From positions 35,555,501 through 35,619,500 of the forward strand of contig NC_080567.1 of NCBI RefSeq assembly GCF_030253575.1: a stretch of DNA of 64,000 bases, given 5' to 3'. How positions within the stretch are numbered: the first letter of the stretch is position 1; the number at the start of each line of letters is the position of its first letter. Under the pieces are notes generated by a model that did no database searches, was not told where the DNA came from, and saw only the letters and a list, made by a program, of their open reading frames with translations. A program made the translations under genes and the position numbers. Source of the stretch: Rhododendron vialii (taxonomy: Eukaryota; Streptophyta; Magnoliopsida; Ericales; Ericaceae). Below, piece after piece: positions 1-64,000 of this stretch.

Positions 1-400
1 TGGAATAGAAGGAAATCCTTTAGTGCTCATTTCTTCTCAGTAATTGAAGACATTAAAAAGGTCGTATTCCTTAATGGAGATCGAAACGTCAGAACTGGAT
101 ATCCGAACCCAAATCTGTCCTGGTGACCTTGCGAGCGACTCAAATATGTTATCCAAGATGTTTCAAAAGATATCGACTTCACTTTTGTGGCAGAAGTCTT
201 GTATTAGTGGTGATACTCTTCTCTATAGCCCTGAAATTTGCAAGTCCTTGTTGGATTACTGTAAACGCGGGGCCGATGCATCACTGGCAATGGGGTACAT
301 TGTAATCAATTGATATACGAAACTCATTGCTTCTGAATTTGTTTGATGAGAGTGAGTCTTTCGTTGTGGGAAAACATGATTGTATCGCTGTGCACAAACT

Positions 401-597
401 GTCTAATAGGTGCAAGGAAAGTTCATGTTGTAGAAAGATGACAGAATCATTACCAATAGCTTGTACTTTTGTTGCATTAATCATTACCAAATTGATCATT
501 ACCAACTTGTCTAATAAGTGCAAGGAAAGTTCCCGTCTTTCTCAATTCTGAATAACCGATAGCTAGTACTTTTGTTGCATTAATCATTACCAAATTG
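401..597. repeat. Two-copy direct repeat, period about 108 bp
   Basis: The block beginning gtctaataggtgcaaggaaa at 401 recurs at about 509 as gtctaataagtgcaaggaaa. Both copies end in the same stretch (cttttgttgcattaatcatt, then accaaattga). The middle of the two copies differs, so this is an imperfect local tandem duplication, not a microsatellite. Confidence 0.75.
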
Positions 598-1168
598 AAT
601 CCAGGGTCTGCCAAGGGGTGTCAAGCTTTTGATCTAGACTAGAATTCGTACGTGTAAAAGACGTGGATTGGTAGAACGGATTGTGTAAGTGCTCCATGGG
701 ATTGCGGTTGAGGGCCTTGAAAAGCAAAAGGACAAGGCAAGACAAATGGTTAGACTTGTGCACTTGACAGAAGAAATTGGGTTGTGTCATTGTGATAAAA
801 CCCGAAATCCCCAGATGTATTGCTAAACCATAGCTTCTAATGATGCATTTGGCAGAAACCCTTGCACTGTTGTTTTTATCAAAGGAGGTTTGGCCATTCT
901 GTTTGGTAGAAGGGAGGTTAGCTTGTAATGCCAGAATTTACCATTAACCAATCTATAGAACAATTCCGAACAGCGTGGATCCTACAAAAATACATACATG
1001 TGAAAATGACCGAGAGTGTTTTGATCCAACGATTATGTTTGTAGCATCTAGGTACTGGTTATTGCCGGTTCAAAGTACATGGTAGTTCACTAAATGTTGT
1101 TCCTATTAGGTGCTATTAAGTTCACCATTTCAAAATTAATGTTTGAGCAAAGCTACCAACACAACTTT

Positions 1169-1274
1169 AAAACATGACTCCGGAACAGATACAGTTAGGT
1201 CCGGAGCCGTTCGATGCACATGGGTCCACATGCATCAAACGGTTCTGGACGCGATTGTGCCTGAAGTCGTGTTT
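1169..1274. repeat. Small foldback (hairpin) element
   Basis: The sequence from about 1169 folds back on the sequence ending near 1274, with arms of roughly 50 nt. The core arms are ggagccgttcgatgcacatg and catgcatcaaacggttctgg, which pair with a few mismatches around a very short loop. It resembles a miniature inverted-repeat element; no target duplication was clear. Related arm sequence (tgcatcggacggttctg) occurs near 14482. Confidence 0.55.
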
Positions 1275-3436
1275 ATACACTTTTTGTTACTAATGTTTAG
1301 AGGGACTACATGTAGTTGCTTAGTCACTATCATCCTTGTGCATGTTCCTTACTAATTTAGGTGGATATTTTTGTTTCATGTATTTGGCTCTTTTATGTGC
1401 CCTGCATGCTAAGATTTGGCTCTTTTACAAACTACTATATCAATATGTAATGTGTCCAAACTTGCTGTACCTTATCAAATACTGTCTCAGACCTATCAAA
1501 CGAGTTGGCAGCTGAAACCATCTTTATTATTGTAGTGGTACAAATGTAAATTTGTTGTACCGTTTGATATATATCGAAATGCATTAATCTTCAGATAATC
1601 GTGGCAAATGGGCTGCAATTCAATGTTGCACACTTTTTTTTGTACAAGCTTAATATCAAACCGTATCCAATCAATGTGTCTTTCGACGGTCGATTTTCTT
1701 GGTGAGCTCTAAAAATGAATGATTCTGATAATTGTGTGGGCCCAAAAAGGCCTACAAATAGCTCAAATTGGACAAGGGAAGGAGACTGGGCAGGAGCTCC
1801 ATCCTGTTACCAAACACCCCTTTCCTATTAAGTCTACAATCCATATCATAGAGTAGGTTTGCTCACTCTAATCTGTCACGTAAAACATGCCACGTGGTAC
1901 TCCAGGAGTATTGAATAATTTTCCCAAAAGGAAACTTCTCTGTCAAAAGATACCCAAATCTTTGTCTGAGGAAGCAGACATGCTAGACAGGATGGCAACC
2001 AAGTTTTTCGGATGAGGGACACACATAGCTGACCCATCTAAATGGGGCTCTTGTGGCCTTAGGCAACCCCATTTAGTAGCCACAAGTTTTCACTCTTGGG
2101 TGAAAATTTTAGGCTAATGTTTTTTTGCACTTTCTTCTCATCTATTTTTACTTCTTCTTTTTTCAACATTATTGATGTAAAATAACAAAATTCACCTTCT
2201 GATTGTGAAAAAGAAGTTCTGAATAAGTAGAAAAAGCCAGTTTGAAATATCACATGAATAAGAACAAAAAAGAAGAAGAGTAAAAGCGAATAAAAGAGAA
2301 GGCAAAATAAATCACCTCGTGGGTGTATGCAAGTATGATGGTTACTATATTATATTATTATGTTAGACGTGATGGTTACTCTTGAATAACGTTGTGATAA
2401 CACGTGACACTGATAACAAGTTATGATCTATTGTAATGCGTTTTTACTCGAAGAAAAAAAACACCCAGATAGATTGAATGTTATGAGCCCCATTCACCAA
2501 CCACCTCATGCACCCATGGCAATGCTCTTACCATTATTTCCGTGTTCAATGTCTTTCTTACCCTTCTTCAACATGCATCCCTTTTGATATAGGAAAATAA
2601 CATGAATGGAAAGGTATACAATTTTGGGTACATTAAATATATTTTATGTGCTCAAAGCTTGCCCATGGGTGGTCCAGATTGGACACACAAAGGCTGTAGC
2701 TTAGACCCATCCCAACAATAATTTTTGCAGAAGGTTGGAATTTGAGGAACTTTACGCACCCATTGAGGCCAAACATTTGGGGTGCATGGCTGGCTTGCTT
2801 TAACATTGCAATACTTGGTGGAAAATTATTTCACATCCTTATAACCAAGGCCCAAAAGTTCAAACAACTGGTATAAATGCCTTTTGCTGAAAAGTTGTAC
2901 TACCATTTACCACTTCTACATATATACATACCTATGCATGCGCGCATGTATCTCTTCAAATCACTTCAAATAAGCTAGTAAGTAAATTCATACACAACTC
3001 TTATCGATCAAGATGAATCAATGCGGTACTTCTTTCGTTAGCTAGTTTCACGGTCTCGCAATATGACAATTTTAATTAAATTGATGAAAATAGTGAGTTT
3101 GTCGGCGCATGCTATCGTTTGATTGGAAAAAAACACGTACTGGAAAAAAACATTGTACGTGCATGTAGCTGTAACTTTGGCAAATCGATGCGGCAATATG
3201 ATTGAAAATCTTGGCAATATTTGCAGGAGACAGCTGACAACAAATTGAATATGCGTCCAATATTTCCAAAACAAACTTAGGATACTCATTGAGTGGGTAT
3301 GTATGGAGAAGAAGTAAGTGACACACAAAGGCATGATGAGACTATGGGGGTACAATACAATTATTTGACTCACGCGGAGAGTGTGCAATGCAATGCAAGG
3401 CCAAGGACAGGTATCTGAGAGTATTATATATATATA

Positions 3437-3791
3437 GAGTTAGGTTCCGGTGAGGGATCCCTCATTTTATAAAATGCTGGACTCTCCTTTCCAATTGAAT
3501 TTCGATGATCCGAGCCGCTCAAAGTGATCAGAACGTGATTTTAAGGGTCCCTGTGAGAAATGAGCAAAAAAAAATGACCGGGAAGGGCTTTATCTGAGTA
3601 GTTTTCATTGAACGGTTCAAAAAAAAACTGCTCGGATGACGCTCTTCCCGGTCATTTTTTTTGCTGATTTCTCACGGGGACTCTTAAAATTACGTTCTGC
3701 ACACATTGAACGGTTCGGATTTTCAAAATTTGATCGGGAAATGAAAGTCCCTCATTTTAACAAAATAAGGGATCCCTCACTTGAAAATTTC
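3437..3791. mobile_element. Foldback MITE, family A copy 1
   Basis: This inverted-repeat element of about 355 bp sits between two runs of TA. The left arm has gtgagggatccctcatttta and gagccgctcaaagtgatcag. The right arm has the complementary counterparts cattgaacggttcggat and aaaataagggatccctcac. The centre carries gaacggttcaa flanked by gaccgggaag and cttcccggtc. The whole element can fold into one hairpin. It is related to the copy at about 54966-55333. The flanking TA runs suit TA-targeting (mariner/Stowaway-like) insertion, but the superfamily is not proven. Confidence 0.75.
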
Positions 3792-5952
3792 TATATATAT
3801 ATATATATATTCTTATACATTCTTGTTTATACTTGTACTCCGTCCCAAAAATAAGTGTTCGGTCCGCGAAACGAGAACTGAGTAGTCACATGTTGGCGGG
3901 TTTTGCAGACGGAGGGAGTAATGTATATGTATACATGTAATGAGTACGGGGGCCACTGTTGTGATCAGTTTGAGGGCCATTGTCTCAGAGAAGGGTGGTG
4001 GTACTGCTAATTTAGTGGATCCCCTTGGGGCCATTTGGGATTCTGGGTATGGTCATTCGACCTGTACGAGCTAGCCAAGAAAATTATATGATCAGCTTTA
4101 CTTTAATAAAAGGTTAGTTATGATCTAGTAGTCACATATTGCAAAGCGAAGACTATTGTTCTTAATTAGCACCAGATAGCAATCTGCAGAAGAGTGCCCT
4201 ACCGTCGAGGTTGAAGTAAAGGTCTCTACCGCATGCTACGGGCACGTAAGAATATGTTTAGTTCAACCAAATAACTATTGAGACTTGAACCCAAGTATTG
4301 AGCGAGAAATTGATTATCCAGTGAAATGACCCCCTGTCGGTCAATGAGCATATATATGTTAGAATATGGGGATGTTTGGTTATCTCCTTGTTACATTTAT
4401 TTTGCGTTTTGCATTTTCACATTTTAGCTATTTGGATGGTAAATGCAGAATTCTTTCTGTAGAATGCATTTCCAAAATTGAAGGATACAATAATATGAGA
4501 ATCGCTCCATAGGAGCTTTTTGGATTCTCATTTTGTATTTTCTAACCACCTTTAACTCAAAAGACTAATTTAGCCCCTTATATATATATTATTTGTTAAA
4601 ATGCGGGACTCTCATTTTCCCAACATAGTCAAAATGCATCATTCTTTGTTATGAGAATCGCCACTGTTGTGATCACTAATTTAGCAACATAGTCAAACAA
4701 CACATCATAATCTATTCTTCGGATTAAACTCCAAACACTTTCCCAAATTTATTACTATTTATTCTGCATATATTATTCAAACACTATTATAAATGCATCA
4801 TCTAATTACAATTCAAACTATAATTTATTTGAAAAGCAGCTCGTTAAAAATAGCTGATGCTATTGTTCCGTTAACTATTGAGCCAACACACATGTCACAT
4901 TGTTCAAATACAAACCCCTTGCAATATTAACAAAATGAATCCAGGTTCTGTGCAATCTATTTTTTACCGGGCAACCGGTGTAATCGGATTCGTCCAAAAA
5001 TGTTGTTCATTATCCAATTTTTTCCTAAAGATTTCTTATATATATAAAAATAGTATTAACCATCTTATCGATAAAATTATTTCACAAATCTAAGCTACTC
5101 CATTTAGATATCGAGATGAGCAGTGCAGATGCAATTGCTTTATGTAATTGAAATCCAAACGACAAAAAATTAGGAGAAGTTTTTGGGTGCAAATAGGGTA
5201 TAATCCACGTGGTATTTGAGTGCGCATCTGAGTCGTCCAAACGTGTTTTGAATGCACGCTAGGTACCGCCACGTGGTACCCAATTTGCACCCAAAATTAC
5301 ATGCACTAAAGCCAAATAGAAGACATGGCTAATCAGGCTACCGAAGTAGTGACAAAGGTATTGAATGGATGGATGTTTTTACTTCCCATCTAGAATCCCC
5401 TGGCTCTGGCTCTGGGGGTGCAGGTCCACTGAGTTTTTTTTTTTTTTTTTTGTATTTGTGAGAGTGTAGGCTTTAACTTTACTTTCTTCACTTTTGCTGT
5501 CCATTCCAGCTTTACAGCTGTGAGCAAGAAAATAGAAGGAAGAAAAATAACATCATGCAAGGTGTTTTTTTTTAAATACAAAGTGTTTCGGGTTAGCCTA
5601 TGAGCACATCGGCTTCGTTTGTACAGATCCTCCTCAGTCCTTGTCCCGTTTACATGTCAGGCGAGGTGATCTTAAGAATTACTTGCAAAAAAAATCAAAC
5701 GGAATTCTTAAAATAGAGGCAGCCCATAAATCTCTAACCGTCCCAAGCCAAGACTACCAAGCGAATCCCGTATTGATTCATCTATACTTCGAAACTTTGT
5801 TTTAATGAATCAATAACAAACACAAGAGAAAGAGAGAGAGAGACACCAGGTCAAAAGGAAAGGAAAGGAAAGTTGAAGATCATTAACCATCATAATATTA
5901 GTATTCTACAATTATTGGCGTGGGGTAACACGCTCTGGCTCTGCTGAGGTTT

Positions 5953-5955
<3 letters not shown>

Positions 5956-5991
<36 letters not shown>
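5956..5991. repeat. (TC)n microsatellite
   Basis: An uninterrupted dinucleotide run of about 36 nt. A similar CT run of about the same length lies 270 bp downstream. Confidence 0.95.
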
Positions 5992-5996
<5 letters not shown>

Positions 5997-6254
5997 TATG
6001 GACTATGGAGAACTATGAATTATGATCACGAGCACTCATCTACTCCTACCATATATAGACATTAATCTGTATATAAATACTACCAGAACCTTAAAGCAAA
6101 AGAACAAAAGTAGGACCATGGACATCTTCCACACTACCAAAGATTTTTTGTCTCCCAAATTCAAATACTCCCTCCCACCTTTTTCCTTCCCACCTTTTTA
6201 TGGATTGATTGTTTGTGGTGGATGGAGGATTGCTTCATCAAACCCCATTCCAAC

Positions 6255-6256
<2 letters not shown>

Positions 6257-6294
<38 letters not shown>
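6257..6294. repeat. (CT)n microsatellite
   Basis: An uninterrupted CT run that codes only for a Ser/Leu repeat in an overlapping spurious frame. Confidence 0.95.
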
Positions 6295-6297
<3 letters not shown>

Positions 6298-6879
6298 ATT
6301 CTACTAGTACTACTTGTTTGAAGGGTTTATGGGACAGAATTTGATTTTAATTCCGTTCATTGGAAAGTTCATTTAACATTAAGGAAAATTTATTCAGTGT
6401 TCTCAAAACAATGCTAAGGCCTTCCCCACAACATAGTGGTGTGGAATCCATCACAAACTAATATTGCACGCGTACACCAACGTACGGTGAAGAAATGTTG
6501 GATTTTGCGAAACTTGATTCGGTCTTGGTTTGCCACTTCTCTGCCATTGTCATGTTTTGACCTAGCTAGTAACAAGAGTCTAGAGAGAGCGCTCCCGAAA
6601 CTAGATAGTAGTATTACAGTAATTACCGACACAACTTTAGGACATGAACTTATATTGTGTTCTTGCTTGATTTGTTCCCAGTGCGCCTATGTATGTGTGT
6701 GTTAGTAGACTCAAGCAACAAGGGGAGAAGAGGTCCCTTCCAGTTTTCCTTGTGTCCAGTCCGGTTGTTTGTACCATATTTCACCGCTTGTCGACAATCG
6801 ATCGAAAGATAGCAATTATGGAAATGCTTCCTATTTTATTATTTCGTATTAATAATATAACTAGTTTTATTTGTTTGTA

Positions 6880-7195
6880 TTTTAATAAAGTGCAGGACAC
6901 TTGGCATTCTCCTATACATTTGGAAGTTAAAAAGACACTTGTCATTGTCCTACACACTTTGAGGTTGAAGAGAAGTTATTTGGACAAGTGGCATGCTCCT
7001 ACACACTTTGGAGTTTGTGGGAAGTTATTTGAACACTTGGAAGATGATGAAGAGTAGTGAGAAGTTAGGAAGTTATTTCCTACACATTGTATTTTCTATA
7101 AATAGCCTCTTTTGGCTTCATTGTAAACCCCTTCAACAAATCAACTTTGTTATAAATTTTTGTCTACCAACCCATTCGGGTTATAACTAGGAGTA
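6880..7195 (+). other. LTR-like relic with TATA box (unconfirmed)
   Basis: Three imperfect repeats of about 50 bp share the theme 'cttggcattctcctatacat / cacttgtcattgtcctacacac / agtggcatgctcctacacac'. A good TATA box (ctataaatagcc, near 7097) and a ttgtaaaccc stretch follow. This arrangement is typical of the U3-R part of a retroelement LTR, but I see neither clear ends nor a primer-binding site. It could equally be a lone promoter-like repeat. Confidence 0.3.
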
Positions 7196-8107
7196 GGAGC
7201 AGAATTAACTTAATTTTCTTACTTTCGATGGGGATCCGTCCTTTTTGATTGTAAATCTACTTTGAAAAAATAACAAAGTCCATTTGTTATTTTTCTTCCA
7301 CTCCACCCCACTTCACTAAACCATTAATCCACTCCACCCAATCGATGGGTCGATTCCGTTCTTGAAGATTGGCGGGTGACGGTCTTCTTTTACGAGTCAA
7401 TTCATCACCACCAAAAAATAGCATTTGATTCATTCGCCATTTCTTTTCCGGTGAAATCCTGAAATACGGCAAGGAACCTCAAATCCGTTTGTGGAGACAA
7501 GCCGCATTCGCCTTTACTTTTGTTGTTGGCTTTGTTTCCCGAAATCTCCGTCGATTTCGATCGAGGGAAAAATTGGTAAACACCTGTTCGGTTTTTGGGT
7601 TATTATTTCTCGTTTTTTTCTTTCACAAATTCGTTTTGTTCGCATAGTTATCAACGTTCGATCAAGTTAATTTTTGACCTTCACGTCTTATTATCTTACT
7701 TGACGAGTTCTACAAAAATTTTGAATTCCGATTACTTTTGTGGGACAAGTAGGGGCCCACAACAGTCCAAACTAGACCGGACCGCCTTAGAAGTATGGAA
7801 CAATGTCTCGGTCTCAACCAGATAAAAAAAAAAAAGTCTTGGTCTAAGGGGGTGGATACAGAATTCAAGATATCTTTTATTTTTTATTTTTTATTATAGA
7901 TCTCAAGATATCATGGACGGTAGATGATTATTTACATAAATTGGCAGGTGGGCACGCATGCAAATAGTTAATTCCTTGGCTAACCCAACAATAAAAAAAG
8001 CATAAGTACTATTAACTTGCGAAAAAAAAGCTAGAAAACTTCCCAAGAGGATATGGCATGCTCTAATTAAGAATCCACTAATATGCTTATCATGAGTTTT
8101 TTATTTG

Positions 8108-8290
8108 GATAAACAGGTGTCCGGATTAGCTTGTGCGCACCTCGACTAATTCTGAAACTTTGAAGGTAACGACCGGGTACAACCCCCTGTGCCCACAAGG
8201 TTTGGAATGGTTGACTTCCATAAAATTCGAACATGCGACTTTATGTGCAAGCACTTATTGCATTCTCATGCCCATTTTACGAATCCCTTG
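8108..8290 (+). repeat. Dispersed SINE-like repeat
   Basis: The stretch aggtgtccggattagcttgt, followed by gcgcacctcgactaat, recurs in degenerate form at 13988-14030 (aggtattcgaactagctttc then gttcaccttgactaatcctg). Later parts (acgaccgggtacaaccccc; attcgaacatgcgac) have the look of tRNA-derived SINE boxes. Neither tail nor target duplication is clear. Confidence 0.4.
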
Positions 8291-8405
8291 GAGTCTTTGC
8301 ACAGTTGCTAAGGGGAGAAAAAAGCAAGCAAAGGGGCACGAGATCTGAGAGAGATGATTGAAAAAAGTGGACATTGGCAGTTGAAAATAAATACAGTAAA
8401 ACTCA

Positions 8406-8737
8406 GAGCCCGTTCCAAAAATCTTCTTATTTTATAAATACTTATTTTGGAGCTTTGTTTCACAAAATCAAAATAAGCAGCTTATTTTTACATTTTTAAA
8501 CTCAAAAATAATGTAAATAAAAAATAATTTTTCAATTTTTTTTGCACCGTATTAAAGATCTCAGTGAGATCTATCAAACAAGATCTATAGTGATAGAAAA
8601 ATTATTTGCATAAGCACATGATTTTTGAGCTTGAAATTACCTTTTTAAAAAATAAGTACTTATTCAACCCTTTTGTGGAACACACCTTATTATTAGACAA
8701 AAAATAAGTTCTTATTCCGGTTTTGGAACGGGCCCTC
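8406..8737. mobile_element. MITE with agcccgttcc ends, family B copy 1
   Basis: The ends are inverted repeats: agcccgttccaaaa on the left and ttttggaacgggcc on the right, with subterminal a/t-rich arms that also pair (aataagtacttatt motifs). The short flank ctcag appears on both sides, but target-site length is unsure. The interior, with gcaccgtattaaa and gatctatcaaacaagatc, recurs at about 40976-41206. There is no coding capacity. Confidence 0.7.
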
Positions 8738-8739
8738 AG

Positions 8740-9795
8740 TCTCTATAATTACTGAGAACTAAATATTAGAGGATGAAGTAATTTTGCGTTATAACCTGAC
8801 CGTTAACACAAACTTAAGATTGTTTAAGTGATTCATCGAGTTATTTAAGTAATTAAGAAGAAAACTTTTGGAAGGCATTTTGTGGGTTTTTTTTTTTTTG
8901 TTTTTGAAGAGTGAGCACTGAGTAGCACTCGTAGTAATAAGTATTATAGGAAGATAATTATCTAAATCGAACCCTAACACCTTCAAGAACTACAAGAACA
9001 AAGATAACTTATTGAGTAACACTCTATCCGCTAGAGAAATAAATAGTTATTTTTCAAATAAGTAATTATTTTTTAAATTAAATATAATTTATTGTGAGAG
9101 AATGACTTGTCTCGTAAATTAAAAAATAAATATTTAAAAAATAAGAACTTTAACGAAATATCCACTCTTTCGAAAGCAGTAAATAAATTAAATTATCAAA
9201 ATAGATGAGGAAAAGAAATCCAAAGTGAGGTCAATAACAAGATCCAATGCTCCAAAAAATAAACAATTTAAGTTCATCCAAATGGCTCCGCGGCCTTGAT
9301 CCGCTGCAGCATGGAGGGAAGCCACTGCAACAGTTCATGCAAGTGGCGCGAAAAAAAGAAAAGAGGACACATTTCTATGTACGAACCACTACATGGGTTG
9401 CCAACAAATGTTTCAGAGAGAGAGAGAGAGAGGGGGAGGATTTCGGTCGTCTCACTCTGGAGACTCTGACACCAAAGATAGAGTCACTGGCAATTTGATC
9501 CAGACATCTTGATTTTGGAATTTGACAATTTTTTGGAATTAAATTGCAAGATAAATATCTTTAAACAATCTCTAATTCCGGGGTGTGGAAATCTTGTTTT
9601 TGACTGAATCAAAAAACATGATAGAATTACGCATAAATTGATCCAAACAATCCTGACATTGCATGGTGGGGGCTCTTGTACCGAAGTCAAAACCCACAAA
9701 ATCAAACCAAAGGTCTCTCTCCCTCCCTATAGAGAATAGGGAACCACTAATAAAACCCCAATGGCCGACAATCTGTTTCTTCCCTTCACATGCAA

Positions 9796-9836
<41 letters not shown>

Positions 9837-10500
9837 CTGGGTATTAAATTATCAACGACTAGACTATAAGAACATTGGTCCGAACATTGGTCAATACATT
9901 TTAATGACCCATGTGTATCTATCTCCATCCAGCCAACTGTCTATTGCTAACCAGCTCAGAGAATTTCGATAAGAAAATCAATAATTCTAACACCACACCC
10001 ACTCACACACCCATTCACACACCTACACTCACAATAATGGTAGGGCCCACATACACTGAATGTGTAGTGTGTACGGGCTCCACTCTTATTGTGAGTGTAG
10101 GTGTGTGATTGGGTGTGTGATTGGGTGTGGTAGTAGAAGGACTCTAAGAAAATATGCATTCAGACAGGGAGAGCAACAAAAATGCATGTCTCGAATTTAC
10201 GGTAGAGGAGAATAAATATGTCCATAATAAATATTCTAGAAAGTGACTCGAGATGAAGAGACAGACACAGCCATAACATATATAGAGAAAGCAGATGGCA
10301 GATATTCTTCATTGCTTCTCTCTCTCTCTCTCTCTCCCTCTCCCTCTGTCTTTACTCTCTTTCCACTTTCTCTCTCCTAAACTGCCAGCCATTCATGCAC
10401 CCTGCCTTTTCGTCTTCTCATGTTATATTGGAAATGAATAAGAGAGCAGAGATGAATGCCAACTTAATTCTCAACATAATTAACAGGAGTAATAATTATA
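8740..10500. other. Spacer 3' of the cyclin gene
   Basis: AT-rich sequence with (GA)n at about 9416-9432, (TC)n at about 9799-9830, a foldback at 9987-10136 and a CT-rich patch near 10312-10370. No coding unit is supported on either strand. Confidence 0.55.
9987..10136. mobile_element. Small foldback MITE rich in CA/TG
   Basis: The two arms are about 55 nt each. The left arm (caccacacccactcacacac, then acctacactcacaataatgg) pairs with the right arm (tattgtgagtgtaggtgtgt, then gattgggtgtggta). The loop is about 40 nt. The 150-bp unit has no coding capacity. Its length and full-length pairing fit a MITE; superfamily unknown. Confidence 0.65.
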
Positions 10501-10505
10501 GAGTT

Positions 10506-10507
<2 letters not shown>

Positions 10508-10580
<73 letters not shown>
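10508..10580. repeat. (GA)n microsatellite abutting the cyclin stop codon
   Basis: A perfect dinucleotide run of 73 nt ends one base from the stop codon of the cyclin gene. In the mRNA sense it is about 36 CT units, so it is the very start of the 3' UTR. Confidence 0.97.
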
Positions 10581-10581
<1 letters not shown>

Positions 10582-10584
<3 letters not shown>

Positions 10585-13101
10585 ATGAGGGCTGCCGAGG
10601 ACATCAACAAACACCCTGCTGAGTGATGGCAAACGCATCTGCTGCTCTTGGGCTGATCTGGTCTTCTTCAACAGTGGCTCTGGTGAAGAAGAAACCGAGG
10701 ACCCCACCACAGCCCAGGAGTCATTTGAGCTATCAGAGCTGAAATATGCATCAATCACTCCACTTGGGCTGCTTGGAATTTGCTCATACTTTCTCTTGCG
10801 AGGATTGGTTTGTTGGCCATTGAAGAAGCAAGTAGTGGTTGATAGCTCTGTTATGAGTTGATGGCAATCATTCACATCCTCCTGTATCAGAGCATTATTG
10901 GCTTCGTTTTAAACACTAATGCACGATGAAGACGAACAAAGATGACAAAAACAATTATGGGGGTTAATGGCACTTTGCTCCTCGAAATATCTTAAAAGAT
11001 GCAGTTTACCCCCTTTTAAAGTACAGTTCGCACGCTGCACCCCATATATTTGTAGAAACCGTTTGGAATGTTCCCAAAAATGAGTTTTGGCACTGGGAAT
11101 TCATAGATAAAGAACATAGAAGAAACAACTTTTGGAGTTCAAGATTAGTTCAATTTTTGCGATGTTCCACAAATTTTTGATTCCTTATGCTCTATATCGA
11201 ATCACAGCTCGGCTATAGAGGCTGCATTTCGCACCTGCTTATGAGGCTCGCACATGCGAGTAAGATAGTATGTTGTGCGCATGCGGTGGCCAAGATGAGA
11301 TGCTATCTTTGTTTACTGAACCATAGCGGCACTAGGAATGTAATCTACTCAGGGTAAAGTAAGTTGGTGGGTGAAAAGGGTTTGGTTAAAATTATTTGGC
11401 CTAAATTTTACACATAAAATTTTGGTTTTTTTCCAAAACTGACCTGGGCTATAGAGCCCACCCCATTCTTTATATAGTTCCGCCCTGCATAGCCCGAGTA
11501 AGAATGCAAACTTGGAATATTGCAACTAGTTGAAAACTTCAGGTTTCAGTGTGTCACTTTCAATTCTGTAGGGGTAAGCTGAAAACTTCACAAGAACTTC
11601 AGGGGACAGAGTGCCATTATCCCATAACTAGTACTACTACTAGTAAGAACAAAGAACCCATTAATAAAGGACAAATAACACGCACCCTGCTGAGATTGAG
11701 AACGCCCAGAAGCTGGTTTTGGTAATCCATGGCATCCACAGGTTCTATCTGATGTATAACGTGAAGCATTGTTGCAGTGGCCAACACAGATGGCAGATAC
11801 CGCACAAATCTTGAATCTATACAAATCATGAACAAAACGCATATGTGTAATGATGATTATTATTATAAGTAACAAAAGCTTTTGTTTCTTTGTTGGTTGT
11901 TGTTATCGAAAAGATCTGACAAGATTATGGTCAACGGGATTCGAGGAAGAACGAGGTTTATGATAATGGGTTTTGCTCACCGGCGACGGCGGAGAGGAGG
12001 AGGCGCTCGGATCGCCGGAGAAACTCCCAGTGGAGATGGTTGTTCAGTCCAAGCCTCCTTATAATGTGGTCGAGAAATGAGATTGGGGTCACCGGATTCA
12101 TTCTCCATCGGAGTGTTGACAGCACCAATAGCTCCATTCTCTGGATTGTTTTGGCCTCGAAAACAAACTTCGTGTCTTCCACCTAATCAAGAAGCAAAAA
12201 ACAAAGTACTCCACTGTATTATTTACAACTCAATCCAAATCCAAGAAAAATTGGAAACAAGCAAGAAATTGAAGATCTTATTCAACATCATTATAACCCA
12301 TCTCAGGATTTTGCAACTCCAAATGCCAACATCAACCGATGGCGTAAATTTACTTAGAATGTGTCAAGACTCTTAAGAGATAAGAGCGGTACGAGTTTTC
12401 TGTGGACCCACACATGCGAGATGGCTCCAGCAACTGGTCGAGACACACCGATTATCGTATCATCAATATTCACACGCACGCACCCCAATGCCGCAACTAA
12501 AATTAAGATGCAAAATCCGGTAACTAACGAGAAACAAATCGATGCAGAATGTGACCTTCAAAAGAAAAATTAAGGGTTGTGAATTTTTTCCACATACTTG
12601 AAGGTCTAAGAGGAGAGGGACTTGGGTTTCTTCAACTTTAGCAGCTAAAGAGAGACAGGTCACAGCAGCAAGCTGGATCATCCATGGCTTCTCTCTCTGG
12701 AAATGAAGGCCAGACAGAAACCTATCCAGATAATTAATGGCAAGAATTGCAGTGAGAGCCGTGAATCCGTAGTAGGCATGGACTTTTAGAATCCATTCCA
12801 CAGACTCTTTTCGGGCCAGACGGAGTGCATAGTACTGATCTGGATCTCTGCTCTCAAGATCAAGATGAACCTTCATCTCTTTCTCTTTGGAGAAGAGAGA
12901 GAGAAGCTCTTCATCTTCCCAAAACAGGTCATGTTCCAGTGAAAGCAGAGGAAAAAGAGATGGGTTTGTTGTCCTCCCATTATTGCTAATGCTCTTACTA
13001 ATCCCATCTCTCTCCTCTTCTCCTACTTCTTCTTCATCCCATTGCTCTTCCTCGCAGTACAGAGCATCTAACAGAGGTGAGTGGTTTTGCTGTATAGCCA
13101 T
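10582..13101 (-). CDS. CYCD3: D3-type cyclin (G1/S regulator)
   Basis: Four exons in phase: 13101-12598, 12182-11981, 11816-11686, 10881-10582, giving 378 aa, the usual CYCD3 length. D-type cyclins activate CDKA to phosphorylate the retinoblastoma-related protein and drive G1/S entry in the nucleus. Seen: the RBR-binding LxCxE motif LYCEE (residues 14-18), an acidic N-terminus, a cyclin box from about residue 95 (YALRLARKESVEWILKVHAY, and NYLDRFLS at 123-130, AAKVEETQVPLL) that continues across exon 2 (KTIQRMELLVLSTLRWRMNP), the second cyclin fold in exons 2-3, and the Ser-rich CYCD3-like tail DSSNDSWAVVGSS. I chose the start at 13101 because MAIQ matches the family; an in-frame ATG at 13149 would add 16 residues. 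Intron 3 holds a TIR element. Family membership is near certain; subtype D3 rests on recalled sequence resemblance. Confidence 0.95.
10958..11624. mobile_element. Mutator-like TIR element in cyclin intron 3
   Basis: The left end gggggttaatggcactttgc and the right end gagtgccattatccc are inverted repeats. Further inward, gcagtttacccccttttaaa pairs loosely with taggggtaagctgaaaactt. The element fills most of the last intron. No open frame or clear target duplication was seen. Long degenerate TIRs of this kind are typical of non-autonomous Mutator-like elements. Confidence 0.5.
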
Positions 13102-13304
13102 CTTCTTCCGGGAAGAAGAGATTTTAGTCTGTTGTTGCTCATTACACAAAAGAGAAAAGGAAAGTGGACCTCATTCTAACACTGGACGGTCCACTCTCTC
13201 TCTCCTCTGTCCTCTGGCGTTTAAGAGAGAGAGACAGACTCAGTTCTCAAAAAAAGAAAGAAAAGGAAGAGATTTCATCAGAGTGGGTTTCACGCTTGTC
13301 CTTT

Positions 13305-13313
13305 CTTTATATA
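13305..13313 (-). promoter_or_regulatory. TATA box of the cyclin gene (putative)
   Basis: On the minus strand this reads TATATAAAG, about 205 bp upstream of the chosen ATG. A CT/GA-rich leader (about 13150-13270) lies between, as expected for a plant 5' UTR. Confidence 0.55.
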
Positions 13314-15309
13314 TCGGGGATGGTATTGATTTTTTTTTGTGGGGTGCGGTTTTTTTCTCTTTCTTTTGGGTTTCTTTTCTTTCTTGGTTTTTGAATTTCT
13401 ATGCGCCTATCCTATGCTTTCGGTGTCTTTCGTTGGCGGGTAGAAATGTAACGGCACACACACCAATCCGGACCCCCCCATGAAAGCAACCCTTAATGGA
13501 AGCAGAATTAAAGAGACACTGTTCTCCAGATACGTATATATCTGTATCAAAAGTGCACTGAATATATAGACCCAAATACAAGGCGCCATCCCAAAGCGTA
13601 GCTCATTTGCCAACAGTTCTGAGACGTAAACTCATAAACTCAAACATTCTGAGCTCAAAACTTGACAATCTTTTAGGATTAGATCACATGAGAGAGATTT
13701 TTTGTGAATCCTTTAATTTTGGCGTAAATGACCTGCCTTTAATTGGACTGTGGAGGAAAATAGTCGAGGTGTGACCCAAACAGCTATATAAGCACCGTCA
13801 ATCACTCATATAATCCAAGCTTGCTCAATATTATGATTTAGATTACATCGATCTATTGTCAATTGTTTATATGTTGGATCTTTTCGAAAAATCTCACGTA
13901 ATATTAAAGTTAGATTTTTGGTAGCCTCATCGCATGTGATCAAATTTCCACCCTAATCAATTCTCTCATCTCCATTTTTTTTCGATAACTCAGGTATTCG
14001 AACTAGCTTTCGTTCACCTTGACTAATCCTGACTTAATAAAATGTACCTCAACATACTATTAGACTGCACGTGAAGAAGAGTGTTAGACATTATCTCCTC
14101 ACATAAAGCCATCCTTGCTTAATACAATGTAGAAGGTACTCCATCAATTACCAATTAGATTTTAAACTGAGAATTAGGGTGACATTTCATGTTGCTATTC
14201 TCAACCAATAATAATAAAATATTAAAATCATAATAATTGAGATTACATGTTTTGGGATAATGACAGACCCAGAGCCTATTCATAAATTTTTCCACAACTC
14301 TGCCCAACAATAAATGTTTAGACCAAATCAAATTTAAGTATGGCTCGAACTACACTGTATTTAATTCTACACCATTGCACTTTCTAGGCAAAGTTCTAAC
14401 TAAAATTTACATTTAAAAAAAAAAAAAAACGATGGACACAAATGGAAGGACACAGATGTATCTATATGTGTGGACACCAAGTGCATCGGACGGTTCTGAA
14501 CATAATGTCCATATATGCGTGTCCCCTATCCATGTATGTAGCAGTGCTCAATATTTCGGGTACTTCAAAAGAGTTTGTTTCTGCTGTTTCGAGATGCATG
14601 AAACCGGAAATATATGTTGCATTAGGACTATATGTAAAATATCATTTATATTACCTTAACCTAATGCAGTCCCCTAATTGGTTAGGCAAAATCTGAGTAC
14701 AAGTTTACTCAGCTAAACAATACACATTAATGAGTTAAGGTGGAATAAATTCCTCTGAATCACGTATGGCCTATTTCGGTGAGGTATTAAGGTTAACACG
14801 TGACATAAAGTCTTTTTGATTTGTTCAGAAAGGAAAAGTTCAAAAACTAGGCTGTCTAACCTACAGTTTAAGGCATGACTGAAGAAATAAACCTACAGTT
14901 TAGGAGACATGCAATGAAAGCAGAATGTCCAATTAAAATTTATCTGATGGCGAAGTCCTACCTAATTCCTGGATCTACTTGATTCAATGTTTGCTTTGCT
15001 CTGTCTGTCTCCCATTAACATTAGTTGTTGGGGATCACAATTTCTTTTGCATTTGTTAAGAAGTGACTTTACATATATCCGTGATAGGTACAAACCGACG
15101 ACAGATCATAGTGTCTCGGCTCGGTCTAATCCCTCCCGATTGGGCAAGGACTCCTTGCAACCACCTCCTGTCCCTGCGGGACAAGCTTATCTCTGTGGAG
15201 ATAGTGGCCAACAGTCCAAGACCCACAGGTGTTCCTAATCCTAACGGGGTTAGGAAATCCAAGGCTATTGGGCCGACTGGTGCCATTTAGGCTCCGCTCT
15301 AAAAAACTT

Positions 15310-15530
15310 GTGGTCTTGTTCGTTTTTGGGTTTTGGATTTTGAATTCAAATTATTATCCTATTTTTTTTCAATCATTACTCTTATTTTTCTCTCTATCTT
15401 TATCTAATCATGATCCATATTTTCAATTATTACTTTATTTCTATCTACACTCATTACCTACAAATCCAAATCTAAAATCCCAAAATAAGTTTGAAACTTA
15501 TTTTGGTATTTTTTACTTTTTGCAACTTGT
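15310..15530. repeat. Dispersed AT-rich repeat, copy 1
   Basis: The sequence with ttcgtttttgggttttggat, cattactcttatttttctct and cctacaaatccaaatctaaa is matched in the same order at about 48335-48560. Length is about 220 bp; the ends are not resolved, and I see no coding capacity. Confidence 0.5.
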
Positions 15531-16429
15531 TGTTTAGCTTTTCATAGTAATTTTTGGAGGTAATCGGAAAAGTATAAAATTATGGACCGATGTCAAAAAA
15601 ATTCGCCTTTAGTAAGTTTTTTTTTTATATCATAATTTTGTAATTTTTAGATTCCTCTCGTCGAGATGGATGATTAATCTAAAAAGTATCACGCGAATCT
15701 AACAAAAATTCATAAAAAAAAAAGAAAAAAACGCACAACATGAAGAAAATTAAGTTTACAAGAATGAAGTGCATCCAAGGGTCCCAATCCCAGAGGAATC
15801 CTACCTTCTAAACGCCTATAAAATCACTCCCTTGAAGATGCAAGGGTCAGCTACGCAACTCTTGCTATCAAAACATGCCTAAGTTCTCTCCCTTTCTATC
15901 ACAAATTTATCGTATATAATTGAAATATTCAAGTAAATTAATATAATTCTACAAAATCGAGTGGGGGCCTGTATCCGTCCTTGGCTGCTACGGGAACCAA
16001 TTCATCAGTTTGTATCACCATAAAACGTGTGGGAGTCTCATATATGTCTGCGCAAAATTTTATATCAATTGATTGTGTGTTAAAATATGAGTAACTTCAA
16101 GAGAACAATAAAAGAGTAGATTAAACTTATTTGCAGAAGAGGCAAAATGCAAGTAACCTCCTGCACCACGTTGCTAGTAAGTTTTCTACATATAAGCCAA
16201 GCCAATGACCAAATCTAATTTTGCTTGAGTCCAAAGTTTCCACAACTTAATCTATTGGGGAATTAAACAACAATATGCTACTCCCACTTATAATTAACAA
16301 CAAAAGAGAGAATATGGAAAAAGTGAAGCAAAAAGGTTAGAAAAGACAAGCACACACATACAAACATAATCTATTTGCCAGTTGGACGTAGACAATTTGG
16401 AAACATACAAAAATTGAGAAAATGACAAG

Positions 16430-16640
16430 AACCCCGGGACCCGATGCACTACAGGGTGCAGTGTGTGATTTGAGTTGTTTATCTCTACAATCACTGGTCC
16501 AGATTTTAAAAGGTATACCACAGGTACCTTCAGGATACTTTTAACAAATTTGGAGCATTAAAAATACCTCTGGACGGCTTAGATTGTGCAATACACCCCA
16601 ATCGTACACCCTTGCACTATAGGGTCCCCAAGTTTGAATG
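16430..16640. repeat. Degenerate foldback element
   Basis: The left part (gggacccgatgcactacagg) pairs with the right part (cccttgcactatagggtccc), and inner parts also pair (cactggtccagatttt with ctctggacggcttagattgt). This suggests an old MITE of about 200 bp. Confidence 0.45.
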
Positions 16641-17270
16641 GCGAACCACATTACACCAAGAGAGGAAAATTCCAGACGAGCTTATGCATGAACTCCAGAA
16701 AATCCTCCCCTGAACTTTAAGATTACTGTGATAAAATTCAGAATTTGCATGAGTTTCTTTGAGAAATTCTTGGGTGCCGGGTGCCGTTCAACACACTTTT
16801 GAATGGCCCAGATGGGCTGCTTGGGCACCACGTGGGCACAGCTATGTGGTACCCACCTGGTACCAAAAAATTTCACAGTTTCTTGTATATGCAATTAACT
16901 GTTTACCTGCTAATTAATTAGCTCTGATGCTGAGGGAAGCTTCCTTGACTGCTTCCTTTCCTTCCCCTCATTGTACTTGGGCGTAATTTGTTCGTGTAAA
17001 AAGCTCAAAAGCCCCTTTCTGTTGCTCTCCTTACTCCACAGCTACATCAAAGTATAAAAAGGGTAGGGTCAAATCACACTAGAGTTTAATCAGAGTCAAA
17101 AAAATTCAATCTAATCTTTATACAAAATCAAACTTAAATCCAAAAACAAAGAAACGAGGAAAATACAACGTATTAGATTGCAATCATACATAAAACTCCC
17201 CTTTTATGATGTCACGATTTTAACATAAGAGAGTTTGAGCTAGGCTAAAAGCAAAGAAGTAACTGAATCT

Positions 17271-17482
17271 AAAACCCAAGGGGTTGGCCGTGTGATCTTG
17301 GACTGAGACTTAGGTGTTTGTTCCATCCTAAGGTTTTAGGTTCGATTTTCCTTATCAACAACTCTTGGGGCCACCTCACCCCCACGCGTAAGCGTATGAA
17401 ACAGCTGTGGGAGAAGTTGTAAGGATTAGTCTGAGGTGCGTGCAAGCAAGCTCGGGACACTCTGCATTACAACAAAAAAAAA
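17271..17482 (+). mobile_element. tRNA-derived SINE with 14-bp target duplication
   Basis: The body starts at about 17276 with ccaaggggttggccgtgtga (A-box-like) and has ggttttaggttcgattttcc (B-box-like) near 17330. It ends in attacaac plus an A-run. The identical 14-mer aagtaactgaatct flanks it at 17257-17270 and 17483-17496, a clean sign of target-primed insertion. The element is not autonomous and would depend on a LINE. A-box, B-box, A-tail and target duplication agree; the family name is not known to me. Confidence 0.85.
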
Positions 17483-19094
17483 AAGTAACTGAATCTGACA
17501 TATTATCACTACTACAACATAAAAGAGTTTCGTCTCCTGTTTTTTTTCCTGTTCTTATTGGCAATAAATTTATTAATAAAAACTTGACAAAATGTACATC
17601 AAGTTGGGGGGAAGACAAAGCCCAAAACACCTAGGGGCCAAGCCCGGAACACCTAAATGAGTAGGGCCCATACACAAATGGGCCGAGCCCAACCCAAGAA
17701 GCCCCAAAACCTAACCCAAGGGAAGCTGTTCGGCCGCCACAGCCGCCACCCCAAGCGCCGCCCACCTTCAACCTACAAGCAGAAAACCACCACCAAAACG
17801 CCACCGTCACCTGGACGGAGCATCCATCAGAATGGAAACAAATGGTTGCCCTCGCCACTGTGAAACCCGCAATTGGCCGGTCCCCATGAATGACCGCCGA
17901 GAAATTGCTATTTTGGCCCCCATAAACGGTCTGAGAAACCAACCACGGAGCTTCCAAGCCGCCGAAGTTTTGAACTCAACAGTAGTGACACGAATGTAAC
18001 ATTTCCCGTTTTCTCAATTGCATGGCAGAATTTTACCATCTTCACGACAGGACTACTTCAATTTCGTGATGCAATTGCCTGTAGTGTCTAAACTCCTAGA
18101 TATAGCTCAGATGCAAGCCCTTCATACAGAGCCTAGAAACCAAAATCAATAGGCATGTTAAGGGAAGGCCCATAGTTCTTTTTCCGAACACTTAAGTTAT
18201 AAAAAATAGGAATATTCGAAAGATAAGCCCAGGAGTCCAAAGAAATCGGTATATGAATACATCCATGATCAGAGCCAGCCATGAGCTAAAAATTGCGTTG
18301 CGGTCGCTTTAGGGCTCCAAAATTATTGGTATTGGAAGAGTCCTTCCTACTTTTTTACCCTTTATAATATTACAATAAAAGAGCCCCATTTTCACTTTTC
18401 GATTTAAGTCTTTAGAAAGTCAGGACCAACTCTGTCCACGATGAAAACACAAAAGCAGCTACTGGGAAAATTCGATGACATGGAAAGGGTCTCCATTAAT
18501 TTGCTGTGGAGGTTGCAAGTGGTGGCCAGCCCATTAAGAGAAGGATTACTAGTTAGTTACCACAGTAATTACACTTTTAAAACCAGCTATTATCTCGTTA
18601 TAATGGATTCTTAACTCCACACTCGAACACAACGGACAGCTGTTGAACTATTATTGGTCGAAAAAGTCAGAGCAACCCTACTTGCTGTCTCCTGTTACCT
18701 TTAAGATTTAGTTGCATTCCATGACTACGACCAAATCCCCTTTTTGTATCGCTAATCATTTCTCCCAATATATATCAAATCATATACAAACTGTTTCATA
18801 GATGTTTAATTAAGACCCTTCCACAGGACAATGTAAGTTGGTCCGGACTCCTAAATTATAAGTAAAAAAAAATTATCTTTCCAACGAACAAAAAAAATGA
18901 CATCTCGATTGGTTCAATGTGCTCGCATATACACACACCCCCAAAAAGCGGCAGATAACAGGAGAGAGGGAGTCAATCGTTGATCAAGACTCGAGCCATA
19001 ATAGCAATGTGCCAAAGTCCCAAACTAGTTGTGGAAATTAACAAAAAAAAGATCTGGAATCAAGGTTACGAAAGTTCTAACGATTTGTACAGTA

Positions 19095-19250
19095 TGCATC
19101 CAGCTTGTTGATCTCAGCAATCAATGGTCCAGATTGACGAACGGTGAGACGATTGAGATTATGCACATCACCGTACAATCGGGACCGTTGATTTCCGAGA
19201 TCAACGGTCCGGATGTGCATAGCATGGCGCACAACATGCCCCCCGGTACA
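19095..19250. repeat. Imperfect foldback with a repeated 'atcaacggtcc' core
   Basis: gatctcagcaatcaatggtc at about 19111 pairs with gggaccgttgatttccgaga at about 19182, and the related core gagatcaacggtccggatgt follows at once. The result is one direct and one inverted copy of the same motif within 130 bp. Confidence 0.5.
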
Positions 19251-22200
19251 GTATTTATGACTACTTAAATTACTTTTTTGGCTTAGCCAGGTACTCGAGA
19301 TTACCAGTTGTTCCAGCGGTTGATGTTAGCAATTTAAATTCCACAAATTCACAGCACTAGTTGACTTCTCAAGAGCACGAGGAAGAGAAAATTTCGGACA
19401 TCACCAAACCTGAAGATGACTTTTCTTGGATGAAAGAAAATTGGATTCATGTAACAGGAATAAGATTTCCCATTGCTTAACCGGTATAAAGCAGAACTGA
19501 TACTAGTGCAATATAGAGAGATGCATAGAGGGTAGCGATACTAGCGAACGTGTGGGACCAAGAAATGGGGGTGATGGTGATACATGTGAAACTAACATGC
19601 CATTGCGCCATTGCAGGGGAAAAAACAGATCAAACCCTTCAATTTCCATGAATTGAATACCATGTAAAGATCCTAGCAGCACTGAGGGTTGTTCTTGTAG
19701 CGGCCAAGGTGTCGGTAAAGCCTCAGTCTAGTCTAGTCACCCATCAATAAGTTTTTCTCTACTCAAGTATCAACAATAGAGCAAAAATAAAGTGAACAGG
19801 TTATAAAAGAGCCCTCCAACTTCCCCTACTGCTAATTGTGGCCAGTCCATGATTATCTTCTTTTCACATAAGGCGCACAAAGGTCATCATCCACTAGAGC
19901 AAAAACCTTTCAAACTTGCCAATAATAACTCACATGGGTATGACAAAAGGAGCAAAAAAGGGGGTTACCAGGAACCAGCTCCATACAGTGACCAAACAGA
20001 GCTTGACCCTTCGTATGCAATATGCATCCACATCTAGACTCAACCACTCACCAGAAAAAGGTGCTAAGGATGGAAGTGGGAAACCTAATTTCCAAAGGTT
20101 CCCACCGAAAGTCATCTCAGTTGCTAGCTATTAACCTCAAATGTGATACTACAATGCAATCCATGATGCTATGAATGGTCAAAGAAAGTGGTGGTGGTTG
20201 AAAGTTCCACCAATAGGAAAACTCATCATTACAACAAAATCCATTGTGATGTGATGAAACCTTCGCATGCAGTCGTCTTTATGCTAAGAGCATGTTAAAT
20301 ACATATTTATAGAACCACGACACAGTAGATTTCTAGCAGCAATAAACGATTAGCTAAGATATTCCTACAAACACCAACCAACTTAAAATACATACACACC
20401 AAGTCAAGATGTTTGTGGAAAACTCATACCAATTGTGATTTTCCACAACGGCTAACTTACGCTAAAGCCGCCGATAAAAAAAAAAAAACTTATGCTAAAG
20501 CCTATTAGTTGCCGACAACACCGGATGGGCAGAGAGATCTACTTGCTGCCAAACTACAACCATGGATCATGTGCAAGTCACTGCATCAGACATAAGGCTC
20601 ATTTGGTTTGGTTTGGTTCGAGTATCATTTGGTTTGGCTAATTACCCAGTAACCCCCATGGCATTCCACAAACCTACAGATGCAAAATCCTTTAGTATTA
20701 GACCTGACACCTACAGATGCCTTTGCTAAACAACTTCCTGTTGCATCACGTACCTATCCATTTAATAAGCTTGGGTACGAAGAAATAAGGAAAAAGGCAA
20801 GACACAGATAATGCATGCCAATTGTCCAACCAATTACTTTAACTTTGAAATTATGACTATACATCAACCAATTTAAATATCCATCATCATATTATTACGT
20901 CGGGAAAAGACTATGCGAAGTGTGCCTGAAGGGAGCTCAGCCAGAGGTACAGTATCTAATTGATATCCAAAGGAGGGCTGCAATATCTCTGTCTTCCACA
21001 CAAATATCCAACTTATAAGAACCACCGATATAACTTGTTTCCAAACTCTAACTTTAGCAGGTAATGGTTAGACCATAGCGATCAGAAAGGCTGAAATGAT
21101 ACAAGTTCCATGACTTGAATGTTTTGCAACATAAGCAAACATATATAACGCATATGAGTGCCCATCCATAACAAAAAAATGTATCAGCTGGCTACTTACC
21201 AGATTTTTATGTTGTAGAGGATAACAGAAATTATTGGACTACAGCCTCGATCTGTCCTCATCAGTTTGCACAGCAATAGGAAGCATACTGAATCCGGTAT
21301 GCCCCTGACAAATGAATTAGTTTACCTTCCTTTTTTGCAATGGATGGAAACAAAATTATAAGAAACAACTTGTTAAGTTTCTTCCAGTAGGAGCCAACAA
21401 GAAATCAAATCAAGAAGGCCTAAACATCCCAGGAAAGATCGAGCAGTAATTTACAGATTCTATACGAATTCAGAAATGAAAAGATTGTTTACAGTTGAAG
21501 CATATAAACCTTCTTGGAATGCTTTAATCTCATTAACTTAATGTTCTCTCTTCGACAAACTAATGTAAATAGCATTAGGTTATCCAATACTTCCATAACT
21601 GTGTGTACATTTGCATTTATCTAAATATTTCTGTTGACAAGACCAAATGGGGTAAGATGAGTACTGTCATAATAGCTTTGATAAGTGGCATCACATTTTT
21701 ACTGGTGATAAAGAGGCAAGGCAACATCTATGAACTTACTTCAACAGGTTATAGGCTAAGGATTCTCCTGTGATCGCACTAGAATCGCAAGAACAATACA
21801 AGCTTTTTACTACCATTACTGCGTCACCTGTGGAACGACAAGGTGACAAGTGAATTTGATCTAAACATATTCCAACCTTTGTTTCTGTACTTCAAATTTG
21901 TACAATAACCAAGGTGCAAAAAAATAAACAGGCACTGTACTTGTGTCTTTGTAGTTTACCCTGAAAAGTCAATATTACGGTAAAAGAAAATTTCCGGATA
22001 AGACAGAACCATATAAAGTCTTGAGAGTTTCCATTCTCCTTTCCTGTTGCCCTCTATTTTCTCAACATCCAAACTGAATAATGACAACTGAAATTGGAAA
22101 CTTCAACCTGAGCTAAATCACGGAATTAGATCCACTTCTTCTTTAAAGGATGCCATAGTTTCAAGCAGAAGCAACAGAACACGTAACAGAAAACGTTTAG

Positions 22201-22674
22201 GCTCAGAATACACGTTAAGGAGATTAAATTTAATTATCGTTCAGATTTTTTAGCTCTGGAAAATCTTGCTTTTGATCAAGATCAATAGCTGAATCTCCCC
22301 ATTTTTTTTACATCCTTCCTACCGTCAACCTAATACCCAACATCCGTGTTATAGAGGCACTTATGCAGGAAAAGGAGCAGATGAAGGCAAAGATAAATTC
22401 ATCATTTGGTTTCCCAATCATTGCTTCTGGACTGGTACTGATTTTCCTTACTTATGTCAAACCATTCTGTAAATTCAGGATCCATTCAACAAAATGTAGA
22501 GGGAAAGTCTTCTCTTAAGACACATACACACATAAAATTCAACGATGCTGTAATGTAACCATAAAATCTTAATTTCTAAATCATGAGTCTCCCTGATGTC
22601 CAATACTTTAGTTGAACCACAAGGTAACATGTCGTTCCACTGTCTGTTTTTTTTCACAATTAGGTAGGAGAGGA

Positions 22675-22790
22675 CAGGGGAAGGGAAGCTTTAGTTCGCA
22701 ACAGTAAGACTCGAACTAAGGCATCACGCCAAGTAAATGAGCGCCTCAACATTCTAATAGCAACTTTCCTCCGCCACTGAATTACCCTCA
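22675..22790 (-). repeat. tRNA-like (SINE-type) remnant
   Basis: On the minus strand, ttacttggcgtgatgcc followed by tagttcgagtcttac looks like spaced A- and B-box sequence of a pol III promoter. The region does not fold as a full tRNA, and I see no clear target duplication. Confidence 0.3.
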
Positions 22791-23258
22791 ATGTGGAGTC
22801 GGGACTGTTACACCCAAAAGTAGTTTCATCATCTAATTGCAAGCACAGTGGCACCCATGTCAACTTCAACATACAAGGGTCCGAGAGAATCAAAGGCATG
22901 AGTGCACAAATAGTTTTATCACATATTTCCTCAAATAAAATAACAGTGCTTGCTTATTACAATGAGTCCAACACTCAATATTAACACACCTTAAGAGTAA
23001 AGTCCACATAGAACGACTTCTGACCAAAGAACAAATAAAACAACCAATGAACAAGCACTCGTGTTAGAAGAACATATTGATATACAACATATCAACAGTT
23101 TCATCTAACTAACAGCATAGAAAATTGCCATGAACAGAACTGAAATACTGATGTTAGGGCGGAAGGATGCAATGTCATCATAACAAAACCTACGACAAAA
23201 GTCATGTCAATTGCAAATCCTATTTCTTGAATTCGGCCATGTAGAAGCTTTATTGGTC

Positions 23259-26200
23259 TCAGTATGGTGGTGGACGATAGATGCCAGGGAACGGACCTGA
23301 TAGAAAAGAAAAACAGAACTTCAGAAAATTATTGATAACTGCTGTTATAAAGCAGAAAGAAGTAGGGAGGAGAAATATGAATCACCTGGACTATTATACG
23401 AGGAAGACTCCGGATATGGTGATGGGGGATATGCCGGAGGTGGTGGGTATGGTGGAGGGGGATATGCCGAAGGTGGAGGGTAAGCAGTTGACTGATGGTT
23501 AGGGTATGGGGCTGCTGAATTTGGCTGGTGTGAAGGGTACGGCGATGGTGCTGGGTAGCCAGAGCCTGGCAATGGATAAGAGGCTACATGTGGCGGCTGT
23601 GGTGTAGAGTACGGAGCGGCTTGGGAAAGATATGGTGGAGCTAAAGGAGCATAGCTTGCTGCTGGTTTCTGCAAGAATACGACAACAATCTTATAGGCTA
23701 GCCACCATAGATACTTAAATGAAGTAAAAAAAAGAAAAGAAAACATTACAGTGAAACATAATGAATTACTCGTAACTCAGGGCATTTCTTACATTTCTTC
23801 TAAGCAATAAAGCACAGAACATGGAGCTTACCTTGGCATTAGCGTAATGCAGTATGAGTCTAATTTCTCCGGAAGACCTGTAAGAAGAAAACAAAAAGGT
23901 GCATTAGAAGTTTTGATAAGGTCATGTTTTCAGAATACTTATGAACTAGCCAAGTAATTTAATAATTAACAACATGCAACAAAAGCAGGAAACCAATTTA
24001 AAGGAAATCGAGTTAACATCATCGAATGTTTGGTTCGATTATTTTAATTCAAGTCAGTTGCCATGGCATACAGTTCATTGTAGACCAATCTTGAATTAGA
24101 GTAAGATTACAATCGAATCATATGCCCAATACTCCACCAATACTCATCTGAAGTTTGCCAACCAAATCATACACACAATGTGCTGAACCAACTACAAATG
24201 CAATATATTACTAGTTTGGAATTGCACAAGTCAAAATCCAACCCCTAAATGTGCTGCGAAAGGCTATTTCATGCGGAAGCATAGTTGTCAAGGGCGAAAG
24301 GCGCACCGAGGCGCAAAGTTCTATTGGACCTGAGGCAAGAGGCGTAAGGCGAGGCGCGCACCTTTTTGAAGAGAGGCACATCTATGTGAAAAAATAATTA
24401 TTTCTGAAAATAATTGTGTTATGTGCACTTTTTTTTTTTAAAAAGCTTGCTTTTTTGTGCATTTTCTTGAAAAAAACGCGTTTTTTTGAAAGAAAGCACG
24501 TTTTTTTGATCGATTTGAAAGAAGCGCACTTTTTTGCGCCTGGTCGCTTTTCTCGCCTTGTCAGCAAGGCACTGGGGGTGCGCCTCGCCTAGACTTGGGT
24601 CTAGGCGTGCCTTTGACAAGTATGTGTGGAAGCATGTGGTGTTCACACAAAAATTGGAAAACGCATATCTACACTACTCTTATTGTTGATACCGACAAGT
24701 TTACATTGCACCAATGACAATTGGGCAATTATTTCAGCATTTTATGTAGTTATGCATTTTGTGTAGTTGCAGTCTATTGTGCCCTGAGTGGATCAAACCA
24801 AAGCCAAAATACACACAGACACGTATACAGAGAATTACGTGGTTCTCCAAACTCGGGTACTCCACGGAGGAAATGGAGCTATTTTCAGATAGGTAGAGCT
24901 TTACAAATGAGGCCTCTCACTTCACCACACTCTGCTACATAGCTAACCTCACAGGTCTCACTCAAGAGAGATACAATTATAGAGGCCAAAGGGCTTCTAT
25001 TATAGACTAAGCTTGGAGCCCTATTCCTTCATCACGCCAAACATGGCATTCACTCCTTGGCTGGCTGAGAAGGACTGAGAATAGAGAAGTGGCCACACCA
25101 GTCTTCTCTGGTGTGCTAGCAAAAGTGAGGATGGGAGCCACCCAAAGTCAACATCGTGCAACCCTTAGATTGATGCAATCCGTACTATTGAAGAATCAAT
25201 TTCCCAGAACCAGCTTCTCTTTTACTCTCCATCATAGCTCAGATTACCCTATCTATATTGTTAGCCCACCCTGATTTGCAATACAAACAAATAACCCAAA
25301 CCTTTTCCAAGTGTAGATGGTTAAAAAACCCTGAGTATTCACATTACATTCAGGTTACAGCTCAGAATCATTAAGGCAATTACGTACAATAACGGAGAAT
25401 AAAAACTTTACCTTCCGGATTTACTCTGAAGTGGCCAAGAGCTGTCGTCGTACCCCTCGGAAAGAACCTTCTGCAACCGAACACTACGTATAATAACGCC
25501 ACCAGAAGAAAATGAGACAATCTGATATTGAAACTAAGCAAAAACAGCAATACCTCGTTCCTTCAATAAAAAGTAGTAGTCCAAAGAAATATAAGAAAGA
25601 AAGAAAGAGTGACTCTTACTTCCCGGTGCCGATGAAGTCGTCAAAATTGATGGTGTTGCTGTTCCAAACCACGATCTTCAGTTCCCGTAGCCCTTCAATC
25701 AGCGAGATCGTGAACTTCTCTTGGAACGTAGGGTTTTTGCCCCCGTCTGTGTTTCAGAAACCAATTCAAATTTTCACTTTTTTTTTTATACCAAATTATT
25801 AAAAAGAAAAAGATGAATCTGACAATTACCATACAGTATATAGTTAAATACTAAACATTTAAATATATACATATTATATACACCGTACCTGTGCATGTAC
25901 GGGTACGGAACTTGGTGCTGCCGTACTCGAGGCAAACGTAGGGATCTTGCCTTGAAATCCATTCGGTGTTCTTCAATTTCGTACCACTAACCACTGTATT
26001 ACATAGTATTTTTTACCAGTTACTACTACTACTACTACTACAAAATCCACTACTGAAAACACGAAAAAAAGAAGATATTCTGATTCTAATATAGAGACGG
26101 GGTAAAGATTAATATGTATGTAACCCATGGAAAGGAAAGGAACATAAAAGAGAGGAAGATGAGAGAAAAATGGGAGGTCCAATTTATTATCAGAGCATCT

Positions 26201-26675
26201 CCAGTTTTGACCCATTTTAATACTCAAATTTAAAAATGAGGCAAAAATAACAAAATTTCTTTTCACTCTTTGACCTAAACCCTTCCCATTTTGGGTTTTA
26301 CCCAAATTTGAGACAACTTTTGCCTTTTTCTCCGACGGCTGGTTAGAGAGAGAAAGAGGAAAATGTGTAAAATTTGGGTTTGATGGTTGGTGATGTGTCT
26401 ACCAAAATGGATTTTTACCCAAAATTTGACTCAAATTTAAAAAAAAATACGGTGAAGGCTGGAGATGCTATTAACCATCCTTGAAATTCTAATTTTCTTT
26501 TGCTCTTTCTCTTCCAACAAAACAATCGTTTTCCTTTCCTTTCCATGAGTTCTAAACAGAGCATAAAGAAGGTAGGGGCGTACGTACCTGTGACTTCAAG
26601 AAGCTGGCCCTGAATACCACTAATCGACGACGTTGAAGGATAAGCAACTGCCGGTGGAGCTGACGAATGGTACAT
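23259..26675 (-). CDS. Short C2-domain protein with Pro/Tyr-rich tail (SRC2-like)
   Basis: Seven exons in phase: 26675-26588, 25993-25889, 25746-25620, 25483-25412, 23877-23832, 23668-23386, 23296-23259; 252 aa. Such proteins use one C2 domain to bind membranes, often with Ca2+, in stress and defence signalling; this one's partner is unknown. Seen: C2 fold at about residues 22-147 (GIQGQLLEVTV start; SRQDPYVCLEYGS with Asp46; TRTCTDGGKNPTFQEKF; VVWNSNTINFDDFIG; EIRLILHYANAK), then a tail of YPPP/PYP repeats ending in RPPPY. Exon 4 must begin at 25483 (VRLQKVLSEGYDD) to keep phase. There is no signal peptide or membrane segment. A GA-rich leader and TATA-like stretch lie upstream. Introns 1 and 4 carry small transposons. 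The function is inferred from the family only. Confidence 0.92.
24281..24622. mobile_element. TIR element with 'ttgtcaa..ggcgc' ends in C2-gene intron
   Basis: The left end (agttgtcaagggcgaaaggc) and the right end (ctaggcgtgcctttgacaag) are inverted. The interior is rich in gcgc blocks and repeats the theme 'gaaagaagcgcacttttt'. The element lies in intron 4 (between exons 4 and 5). It is non-coding, and no target duplication was resolved. Confidence 0.6.
24650..25390. repeat. Unclassified repeat-like block in C2-gene intron 4
   Basis: This 700-bp stretch has a different composition from its surroundings and carries tacagagaattacgtggttc followed by cgggtactccacggagg, a phrase I associate with dispersed plant retroelement sequence. 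No terminal repeats were found, and the classification is open. Confidence 0.3.
26188..26475. mobile_element. MITE with 'agcatctccag' ends in C2-gene intron 1
   Basis: The left end agagcatctccagttttgac and the right end ggctggagatgct are inverted repeats. Subterminal parts (cccattttaatactcaaatt; gactcaaatttaaa) also pair. At about 285 bp and non-coding it fits a common plant MITE type. The target duplication is ambiguous. Confidence 0.7.
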
Positions 26676-26676
26676 C

Positions 26677-26701
26677 CTCTCTCTCTCTCTCTCTCTCTCT
26701 G
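26677..26701. repeat. (CT)n, 5' UTR of the C2 gene
   Basis: In the mRNA sense this is a GA run of about 24 nt ending 1-2 nt before the start codon. GA-rich leaders are common in plants, but this one nearly touches the ATG. Confidence 0.9.
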
Positions 26702-26832
26702 TGAAAAGTAGAGTAGCTTCCAAATTGCCTTTGCGTTTCCTAAACCGTTCGCGATGAGTAACAGTTTTTTCTGATTCAACTCCTCTTTGGGAAAACACTG
26801 CGCAACTGTTCTCCTTCTTTCTTCTTCTTCTC

Positions 26833-26846
26833 TGTATATAATATAC
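26833..26846 (-). promoter_or_regulatory. TATA-like element of the C2 gene (putative)
   Basis: On the minus strand the stretch reads as overlapping TATATTATATA. It lies about 160 bp upstream of the start codon, ahead of a CT/GA-rich leader. Confidence 0.45.
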
Positions 26847-26879
26847 TACTCCGTACACGGAAGGAAGAGCTGAGTCGCG

Positions 26880-28540
26880 GTTGAGAGGCGGTTCAATTTA
26901 ATATCCGCGTGCCACGTGCGTTTTCTTTTGAGAAAAGATCTCCTCAGCCCGTTGAAAAGTTCCGCAAATAGGAAAATTCAAACATATCCAGATATCCTCG
27001 TCATTCACTTTTTTAGTATTTTATTTATTTTTTTACAAAAGTGAAAGGTATTGTATTGATAAAATTCAACGGACACTTACACAACGAAATTCATTACAAA
27101 TAATTTGGACAAATTCAAACTAATCATCTAACTGATACATAACAAGAAGGGGAAATTTCTAGCCGGCCCTACTTTTTTTATGGATTTCATGCAAACCCTA
27201 TTTTGTAAGTGTTATTTCATTCAGACCCTTTTTAAATATGTTTTTACTATTTTGCCTTTTTCACTTTTCAACACCCACAAAATTCACACCACTTTGAAGA
27301 ATTTACACCCCAAAAATTCACACCCTAAAGAATTCACACCTCTCAGAAGAATTCACACCCCTTTACAGAAATTCACAACCCCCGAATTTACATCCCTTTG
27401 CAGAATTTACACCCTCCAAATTCACACCCCTTTGCAAGAATTCACACCTTCAAATTCACATCTTTTTGCAGAATTTATACCCCCTTTACAAGATTTCACA
27501 CACCAAAAATTCACACTCTTGTCATTATTCACACCATCAGAATTCATATTTTTGAAAAAAGACACAATTTGCACGCAAATGAGGAATTCACACTTTCAAA
27601 AAAAACACAATTCACATCCAAATGAAGAATTCACACTTCAAAAAAAGACTTAATTCATATTATCAAATTAAGAATTCACACTCCCAAATTAACAATTCAC
27701 AGCTCCTTAAAATCCACCTATTGTACGTCGTAGTTTTAAAGGGATAGATTGTAAAAAATCAGTATTCACATTCCAATTACACTTTTCACACCCAATTTTT
27801 TTTTTTGCTTTCAGTAGTCAACATTAAGATAACCTCAAATCACCTTTTTGTTGCAATTGAGCACAAAACACCTGGGTTAGGGTTTTGTTTTGCACATCTG
27901 GAAGGAACGACGTTGGAGTGTGATATCATGCTTGATTGGTTCTGCCATGGGTATTAAGGTTTTGGTTTGATGGAGGTAGGTTTGTGAACAAGGGGGAGGT
28001 AGGTGGGTGAGAAAGGGTGGCAATAGCTTTAATGTTTTAGTAGGTTCAAAGTTCTACAAAATACAAAATTTGTAAACGACAACACTGCACTCGTTTCATT
28101 AGAAAAATTTCCTGTAATGTTATTATTATTATTATTTTATATAAAGTACTGCACAAAACTTGTATTCGATCGATTGGTGGATTTTATGCAAAACTAATAC
28201 AATGAAGCTAACATAATAAAGTCCATTTAGTGGTCCAACTGTTTTTGTTTGTTTCAAAGTGTACCCTCTTAATTATAGTACAAGTAGTTGATTACATATA
28301 TAGGATCATACTAATATTTAGCTATATAAGTAACCTCGCATAAGTAGGTAACGTATAACATAAAAGTCAAGCAAGTAAGACCTATGTTTTCTCACAATAT
28401 GCTCTTGAAGTCTAAGTTGGACAACGGTTAAATAGTACGTATAGTTTAGATTTAAAATAAGTAATAACCACAGTTAGTAACTTAGATTTACGCTCTCGGA
28501 AAGTGATCTACCCAATCTATCTAAGGCCGAGAGTTGATCC
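26880..28540. other. Spacer 5' of the C2 gene with minisatellite
   Basis: No gene is supported. The main content is the ttcacac array (27270-27800). 27840-28540 is AT-rich and lies just inside the primer-binding site of the LTR element, so it may be what remains of that element's internal region. Confidence 0.5.
27270..27800. repeat. Degenerate minisatellite with 'gaattcacacc' core
   Basis: About twenty irregularly spaced copies of aattcacacc or attcacac variants occur, many as gaattcacacccctttgcag-like units of roughly 20-25 bp. The open frame across it (27180-27653) is only a His/Thr/Phe-rich reading of the repeat. The same core recurs at 31140-31290. Confidence 0.8.
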
Positions 28541-28543
28541 TAT

Positions 28544-30823
28544 GCTCTGATACTATGTTGTAACGCCCTGATTTTTCAAATAATTTCGGGCGCATTACTC
28601 TTAAAATATGCTGAATTTTACAAACTTCTAGGCCCCCATTTATCCTTATACAAAAATTACAATTTCAAAATAATACAAAAATCTATGTACATTTATTTAA
28701 CAAAAGCAACTCCAGAGCAACTCTAGTTTTGACATGAATTCCAAGCAACGTTGACCTAGACTTCGTTCCAGGGGTCCCACCTTTATCAACTGCTCTACGG
28801 TGGAATCCTGCACGCTCTGACAAATTGAACGCCGAAGCAAACGATTTGTCATGATACAAACGTATCCGAAGTGATAATTCACCAAGTAGAAATCCTAAAA
28901 CCCAATACCACAATATGCATGCAGATCAACAATATAATAACTCATAATACATGGAAGGTACAGAATAATAACACATCGTCTTTTCTTTACTATCCATCAT
29001 CTTACATGTAATCTAAGAATCCTCTCCACGAGATCCTTTCCTCCCACATCTACTAATTACAACCGTCTCATAGGTCCACCATTCCTCTTGCTTATCCTGT
29101 ACCAGGGTCTCAGGTGAGCGCAACTAAATTATGTATCTAGTATGTTCTCACTTAAGACCATAACAGGAGGATCGAGTCATCCCATGACGCATCGTACATT
29201 AGGGTCGGACTTCCACTACCCCATGCTAACTATAACCGTCTCATGTGACTCATTCTCTTTCCCAAGAGAAACTTTCCATGACGTATCATACATTAACGTC
29301 ATGACATTTCTCAACACTGGGCCCCATTGATTACCCATTTCAACACAGGGCCCCATTGGTTGCCCTTGCCATCGCCATGGCTCAAAACACAATTCACAAC
29401 TCACACTTTTAACATTTTACCATTTTCCATTTATTTATCATCGTCTACATGATTCACTACTCGTAACCACCCCGTGAACCTATTTGTCCAATCTACAACC
29501 ACAATAAAATATCACATAGTTTAATATTTCAACGAAAGTACTAACATGCATGCTAACAACACATAACCATGCGATAAAATTTATTATGCGATAAAATTAA
29601 TCCTGTCATAGAATTAATCATGCGAGTAACAAAATAAATATTCAGTCAAACAATTAATTACTACACTTAAAATTAAGTCTATTTCTCTCATTTTAGAAAT
29701 TTTATAAAACATTTCTATTATTTAAACATTATCTTTAACTCTCATATTATTCATAGATTTTGCAAACTAATTTTATATTAGAAAATACTTATTGCTAAAT
29801 TTAGTATTTACTAACTATATTAAATATTAATATGAGATTTTCATAACAACAAAATTATGCGAGGCTATTTTAGTCAATATTTATTAGGGTTAAAGATTAA
29901 CTAATATATAATCTAAAATATTTCTTGTTTACAATCTAAATAAATTTTTACTAGTAAAATATTCTTGTTAATATTTCATAAACATTTATCTACCCCAATA
30001 ATTTATTAAGCACGTAAACGTTCACTCAAATACAAATCAACAATGCATCATCAATAGTAATTTCACAATCAAACACTTGTTAAACGATCATAAATTTTCA
30101 TAGGGTATAACACTAATCATTCCAGCACAACCGGACTGAATTTTAATATAAACAAGACTAAAAATAAATTGACAATTTAACAGTAGGTTATCATCTTCAA
30201 TAAACTTTAAATCTAAGTCCTAACTCCATTAAAATGGAGATTAAGGTTTCGGGTTTCCAAAAAACTACCTCAAATGCGATTCTAAATCTGGATAAGTATT
30301 GTACGGTGTTCGTAGATCGCCGTGGTGGTTTCGAAATCTCGAGGCGGCGTCCGGCAATACTTCGTCGGGGCCCGCGGTGCGGCGTACATAGGAAACAATT
30401 TGAGTGTGCACTGTGCACACACCCACCGCTGAAAATGGCGGGTCACGGAAGGCGGGGTGGTGGTGGGTGCGGGCCGGAGGGGGTGGAGGAGTCCGATGGT
30501 GGGGAGAGGAGGTGGCTGCCAGAGTGGGTTAACCAAATGATGGTGGGGGCCGAGAGGTGGCTCGGTGGTGACGGGCCGGAAGAGTTGTCCGAAAGAGGAG
30601 GTGCTGCGGGGCTGGCTGTCCTCTCTCTCTTTTTTTTTTCCTACTAATTTACAGTGGTGACGTTGTTAAATTTTTTGTGAATCTTCGGAGTGAGGGAGGG
30701 TTTTATAGGAGAGAGGGGAGAGATGGAATGTGGACGTGGGTGCAAGAATGGAGGGAGGTGATGAATGATTGCTGCTGAAATTAAGGAGTAGAGAGGTAGA
30801 GGTGGTTCGGCATTGGGAACAAG

Positions 30824-30876
<53 letters not shown>

Positions 30877-31137
30877 CAGAGAGATGAGGGAGTGAGGGAA
30901 CATGGTTCCTAAAATTTTGGGATGGGTACGTAGTGCTAGGTTTGGGTAGGGAAAAAAATTATTTATATGTATGTGTATGTATATATGTTGAATAAAAAGT
31001 AGTTACTGATTTTTATGAAATTTAAATAAATAATGAAACTAATTATAGAATAAATAATCGAGTAAACTTGTTAGTTTAATTAATTAATAATATTTTTTTT
31101 ATTAAAAAAAATTAGGGCCAAAATTATGGTCGTCACA
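28544..31137 (-). mobile_element. Retroelement LTR plus primer-binding site (fossil)
   Basis: In the minus-strand sense, an LTR-like sequence starts with TGTGACGACC (31137) and ends with GGGCGTTACAACA (28556), about 2.58 kb. The 12-nt tagtatcagagc at 28555-28544 follows directly and is one mismatch from the usual primer site for initiator Met tRNA. This identifies a 5' LTR with its PBS. No protein-coding part and no second LTR were seen in the window, so the element is incomplete and looks old. The large LTR suggests Ty3/gypsy, tentatively. A (GA)n run (30829-30872) and a GC-rich block (30290-30650) lie inside. Confidence 0.65.
30829..30872. repeat. (GA)n microsatellite inside the LTR
   Basis: An uninterrupted GA run of about 44 nt. 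Confidence 0.95.
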
Positions 31138-31139
31138 AT

Positions 31140-31290
31140 TTTGGTGAATTCTTAGTGTGTGAATTCAACCCAGGTACACCTCTAATAGGTGTGAATTCTG
31201 AATTCTAAATTCACAATTCACACTCCCAAATTATACAATTTACATCTAAATTCAGAATTCACACCACAATTCACGCCCCTCATCGTTCTG
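31140..31290. repeat. Second 'aattcacac' minisatellite block
   Basis: Several copies of gaattcacac or attcacac variants begin immediately after the LTR end. Core and orientation match the array at 27270-27800. Confidence 0.7.
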
Positions 31291-31556
31291 AAATTTTTGG
31301 TGATTTGATCACACGCAACTGAGAATCTTTTAGGTTCTTGTGTTTTGTTTCTGTTACAACAACATAAATACACACATTCTTCATATCTATATCAGTATAT
31401 ATACATACAAATCTTTTTATCCCAAATGTAAATTAGTTTCATCAACCCACGACTCGGCATGCATTAGTGCAATGTCTTTCAAAACATTACAGTGCAACTC
31501 ATAAGAGAGCCAGACAAAAAATCAAACCATTCGTTCCTTTCAAAAATCAGTAGAGC

Positions 31557-31909
31557 TTACTGATTCTTCGAAGCATTTAGATCTGCCACCTGTTTGAGCA
31601 AACTCTCGTCGTCGTCGTCTTCGAGAGCCATCTGGAAGGGCGACGATTCGAGCCCCTACACGATCGCGAGCATGATCTTCCTCATCTCTAACCAGAATTC
31701 CTCCAGATCTACCAACTCGCTCCCGTTGTAGTCGGACTTCCTGAAGATGTAGAGTCGGAGAGCCGTGCCAACTCCTTCGGCGCCGTCGCCACGTTGTTGC
31801 CGAAGTGCATTTCGAGGAGCCAGAACGACTCGAACGCCTTGCGTAGCTCATATCGAGACAGGACGCCGTCATGGTTGAGGTCAAGTTGTTGCTGCTTACT
31901 CTCGTCCAT
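31557..31909 (-). pseudogene. EF-hand calcium-binding protein pseudogene
   Basis: From the ATG at 31909, frame 1 reads a clear EF-hand loop (DLNHDGVLSRYE) and then helix sequence RKAFESFWLLEMHFG. Around residue 50 the homology jumps to another frame, which contains a second EF loop (DYNGSELVDLEE), EMRKIMLAIV, an in-frame TAG, then SSPFQMALEDDDDESLLK and a natural-looking end (ADLNASKNQ, stop at 31557-31559). The gene therefore carries one frameshift and one premature stop relative to small single-exon plant EF-hand proteins of about 115 aa. A sequencing error could explain one change but hardly both. It was once a Ca2+ sensor; no longer expected to work. Confidence 0.8.
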
Positions 31910-31919
31910 GGCTGATTTG

Positions 31920-33800
31920 GAGGAGAGAGAGAGGGGTTATCTCGGTCTGGCATGTAATAAAGGTGGAGAGAGAGGTTTTTGGCAAATAGTAGTAAAGGAG
32001 AGGTATTTTGGATAGTTCACTAAAAACGGGACTCATGTGAATAGGTTTTGACATGGGGTGGACCTAGACAGCTAAAAGGAAACAAAACTGGGCCGGCCAG
32101 TAAGAACCCAGAATGAGGCGATTGATGTCTTTCATCCCCAGCCCAGACATCGCCTGACACACCTTCTGCTGAGCGAAAAATTCTTATATCCTATAGCAGT
32201 CTAAAAAAGAGATACATTGCTAGCCAAGAAAAAAGAAGAGCCCAGACGATCAAATGAACTTCGGCCAGAAATGAACACACTAATGAATTTCTAGCAAACC
32301 ACTAATAGATACATATTAATCTACTCGAGCCCGAACATTAAACAAAACGTCCAAAGGCGAACTTTATTACTCTTACAAGGAGAGACAAAACTCCCACAGT
32401 AAGAGATAAAACTTCCAGATCTTGCTCTAAATCCAGCCACCCAAAAACCGCTGAATGGATCACAATCCTCACTGCCTCCACCACTACTGTCACAAGGGCT
32501 ACGGCGACGGATTACATATGGACAAACGACTCTGGTGACAGCGAAGCCTACGGAACCAAGAGGGTCAAATGTAAGGGAGGAGAAAACGAAAAGTTGTGAT
32601 TTTTAAATTTTAAGTTGATCGTGATTCCGTGATCAAAGCCAATGGACTCTAGCCCAAATGACAATTCCTTGACACTACCAATTGGGAGCCTTGGGTTCAA
32701 AGCCTCACTATAGGCGAGGTGGTGGTTTTTACTCCACGTTTCTTTCCCATTTTCTCTAGATATAGAGTAGTGTAAGTTCTCTCAACATCACGGGGAAAAA
32801 TCGATCCAAAATTTTTAGTATTATATTTTCAAAATTGAAGTTGTTGTTCATTTTTTCAAAAAAGAAGTAATTCGTGTAATAGATTCCTGGCGTCCAATCA
32901 ATTTTAGTTTTTTTCCCAAATTTCTGCACGTTGAGGTCTAACAAGTGATCTAACGAGGTCACTTGCGAGCTCAAGACGAGAACCGTATAGAAGGCACGAC
33001 AAGCCCTCGTGTTCATGAATAGAACCCCACAAACTCTGTTGTGGAGCTCCCAATTCATGTTATCTCTTGAATCGGTCATTGTTGTCATCTTCAACTATCA
33101 TGTTACAATTTACTGCATCTTGAAGCTAAATCTGAAAGTGTCAACTCACTCGGTACAGCTGAGTGCGGAGTAACGTTCGAAGGGTTCTCTACATGTATGA
33201 AGAGTTCTCCTCAAACAGTGAATCATCTCTTGTGCTGTAAACTGTGACATTACAGCTACCACACGTCAGTATAGTGTCGTAGCATCCCTGTATTAAGTAG
33301 TGGGAGAGTATGGGAAAGAAAGAATAGCACGATATTGAGCATGAATGACATCCGTAAACGTAATTCATCGCAATGTACTAACCATTAGAGATGGGAAAAA
33401 AAGACATTAGAGATGAATGACCACATCACAGTGCTTGCTTGGCTTTTATTCATAAACATTGAATATCCTCCATTGTCAATGCAAAATACTCCGTAATTAA
33501 AAACAAAAACAAATTGGCAATTTCTGGCGAACAATGCAAGAGTGGTAGCTCCAGTACTAGTAGCCAAGACAACCAAGAAGATAACAGGTTTTAAGCCAAT
33601 CCACATTTGATAAAAGACAAATACAGTTGAACAATCATCACAACAATTGTTTGTGCAAGTAAGTAATTCTCAACCAGGCTTGGGAACTTTTACAATGAAA
33701 TGAATGAAATCATCTGTTCTGGGAAAGGGGGCACTTTCAAACTGCTTATTGACTATTTATGTACAGATCTCATTCCTACACCACATATGCAACAGCCCCA
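31920..33800. other. Spacer between EF-hand remnant and PTEN gene
   Basis: No gene is supported. At 32640-32745 there is a SINE-like piece (actctagcccaaatgacaat as possible A box, agccttgggttcaaagcct as possible B box). 33385-33800 is probably 3' UTR and flank of the PTEN-like gene. Confidence 0.45.
32640..32745 (+). repeat. SINE-like remnant
   Basis: The spacing between tctagcccaaatgacaat and gccttgggttcaaagcc suits pol III A and B boxes of a tRNA-derived SINE. No tail or target duplication was identified. Confidence 0.35.
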
Positions 33801-33807
33801 TGTTGGT

Positions 33808-36800
33808 TCACTCACTTTCGTAATCTTCATCATCTCCAAATGTGAAAACAGATGCATCAGCAGCCATTGCCTTGAAATCACTTACCTCTCCTACCGGAGT
33901 AGGAACCTCAGGACCGGATGCGGTTCCTCCGATGGGCACATTTCTTGGTTCAATAGTTGAGCTTGTTTTACCCAGAGAGATTTGTTGGGTCTCATTGGTT
34001 AAACTTGCTATTTGGGTTGAATTACTAGTTTCAGAAGTGGGGGATTTTGTATTGGCGGTCCCACCAGCTTCAGAAGTTGCTTTAGATTGCCTGCTTTTTG
34101 AAGAGGGTTCCTCGGCCTCACTGTCTGAGAATACATCATCTTTATTGTTGCTTTCTGGGTCTTTATTTAGATTTGTAGTGTCGGAATTTCCATCATCCGG
34201 GATAGGAGTGGCACCTGAACTTTCAACCGATTTATCAGTGGGAGTTCCAGTTTGAGGACTTGTTGGAACTGTCCCATTATAGTCCACAAGTACAACCTCA
34301 ATCTGAAATCCAGGAGATGGGAGTTTCCTCTGCATAAAATCCAGAGCAGAAAATATAGAATCAGAAACATGCCTCAAAGCATGGAAGAATAAAAATCATA
34401 AGATTGACAAAAGCAAGGGAGCTGCTGTTTTATTTTGGTAGTCTTTTTTAAGGGAAGAAAATACTTAATTCCATAGAATTGGATAAGCAACTTCTAAAGT
34501 TACTTCCCAGGCGAACAATCTACATCATCATATTCATGGAATGAAAAGAAGAAGGTGATGTTACCTTGTCAAATCCATCAAGATCACTAGTGTTTAGGAT
34601 TTTTCTGTTCTCGATCATTGTGGTGTTTAACCAACTGTAAGCGCATCAAGAGAAGACATACATTATACACCCAAGAAAGAGAAATGGAAATGTTTACGAG
34701 GGTAGTGCTTTCATTTCGTTTTGTTTGTGTTTAGGGCAAGGGGAAAGAGAGGTTCTAGTCAGCCTACCAGTAAAAATCTCCTTGGCGATCGTGGAAATGA
34801 ATTTTGAAATCACCAGCCAATTCTGTCAGACCAGGCTCTCCAGGCAGAGCAAAAACCATGATCCCTTTCTTTGGGGCACTAAACCAAAAATCTTCAGGCT
34901 GCATAAATATGGAAGTGTGAAACAACTAAACTAAAACTACGGAATAGAAGAACAAAGTCGTCATTCCGAACCCAGACTTGGATAACACCAAAAAATAAAA
35001 ATAAAAAAGAAGCAAAAAAAAAACCTACCGACAGATCCTTGGTTCTTGGATGCTTCTTTGTGGAGAAGAGAACACCTGGAAGTCAAGAAAGAAAGGGAAG
35101 GATCACCACTAGAGAGGCTTAATGTATAGACTATATGTGGTTTCACGTCCAAGGACCTTGGATTCACTTCTCCAAACAAAACAAAAAAAATTGTCCAAGG
35201 ACCTTGACTGATACATGGTCATTGGATGCTGTCAAAGCTAGGAATGTAATTAAGAGGAATATGACCAAGCATAGTCGAAAGAAAAAGGATTCATAACCAA
35301 ACTCAAGAATAGAATGGAGTATCATCAGATGCAAAGAAGAAACTGTCAGAAAGAGGCTTACCATTGTGATCGGAGACCATAATGGAGGGCCTAATCCAAT
35401 ATGGGCACCGGTGAAGCCGAAACCCCCTAAGCATGCATCTGCCCAAGTTTGATGTGGTACAAGTCAACAAATATAGGTGGATTTCATAATTAAGCTCTAT
35501 TTATGACCTGATGCTCTGATAGAAGAGAACCTCCAAGAATGATACTTTAATATTGTTAAGGGTTCATAACGATAGGGAAAACTTACGTGTGTCACACTGA
35601 AAAGAAAAAAATGACATTCAATACACGCAGGACCAGAAATATACCTTCTCCCAGGCTGGTTTTCTCCATTGAAGTAGGTTAGGACTCGCTCAAAATATTT
35701 TACATACCTCTACAAGCACGCAAGAAAGAATGCCACCTCGTCAGATGAGATTTTAGGAAGGTAGCTAGAAAAATGCAACACTACTTTTGCAGAAAATCAT
35801 ATAGAAAGAGACTGACAATCTGACTTGGAAGCACAAGCCCCTTTCCATCAATACATCTTTTTTGGTTGTAGTAATCAATTGACTCCTCAGCTGTGGGAAA
35901 GAACTGCACAATGATGCAAATGTAGTGATGCAATTAGCAAATCAGAAAGCGGACAAACCTCACAAGATACAAGAGAACTATACATTTCCGACACACCCAC
36001 AGAACACGTCGCATAAAACATACTATACAACAACCCACCTTCAAATATAGGAGGAGGCTAGATATCATTAGCCCTGTCCTTGCCATTCCAGCCTTACAAT
36101 GCACAACCACGACATTTTCTATATCCTCCTTCAGCCATGAGTAAGCACTTTGACAAAATGACTTGATTAGATGAATTGGGGGGCAGTTGTGATCATCAAA
36201 TGGAAAACTAGCCACCTGCAGATACAGTAAGATATATCACATTAGAAAAACGTCATCAAACTCTTTTACATGTATGATGAGAGCAGCCTTCTTAAAACAA
36301 AGCACTCATAGTAATGAATACCTACGAGTAATAACTGAATAAAAGTGATCTATGCGAATATTCCATGACCATCATTCATGTGCAGGGCAATCAAATTTGG
36401 TGCAGCAGAATCACTCAAAGGTACAACTCAAAAAACAACATGAAATAGCACACCTTTCCTTCAAACAATGATGCATCATAGAGCCTCTCAGAACAAAGGT
36501 TGTATACTTTGTATTTATCCTGCATACAGTAACAGGAATCAGACAAATGTGAACACCAACAATAGGGTTAGAAAATTATACAATCTATTTTCCCCTTTAT
36601 CTCTTTTTGAAAAGGTTAGCTTCTATTGAAAAGTATCAACAATAAGAAATGGGCCTTTTATTAGACAGACTTTAACCCAATCAACATTAATGTTAACAAC
36701 AAAATGCAGATACGCATATTTATAGTAACTTCAGCGCAGAATCCACGTGGGCCCCATTGGTTTTCTGCTGGCATGGACAGAGATTTGCCAGTCAATGTCA

Positions 36801-38822
36801 AAAGTTCAGGTTTATCGCTCTGAAGATATCTTCAAGCTTGGGACTTTGGAAATTAAGTGCTCAATATTTCCAGTACTGGATTTCTAGTGCCTAAAAATGA
36901 TCTATTGACAGCAAATTAACAACAACAGACATGATCTAACCTAAACAAAACAGCAGAAACAACCCACATAAATCAGGAAAGACAACATAGCGGAGTTCTA
37001 TTGGACAAACAAGTTAGGCAACAGAAATGATAGTCTGTTACTATCTTTCTCGAAACAGAAGGCCCCCCTACTTTCAAGAGAGTAATATCCCTATAAAGAC
37101 CATCACTCAAAAGAAAATATTATAGCAGCTCAAGAGGCTTGCAGATAAATGCTGATCTGGCCATCCTCTCTTACCAACCAGAACTTGAATTATTCATGAT
37201 AACACAAAGTGGCCATGAAATTACAAATCCACTACACTAGTGACTACACAAGTACATCTAATCCACCACAACTTTGTAGACATAAGAAGAAAAAGAAAGG
37301 CCCAGCACCAGCAAGCAAACTAGAAAATGTTGCATAGTGCCATTCTAAAAGAGCCTTGAAAAGCCAGTGCCTACAATATTTCACACCAGAAGTAAGTTTT
37401 TAGCACTGATATCATGCATTTTCAGATAATTATCTCCACAAATTTGAAGGCGCAATATTTTTGTAATAATGCTACACAGCTTTACAGTATTGAGCATCAT
37501 AATTGAATGTCCTTACCTTGTGATGAGTTTCAAAGAACTTGATCACTTCTTCCATGTGGTTCCGGTAAAAACCCTGCAACACATTTTCAAAAAGTCCAGA
37601 TGTCAATAACATAAGTGAGCCATGGTAAATAATTGGTTCCTGCAGAGAACTTTCTAGTTTACTTACCTCAACATACCCAAAAAAGCCAGAGCTCATATCA
37701 CCAGCGGGAAACCCCATAGCAATAATATTTTCTGTGATGTACGTCATATCTAAATCGAACCCTCCTTCCTAAGAAACAAGAAGAGTCACTTTGACACAGC
37801 AACATATAATGGTACTCTTATTAGACATAAACATGACATAAAAAACCAAGCAAGATAGACAATATCTTCATATAAAGTATCACATAGCCATGCGTTCTTT
37901 GCAGTCATGCATCAAGAATTCTATATCACTAACGGACGGGGCCTTACTATCTTATTTAGTTCGGATCATCGTGCCATTCAAAAGAAGATGTCCAATATGT
38001 TGGCAATCTAGGTGAGAAACATATAATGAGCTTCTTACGAATCTTATCTATGATGTTCATCACAGGTGGGGAAAAATTAAAGCACACAAAGACCAAAAAC
38101 ATTACTCCTGTCTCCCGCAATCCAAGCAAAAAGCTTGGGGAAGGGTTGGTAGGGCAGTCCAATACCTGGACACATACCCACACCAGATACTCAATTACTC
38201 ATGCCATAGACCATGAGAAATAGTGTGGGGTTTGAGGAATGCCCAATGTTGTTAAGCTAGCAATAGATAATCCTCGATACCAGTTGCAAGGCAACGATTT
38301 AATAAGTTAAAGGGGGGCTCAAAATATCATGCTAAAATACACAAAATGAAAAGAAAATCACAGCAGACAGCAGTAATGATATTAGTAATCTACCTGGTAT
38401 CTTCGTTTGTTCTGAGAGACAACATGTCGAGCTTTGACCTGCACAGCCTTCACGGCACTCTTAGACGAGTCAACTAACCCTTTAGTAAGGGTTCCAAATA
38501 AACCAGGTTGTGCTGTTGTTGAAGCTACATCAGAATTCTCATCTGGTTGAGAAGCTTTGGGAGACAAGCGAGATGCCAACCCACCAGTGAAACGAGCAAA
38601 TGTCGATTTTCCAGCATTTCCTGATGGTGATTCATCCTGAGAGCCCATCAATGGCTGAGGAATTTTTAAACTTTTGGCCCATGTGGATATGCCAGAAGCA
38701 GAGAGCTTAGATGGAGCATCACGCGGAGAATTTTCTGGTCCAGAATCTGAAGCAGTAGGAGCTTGTACATCTGGAGGTTTAACAGGTTGTGGAGTTGATA
38801 AATCAGCAGAACCCAAATCCAT
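33808..38822 (-). CDS. PTEN2: PTEN2-type phosphatase (PTP-like catalytic + C2)
   Basis: Twelve coding exons in phase: 38822-38394, 37768-37667, 37573-37517, 36519-36454, 36215-36039, 35903-35817, 35709-35645, 35438-35362, 35075-35029, 34898-34768, 34634-34565, 34329-33808; 609 aa, close to recalled Arabidopsis PTEN2A. PTEN enzymes remove the 3-phosphate from inositol lipids and some phosphotyrosine; plant PTEN2 proteins also bind phosphatidic acid. Seen: long Ser/Pro-rich N-terminus (1-140) with GISTWAKSLKIPQP; catalytic loop HCKAGMARTG (Cys258, Arg264); FPFDDHNCPP loop (about 222-231); C2 domain (about 310-470: FRLHRCPYWIRPSI, EDFWFSAPKKGIMVFALPGE, DFYCWLNTTM); acidic tail ending DASVFTFGDDEDYESE. 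All key residues are intact. Exon 6 ends with a less common donor (GTCAGT), required by SQI-RYVKYF. A 5' UTR exon is likely near 40.07-40.25 kb. Confidence 0.96.
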
Positions 38823-40067
38823 ACTGCCACCCCAAGAGACCTCAACAGAAGGAGTTAACTCAGCATGTAACGTGTTTCTAGTTTACTCCATAACCACAGC
38901 TGCACCATAACAAAATAGCCAAAAAAAGAGAGGAAAAAAAGACATGAGAACGTAGGTATAAGGGGGGAAAAGGTACATATTTAAAGTTAGTAAAAGAAGC
39001 ATTAAACAATATAATAGAAAGACAACTGTTCGATTTGTCCAAAAATAAGCATGATATCGCTTGAGAAGTAGGACGTATGGGCAGGCTAATACTTTTGCAA
39101 CTAGAGCCCTGCTTTTCCACGGCAGTTCAATCTATATATACACATGTTGAAGAAGGTAATCATGTAAATGAACTGAAAGTGTTATTTTTGGAAAATGTCC
39201 TTTGCTTCAGACCATATATGTTATTAGTATGACAATTGACATAAATTAGAGATAACAGGTAAGTTCCTTTAGCCTTTAGCCAAATTTTTACATAACAAAA
39301 AATGGTAGCCAAGAAGCTAGAACATGGTAGCTAACCTTATCTCATATAACAATCAAATCAAAATACAGTTCAAGATTATTATTATCTTCGGTGTTGTAGC
39401 AATACTTTCCATCTGCGCCGTTCAAAAAAAAAATACTTTCCTTCTGCCAGGAAGGGACCTCCTTATTCCTAGTCCCATTATCTTCAGTTAAAGTTCATCA
39501 TCATTTTAAACTGATTACTTAAAATGTAAAAAACCATTTTAGTTACCAACTATCTTAGCGAGCAAAAAACCAAACAAACCTCCACGCAACGCATGACGAC
39601 TCTGGTTGCACTCGAGTTACCACGGCATAAAACACGATAAATCACTTTGCTTAGTTACCTAATTGGCTATTTTCTAACCCGTGGTTTAAACTTGGAAAAA
39701 TTCCTCATTCTCTTTCATCATCTACAGCATAGACACAGAGGCGGAAGAATCGCACATCATACAAACACAATATTGACAAATTTCGAAAAAAGTCAAAGAC
39801 GGAAAGATCGTTGTTTCCATCTAACTGCAACAAAAAAAACGCCTCAAGAAATAAATGAAAGGAAAAATAGAGAGAATTTATTTTCATCGAGTAATAGTTG
39901 CCAGTACAGACTAAAGACTTGTCAATTGGCCGAACTGGATAAATAGGAGCCTCAATTCATGAACTCAAAGCGATGAATCCGCTTTATTTCACTCATTCCT
40001 TTTCCGATCTCCAATCCGTCGAGTTTTCTCAACGAACGAGCACGCGTCTTTACTAACAAGCGAATAC

Positions 40068-40250
40068 CTGTGTACGTATATGCTGGTAGCGTGATAGTAT
40101 GTAGCAAGGAGATAGAAAGAGAGAGGAGAGCTAGAAGTCACCGGAAAGGAGGAAACGACGGAGGCGGTGATTGCGGAGGTTTTGGTCCGTCCTTGTCGTC
40201 GTCGCGGTGGTTTTCGTTCTTCTTCGTCCCTATCCGTGTGCCATGGAGAT
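40068..40250 (-). other. Probable non-coding first exon of the PTEN-like gene
   Basis: No in-frame start lies upstream of 38822 in the same exon, and an acceptor (ACTAG, exon from 38877) precedes the start. At 40068 a good donor (CAG|GTATTC on the minus strand) follows a CT-rich leader-like stretch with caccgcctccgtcg and ctctctttctatctcc. A leader intron of about 1.19 kb is inferred from these sites only. Confidence 0.4.
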
Positions 40251-40261
40251 GAAGTGACAGA

Positions 40262-42236
40262 TTAAAGAAACAAACCCTTGATCCGGTTTTTACTGCATTT
40301 GTCCCACTCTTCTTTTCTTATTCTCAATTGGACCTCTCGAGTCCTGATGGATTTTATGGCCTGGGGGGCCTAATGAAATAAACCAAACCAACAGTCATAA
40401 CAGCTTACACGAGTTTCGACTAATTTTGAGAGACCTAGAGCGAATGCATAATTAATGTCACGGCGAAGCCTCTTACAGACTACACGTAAAAGAGTTGCTA
40501 GAACATAGGAGGCGAACCTTACACATGTCTAATAGTAGCATTTGATACTAATTTTGGTGTGTACCAATTATGGACGTTAACAGATTTTTCATATAACATA
40601 CAGTAGTTACGAACTACTGTGTATGTGTTGGCTCGATACCACGAAGATGCGAATGAGTTTTTTCAAAAAAAAAAAAAATTATATGAACCAAATAAACACG
40701 CTATAGATCACTAAGGTCCTGTTCTGCTAAGGTTATCATTTTTTAAATATTTATTTCACGCTGTGCGAGACATGTCATTCTTTCACAATATATCACATTT
40801 TATTCTAATAAATAAGTATTTCCCTCAAGGAATGGGGCCAAAAAAAGCACTTAAATTTTCAAATCCCTTGCTATTACTATTTGAGATTCTAGTGGTCGGT
40901 GCACTACAGCATTCCGGATCCAATAGGTTGTGCAACCCCATATATAAAAAATTAGCTTACAAAATTAGAAGTTAGGCCCCGTTTCAGAAACCTTCTTAAA
41001 AAATAAACAAACTTATTTTACATTTTCAAACAAAAAAATAATGTAAATAAAAAATAATTTTTCAAAATTTTTTGCACCGTATTAAATATCTCAATGAGAT
41101 CTATCAAACAAGATCCATAGTGATAGAAAAATTATTTACATAAGCACATGATTTTTGAGCTTGAAATTGCTTTATTAAAAAATAAGTACCTATTTATCGT
41201 TCCTAAGCAGTAGTAATGAAGTTTCAAAAATCAAACCCTTGATCCGGATTTTACTGCATTTGTCCCACTTTTCTTTTCTTAATTCTTGTTCTCACGTGGG
41301 CCTCTCGTGTCCTCATAATTATGGGGGCCTTATAAAATTTATACTCCATTTCTTTATTAAACCAAGCAATCGGCCATGTTTTTTTCCCCCTTTTTTTCCA
41401 TCACTCATGTATCCAGATCATTTTCTGTGAATTTCGACTAATTTTAAGATATCAATCTCACTGGCCACCAACTAATACCCAATTTAAGTTGAGACAAAGC
41501 TTCGTATGAATTGGGCGTAAAAGAGTTGATGGCACCTTGGAGGTTTCGGATCCTAATCATGTTTGATAGCATTTGATACTAATTTGGGTGTTTACTTGAT
41601 TACCAATTGTGCGCGTTAACAAAAATTCCAGATAACCTATGGAGTAGTTATGAACTAGAAGATAAAGAGTGTGTTTTTTTTTTTTGGGTAAAGAGAAGAT
41701 AAAGAGTGTTAGTTCGTATTCTTTGTCAAGATTCCATTCAATTATTATAATCTTTCAATGTTCGCGCAGTTATTCTATAATAGTAGTCATATTTGAGATT
41801 AAAAAAAAAAGTTGTGTAAGCTTGTGTAGATCTTTAGTTAATTTTTTTAATATGTAAACAAACTTTTTCATTTTTGAATAAAGGTACGCAATATATATCC
41901 AAAAAATTAAAAAATTTGATAAAGACAAAAAAATACGAATGATCAAACAATAAATTTTTTAAAGATAATTTATTAAGAGGAGAAAAGAGCAAAGCAAGTA
42001 ATTTGGCATTTCGAGTTAATGTGTACTTGTCGGCTCGATACTAAGGAGATACGAATGATTTTCTTTAAAAAAAAATGTGAAGTATTTTTCAAACCACACT
42101 TTAGAAAGAAAAAGAAACCGCGGTTAAATTTTATCACTGGCCATTTTTGGAGATACTAGTTGCAGCAGTGCGCCCCACATATGAAAATTCGCTTGAAAAT
42201 TAAGTTACTGCTAGTAATGAAGTTTCAAAAATCACC
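40262..42236. repeat. Tandem duplication of about 1 kb upstream of the PTEN-like gene
   Basis: Copy 1 (about 40268-41232) and copy 2 (about 41233-42236) share in order: aaacccttgatccgg, tttactgcatttgtcccact, tttcgactaatttt, gtaaaagagttg, tagcatttgatactaatttt, ttggctcgatac (tcggctcgatac in copy 2), and gtaatgaagtttcaaaaatca at the junction. The copies have diverged by many substitutions and indels. Copy 1 alone contains the family B MITE at 40976-41206. Confidence 0.75.
40976..41206. mobile_element. MITE family B copy 2 (right end decayed)
   Basis: It starts ggccccgtttcagaaaccttc and shares long matches with 8406-8737, for example gcaccgtattaaa, gagatctatcaaacaagatc and gatagaaaaattattt. The right terminal repeat is eroded. 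It was inserted into one copy only of the local duplication. Confidence 0.65.
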
Positions 42237-42857
42237 AAAATGAATGCCACATTATTGATGGGTATAATTGTCCAAACAAGGTGATCGAATTTCAAAAGAA
42301 TGATAATTTGTTGCCACTCACAAAAAGGTTTATTTTATAGCTTCAAAACCCATGAAACTCGGAATAGAGAACAGAAAGTCTACACCCACCGGTGAGATTG
42401 AGCACTATGGTGGGGGAAGCGGCGAAACGGAGCAGTGGGCGTAGCACCGCGAGTGTATAGCTTTCAAAGCTAACCAAACAGATGAGCATTCAACTCAACT
42501 AGCTTGATTGACAAAGCAACATGTCATCAACCTGCAAGTACTCTGCAATAACAAATGGTTCTTCCTTTCTCATAATTCACAGATATAATCGTTTGTACAC
42601 AAACCACATTTTTCCTCTTCCTGTTCTTCTGTTTGAGAAAATTCAAAAAAGTAACTTAGGAAAAATGAAGTTATCTACAGAAGGCTCTAACTTGGGGAAA
42701 AAAGTTAAAGAAATAGGATGGGGAGAGGGGTGTGCACTGCAATCAACCGATGTCTTGACAAAACAAAGCATTTTTCCCCACAACAAGAACCACTTCTTCA
42801 AAGAAAACCCTTGCTTTTTTCTCCCTCTCTGCAAACCCCAGGGTGAACTGCGGATAC

Positions 42858-47148
<4,291 letters not shown>

Positions 47149-47202
47149 TGTTGTGTGTTTTTTCTGGTTTGGTTTGATGATGATGATGGGGAGGAGGAGG
47201 AG

Positions 47203-47265
47203 GATATATAGGGGGAAGAGGAGGAGTCCGAAAAGGGCGGGGGAATATATATAGTATATAGATAG
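47203..47265 (-). promoter_or_regulatory. TATA-like elements of the protease gene (putative)
   Basis: Two candidates occur on the minus strand: CTATATATCC at about 47203-47212 (55 bp before the ATG) and a longer ctatatatattccc-type stretch at about 47244-47265. The further one would leave a more usual leader length. Confidence 0.4.
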
Positions 47266-47454
47266 GGGAGGAGTTTTGATGGGTGAAGGAAAGGAATAAG
47301 GGGGGACTGAAGGTTGAAAAGGAATGGGATTGGTCCAATGGAATGGAGAGAGAAGCTTAGCCCCGAGGAAACAGGAGGTTTGCGCAGGGGAGGTTACGTT
47401 TTGAACTGTTCGGATTTAGAGTGGAAAAAAAAGAGAAAAAAAGGAAAGAGATTG

Positions 47455-48130
47455 TGGAGGTAATATAAGATAAAGTGTTTTAATTTAAATAGTTCAAAGC
47501 ACTTTTAGATGATTAAGATGTATCTGTTCGAGGCGGGTGATATGGTACGCACCCGGGAAGGAAAAATTTCTCGCAGGGGAGACGGCCGGTGTGGTGACCC
47601 ACCTAATTACGGAAAAGTCGGTTACAAAAGTCTCATACCTGTTTCTCTTTAGTTTTTGAGCTTTTTCTTTTTTATTTTTATTAAAAGTCACAAATTTTTA
47701 TTTTTTTAAATTCGTCTCGAGACGAATCAATAATTTATAAAAGTTTGACCAAAGAATAACAACTGCAAATTTTTTTAATTATAGACAAAATTCAAAAATC
47801 CCAAATAGATCAAAACAACTAAGGAGAACAACTCAACATTTTTATTTTTTTAATTTAATTTTCTTTTTTCGTTTTGAAAATCAAGATGTTTAATTCATCT
47901 TAATCAATAGAATAAATAACAACAAATTTATGAAAAGAAACGCAAATTATAATAAACTATTTTTGTCTTTTCTGATTTTTTCTAGAACCTATTTTACTTT
48001 TTGGGAACTTTTTTGATGTATCTCATAAAAAAAATAAAAATAAAAAGATGCAACCCGGGGACATACTTTGTAATCTTAACCGTCTAAAAGTGCTTTGGAT
48101 GGTTCAGATTTAAAAAAAATTCCAATAAAA
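47455..48130. mobile_element. TIR element between protease gene and LINE relic
   Basis: The left arm (tcaaagcacttttagatgat, then taagatgtatctg) is matched inverted on the right (taatcttaaccgtctaaaag, then tgctttggatggttcag). Related cacccggg and cccggggac motifs lie just inside each arm. There is no open frame. The outer limits are approximate, as sequence beyond the arms is also weakly related. Confidence 0.5.
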
Positions 48131-48334
48131 AACTCTTCACTGGAAAAGTTTTTTTAAAAATTTGAACCCTAATTACCGAGAGGGACGGTCTGAATGGTAC
48201 ACAGGATGCCCCGGTTCCAGTTGTCAGTATTGTTCTTATTGGATTCTCGGTTACTTTTTCAAAACTTTACCTTCAATATCTTAAATTCCTCGTTTATCTT
48301 GACAAAGAAAAATTAAAAATAAAAAACAAATCCG

Positions 48335-48560
48335 TTCGTTTAAGGTTTTGATTTTGGATTCTAATTATTAGTGGAGTATTCTATTTATTTCCAATGAGTA
48401 CTTTTATTTATTTATTTTTATCTCTTTCCGATCATCAATCATATTTTCAATTATTAATTTATTTTTCTTTGTACTCATTATCCACAAATTCAAATCCAAA
48501 ATCTCAAAACTGGGCTGTATCTCGAAAAATTCTCGAAAACGTATTTTTCTTGAAAAAATC
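48335..48560. repeat. Dispersed AT-rich repeat, copy 2
   Basis: It matches 15310-15530 in order (ttcgtttaaggttttgattt, caattattaatttatttttc, caaattcaaatccaaaatct). The nearby frame 48394-48756 is not supported as a gene. Confidence 0.5.
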
Positions 48561-48569
48561 ATTTTCAAT

Positions 48570-49320
48570 GTCTTTATGGTTCGTATTGTCCAGAGTCCAA
48601 ACTCGGTTGCTCAGTAGGAGATGGACGCTTCACGCTTCATACACAGACACAGTGAACCAACCACTAGTGCAATTTTGTTCAGCTACGGAGCTCACACCGA
48701 TTACCAGTTCGATGATCGAGCTATTTAGCCAATCCTGTACAATCTCAGATGGGTGAGTATTTGATAACACTTGTTTTGGTTTAGAAATTCAGACTGAGAA
48801 TTGAATGCTAGGATTAAGCGCATACCCATCTTATTCAATTGAGTTGATTTTTTGTTCTCTATGGATTCTAATGTCTACTCGAATTTTAGGTGGTGAACAA
48901 AATTGCTCTCCGCGCCAGTTGCACAAATTTGCATGATTAGTTAGCAATATTCTTTTTCCATGCAACTTGCATGGGTTGCCAATCATCATATAAGATGTAG
49001 TTATTGCGACGTGGCATCATATCTCTGACATTTTTGGAAGCTAGAGCTGTTAGATGCGCATGAACTGATTTGATAGTGGTATGGTGCTTATAAGTTGTTT
49101 GTTGAAATTCCAATGTGATTTCGCTAGCCATCATAGCTATTGCCTGTTTGTGTTAGACATATTCTGTGTGATAAAAGCAGTCTGCTATGGGTTTCTTTAA
49201 AGCTGTAATTTATCTCAGCAATTGCTCATGTTTTATGCTCAATCAGCCTCTAACAATGTGTACTTGATTTAATTCTTTGGTTTCTCTCACACGCATCCTG
49301 CGTTTATTTTTCTTTTATTA
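48570..49320. other. Unassigned sequence
   Basis: Moderately complex sequence with no recognised domain, exon chain or repeat structure. It could be unique spacer or an unrecognised part of the LINE region next to it. Confidence 0.35.
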
Positions 49321-49720
49321 ATTTTTTTTTTTGAAGAAGTGGTATATTAACCACCCGAAAAAGAGAACAAGAGATCAAGGGAATGAATAGCCTTGAAATC
49401 CTAAGAACAAACACAGAAAACTAAGAGGCAAGTTCCAATTCTCACATAGCTAACAGCCTCAATCGTCGGTAACTGCCTTCCAGAAACACAAACAGGCCCT
49501 AACATCCTCAGCAACTCTGCGAACCAGTATATCTTCTGAAGAAGAACCCTTTAGATTGGAAGATACGCCAATTCCTTTCTCTCCACAGATGATAAATGGT
49601 AGTAGCAGCTAAGCCCGGTCTAAGGACAACAGCAGACAAGGGAGCTTTAACCCCAAAAGCTGAAACCACCCCACCCCCCACCCACAAACATACACACACA
49701 CGACCAAAAAATCTGACTCC

Positions 49721-50141
49721 TATGAAGCACAGACACCTCTAGAGGTCGAGGTATCGCAGTGTCAGACACGGGGACACCACGGGGACACGTATGGGACACG
49801 CCACGTGGCGTGTCCCATACTTTAATTTGAATTTTTCAGGGGGACACGGATGGGGACACGGCAGGGGCCAAACTGCAATTTTTTTTAAAAATTTGGGAGC
49901 CAAACTGTAATTTTTGAAAAAATTAGAGGCCAAACTGTAATTTTTTTTAAAAAAATTGGGGCCAAATTATAATATTTTTTAAATTTTTGGCTACCAAACT
50001 ATAATTAATTAATTATTTATATATATAAATAAATAAATATACACTTGGCGTGTCCCCCGTCGTGTCCGTGTCCCCATTTTTTTAAAATTCTCGTGTCTCG
50101 GTGTCGATTTCGGTGTCCGTGTCCGTGTCGGTGCATTATAG
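49721..50141. mobile_element. TIR element with 'gtgtccgtgtc' repeats inside the LINE
   Basis: The ends tatgaagcacagacac and gtgtcggtgcattata are inverted, followed inward by many gacacg/cgtgtc units. It interrupts LINE coding sequence between LDSD and the downstream part. Flanks tctgactcc (49712-49720) and tccgagtcc (50142-50150) look like an aged 9-bp target duplication (7 of 9 match), pointing to the Mutator group. Confidence 0.7.
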
Positions 50142-50654
50142 TCCGAGTCCAAACTGCAGTGGAAAAAGGCAGCCAAAGAAAAGATGCAAGTGAGATTCCT
50201 TACCCCATGACAAAGCAAACAATTATCATCCACAAGAAGGCCCCACTGCATGAGTCTATCTTTTGTGCTTAGCCTACCATGCCATACCAACCATTCAATA
50301 AAGGCCCACTTAGGGATATGGTCTTTAAACCAGACAACTTTATGCTAATCAACCAAAGCGAGATCTTGCTTTATTGCCAGCCAAACAGATGAGTGCTGTT
50401 AATCACTCCCGTGTCAGGGGGGTCTGACACCGGACGTGGGGAATTTCCCATTTTATCCCATCTACTTGCACTCTCTCTCTCACCTATTTTTCTATCTCAC
50501 TTATTTTATTTTTTATAAAATTGTAAATATTAATAACTTTTTTTTCACTTATTTTTTTTAATAAATTTTATATTTTTGAAATATACTAAACGAAACCTAT
50601 CAAACGAGCCTAATATTGACGGTGAAATAATGTAAAACGGAAAAAAAATATTTT

Positions 50655-50985
50655 TATGATAGTTTAAACTGTCTAAAAAAGTTGAAAAATTAAGTATTGT
50701 AAATTTCAATCCGTTTGAACCGGTGAAAAAATTTTAGTTTTCTGATCATTTTATATTAGATGGTCATAATTAAATTTTGACTATAGTGCTCTCGTTGATT
50801 AATTTTAAGAAAGTCGTAGAATTAAATATCTCTTAGGGTTAATCAACGAGAGTTCTAGAGTCAAAATTTAATTATGACTATTTAGGATAAAATGATCAGA
50901 AAAATAAAATCTTTCCATCAGTTCAAACGGATTGAAATTTGAAACACTTAATTTTTTAACCATACTTTTTAATATATAAACTGTT
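50655..50985. mobile_element. Nested foldback element 1
   Basis: The left arm (ttcaatccgtttgaaccggt; tctgatcattttatattaga; tctcgttgattaattttaag) pairs with the right arm (gttaatcaacgagagttcta; taaaatgatcagaaaaataa; agttcaaacggattgaaatt). The hairpin is about 330 bp with a short loop. Confidence 0.75.
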
Positions 50986-51524
50986 CGAAGATGTTGAAAT
51001 CACGTATTTTTTTAAATAAATTTTATATATTTAAAATCTATTCAACGAAACCTATCAAACAAGTCTAATATTGAATATGAAATAATGTGTTTAAATTAAA
51101 TGATTTTTTGGGCCCAGTATAATATCTCTTTATTTTTATTTTTTGTCCTTTATTTTTTTTCGTCCCGACGGTTCTATCCGCATTACTTCATACCACAATT
51201 GGAGGCGTGCTTCATAAGGATGAGTCCATCCGTGTGCTTCATTTGATGCATTTCGCCTCCATCATATGAAAATGGGTGGTACAAGAGGATAATAAGGATA
51301 TAGGAAAACTTGCACGAAGTGATTTCCATTAACATGGCCAATAGCTATATGTTTGCGCGCTGCGAATGAAACTGGATGGGAGCTCAACGGCAAGTGAGTG
51401 AGACAACTCGAAGCCAATCATATTGAATGTATGTAGTACAACGTTGTACCTTGATGCGGACAAGTCCCAACGTTATAAAATCCATTCAATGATCCTCTGG
51501 TGCCGATGGTTAGAAGCAAATTTT

Positions 51525-51835
51525 TTATTTTATTTTAATGTCCTTATTCAAATTTTTTTCGCATTTGTTAGTTTTTGGTCAATTTTTTGGGGATTATTGC
51601 TTTTTCATAACAAGAGGAATCTAAAAAGTAAAAAACTACAATCAAAATCCATTTTTTTAAAATAAAGACGAAAAAATTGGCTTATTAACTTATTTTTGTC
51701 TTTATTCAAAAAAATTAGGTTTGGATCTTAATTTTTTACTTTTTAGATTCCTCTCATCATGACGAAGCAATAATTCTCAAAAAATTGACTATAAACTAAC
51801 AAATGCAAAAAAAAATTTGAATAAATACATAAAAA
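51525..51835. mobile_element. Nested foldback element 2
   Basis: The left arm (atttttttcgcatttgttag; ggaatctaaaaagtaaaaaa) pairs with the right arm (tttttactttttagattcct; actaacaaatgcaaaaaaaa). Similar ttagattcctctc stretches occur at about 15650, suggesting a dispersed family. Confidence 0.7.
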
Positions 51836-53058
51836 TAAGCCAAGTGACTTAATTAGCCGACCGCCCCCTTAATATTAAACTATCACAAAAATATAATTTT
51901 TTCGTTTTACATTATTACACTATCAATATTAGGCTCGTTTGATAGGTTTCGTTGAGTAGATTTCAAAAATATATAATTTATTAAAAAAATACGTGAAAAA
52001 AAATTATTAGTATTTAATATTTTACAAAAAAAAGAGAGAAAGAGAGAGAGGGGGTGCAGTGAGAGAGAGAGAGAGGGGTAGGGGTAAAAGAGGAAAAGGG
52101 GAGCCGTGTCAGGAGGGGGGCCTGACACGGAGGGGGCGATTAGTAATCTCCCAAACACAAGATTTAGTAGAGAAAGTACCTCAGAGAGTAGCAGACCATA
52201 TATCTCTATCCTCTCTCTCCTGATGGGCACAAGAGAGGCAGGGGTAGCATGCATGATTTATTGAGTAGCAGAACTTCTAACTCTAGGTCTTCTCCCGCCT
52301 TCGGAGTCAATTATAGAACTCACCTTAGACTGGAAATTTCTAATTTTCTACCCGTGTTAACTCAATTCTATCACCAAACACCACATGATTTCTTGCATTT
52401 TGTTTGTTTATGGAACCAAACTTTCAGTTATTTTTAGATGGCTTAATATGCTTTTTCTTTTGGTCTGTTTTTTACTGGTGTTCGTTTTCCATTCCAACTA
52501 GTCTCTGACAAATAGGACTATCCATAAAAGAATTAAGTTCCTCTACCGGATAAGTGTATCTATAACTCTTTATTCATATCCTCCATTTTGCTTTTGGTTG
52601 AGTTTGATGTCCTTAGAATTGAGAAAGTATAAGATGTTAGCTTATGAAGATGCTCATAGTTTTGCAATCTATAATATCTCGCAAAGTATGATTCCTTTCA
52701 AACATTCCATGATCCCTTTGTAGTTTGTGTCTGTGTAATTTTTTAAGATGGGAATGTGTTGTTTAGATTGTCCATTTTGCGTTTCCTTAACTGCTGTAGG
52801 TGTTCAATTTGATCATTTTCCTGGTGGCGCTTCTCTGAATTATTGTTAGAACATAAAATTTCTTGAGCCTTGCCTCAAGTGGTAAAGGAGTCAGTGATAG
52901 GTAGGTGGTGTGTCCAATTTTTGAAAAGCATATGACAATCACGATAACTCATAATTTCGTAGAGAACAAAGGATACAGTACTTAAAAAACTCTTAGTGTA
53001 AACATAAGTGAAATATACAAAGTTTATTTAAGGGCCAAAGAAACATAGGTAACTTGTG

Positions 53059-54519
53059 TCAGTTGGTATTGAGCTCTAGTTCTTCAAGTAAAGCACTCAG
53101 GTAATTGTAAGAGGATCCACCCTTTTCAACAGCCTTCTTTGCTGCCTCTCCCAGTGCCCTTGCTCTGCTCCTAATTCCCTCAGCTTCTTCACAAACCATT
53201 AGTTGAACCACTGCCTTCTCTATATCTTCCCTCTTGACATAAATCTTGCCCTCCTCCGGCCATCTACACCATTCCTGAGCCCCTACTCCGATTCCAACCC
53301 TCAGAATGTCAGTCACTAGCTTTTCATTATAAAACTGCTCAGCAAACAACGGCCACGCAATCAAGGGAACTCCAGCAGTCACTCCCTCCAGCAATGAGTT
53401 CCATCCACAGTGAGTCATAAACCCTCCAACTGCTTTGTGATCGAGTATAAGCACTTGTGGGGCCCACCCCCTTATTATGAAGCCCTTCCCCTCTAACCTC
53501 TTCTCAAACCCATCTGGTAACCACTCTTCCCTATCTTCTTCTTCCTTCTTTTTCTCCTTCCGCACAACCCATATGAATTCCTGTCCAGAATTTTCCAGAC
53601 CCATTGCTATCTCAAGTAGCTGAACATTCGAAAAGTAGGACAAGCTTCCAAAGCACACATATAGAACTGAGTTTGGTTCCTTTGAGTCAAGCCAAGTCAA
53701 GCACTCCTGCTCGTTGATAGAGATTTTGCTTCCTCTACGAATTTTATCGTCGTTGTCTCTGTTGCAGAGTGAGACGGGACCCACATGCCACACCCTTTTT
53801 CCAATTACCTTACTGTAGAGTTCTGAGTAAGTCGGTTCCAGCTCATGGAAGCTGTTTATTACAACACCATAGCTTGTCACCTCCGATTCCATAACTTTCT
53901 CCATCAACTTGGTAACCTGGTTTTCAGTTCCATCTCTTATGAAATCAGGGAGTTGACGTCTTGTCATCATAATTTTGTTTGGAAGGCCAGGCACAACGAA
54001 AACTTCTGAGTCTGATTTGATGTTCTTGTAAGGTTCTTGTTGGGTTAATACATGATGAACACAAAGAGCGTATGCACTAGATCCGTGGAAAGCCAACCTT
54101 GGAATCCCATGCTTAGTTGCAACATCACTAGCCCATGGAAAGAACACATCAGCGACTAGGCAATCTGGGGAGTCCTCTTCTAAGAGGTTTTCAAATGGCT
54201 GTTGAAGAAGCTCCGCGGCGTTGCGGATCTTTTGGGACATTTCTCGGGCAGTGATGGAACTGTGGCTCTCAATGCCTTCAGGCAGTCCAACTTCTGCTGA
54301 AGGGAAGTTAATAAGACGAATAGTGGTTTCCAAGCCAAGTTCTCTGTCTCTGTCAATTGTTTTGGAGACGAGAGTGGCATTGAGGGGTGTTAGAATTAAG
54401 GTTGCTTTGACGCCGCGCCTGGCAAATATTCTGGCCATTTCTACCATTGGGATCATGTGGCCATGAGACATCATTGGAAGGAAGTAGATATGAAGCTTAT
54501 AATGAGGTTTTGAATCCAT
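53059..54519 (-). CDS. UGT73-like UDP-glycosyltransferase, copy 1
   Basis: Single exon, 486 aa. Family-1 UGTs transfer a sugar from UDP-sugar to small molecules in the cytosol; UGT73 relatives act on coumarins, flavonoids or terpenoids, and the acceptor here is unknown. Seen: SHGHMIP with catalytic His21, its partner Asp124 in CLVADVFFPWA, and the donor-binding PSPG box at 352-395 ([10 protein letters not shown]...HCGWNS...FAEQ). The final Gln is typical of glucose donors. There is no signal peptide or membrane segment, as expected. Length and all motifs are normal, so it should be active. It is the upstream-most member (in + coordinates) of a three-gene array and the tandem twin of 56496-57959. 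A TATA box lies about 125 bp upstream. Confidence 0.95.
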   Translation of the reverse strand: MDSKPHYKLHIYFLPMMSHGHMIPMVEMARIFARRGVKATLILTPLNATLVSKTIDRDRELGLETTIRLINFPSAEVGLPEGIESHSSITAREMSQKIRNAAELLQQPFENLLEEDSPDCLVADVFFPWASDVATKHGIPRLAFHGSSAYALCVHHVLTQQEPYKNIKSDSEVFVVPGLPNKIMMTRRQLPDFIRDGTENQVTKLMEKVMESEVTSYGVVINSFHELEPTYSELYSKVIGKRVWHVGPVSLCNRDNDDKIRRGSKISINEQECLTWLDSKEPNSVLYVCFGSLSYFSNVQLLEIAMGLENSGQEFIWVVRKEKKKEEEDREEWLPDGFEKRLEGKGFIIRGWAPQVLILDHKAVGGFMTHCGWNSLLEGVTAGVPLIAWPLFAEQFYNEKLVTDILRVGIGVGAQEWCRWPEEGKIYVKREDIEKAVVQLMVCEEAEGIRSRARALGEAAKKAVEKGGSSYNYLSALLEELELNTN

Positions 54520-54641
54520 GGAGCCTTCTAGGAGGAATGAGAGTTCTAATTCTAAAAAAGACGACGAAAGTGGCTGAAAAGAGACCTTAAGGCAATGTGC
54601 TCAAGTTGAAACTGTATAAGGGATGGATCTTTTTCTAGTTT

Positions 54642-54650
54642 CTTATAAAA
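54642..54650 (-). promoter_or_regulatory. TATA box of UGT copy 1
   Basis: On the minus strand this reads TTTTATAAG, about 125 bp before the ATG. The aligned position in copy 2 (58082-58090) reads TTGTACAAG. Confidence 0.55.
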
Positions 54651-54906
54651 TTTGCATGTTGACATTTAAACCCAATGAAGTGTGGAGGTTAAGCATCGAC
54701 ATGACCTTTCTTTTCTTTTTGAAAGGGAAATGACCTTTTTTTCAACTTAGCACATAAAGACTTCTGGTGTAATTAATTTTTTAGTCAAAAAAAACTTCCT
54801 AAATTTTCCAACTGACAATGGACTGCAGCCGACTTGGGTGACTTTGGGCTAATCAAACAAAGTGAGGAAGCAAGGAAGAAGATGCTTCCAAAGCATGGTA
54901 TGCGTT

Positions 54907-54908
<2 letters not shown>

Positions 54909-54941
<33 letters not shown>
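54909..54941. repeat. (TC)n followed by (AT)n/(AC)n
   Basis: A CT run followed by short AT and AC runs; the aligned place in unit 2 (58287-58347) carries (TC)n(AC)n, so the microsatellite predates the duplication. Confidence 0.9.
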
Positions 54942-54951
<10 letters not shown>

Positions 54952-54965
54952 CATACACACACACA

Positions 54966-55333
54966 TACGGAGCGGTTCCGGGACACTTAAAAAACCCTTT
55001 AAAAAACCCCCCCAAGTTTCCGATCGAATTTTGATGATTCGAGCCGCTCAATGTAATTAGAACGTGATTTTAAGGGTGCCCTTAAGAAATCAGCAAAAAA
55101 AATAATCGGGAAGAGCTTCATCCAAACAGTTTTTTATTGAACTTTATTGAACGGTTCAATAAAAAACTGCTCAAATCAAGCCCTTCCCGGTTAGTTTTTT
55201 TGCCGGTTTTCTAGCAAGTACTTTTAAAATCACGTTTTGAACACATTGAGCGGCTCAGATCATCAAAATTTGATCGAAAACTATGAGATTAAGATTTGGA
55301 GGGTTTTTTTAAGTGTTCCCGGAACCGCCCCGA
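54966..55333. mobile_element. Foldback MITE, family A copy 2
   Basis: The ends ggagcggttccgggacactt and agtgttcccggaaccgcccc are inverted. Inside, gagccgctcaatgtaattag pairs with cacattgagcggctcagatc, and the centre has gaacggttcaataaaaaact with matching cgggaagagc/cccttcccgg. It is about 368 bp, inserted between TA-rich runs, and related to 3437-3791. Confidence 0.8.
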
Positions 55334-55689
55334 TATATATAATTTTATTGGTCTAGGTTATTTTTTTCTATGAACGTGATTTTTAATACTTTGGTTTCTC
55401 ACACATATCTTGTGTTTTGTATTTTTGTGGAACCAAACTTCGGTTATTTTTAGTTGGCTTTATGATATGCTTTCCTAGTTAATTTGTTTTTGCCTTTTGT
55501 CTGTTTTCTTTTATTGGTGTTCTTTTTCCATCCCAGCTATGAAAGACTATTTTCCTGTCTCTGACATACAGGACTATCCATAATGAATTAAGTTTCTGGA
55601 TAAGCGTTTCTATGACTCTTAATTAATATCCTCCTTTTTGCCTTTGTTTCATTTTAATGTCCTTAAAAAGTTAAACAACAAGTTTAGGT

Positions 55690-56048
55690 ACACTATATTT
55701 AACCACTACATCATCCACTACATATTTTGTAGGGCTCACCCTATGTCCCAAAAAAATACAGAAAAATATTCATAAATTTTAAAATAATATATTATGGGGC
55801 CTTGTAAAAAATCAGCTCCAACAAATATCGGTAAATATTATTTCTTGATTTGTAGGGGCGAAACGGTGCAGTTAAACAGTTTCATCCCTACAAATCAAGA
55901 ACTAATACTCACCGATATTCTTTGGAGCTGATTTTTTACAGGGTCCCATAAAATATTATTCTAAAATTTATGGACATTTTCTGTATTTTTTTGAGAGCCG
56001 GGGTGAGCCGTATAAAAAATGTAGTGGATGAATAATAGTGTATGTAGC
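55690..56048. mobile_element. Foldback MITE in UGT unit 2
   Basis: The left arm (catccactacatattttgta; aaaaaatcagctccaacaaa; cttgatttgtaggggcgaaa) pairs with the right arm (tttcatccctacaaatcaag; tttggagctgattttttaca; aaaaaatgtagtggatgaat). The element is about 359 bp and absent from unit 1. It differs in sequence from family A. Confidence 0.8.
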
Positions 56049-56495
56049 ATCTCTCAAAGTTAAACGAGAGAAAGACAAGAGATGATAGCGTCCGAAGATT
56101 CTCACATTTTATTGCAATCTATAATCAGAGTGTGATCCCTTTCAAACATCCCCGGATCCCTTTGTTGTTTGTGTTGGTTTTAATTGTTTTAAGCTAGGAA
56201 TATGGTGTTTAGATTGTCCATTTTGCACTTCTTTAACTGCTTGAGGTGTTCAATTTGATCATTTTCTTGGAGGCACTTCTCTAAATCATTTTTAATACTT
56301 AACTTTCTTGCGCCTTGCCTCAAGTGATAAAGGAGTTGGCGATAGATCGGTGGTATGTCCAAATTCACATGACAATCACGATTACCCATAATTTCATAGA
56401 GAAGAAGGATACTATACTTGAACAAACTCTTATTGAAAACATAAGTGAAAGATACAAAGTTTATTTAATGGCCAAAGAAACACAGGTAACTTGTG

Positions 56496-57959
56496 TCAGT
56501 TGGTATTGAGCTCTAGTTCTTCAAGTAAAGCACTCAGGTCATTGTAAGAGGATCCACCCTTTCCAACAGCCTTCTTTGCCATCTCTCCCAGTGCCCTTGC
56601 TCTGCTCCTAATTCCCTCAGCTTCTTCACCAACCATTAGATGAACTACTGCCTTCTCTATATCTTCCCTCTTTACATAAACCTTACTCTCCTCCGGCCAT
56701 CTACACCAATCCTGAGCTCCTACGCCGACTCCAACCCTTAAAATATCAGTCACTAGCTTTTCATTATAAAACTGCTCAGCAAACAACGGCCAGGCAACCA
56801 ATGGCACTCCAGCAGTCGCTCCCTCCAGCATCGAGTTCCATCCACAGTGAGTCATAAACCCTCCAACCGCTTCGTGATCGAGTATAAGCACTTGAGGGGC
56901 CCACCCCCTTATTATGAAGCCCTTCCCCTCTAACCTCTTCTCAAACCCTTCCGGCAACCACTCTACCCTATCTTCTTCTTCCTTGGTCTTTTTCTCCTTC
57001 CTCACTACCCATATGAATTCCTGTCCGGAATTTTCCAGACCCATTGCTATCTCAAGTAGCTGAACATTTGAAAAGTAGGACAAGCTTCCGAAGCACACAT
57101 ATAGAACCGAGTTTGGTTCCTTTGAGTCAAGCCAAGTCAAGCACTCATGCTCATTGATAGAGATTGTGCTTCCTCTTTGAGTTTTATCTTCGTTGTCTCT
57201 GTTGCAGAGTGAGACGGGACCCACATGCCACACCTTTCTTCCAATTGCCTTACTATAGTGTTCGGAGTAAGCCGGTTCCAGCTCATGGAAGCTGTTTATT
57301 ACAACTCCATAGCTTGTTACCTCTGCTTCCATGACTTTCTCGATCAACTTGGTTAAGTGGCTTTCAGTTCCATCTCTTATGTGATCAGGGAGTTGTCGTC
57401 TCGTCATTGTAATTTTGTTTGGAAGGCCAGGCACAACGAAGACTTCTGAGTCTGATTCGATGTTCTTGTAAGGTTTATGCTGGGATAGTTCGCGATAAAC
57501 AGAAAGAGCATATGCACCAGTTCCATGGAAAATCAACCTTGGTATCCCACGCTTAGTTGCAACTTCACTAGCCCATGGAAAAAACACGGCAGCGACTAGG
57601 CAATCTGGGGAGTCTTCTTCTAAGAGGTTTTCAAATGGCTGTTGAAGAAGCTCTGTGGCCTTTAACATCTTTTGGGACATTTCCGGGGAAGTGATGGAAC
57701 TTTGGTTCTCAATGCCTTCAGGCAACCCAACTTCTGCTGAAGGGAAATTAATAAGACGAATAGTGGTTTCAAAGCCAAGTTCTCTGTCTCTGTCAATTGT
57801 TTTGGAGACGAGAGTTGCATTGACGGGTGTTAGGATTAAGGTTGCTTTGACGCCGCGCCTGGCAAATAGTCTGGCCATGTCTACCATTGGGAGCATGTGC
57901 CCCTGAGCCATCATTGGAAGGAAGTAGATGTGAAGCTTATTGTGAGGTCTTGAATCCAT
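56496..57959 (-). CDS. UGT73-like glycosyltransferase, copy 2, catalytic Asp replaced
   Basis: Single exon, 487 aa, very similar to copy 1 along its whole length. Seen: QGHMLP with His21 and an intact PSPG box at 353-396 ([13 protein letters not shown]...HCGWNSMLEG...FAEQ). The expected catalytic Asp124 is Ala: CLVAAVFFPWA, codon GCC at 57588-57590 (copy 1 has GAT). In plant UGTs this Asp pairs with the His to activate it for acceptor deprotonation, so activity is expected to be lowered or changed. The frame is fully open, so this is not a plain pseudogene; it may be recently inactivated, use another residue, or have a different role. The TATA-like box of copy 1 is not preserved. The gene lies in unit 2 of a 3-kb tandem duplication. 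Confidence 0.93.
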   Translation of the reverse strand: MDSRPHNKLHIYFLPMMAQGHMLPMVDMARLFARRGVKATLILTPVNATLVSKTIDRDRELGFETTIRLINFPSAEVGLPEGIENQSSITSPEMSQKMLKATELLQQPFENLLEEDSPDCLVAAVFFPWASEVATKRGIPRLIFHGTGAYALSVYRELSQHKPYKNIESDSEVFVVPGLPNKITMTRRQLPDHIRDGTESHLTKLIEKVMEAEVTSYGVVINSFHELEPAYSEHYSKAIGRKVWHVGPVSLCNRDNEDKTQRGSTISINEHECLTWLDSKEPNSVLYVCFGSLSYFSNVQLLEIAMGLENSGQEFIWVVRKEKKTKEEEDRVEWLPEGFEKRLEGKGFIIRGWAPQVLILDHEAVGGFMTHCGWNSMLEGATAGVPLVAWPLFAEQFYNEKLVTDILRVGVGVGAQDWCRWPEESKVYVKREDIEKAVVHLMVGEEAEGIRSRARALGEMAKKAVGKGGSSYNDLSALLEELELNTN

Positions 57960-58286
57960 GTAGCCTTTTAGGAGGAATGAGAATTGTGAAGTAGATGATG
58001 AAAGAGGCTGAAGAGCGACCGTAAGGCAATATGCTCAAGTAGAAACTGTACAAGGGACTAAGTTTGGATCTTTTCTATTTTCTTGTACAATTCCCATGTT
58101 GATTGTTCTTCTCTTACTCTCATATTTAAACACCAATGAAACTTGGAGCTGAAGCATGGAAATCATCTCTCTTTTTTCACTGCAATAGCGTTTTGGTATA
58201 AATCATATTTTAGTCCAAACTTGCAGCCGACTTGGCTGACTGACTTTGGGCGCTAATCAAACAAAATGACGAAGCAAGCAAGAAGA

Positions 58287-58287
58287 T

Positions 58288-58347
<60 letters not shown>
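58287..58347. repeat. Compound (TC)n(AC)n microsatellite
   Basis: About 18 nt of CT followed by about 43 nt of AC, upstream of UGT copy 2. Confidence 0.95.
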
Positions 58348-58349
<2 letters not shown>

Positions 58350-58399
58350 CTATATTGGTCTAGTTTATTGTTTTCTATGAACTTGGAGTGCAAGAAATG

Positions 58400-59600
58400 C
58401 CTTGGTAATCACATTGCTATATTGATTGTTATCAGGTCAATGAGAGACTTATGCAATGCTTCTTTCATTTAGCTTCTTCCGATGAATTATAATTAATTAA
58501 ACTGAGCTGGTTTTGTCCCTTTTAAAATCCATCATTGGTTGCGTTTCCAAAATAAGAAAATCTCCTTCTCTTTCAAAGACTAGGATACCTTACTTGTTGA
58601 GGTTATATTTGTTTTGAGAAGTTTAAATTAGTGGGCCGAATCACCTTCACTTGTCTTAACTTGGCTCCGCCTATATGGCTCCCCCTAAGGTTTTGGTACT
58701 TTGTCGTGGCGGCAGCTCATGTGCTCGTTGTTCATTCCTTGACGAGGCCCATGTCCCATGGTGTTCATTGGCCTATTACACTATAAGATCGTAGCATTAT
58801 TGCGTCGATCTGTTTGGCCCTTGACTCCTGACCCTTCCCGGCCTAAACTCTCCATACTCTCCATCGCCAGTGCGCTGACCCTCAATTATTTACAATTAGG
58901 CTGATCAGGATCGTATTATATTCTCATACTATATCTAGTTACCATAACAAATTACACGAGGAGGCCTTGAAATTCTTGGGGCTCTGTCAAAGCTATAAAG
59001 TGCAGGCTAGGATCTTTACCGTATAATCCAAGGTTTAGGGGCCCCGAGCAATAACTTGGTGGGTTTATGCCTAGAGCCAAGCCTATGCGACTCTCGATCT
59101 GTTTAATGGCGGTTAAAAAATTACAATATCTTTTCTTGTTTCGTCTTCAACAAGGCCGTGCCTTCTGTTGATATCTTCCATCGCTTTGTTTTTGTAAGAG
59201 ATGGGTTCGCTCTGTAACTTGGATGCTATTTTACTTGGGGTCTTGGGGGTAGGTAGTTGGGTTTGTTAGTCATGATATTTGTTTTCGTTTGCTGTCGTTC
59301 CATAGCAAAGGGGGTGCTCTTTAATGGTCTAACGGAGTGCTCTTGAATGGACGTGCTTGAACCAAAACGACGTCGTTCTGGAGGGACAACATAAATATTG
59401 TCCCTAAAGGGCAACAATTGATATCCCCGCTTCCCTTAAAATAGGATAGCAGTTTAAACATAAATATTTTCGTGGACTTGTATGGGACCAAACCAATTTC
59501 TCTTTCATATTTATGGTAATAAAACAAATTTACATAAAATAGCAAATAGAAAAAATTGAAGGACAAAAACACAAAAAGCAATCAACTCAACTCAAATCAA
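58400..59600. other. Spacer between UGT copies 2 and 3
   Basis: No gene or clear repeat structure was recognised. 58650-59100 has moderately higher GC and could be decayed retroelement sequence, but nothing specific supports it. The right end contains the 3' flank of UGT copy 3. Confidence 0.4.
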
Positions 59601-59638
59601 ATCTTCATCAACCATTATCTCAATTAGGCTTCGGCATC

Positions 59639-61069
59639 TCAAGTTCGATAAGAACTCAGTTCACGTATCAGATCATTCAAATCAGCGTAGGATGATCCAC
59701 CTTTCTCAACCGCCTTGTTAGCAATCTCCTTAAACCCTCTCGCCTTATTCCTCATCACCTTTGCCTCTTCCCCCACCATAACTTGTCGCACCGCCTTCCC
59801 AATCTCCTCTCTCCTTACCCCATTATTCACCTTCATGCTCCACTTTTTATTCCCAACGCTAACCCCAATTCTCAAAATCTCTGTCACCAACTTCTCATTG
59901 TAAAATTGTTCCGCAAACACCGGCCACGTCACCATCGGAACTCCGGCGCTGACCCCTTCCAATGTCGAATTCCACCCGCAGTGAGTCACAAAACCACCCA
60001 CTGCTTCGTGATCGAGAATCAACACTTGGGGTGCCCACCCTCTGATAATTAAACCCTTGTCTTTCATCCTCTCTTCAAACCCCTCTGGTAGCCACTTCTC
60101 GTTATCCTCTTCGCTTTTCCCTCTCCGAACAACCCATACGAATTGTTGCCCAGAAGATTCTAGACCCATTGCGATCTCGTACAGCTGAGAATCGTCAAAT
60201 TTCGCCACGCTTCCGAAACAAATATAAAGCACTGAATTGGGTTCCTTCGAATCCAGCCATTTTAAGCACTCGTGTTCGTCAATCGCTGCTTCTTTACCCC
60301 TGTGTGCTTTGTCCTCGACTGCTCGATTGCATAACGAAACGGGTCCAATATGCCAAGACCTTCTTTTCAAGACAGTCCTGTAATAATCAGCGTACTTTGT
60401 TTCAAGCTCGTAAAAGCTATTGGCTATAACTCCATAGCTTGATAGCTCGGATTCTTTCATTTTTATCCGCAGCTTTGTGAAATCTGATTCGGACCCATCC
60501 CGTTCGTCCTCTGACAGTTGCATCTTTGTGAGCCTAATTTGATGAGGAAGGTCAGGCACCAAAAAGGGTTCATCATTGGACGAAACTTCTCTCTGGGGCT
60601 TGTATAACCTCATATTCTCCGTAGCACAGAGAGCAAAAAAGCTAGTCCCGTGGAAAACCAGCCTCGGAATGTTGAATTTCGCGGCGACTTCGGTGGCCCA
60701 TGGGAAGAACGAGTCCGCGACGAGGCAATCGGGTCGGACCTCATCGAGGATCCGCTCGAGCGGGTGTTGGAGCATAAACATGGCTTTGAAGAACTTGGGC
60801 ACCATGTCGTCGGTGGTGATTCCATCGGCACTTTCGCACCCTTCTGGCAAGCCAGCAGCGGCCGCCGGGAATTCGAGGGTGAGGATTCCCATTTCAAAGC
60901 CCAGCTGATTGGTTCTTTCAACTGATTTCTGGAAGAAATGGACGTTGAGGGGAGTGGTGATTATGGTGGATTTGACGCCGCGGGCAGCGAAGAGTTTGGC
61001 GATGTCAAGAGTTGGGATCATGTGGCCGTGAGCCATCACGGGGAAGAAGAAGACATGGAGTTGACCCAT
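59639..61069 (-). CDS. UGT73-like UDP-glycosyltransferase, copy 3 (divergent)
   Basis: Single exon, 476 aa. The reaction is the same as its neighbours': sugar transfer from UDP-sugar to a small acceptor that cannot be named from sequence. Seen: AHGHMIP with His16, partner Asp119 in [17 protein letters not shown] box at 345-388 ([13 protein letters not shown]...[10 protein letters not shown]...FAEQ) ending in Gln as in glucose users, and the UGT73-typical [11 protein letters not shown]. It is clearly a more distant paralogue: the loop after the PSPG box ([15 protein letters not shown]) differs from copies 1 and 2 (CRWPEEGKIYVKRED). Its spacer is unrelated to the 3-kb units, so it was not part of the recent duplication. 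A strong TATA box lies about 95 bp upstream. All motifs are intact. Confidence 0.95.
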
Positions 61070-61161
61070 TTTGGGATGTAATTAAAATCGAACTTTGGAG
61101 ACTTGGAAATGGATAAAAAGACTAGTTTGACTATGAGAAGTTAGTACAGTATCATCATGGC

Positions 61162-61171
61162 TATATATATG
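61162..61171 (-). promoter_or_regulatory. TATA box of UGT copy 3
   Basis: TATATATAG on the minus strand, about 95 bp upstream of the start codon, a normal position for a plant core promoter. Confidence 0.6.
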
Positions 61172-61179
61172 CAGAGGCA

Positions 61180-62110
61180 AAGCAGAGTATTGAACTAATA
61201 CAGTTTTATTCCAGGAAACCTTCATAAGGTGGAGTACTTCGGCAAACGTTATTGCATTCGTCATCTGGTTCTTGGAGAGAGAAACCAGACCACTTGCATT
61301 TATTTTTTTACTAATACAGTACAGTTTTGGGCGGTATTTAAATACTCCTAAACGAGTAATTTATTTGGAGGGGTATTTAGGGTTAGAGGTGCGCATCTTG
61401 CTACAGCATCATCGTGTCATGTCTCTTGAAATTTTGCGTCATTTACGATACTTATTAACTAGTAAAACGTATTATTATTTTTTGCTATTGATGTGATATG
61501 CGTAACACGACCGCGTCCATGTCAAATAATACGCAATCTCAACTTTGTAACTCGTGACATTGTTATATTTTCAAATGATAATAATAGGCCAAGGGTTTTC
61601 TGTTTTTTCTTTGGGTACAAGTAATGTTCATGTATTGACGCAAATACTTGCGTCATGCATTTTGAGTTCTTTAATTTTGGTGTGTGGCCCAAGTCTTTTT
61701 TCGTTTGAATTGACCTGAATAAAGAAAAGACACTCCAATCACAGAGTAGTAGTATCAAATTAAGAAAGAAGAAAAAATCAGAGGGAAGTAGGAGTAATAT
61801 TACGTGGAAACAATAGGGTAGAGAAAGGAGTGTAAATTCCTCCTATCCTTTTGCAAAGGGAAAGGAGATGAATGAGAAATGAAGTGGGACAATAGCTTTC
61901 ACCTCTCTCTTCTTCTTTTTTTGACCAAGGGAATAACCTAATTAAGAAATAAGAATGAGTTTTGAAGAGAGATTATTTAATGCTCGTATGGCCGCCCCAG
62001 GCTCCTTCACCAAACATTGATGGGGAGCCCATGAATAGAGTCTTCCAGATACTTGTAAACCTTTTCCTATAATTTGTTCATATCTATCTTGTTGGGTTGC
62101 GCTAGCTCAT
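61180..62110. other. Spacer upstream of UGT copy 3
   Basis: AT-rich sequence without recognised exons. It probably holds the distal promoter of UGT copy 3. Confidence 0.45.
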
Positions 62111-62112
62111 TA

Positions 62113-62824
62113 GGCCATCCACAGTGGTATAATAAAAAGTCAATACCATTGTTTTTAAAGTTAACAATGTTAGTGCAAAAGATGGCTCACAATGGTATAA
62201 TCAAACTTTGTAACATCCTTAGAAATAATCAAATTTTGGATTTTGAATAACCAAAACTACCAACATTTTTCAATATAATCAAAATTTGTGGACTCCACAC
62301 CACATAAGTTAACTAGTTTTAAAATTTGTATACACGCGTGTTTCAATTGGTATTTTTTTGTTCTCTTCTTCGCCTACTCTATATCTTCTTCACTTCATCC
62401 ACAAACTATCTCTTTCTTTCCCTCAAAAAGTGAAGCTCATATCTCTCGATCATCTACAATTCAACCCGTCATTGCCGGATTAAGGTATTTCACTATTCTT
62501 TCCCATTTTTTATTCCCCCCCCCCCCCACCAAAAAAAAAAAAAAATCATAATATGAGGGAAGAAAGTCACCGATTTTCCCCCAAAATTAAGAGAGGGAAT
62601 CGATATATTTTTGCCAAAAAAAATGTAAATTAAGGGAAGTGAATGGCAGGAAACAGAGGGGGAGAGAGAGTGAAATTGTAGTGGACCCTTATTTTGGTTA
62701 TGGACTAGAAGTGACTATTGTGAAGCTCAACATTGTTAAGCTTAGAAACTTTATAAGTGAATAATCAAAAGTTGATATGTCAACTTTTGGTTATCATTTT
62801 TTGATTATATCACTGTGGATGACC
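62113..62824. mobile_element. PIF/Harbinger-type (Tourist-like) non-autonomous element
   Basis: The ends ggccatccacagtg and cactgtggatgacc are inverted repeats, flanked by TTA at 62110-62112 and 62825-62827. The 3-bp TTA duplication is diagnostic of PIF/Harbinger. Length is 712 bp, longer than most MITEs of this type. The interior includes a C-run then A-run at about 62515-62545 and no transposase frame. Confidence 0.85.
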
Positions 62825-62938
62825 TTATATACCCTTTAACAATAGCACCAAGGCCATCACCCTAAGAATTTGTCCTAGTGAGTTTGGCCCACCTCTCCCC
62901 TTATTATCAATTGGTTTTGAGGTGAATGTTTTAACATG

Positions 62939-64000
62939 TGTTAGCCCCAAGGTTCTTGATCTTGATGATAACAAACACGACCTATTTAGAATTGCATTAG
63001 TCAATTGGGCTTCATTGGTGAGATATATTCTTATTGGGCTAATTATGTTATTCATTCGTTTTGAAGGGACTTATGAGCAATCCCTTTTTGTATAAGTTGT
63101 ACGAGCTGTGAGATTGATACAGTGAATAACTTTCTCGACCTGGGCTTCTACGATAAAAATATGAACGGCAATGGAAACTATCAAAGGGAAGAGATTTTCG
63201 GCTGGTGGAGAATCAAAGGGTTTTTGGGATCAATCAAGGATTCAAATTGAAGGGATATTCTTCATCAAATTGCTATCTTCAATAGACAAGTAAATTGAAG
63301 AAGGAGAGAGATTAGGGAAAATCTCCTTCTAATTTTTAACGGTTGGAAAAAATTTGTAAGGAAAGAAGAAATCTGTTGGTGATACAGAGATTGAATGAAG
63401 AAGCAAATAAGGTAAGATTGTGGCTGATTTCTTGCAATGGCTAGGAGAAGAAATTCTAATGTTCAATTGGGTCTTCATGGTTAAAAAGAGAAGACGGAGG
63501 AAACAACTGATCTCCAACTATTGAAGAAAAATCCAGTGAGCTCTCACTTGCAAATTTGTCTACTGATCATTCAATTCTAGGCTTACATCTTGAATATCTA
63601 CACTAGTTTGAGTGTTGTTCTTTGAACCATATTGTAAAAGGGATTTCACACCCTTGTCTGAGATTGAAATCGTTTTTGTGAGTGGTTTTTGGGTAGAAAA
63701 ATCATTTGGGATTTAGGTGTGACTAGCGTTGGAATCTTAGATAGTTGGGAGTGAATTCGGAGTAATCACTCGTTGTAAGGTTCTCTAGCACCCGCAAAGC
63801 TAGAAGTTTGTAACAACTATTGGAGATAGTGCAACAATTCCCGAGTAGGACACTTGGGCAGTGGAGTAGGTCGTGAAGTTGCGGACCGAACCACTATAAA
63901 ATCCTCGTGTTTGATTTCTCTTTCCCTTACTCTTTTACTTTACGTTTTGCATACTATATTACTTGAGTTAACTGATATATCTTTGAATCTAACTTGGAAT
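62939..64000 (+). mobile_element. Start of a Copia-type LTR, cut by the window end (fossil)
   Basis: tgttagccccaaggttcttg, then atcttgatgataacaaac, resembles the start of large Copia (SIRE/Maximus-like) LTRs. Further in, gtaatcactcgttgtaaggt, tgggcagtggagtaggtcgt and cggaccgaaccactataaaa resemble the 3' half of such LTRs. The end lies outside the window, so length, target duplication, wholeness and age cannot be judged. The family assignment is by resemblance only. Confidence 0.5.

Follow-up and report, generated by a model that had tools for sequence, protein, structure and literature searches.

The Asp that partners the catalytic His is commonly taken as the mark of a working plant UGT, and a tea survey inspected UGT sequences for this residue (PMC10279963). 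Both members of the His-Asp dyad were required in SgUGT73AM30, where H22A and D127A each abolished the glycosylation of mogrol at an aliphatic hydroxyl (PMC13336362), and simulations of PtUGT1 indicated that the dyad is needed for O-glycosylation and not for N- and S-transfer (PMC8819650). In UGT76C2, the D112A change lowered N-glycosylation and raised O-glycosylation (PMC12246196). For a soybean UGT, both PMC5517534 and PMC10279963 cite a report that His15 and Asp125 are unimportant. The absence of Asp from UGT84 enzymes has been explained by the anionic state in which their acid acceptors already occur (PMC10279963). In CsUGT75L12, the Asp place is held by Thr151, where T151A raised activity and T151D lowered or abolished it; replacement of His56 by Ala was tolerated and replacement by Leu was not, and Gln54, two residues before His56, was proposed to be more important (PMC5517534). 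It should be noted that SgUGT73AM30 also carries a Gln two residues before its His in our alignment and yet is dead on D127A, so that Gln alone does not rescue the loss of Asp in that enzyme.

We analyzed a stretch of 64,000 nucleotides of Rhododendron vialii (NC_080567.1, positions 35,555,501 to 35,619,500; hereafter the window), which contains three uninterrupted UGT reading frames, all on the minus strand, and compared them with a further copy (copy 2b) located just beyond the window end (Table 1). Direct reading of the codons bore out what the initial annotation had stated, namely that copy 2 carries Ala at the catalytic-Asp place of an intact frame with its catalytic His and PSPG box retained, and that both its tandem twin (copy 1) and the third UGT (copy 3) keep the Asp.

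Table 1. Positions of the UGT73-type genes, of the residues discussed and of neighbouring features (window numbering unless C11 is given).
Feature	Position	Strand	Observation
Copy 1, UGT73-type gene	53059..54519	-	486 aa; Asp kept (GAT at 54148-54150); 86% identical to copy 2
Copy 2, UGT73-type gene	56496..57959	-	Intact 487-aa ORF; Ala replaces catalytic Asp
Copy 3, UGT73-type gene	59639..61069	-	476 aa; Asp kept (GAC at 60713-60715); 57% identical to copy 2
Copy 2b	C11:35620073-35621536		Intact; 97.3% identical to copy 2; starts 573 bases beyond window end
Duplicated block including copy 2	56280..58688	-	Gene and both flanks; second copy (with copy 2b) just beyond window end; 93.9% identity over 2455 aligned bases
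Ala124 of copy 2 (catalytic-Asp place)	57588..57590	-	Codon GCC
His21 of copy 2 (catalytic)	57897..57899	-	Kept; His in 56/56 aligned UGTs
Gln19 of copy 2	57903..57905	-	CAG codon, where copy 1 has CAT (His); arose on the branch that also gave Ala124
Gly148 of copy 2	57516..57518	-	Codon GGT; Ser in seven aligned array relatives; same derived branch
PSPG donor-binding box of copy 2	56772..56903	-	44 residues (353-396); 14/14 listed conserved positions
MITE-like inverted repeats	50681-50960, 51530-51838, 54968-55332, 55711-56031		Around copies 1 and 2
(CA)n microsatellite	58305-58347		Perfect; ~350 bases upstream of copy 2 start codon
Cyclin (Cyclin_N)	12463-13149	-	First-exon-like ORF
Papain-type cysteine protease	46627-47148	-	First-exon-like ORF with I29 propeptide; Peptidase_C1 match just below cut-off

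Copies 1, 2 and 3 each match the Pfam UDPGT domain (PF00201; 66.3 bits for copy 2, against a cut-off of 19.5), and the 14 PSPG positions given as the most conserved in PMC8037650, located by counting box positions by hand, are identical among the three copies. Copy 2 thus has the UDPGT domain, the PSPG box and the N-terminal His of plant family-1 UGTs (GT1, PSPG), and lacks the Asp partner of the His (Ala124). This partner is a usual feature of the family and not a strict one, as 11 other Asp-free UGTs were found among the 56 compared in this genome. Residue 124 of copy 2 lies in the context PDCLVA-A-VFFPWASE. In a rice C-glycosyltransferase a neighbouring acidic residue reportedly takes over for the Asp; such a substitution is unlikely in copy 2, which has no acidic residue at positions 120-131, the nearest in sequence being Asp119 and Glu132.

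Copy 2 is a member of UGT73 (group D): its best PDB sequence matches include UGT73 proteins, and it was grouped, with a tree support of 100/100, with the C11 array and with UGT73-like genes of C3, C4 and C6, whose family label is inferred. Among its four best PDB matches, 6lzx (which we take to be PaGT3), UGT73C1 (9x43) and SgUGT73AM30 (26fx), with 577, 443 and 427 bits over nearly the full length, share with copy 2 the His and the PSPG box and differ from copies 2 and 2b in having Asp where these have Ala. Asp occupied the place in all five PDB alignments examined. In addition, copy 2 did not group with group L (UGT75/UGT84), since the seven Asp-free group-L-like genes of this genome form a separate, distant clade; its identity to the seven UGT75-type genes, a label that is likewise inferred, is only 28-30%. 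Copy 2 shares with group L both the lack of the Asp partner and a Gln two residues before the His, a likeness that reflects convergence and not membership. The group-L-like structure 8inh, presumably a UGT84, has Asn at the Asp place.

The UGT84 enzymes, which form glucose esters, resemble copy 2 in being described as lacking the Asp, and are described as acting on acid acceptors (PMC10279963); unlike copy 2, they belong to another family, in which the absence is a family-wide trait and not one recent substitution. CsUGT75L12 of tea is also naturally Asp-free with a Gln two residues before the His, and Ala at its Asp place is compatible with activity, whereas it differs from copy 2 in belonging to group L, in having Thr and not Ala, and in that its His can itself be replaced by Ala (PMC5517534). 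The UGT76C cytokinin N-glucosyltransferases offer a further case of a natural dyad change in which activity was kept and selectivity shifted, although theirs is the reverse one, with His changed to Cys and the Asp kept (PMC12246196). The literature searched, by queries that did not name that change, yielded no plant UGT73 in which Ala naturally occupies the Asp place. Asp-free plant UGTs are already known, and what is new here is the Ala version in UGT73, carried by a young tandem pair whose neighbouring twin has kept the Asp.

Copy 2b also has Ala124, encoded by GCT, whereas copy 2 has GCC and copy 1 has GAT, so that the amino-acid change needed one base only. The most parsimonious history places the Asp loss as a single substitution from GAT to GCT (an A to C transversion) on the common stem, before the split of copies 2 and 2b, with the third-position T to C change in copy 2 as a later silent one. 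Gln19 (CAG in both Ala copies, as against CAT in copy 1), S148G and other changes were derived on this same stem.

The dN/dS comparison proposed in the initial annotation was carried out with array relatives and outgroups, using a codon model written for this analysis (nine array genes and 474 codons, together with a six-gene fit), and copies 2 and 2b proved to be constrained. Between the two copies, dN was 0.0134 and dS 0.0485 (omega 0.276; omega=1 rejected, LRT 12.2). Their coding regions differ by 32 mismatches in 1464 sites with no indel, as compared with 43 mismatches in 898 aligned sites and 112 gap columns in the flanks (Fisher p=0.0006, coding against flank). On the two Ala tips together, omega was 0.272 in the nine-gene fit (omega=1 rejected, LRT 12.9, p=0.0003), with a rough 95% range of ~0.13 to 0.55 obtained from fixed-omega trials, and omega=1 was also rejected in the six-gene fit (LRT 13.5). 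For the whole Ala clade, the nine-gene fit gave an omega of 0.284 (LRT 14.6 against 1), which did not differ from that of the Asp-bearing background (LRT 0.35). The stem branch bearing the Asp loss had an omega of 0.319 in the nine-gene fit, where omega=1 was not rejected (p=0.19), and of 0.232 in the six-gene fit, where it was rejected weakly (LRT 4.3); the apportioning of changes between this stem and copy 1 is uncertain given the long branch to the outgroups (~1.7-1.9). Copy 1 was considered as the relaxed copy and this was not retained, as its omega of 1.03 in the six-gene fit dropped to 0.68-0.74 in the nine-gene fit, values that cannot be distinguished either from 1 or from that of the Ala clade (p=0.13). 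Neither a broken frame nor neutral evolution, which would mark a pseudogene, was seen, as the frames are intact and the two Ala tips have an omega of 0.27. Purifying selection has thus acted on copies 2 and 2b since their split, although this constraint does not prove catalysis.

To place the Ala pair among the UGTs of this genome (532.6 Mb, 13 contigs), we searched it with the copy 2 protein and scored 88 of 471 candidate places. Sixty-one of the 88 were read, seven of those left out being partial C-terminal matches, and 59 of the 61 had an ATG-to-stop frame of 250 aa or longer (L024 and L071 had none). Three frames shorter than 420 aa (L011 = L031, L025 = L033 and L026) were dropped, leaving 56 UGTs for comparison, including L012, whose match contains a stop and whose frame was taken from an ATG further on. 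The catalytic-Asp place was occupied by Asp in 44 of these, Asn in four, Ser in four, Ala in two and Thr in two, and to regard this Asp as fixed in plant family-1 UGTs is thus too strong, with 12 of the 56 lacking it. On the maximum-likelihood tree, built with the trait columns kept in, the 12 Asp-free genes require three changes, corresponding to the Ala pair, a UGT73-like trio with Ser on C3, and the seven group-L-like genes. The C3 trio (L019, L021 and L022) consists of three intact UGT73-like genes within ~25 kb, with Ser at the Asp place (LITSNALPW); they are 87-93% identical and constrained (omega 0.23-0.29), and represent another loss of the Asp among UGT73-like genes, distinct from that of the Ala pair. 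The Asp is kept in all seven aligned array relatives.

A Gln two residues before the catalytic His was present in 12 of the 12 Asp-free UGTs, as compared with eight of the 44 Asp-bearing ones, and it also occurs in the Asp-bearing UGT73C1, SgUGT73AM30 and UGT74F2. This association of Gln with absence of the Asp is suggestive only, as it involves three events, with which an independent-pairs sign test cannot reach 0.05.

Taking these observations together, we read copies 2 and 2b, with moderate confidence and on the strength of their sequences, as putative working Asp-free UGT73 glycosyltransferases with shifted acceptor chemistry. Of the three possibilities raised in the initial annotation (a newly dead enzyme, a regulator or heteromer partner, and an enzyme with altered chemistry), the last one fits best, because Asp-free UGTs have been reported to work (PMC5517534 and PMC10279963), and 12 of the 56 UGTs compared in this genome have no Asp. 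Without its Asp partner, His21 would be a weaker base, which would favor acceptors that need little deprotonation, such as carboxylic acids, acidic phenols, and N or S nucleophiles. The effect should then be greatest for aliphatic alcohol acceptors and smallest for those that are acidic or require no proton removal. Gln19 might conceivably help to hold acceptor and donor, by analogy with the proposal made for Gln54 of CsUGT75L12, and UDP-glucose is the likely donor, since the PSPG box ends in Gln. Two published results stand against an active Asp-free enzyme: D127A is dead in the Gln-bearing SgUGT73AM30 (PMC13336362), and the PtUGT1 simulations require the dyad for O-glycosylation (PMC8819650).

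A stronger version, which we hold to be doubtful, is that the loss of Asp and the gain of Gln in UGT73, with stem changes such as S148G, would have been coupled in a single remodelling of the active site, as a recent repeat of what took place in the UGT75 lineage in the distant past. If this were true, copies 1, 2 and 2b would form a natural before-and-after series for leaving the His-Asp mechanism.

The main rival to an active enzyme is a constrained non-catalytic protein, in which the Ala copies would bind UDP-sugar or aglycone without transfer and serve as a partner, sink or regulator of active neighbours. The post-loss constraint fits any protein function, Asp-bearing tandem paralogs lie close by, and D127A abolishes activity in a Gln-bearing UGT73 relative (PMC13336362). 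The retention of the catalytic His and of all 14 listed donor-box positions, together with the reports of active Asp-free UGTs (PMC5517534 and PMC10279963), argues in the other direction, and we consider this explanation possible but unlikely.

It is improbable, although compatible with the equal omega of the Ala clade and the background and with the dispensability of His15 and Asp125 in the soybean UGT (as cited in PMC5517534 and PMC10279963), that copies 2 and 2b are ordinary UGTs acting on the usual acceptors at a slightly lower rate, in a background that can do without the Asp and in which losing it was almost neutral. The presence of Asp in the seven aligned array relatives and in 44 of the 56 UGTs indicates that it is normally held by selection, and its replacement was fatal in a UGT73 (D127A; PMC13336362).

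Less probable still is a recently inactivated enzyme that is translated and drifting. The D to A change kills a UGT73 (PMC13336362) and the omega of the stem is not separable from 1 in the nine-gene fit, which would be compatible with such a loss, but the Asp loss is common to two paralogs that have both stayed intact since a split at dS ~0.05, with omega=1 rejected for the two tips taken jointly (omega 0.27) and no indel across 1464 coding bases between gapped flanks, all of which disfavors the newly dead enzyme. Finally, a sequencing, assembly or haplotype artefact behind Ala124 has a negligible probability, despite the use of a single assembly, as the two loci encode Ala by different codons, show gaps and a divergence of 4-5% in their flanks, and lie in rearranged surroundings; a miscall or a haplotig was rejected on these grounds. 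The initial annotation had dismissed a single miscall from the fact that GAT and GCC differ at two positions; that conclusion holds, while the argument does not, given the GCT codon of copy 2b and the one-base change that it implies.

At this locus, one base change removed the Asp from a young, selection-maintained tandem pair, which lies beside an 86%-identical Asp-bearing copy. Since the Ala pair is maintained next to that copy, the role of the Asp is directly testable with natural proteins. UGTs should accordingly not be called dead on the Asp residue alone.

Other features of this region were also observed. The MITE-like inverted repeats listed in Table 1 are each 280-370 bp long, with a match of 76-84% to their own reverse complement. 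Further along C11, at ~35.6268-35.6309 Mb (71334-75380 in the window frame), a copy-3-like UGT (L031 and L032) is split by a ~4.05-kb insertion that looks like an LTR retrotransposon, its direct terminal repeats being ~690 bp long and 97.7% identical and the whole being flanked by a 5-bp repeat. At ~112409-135927 in the window frame (L035-L038), the halves of another array UGT lie ~23.5 kb apart, and the intervening DNA contains 2.6-kb repeats of 99.7% identity, probably as a result of nested insertions.
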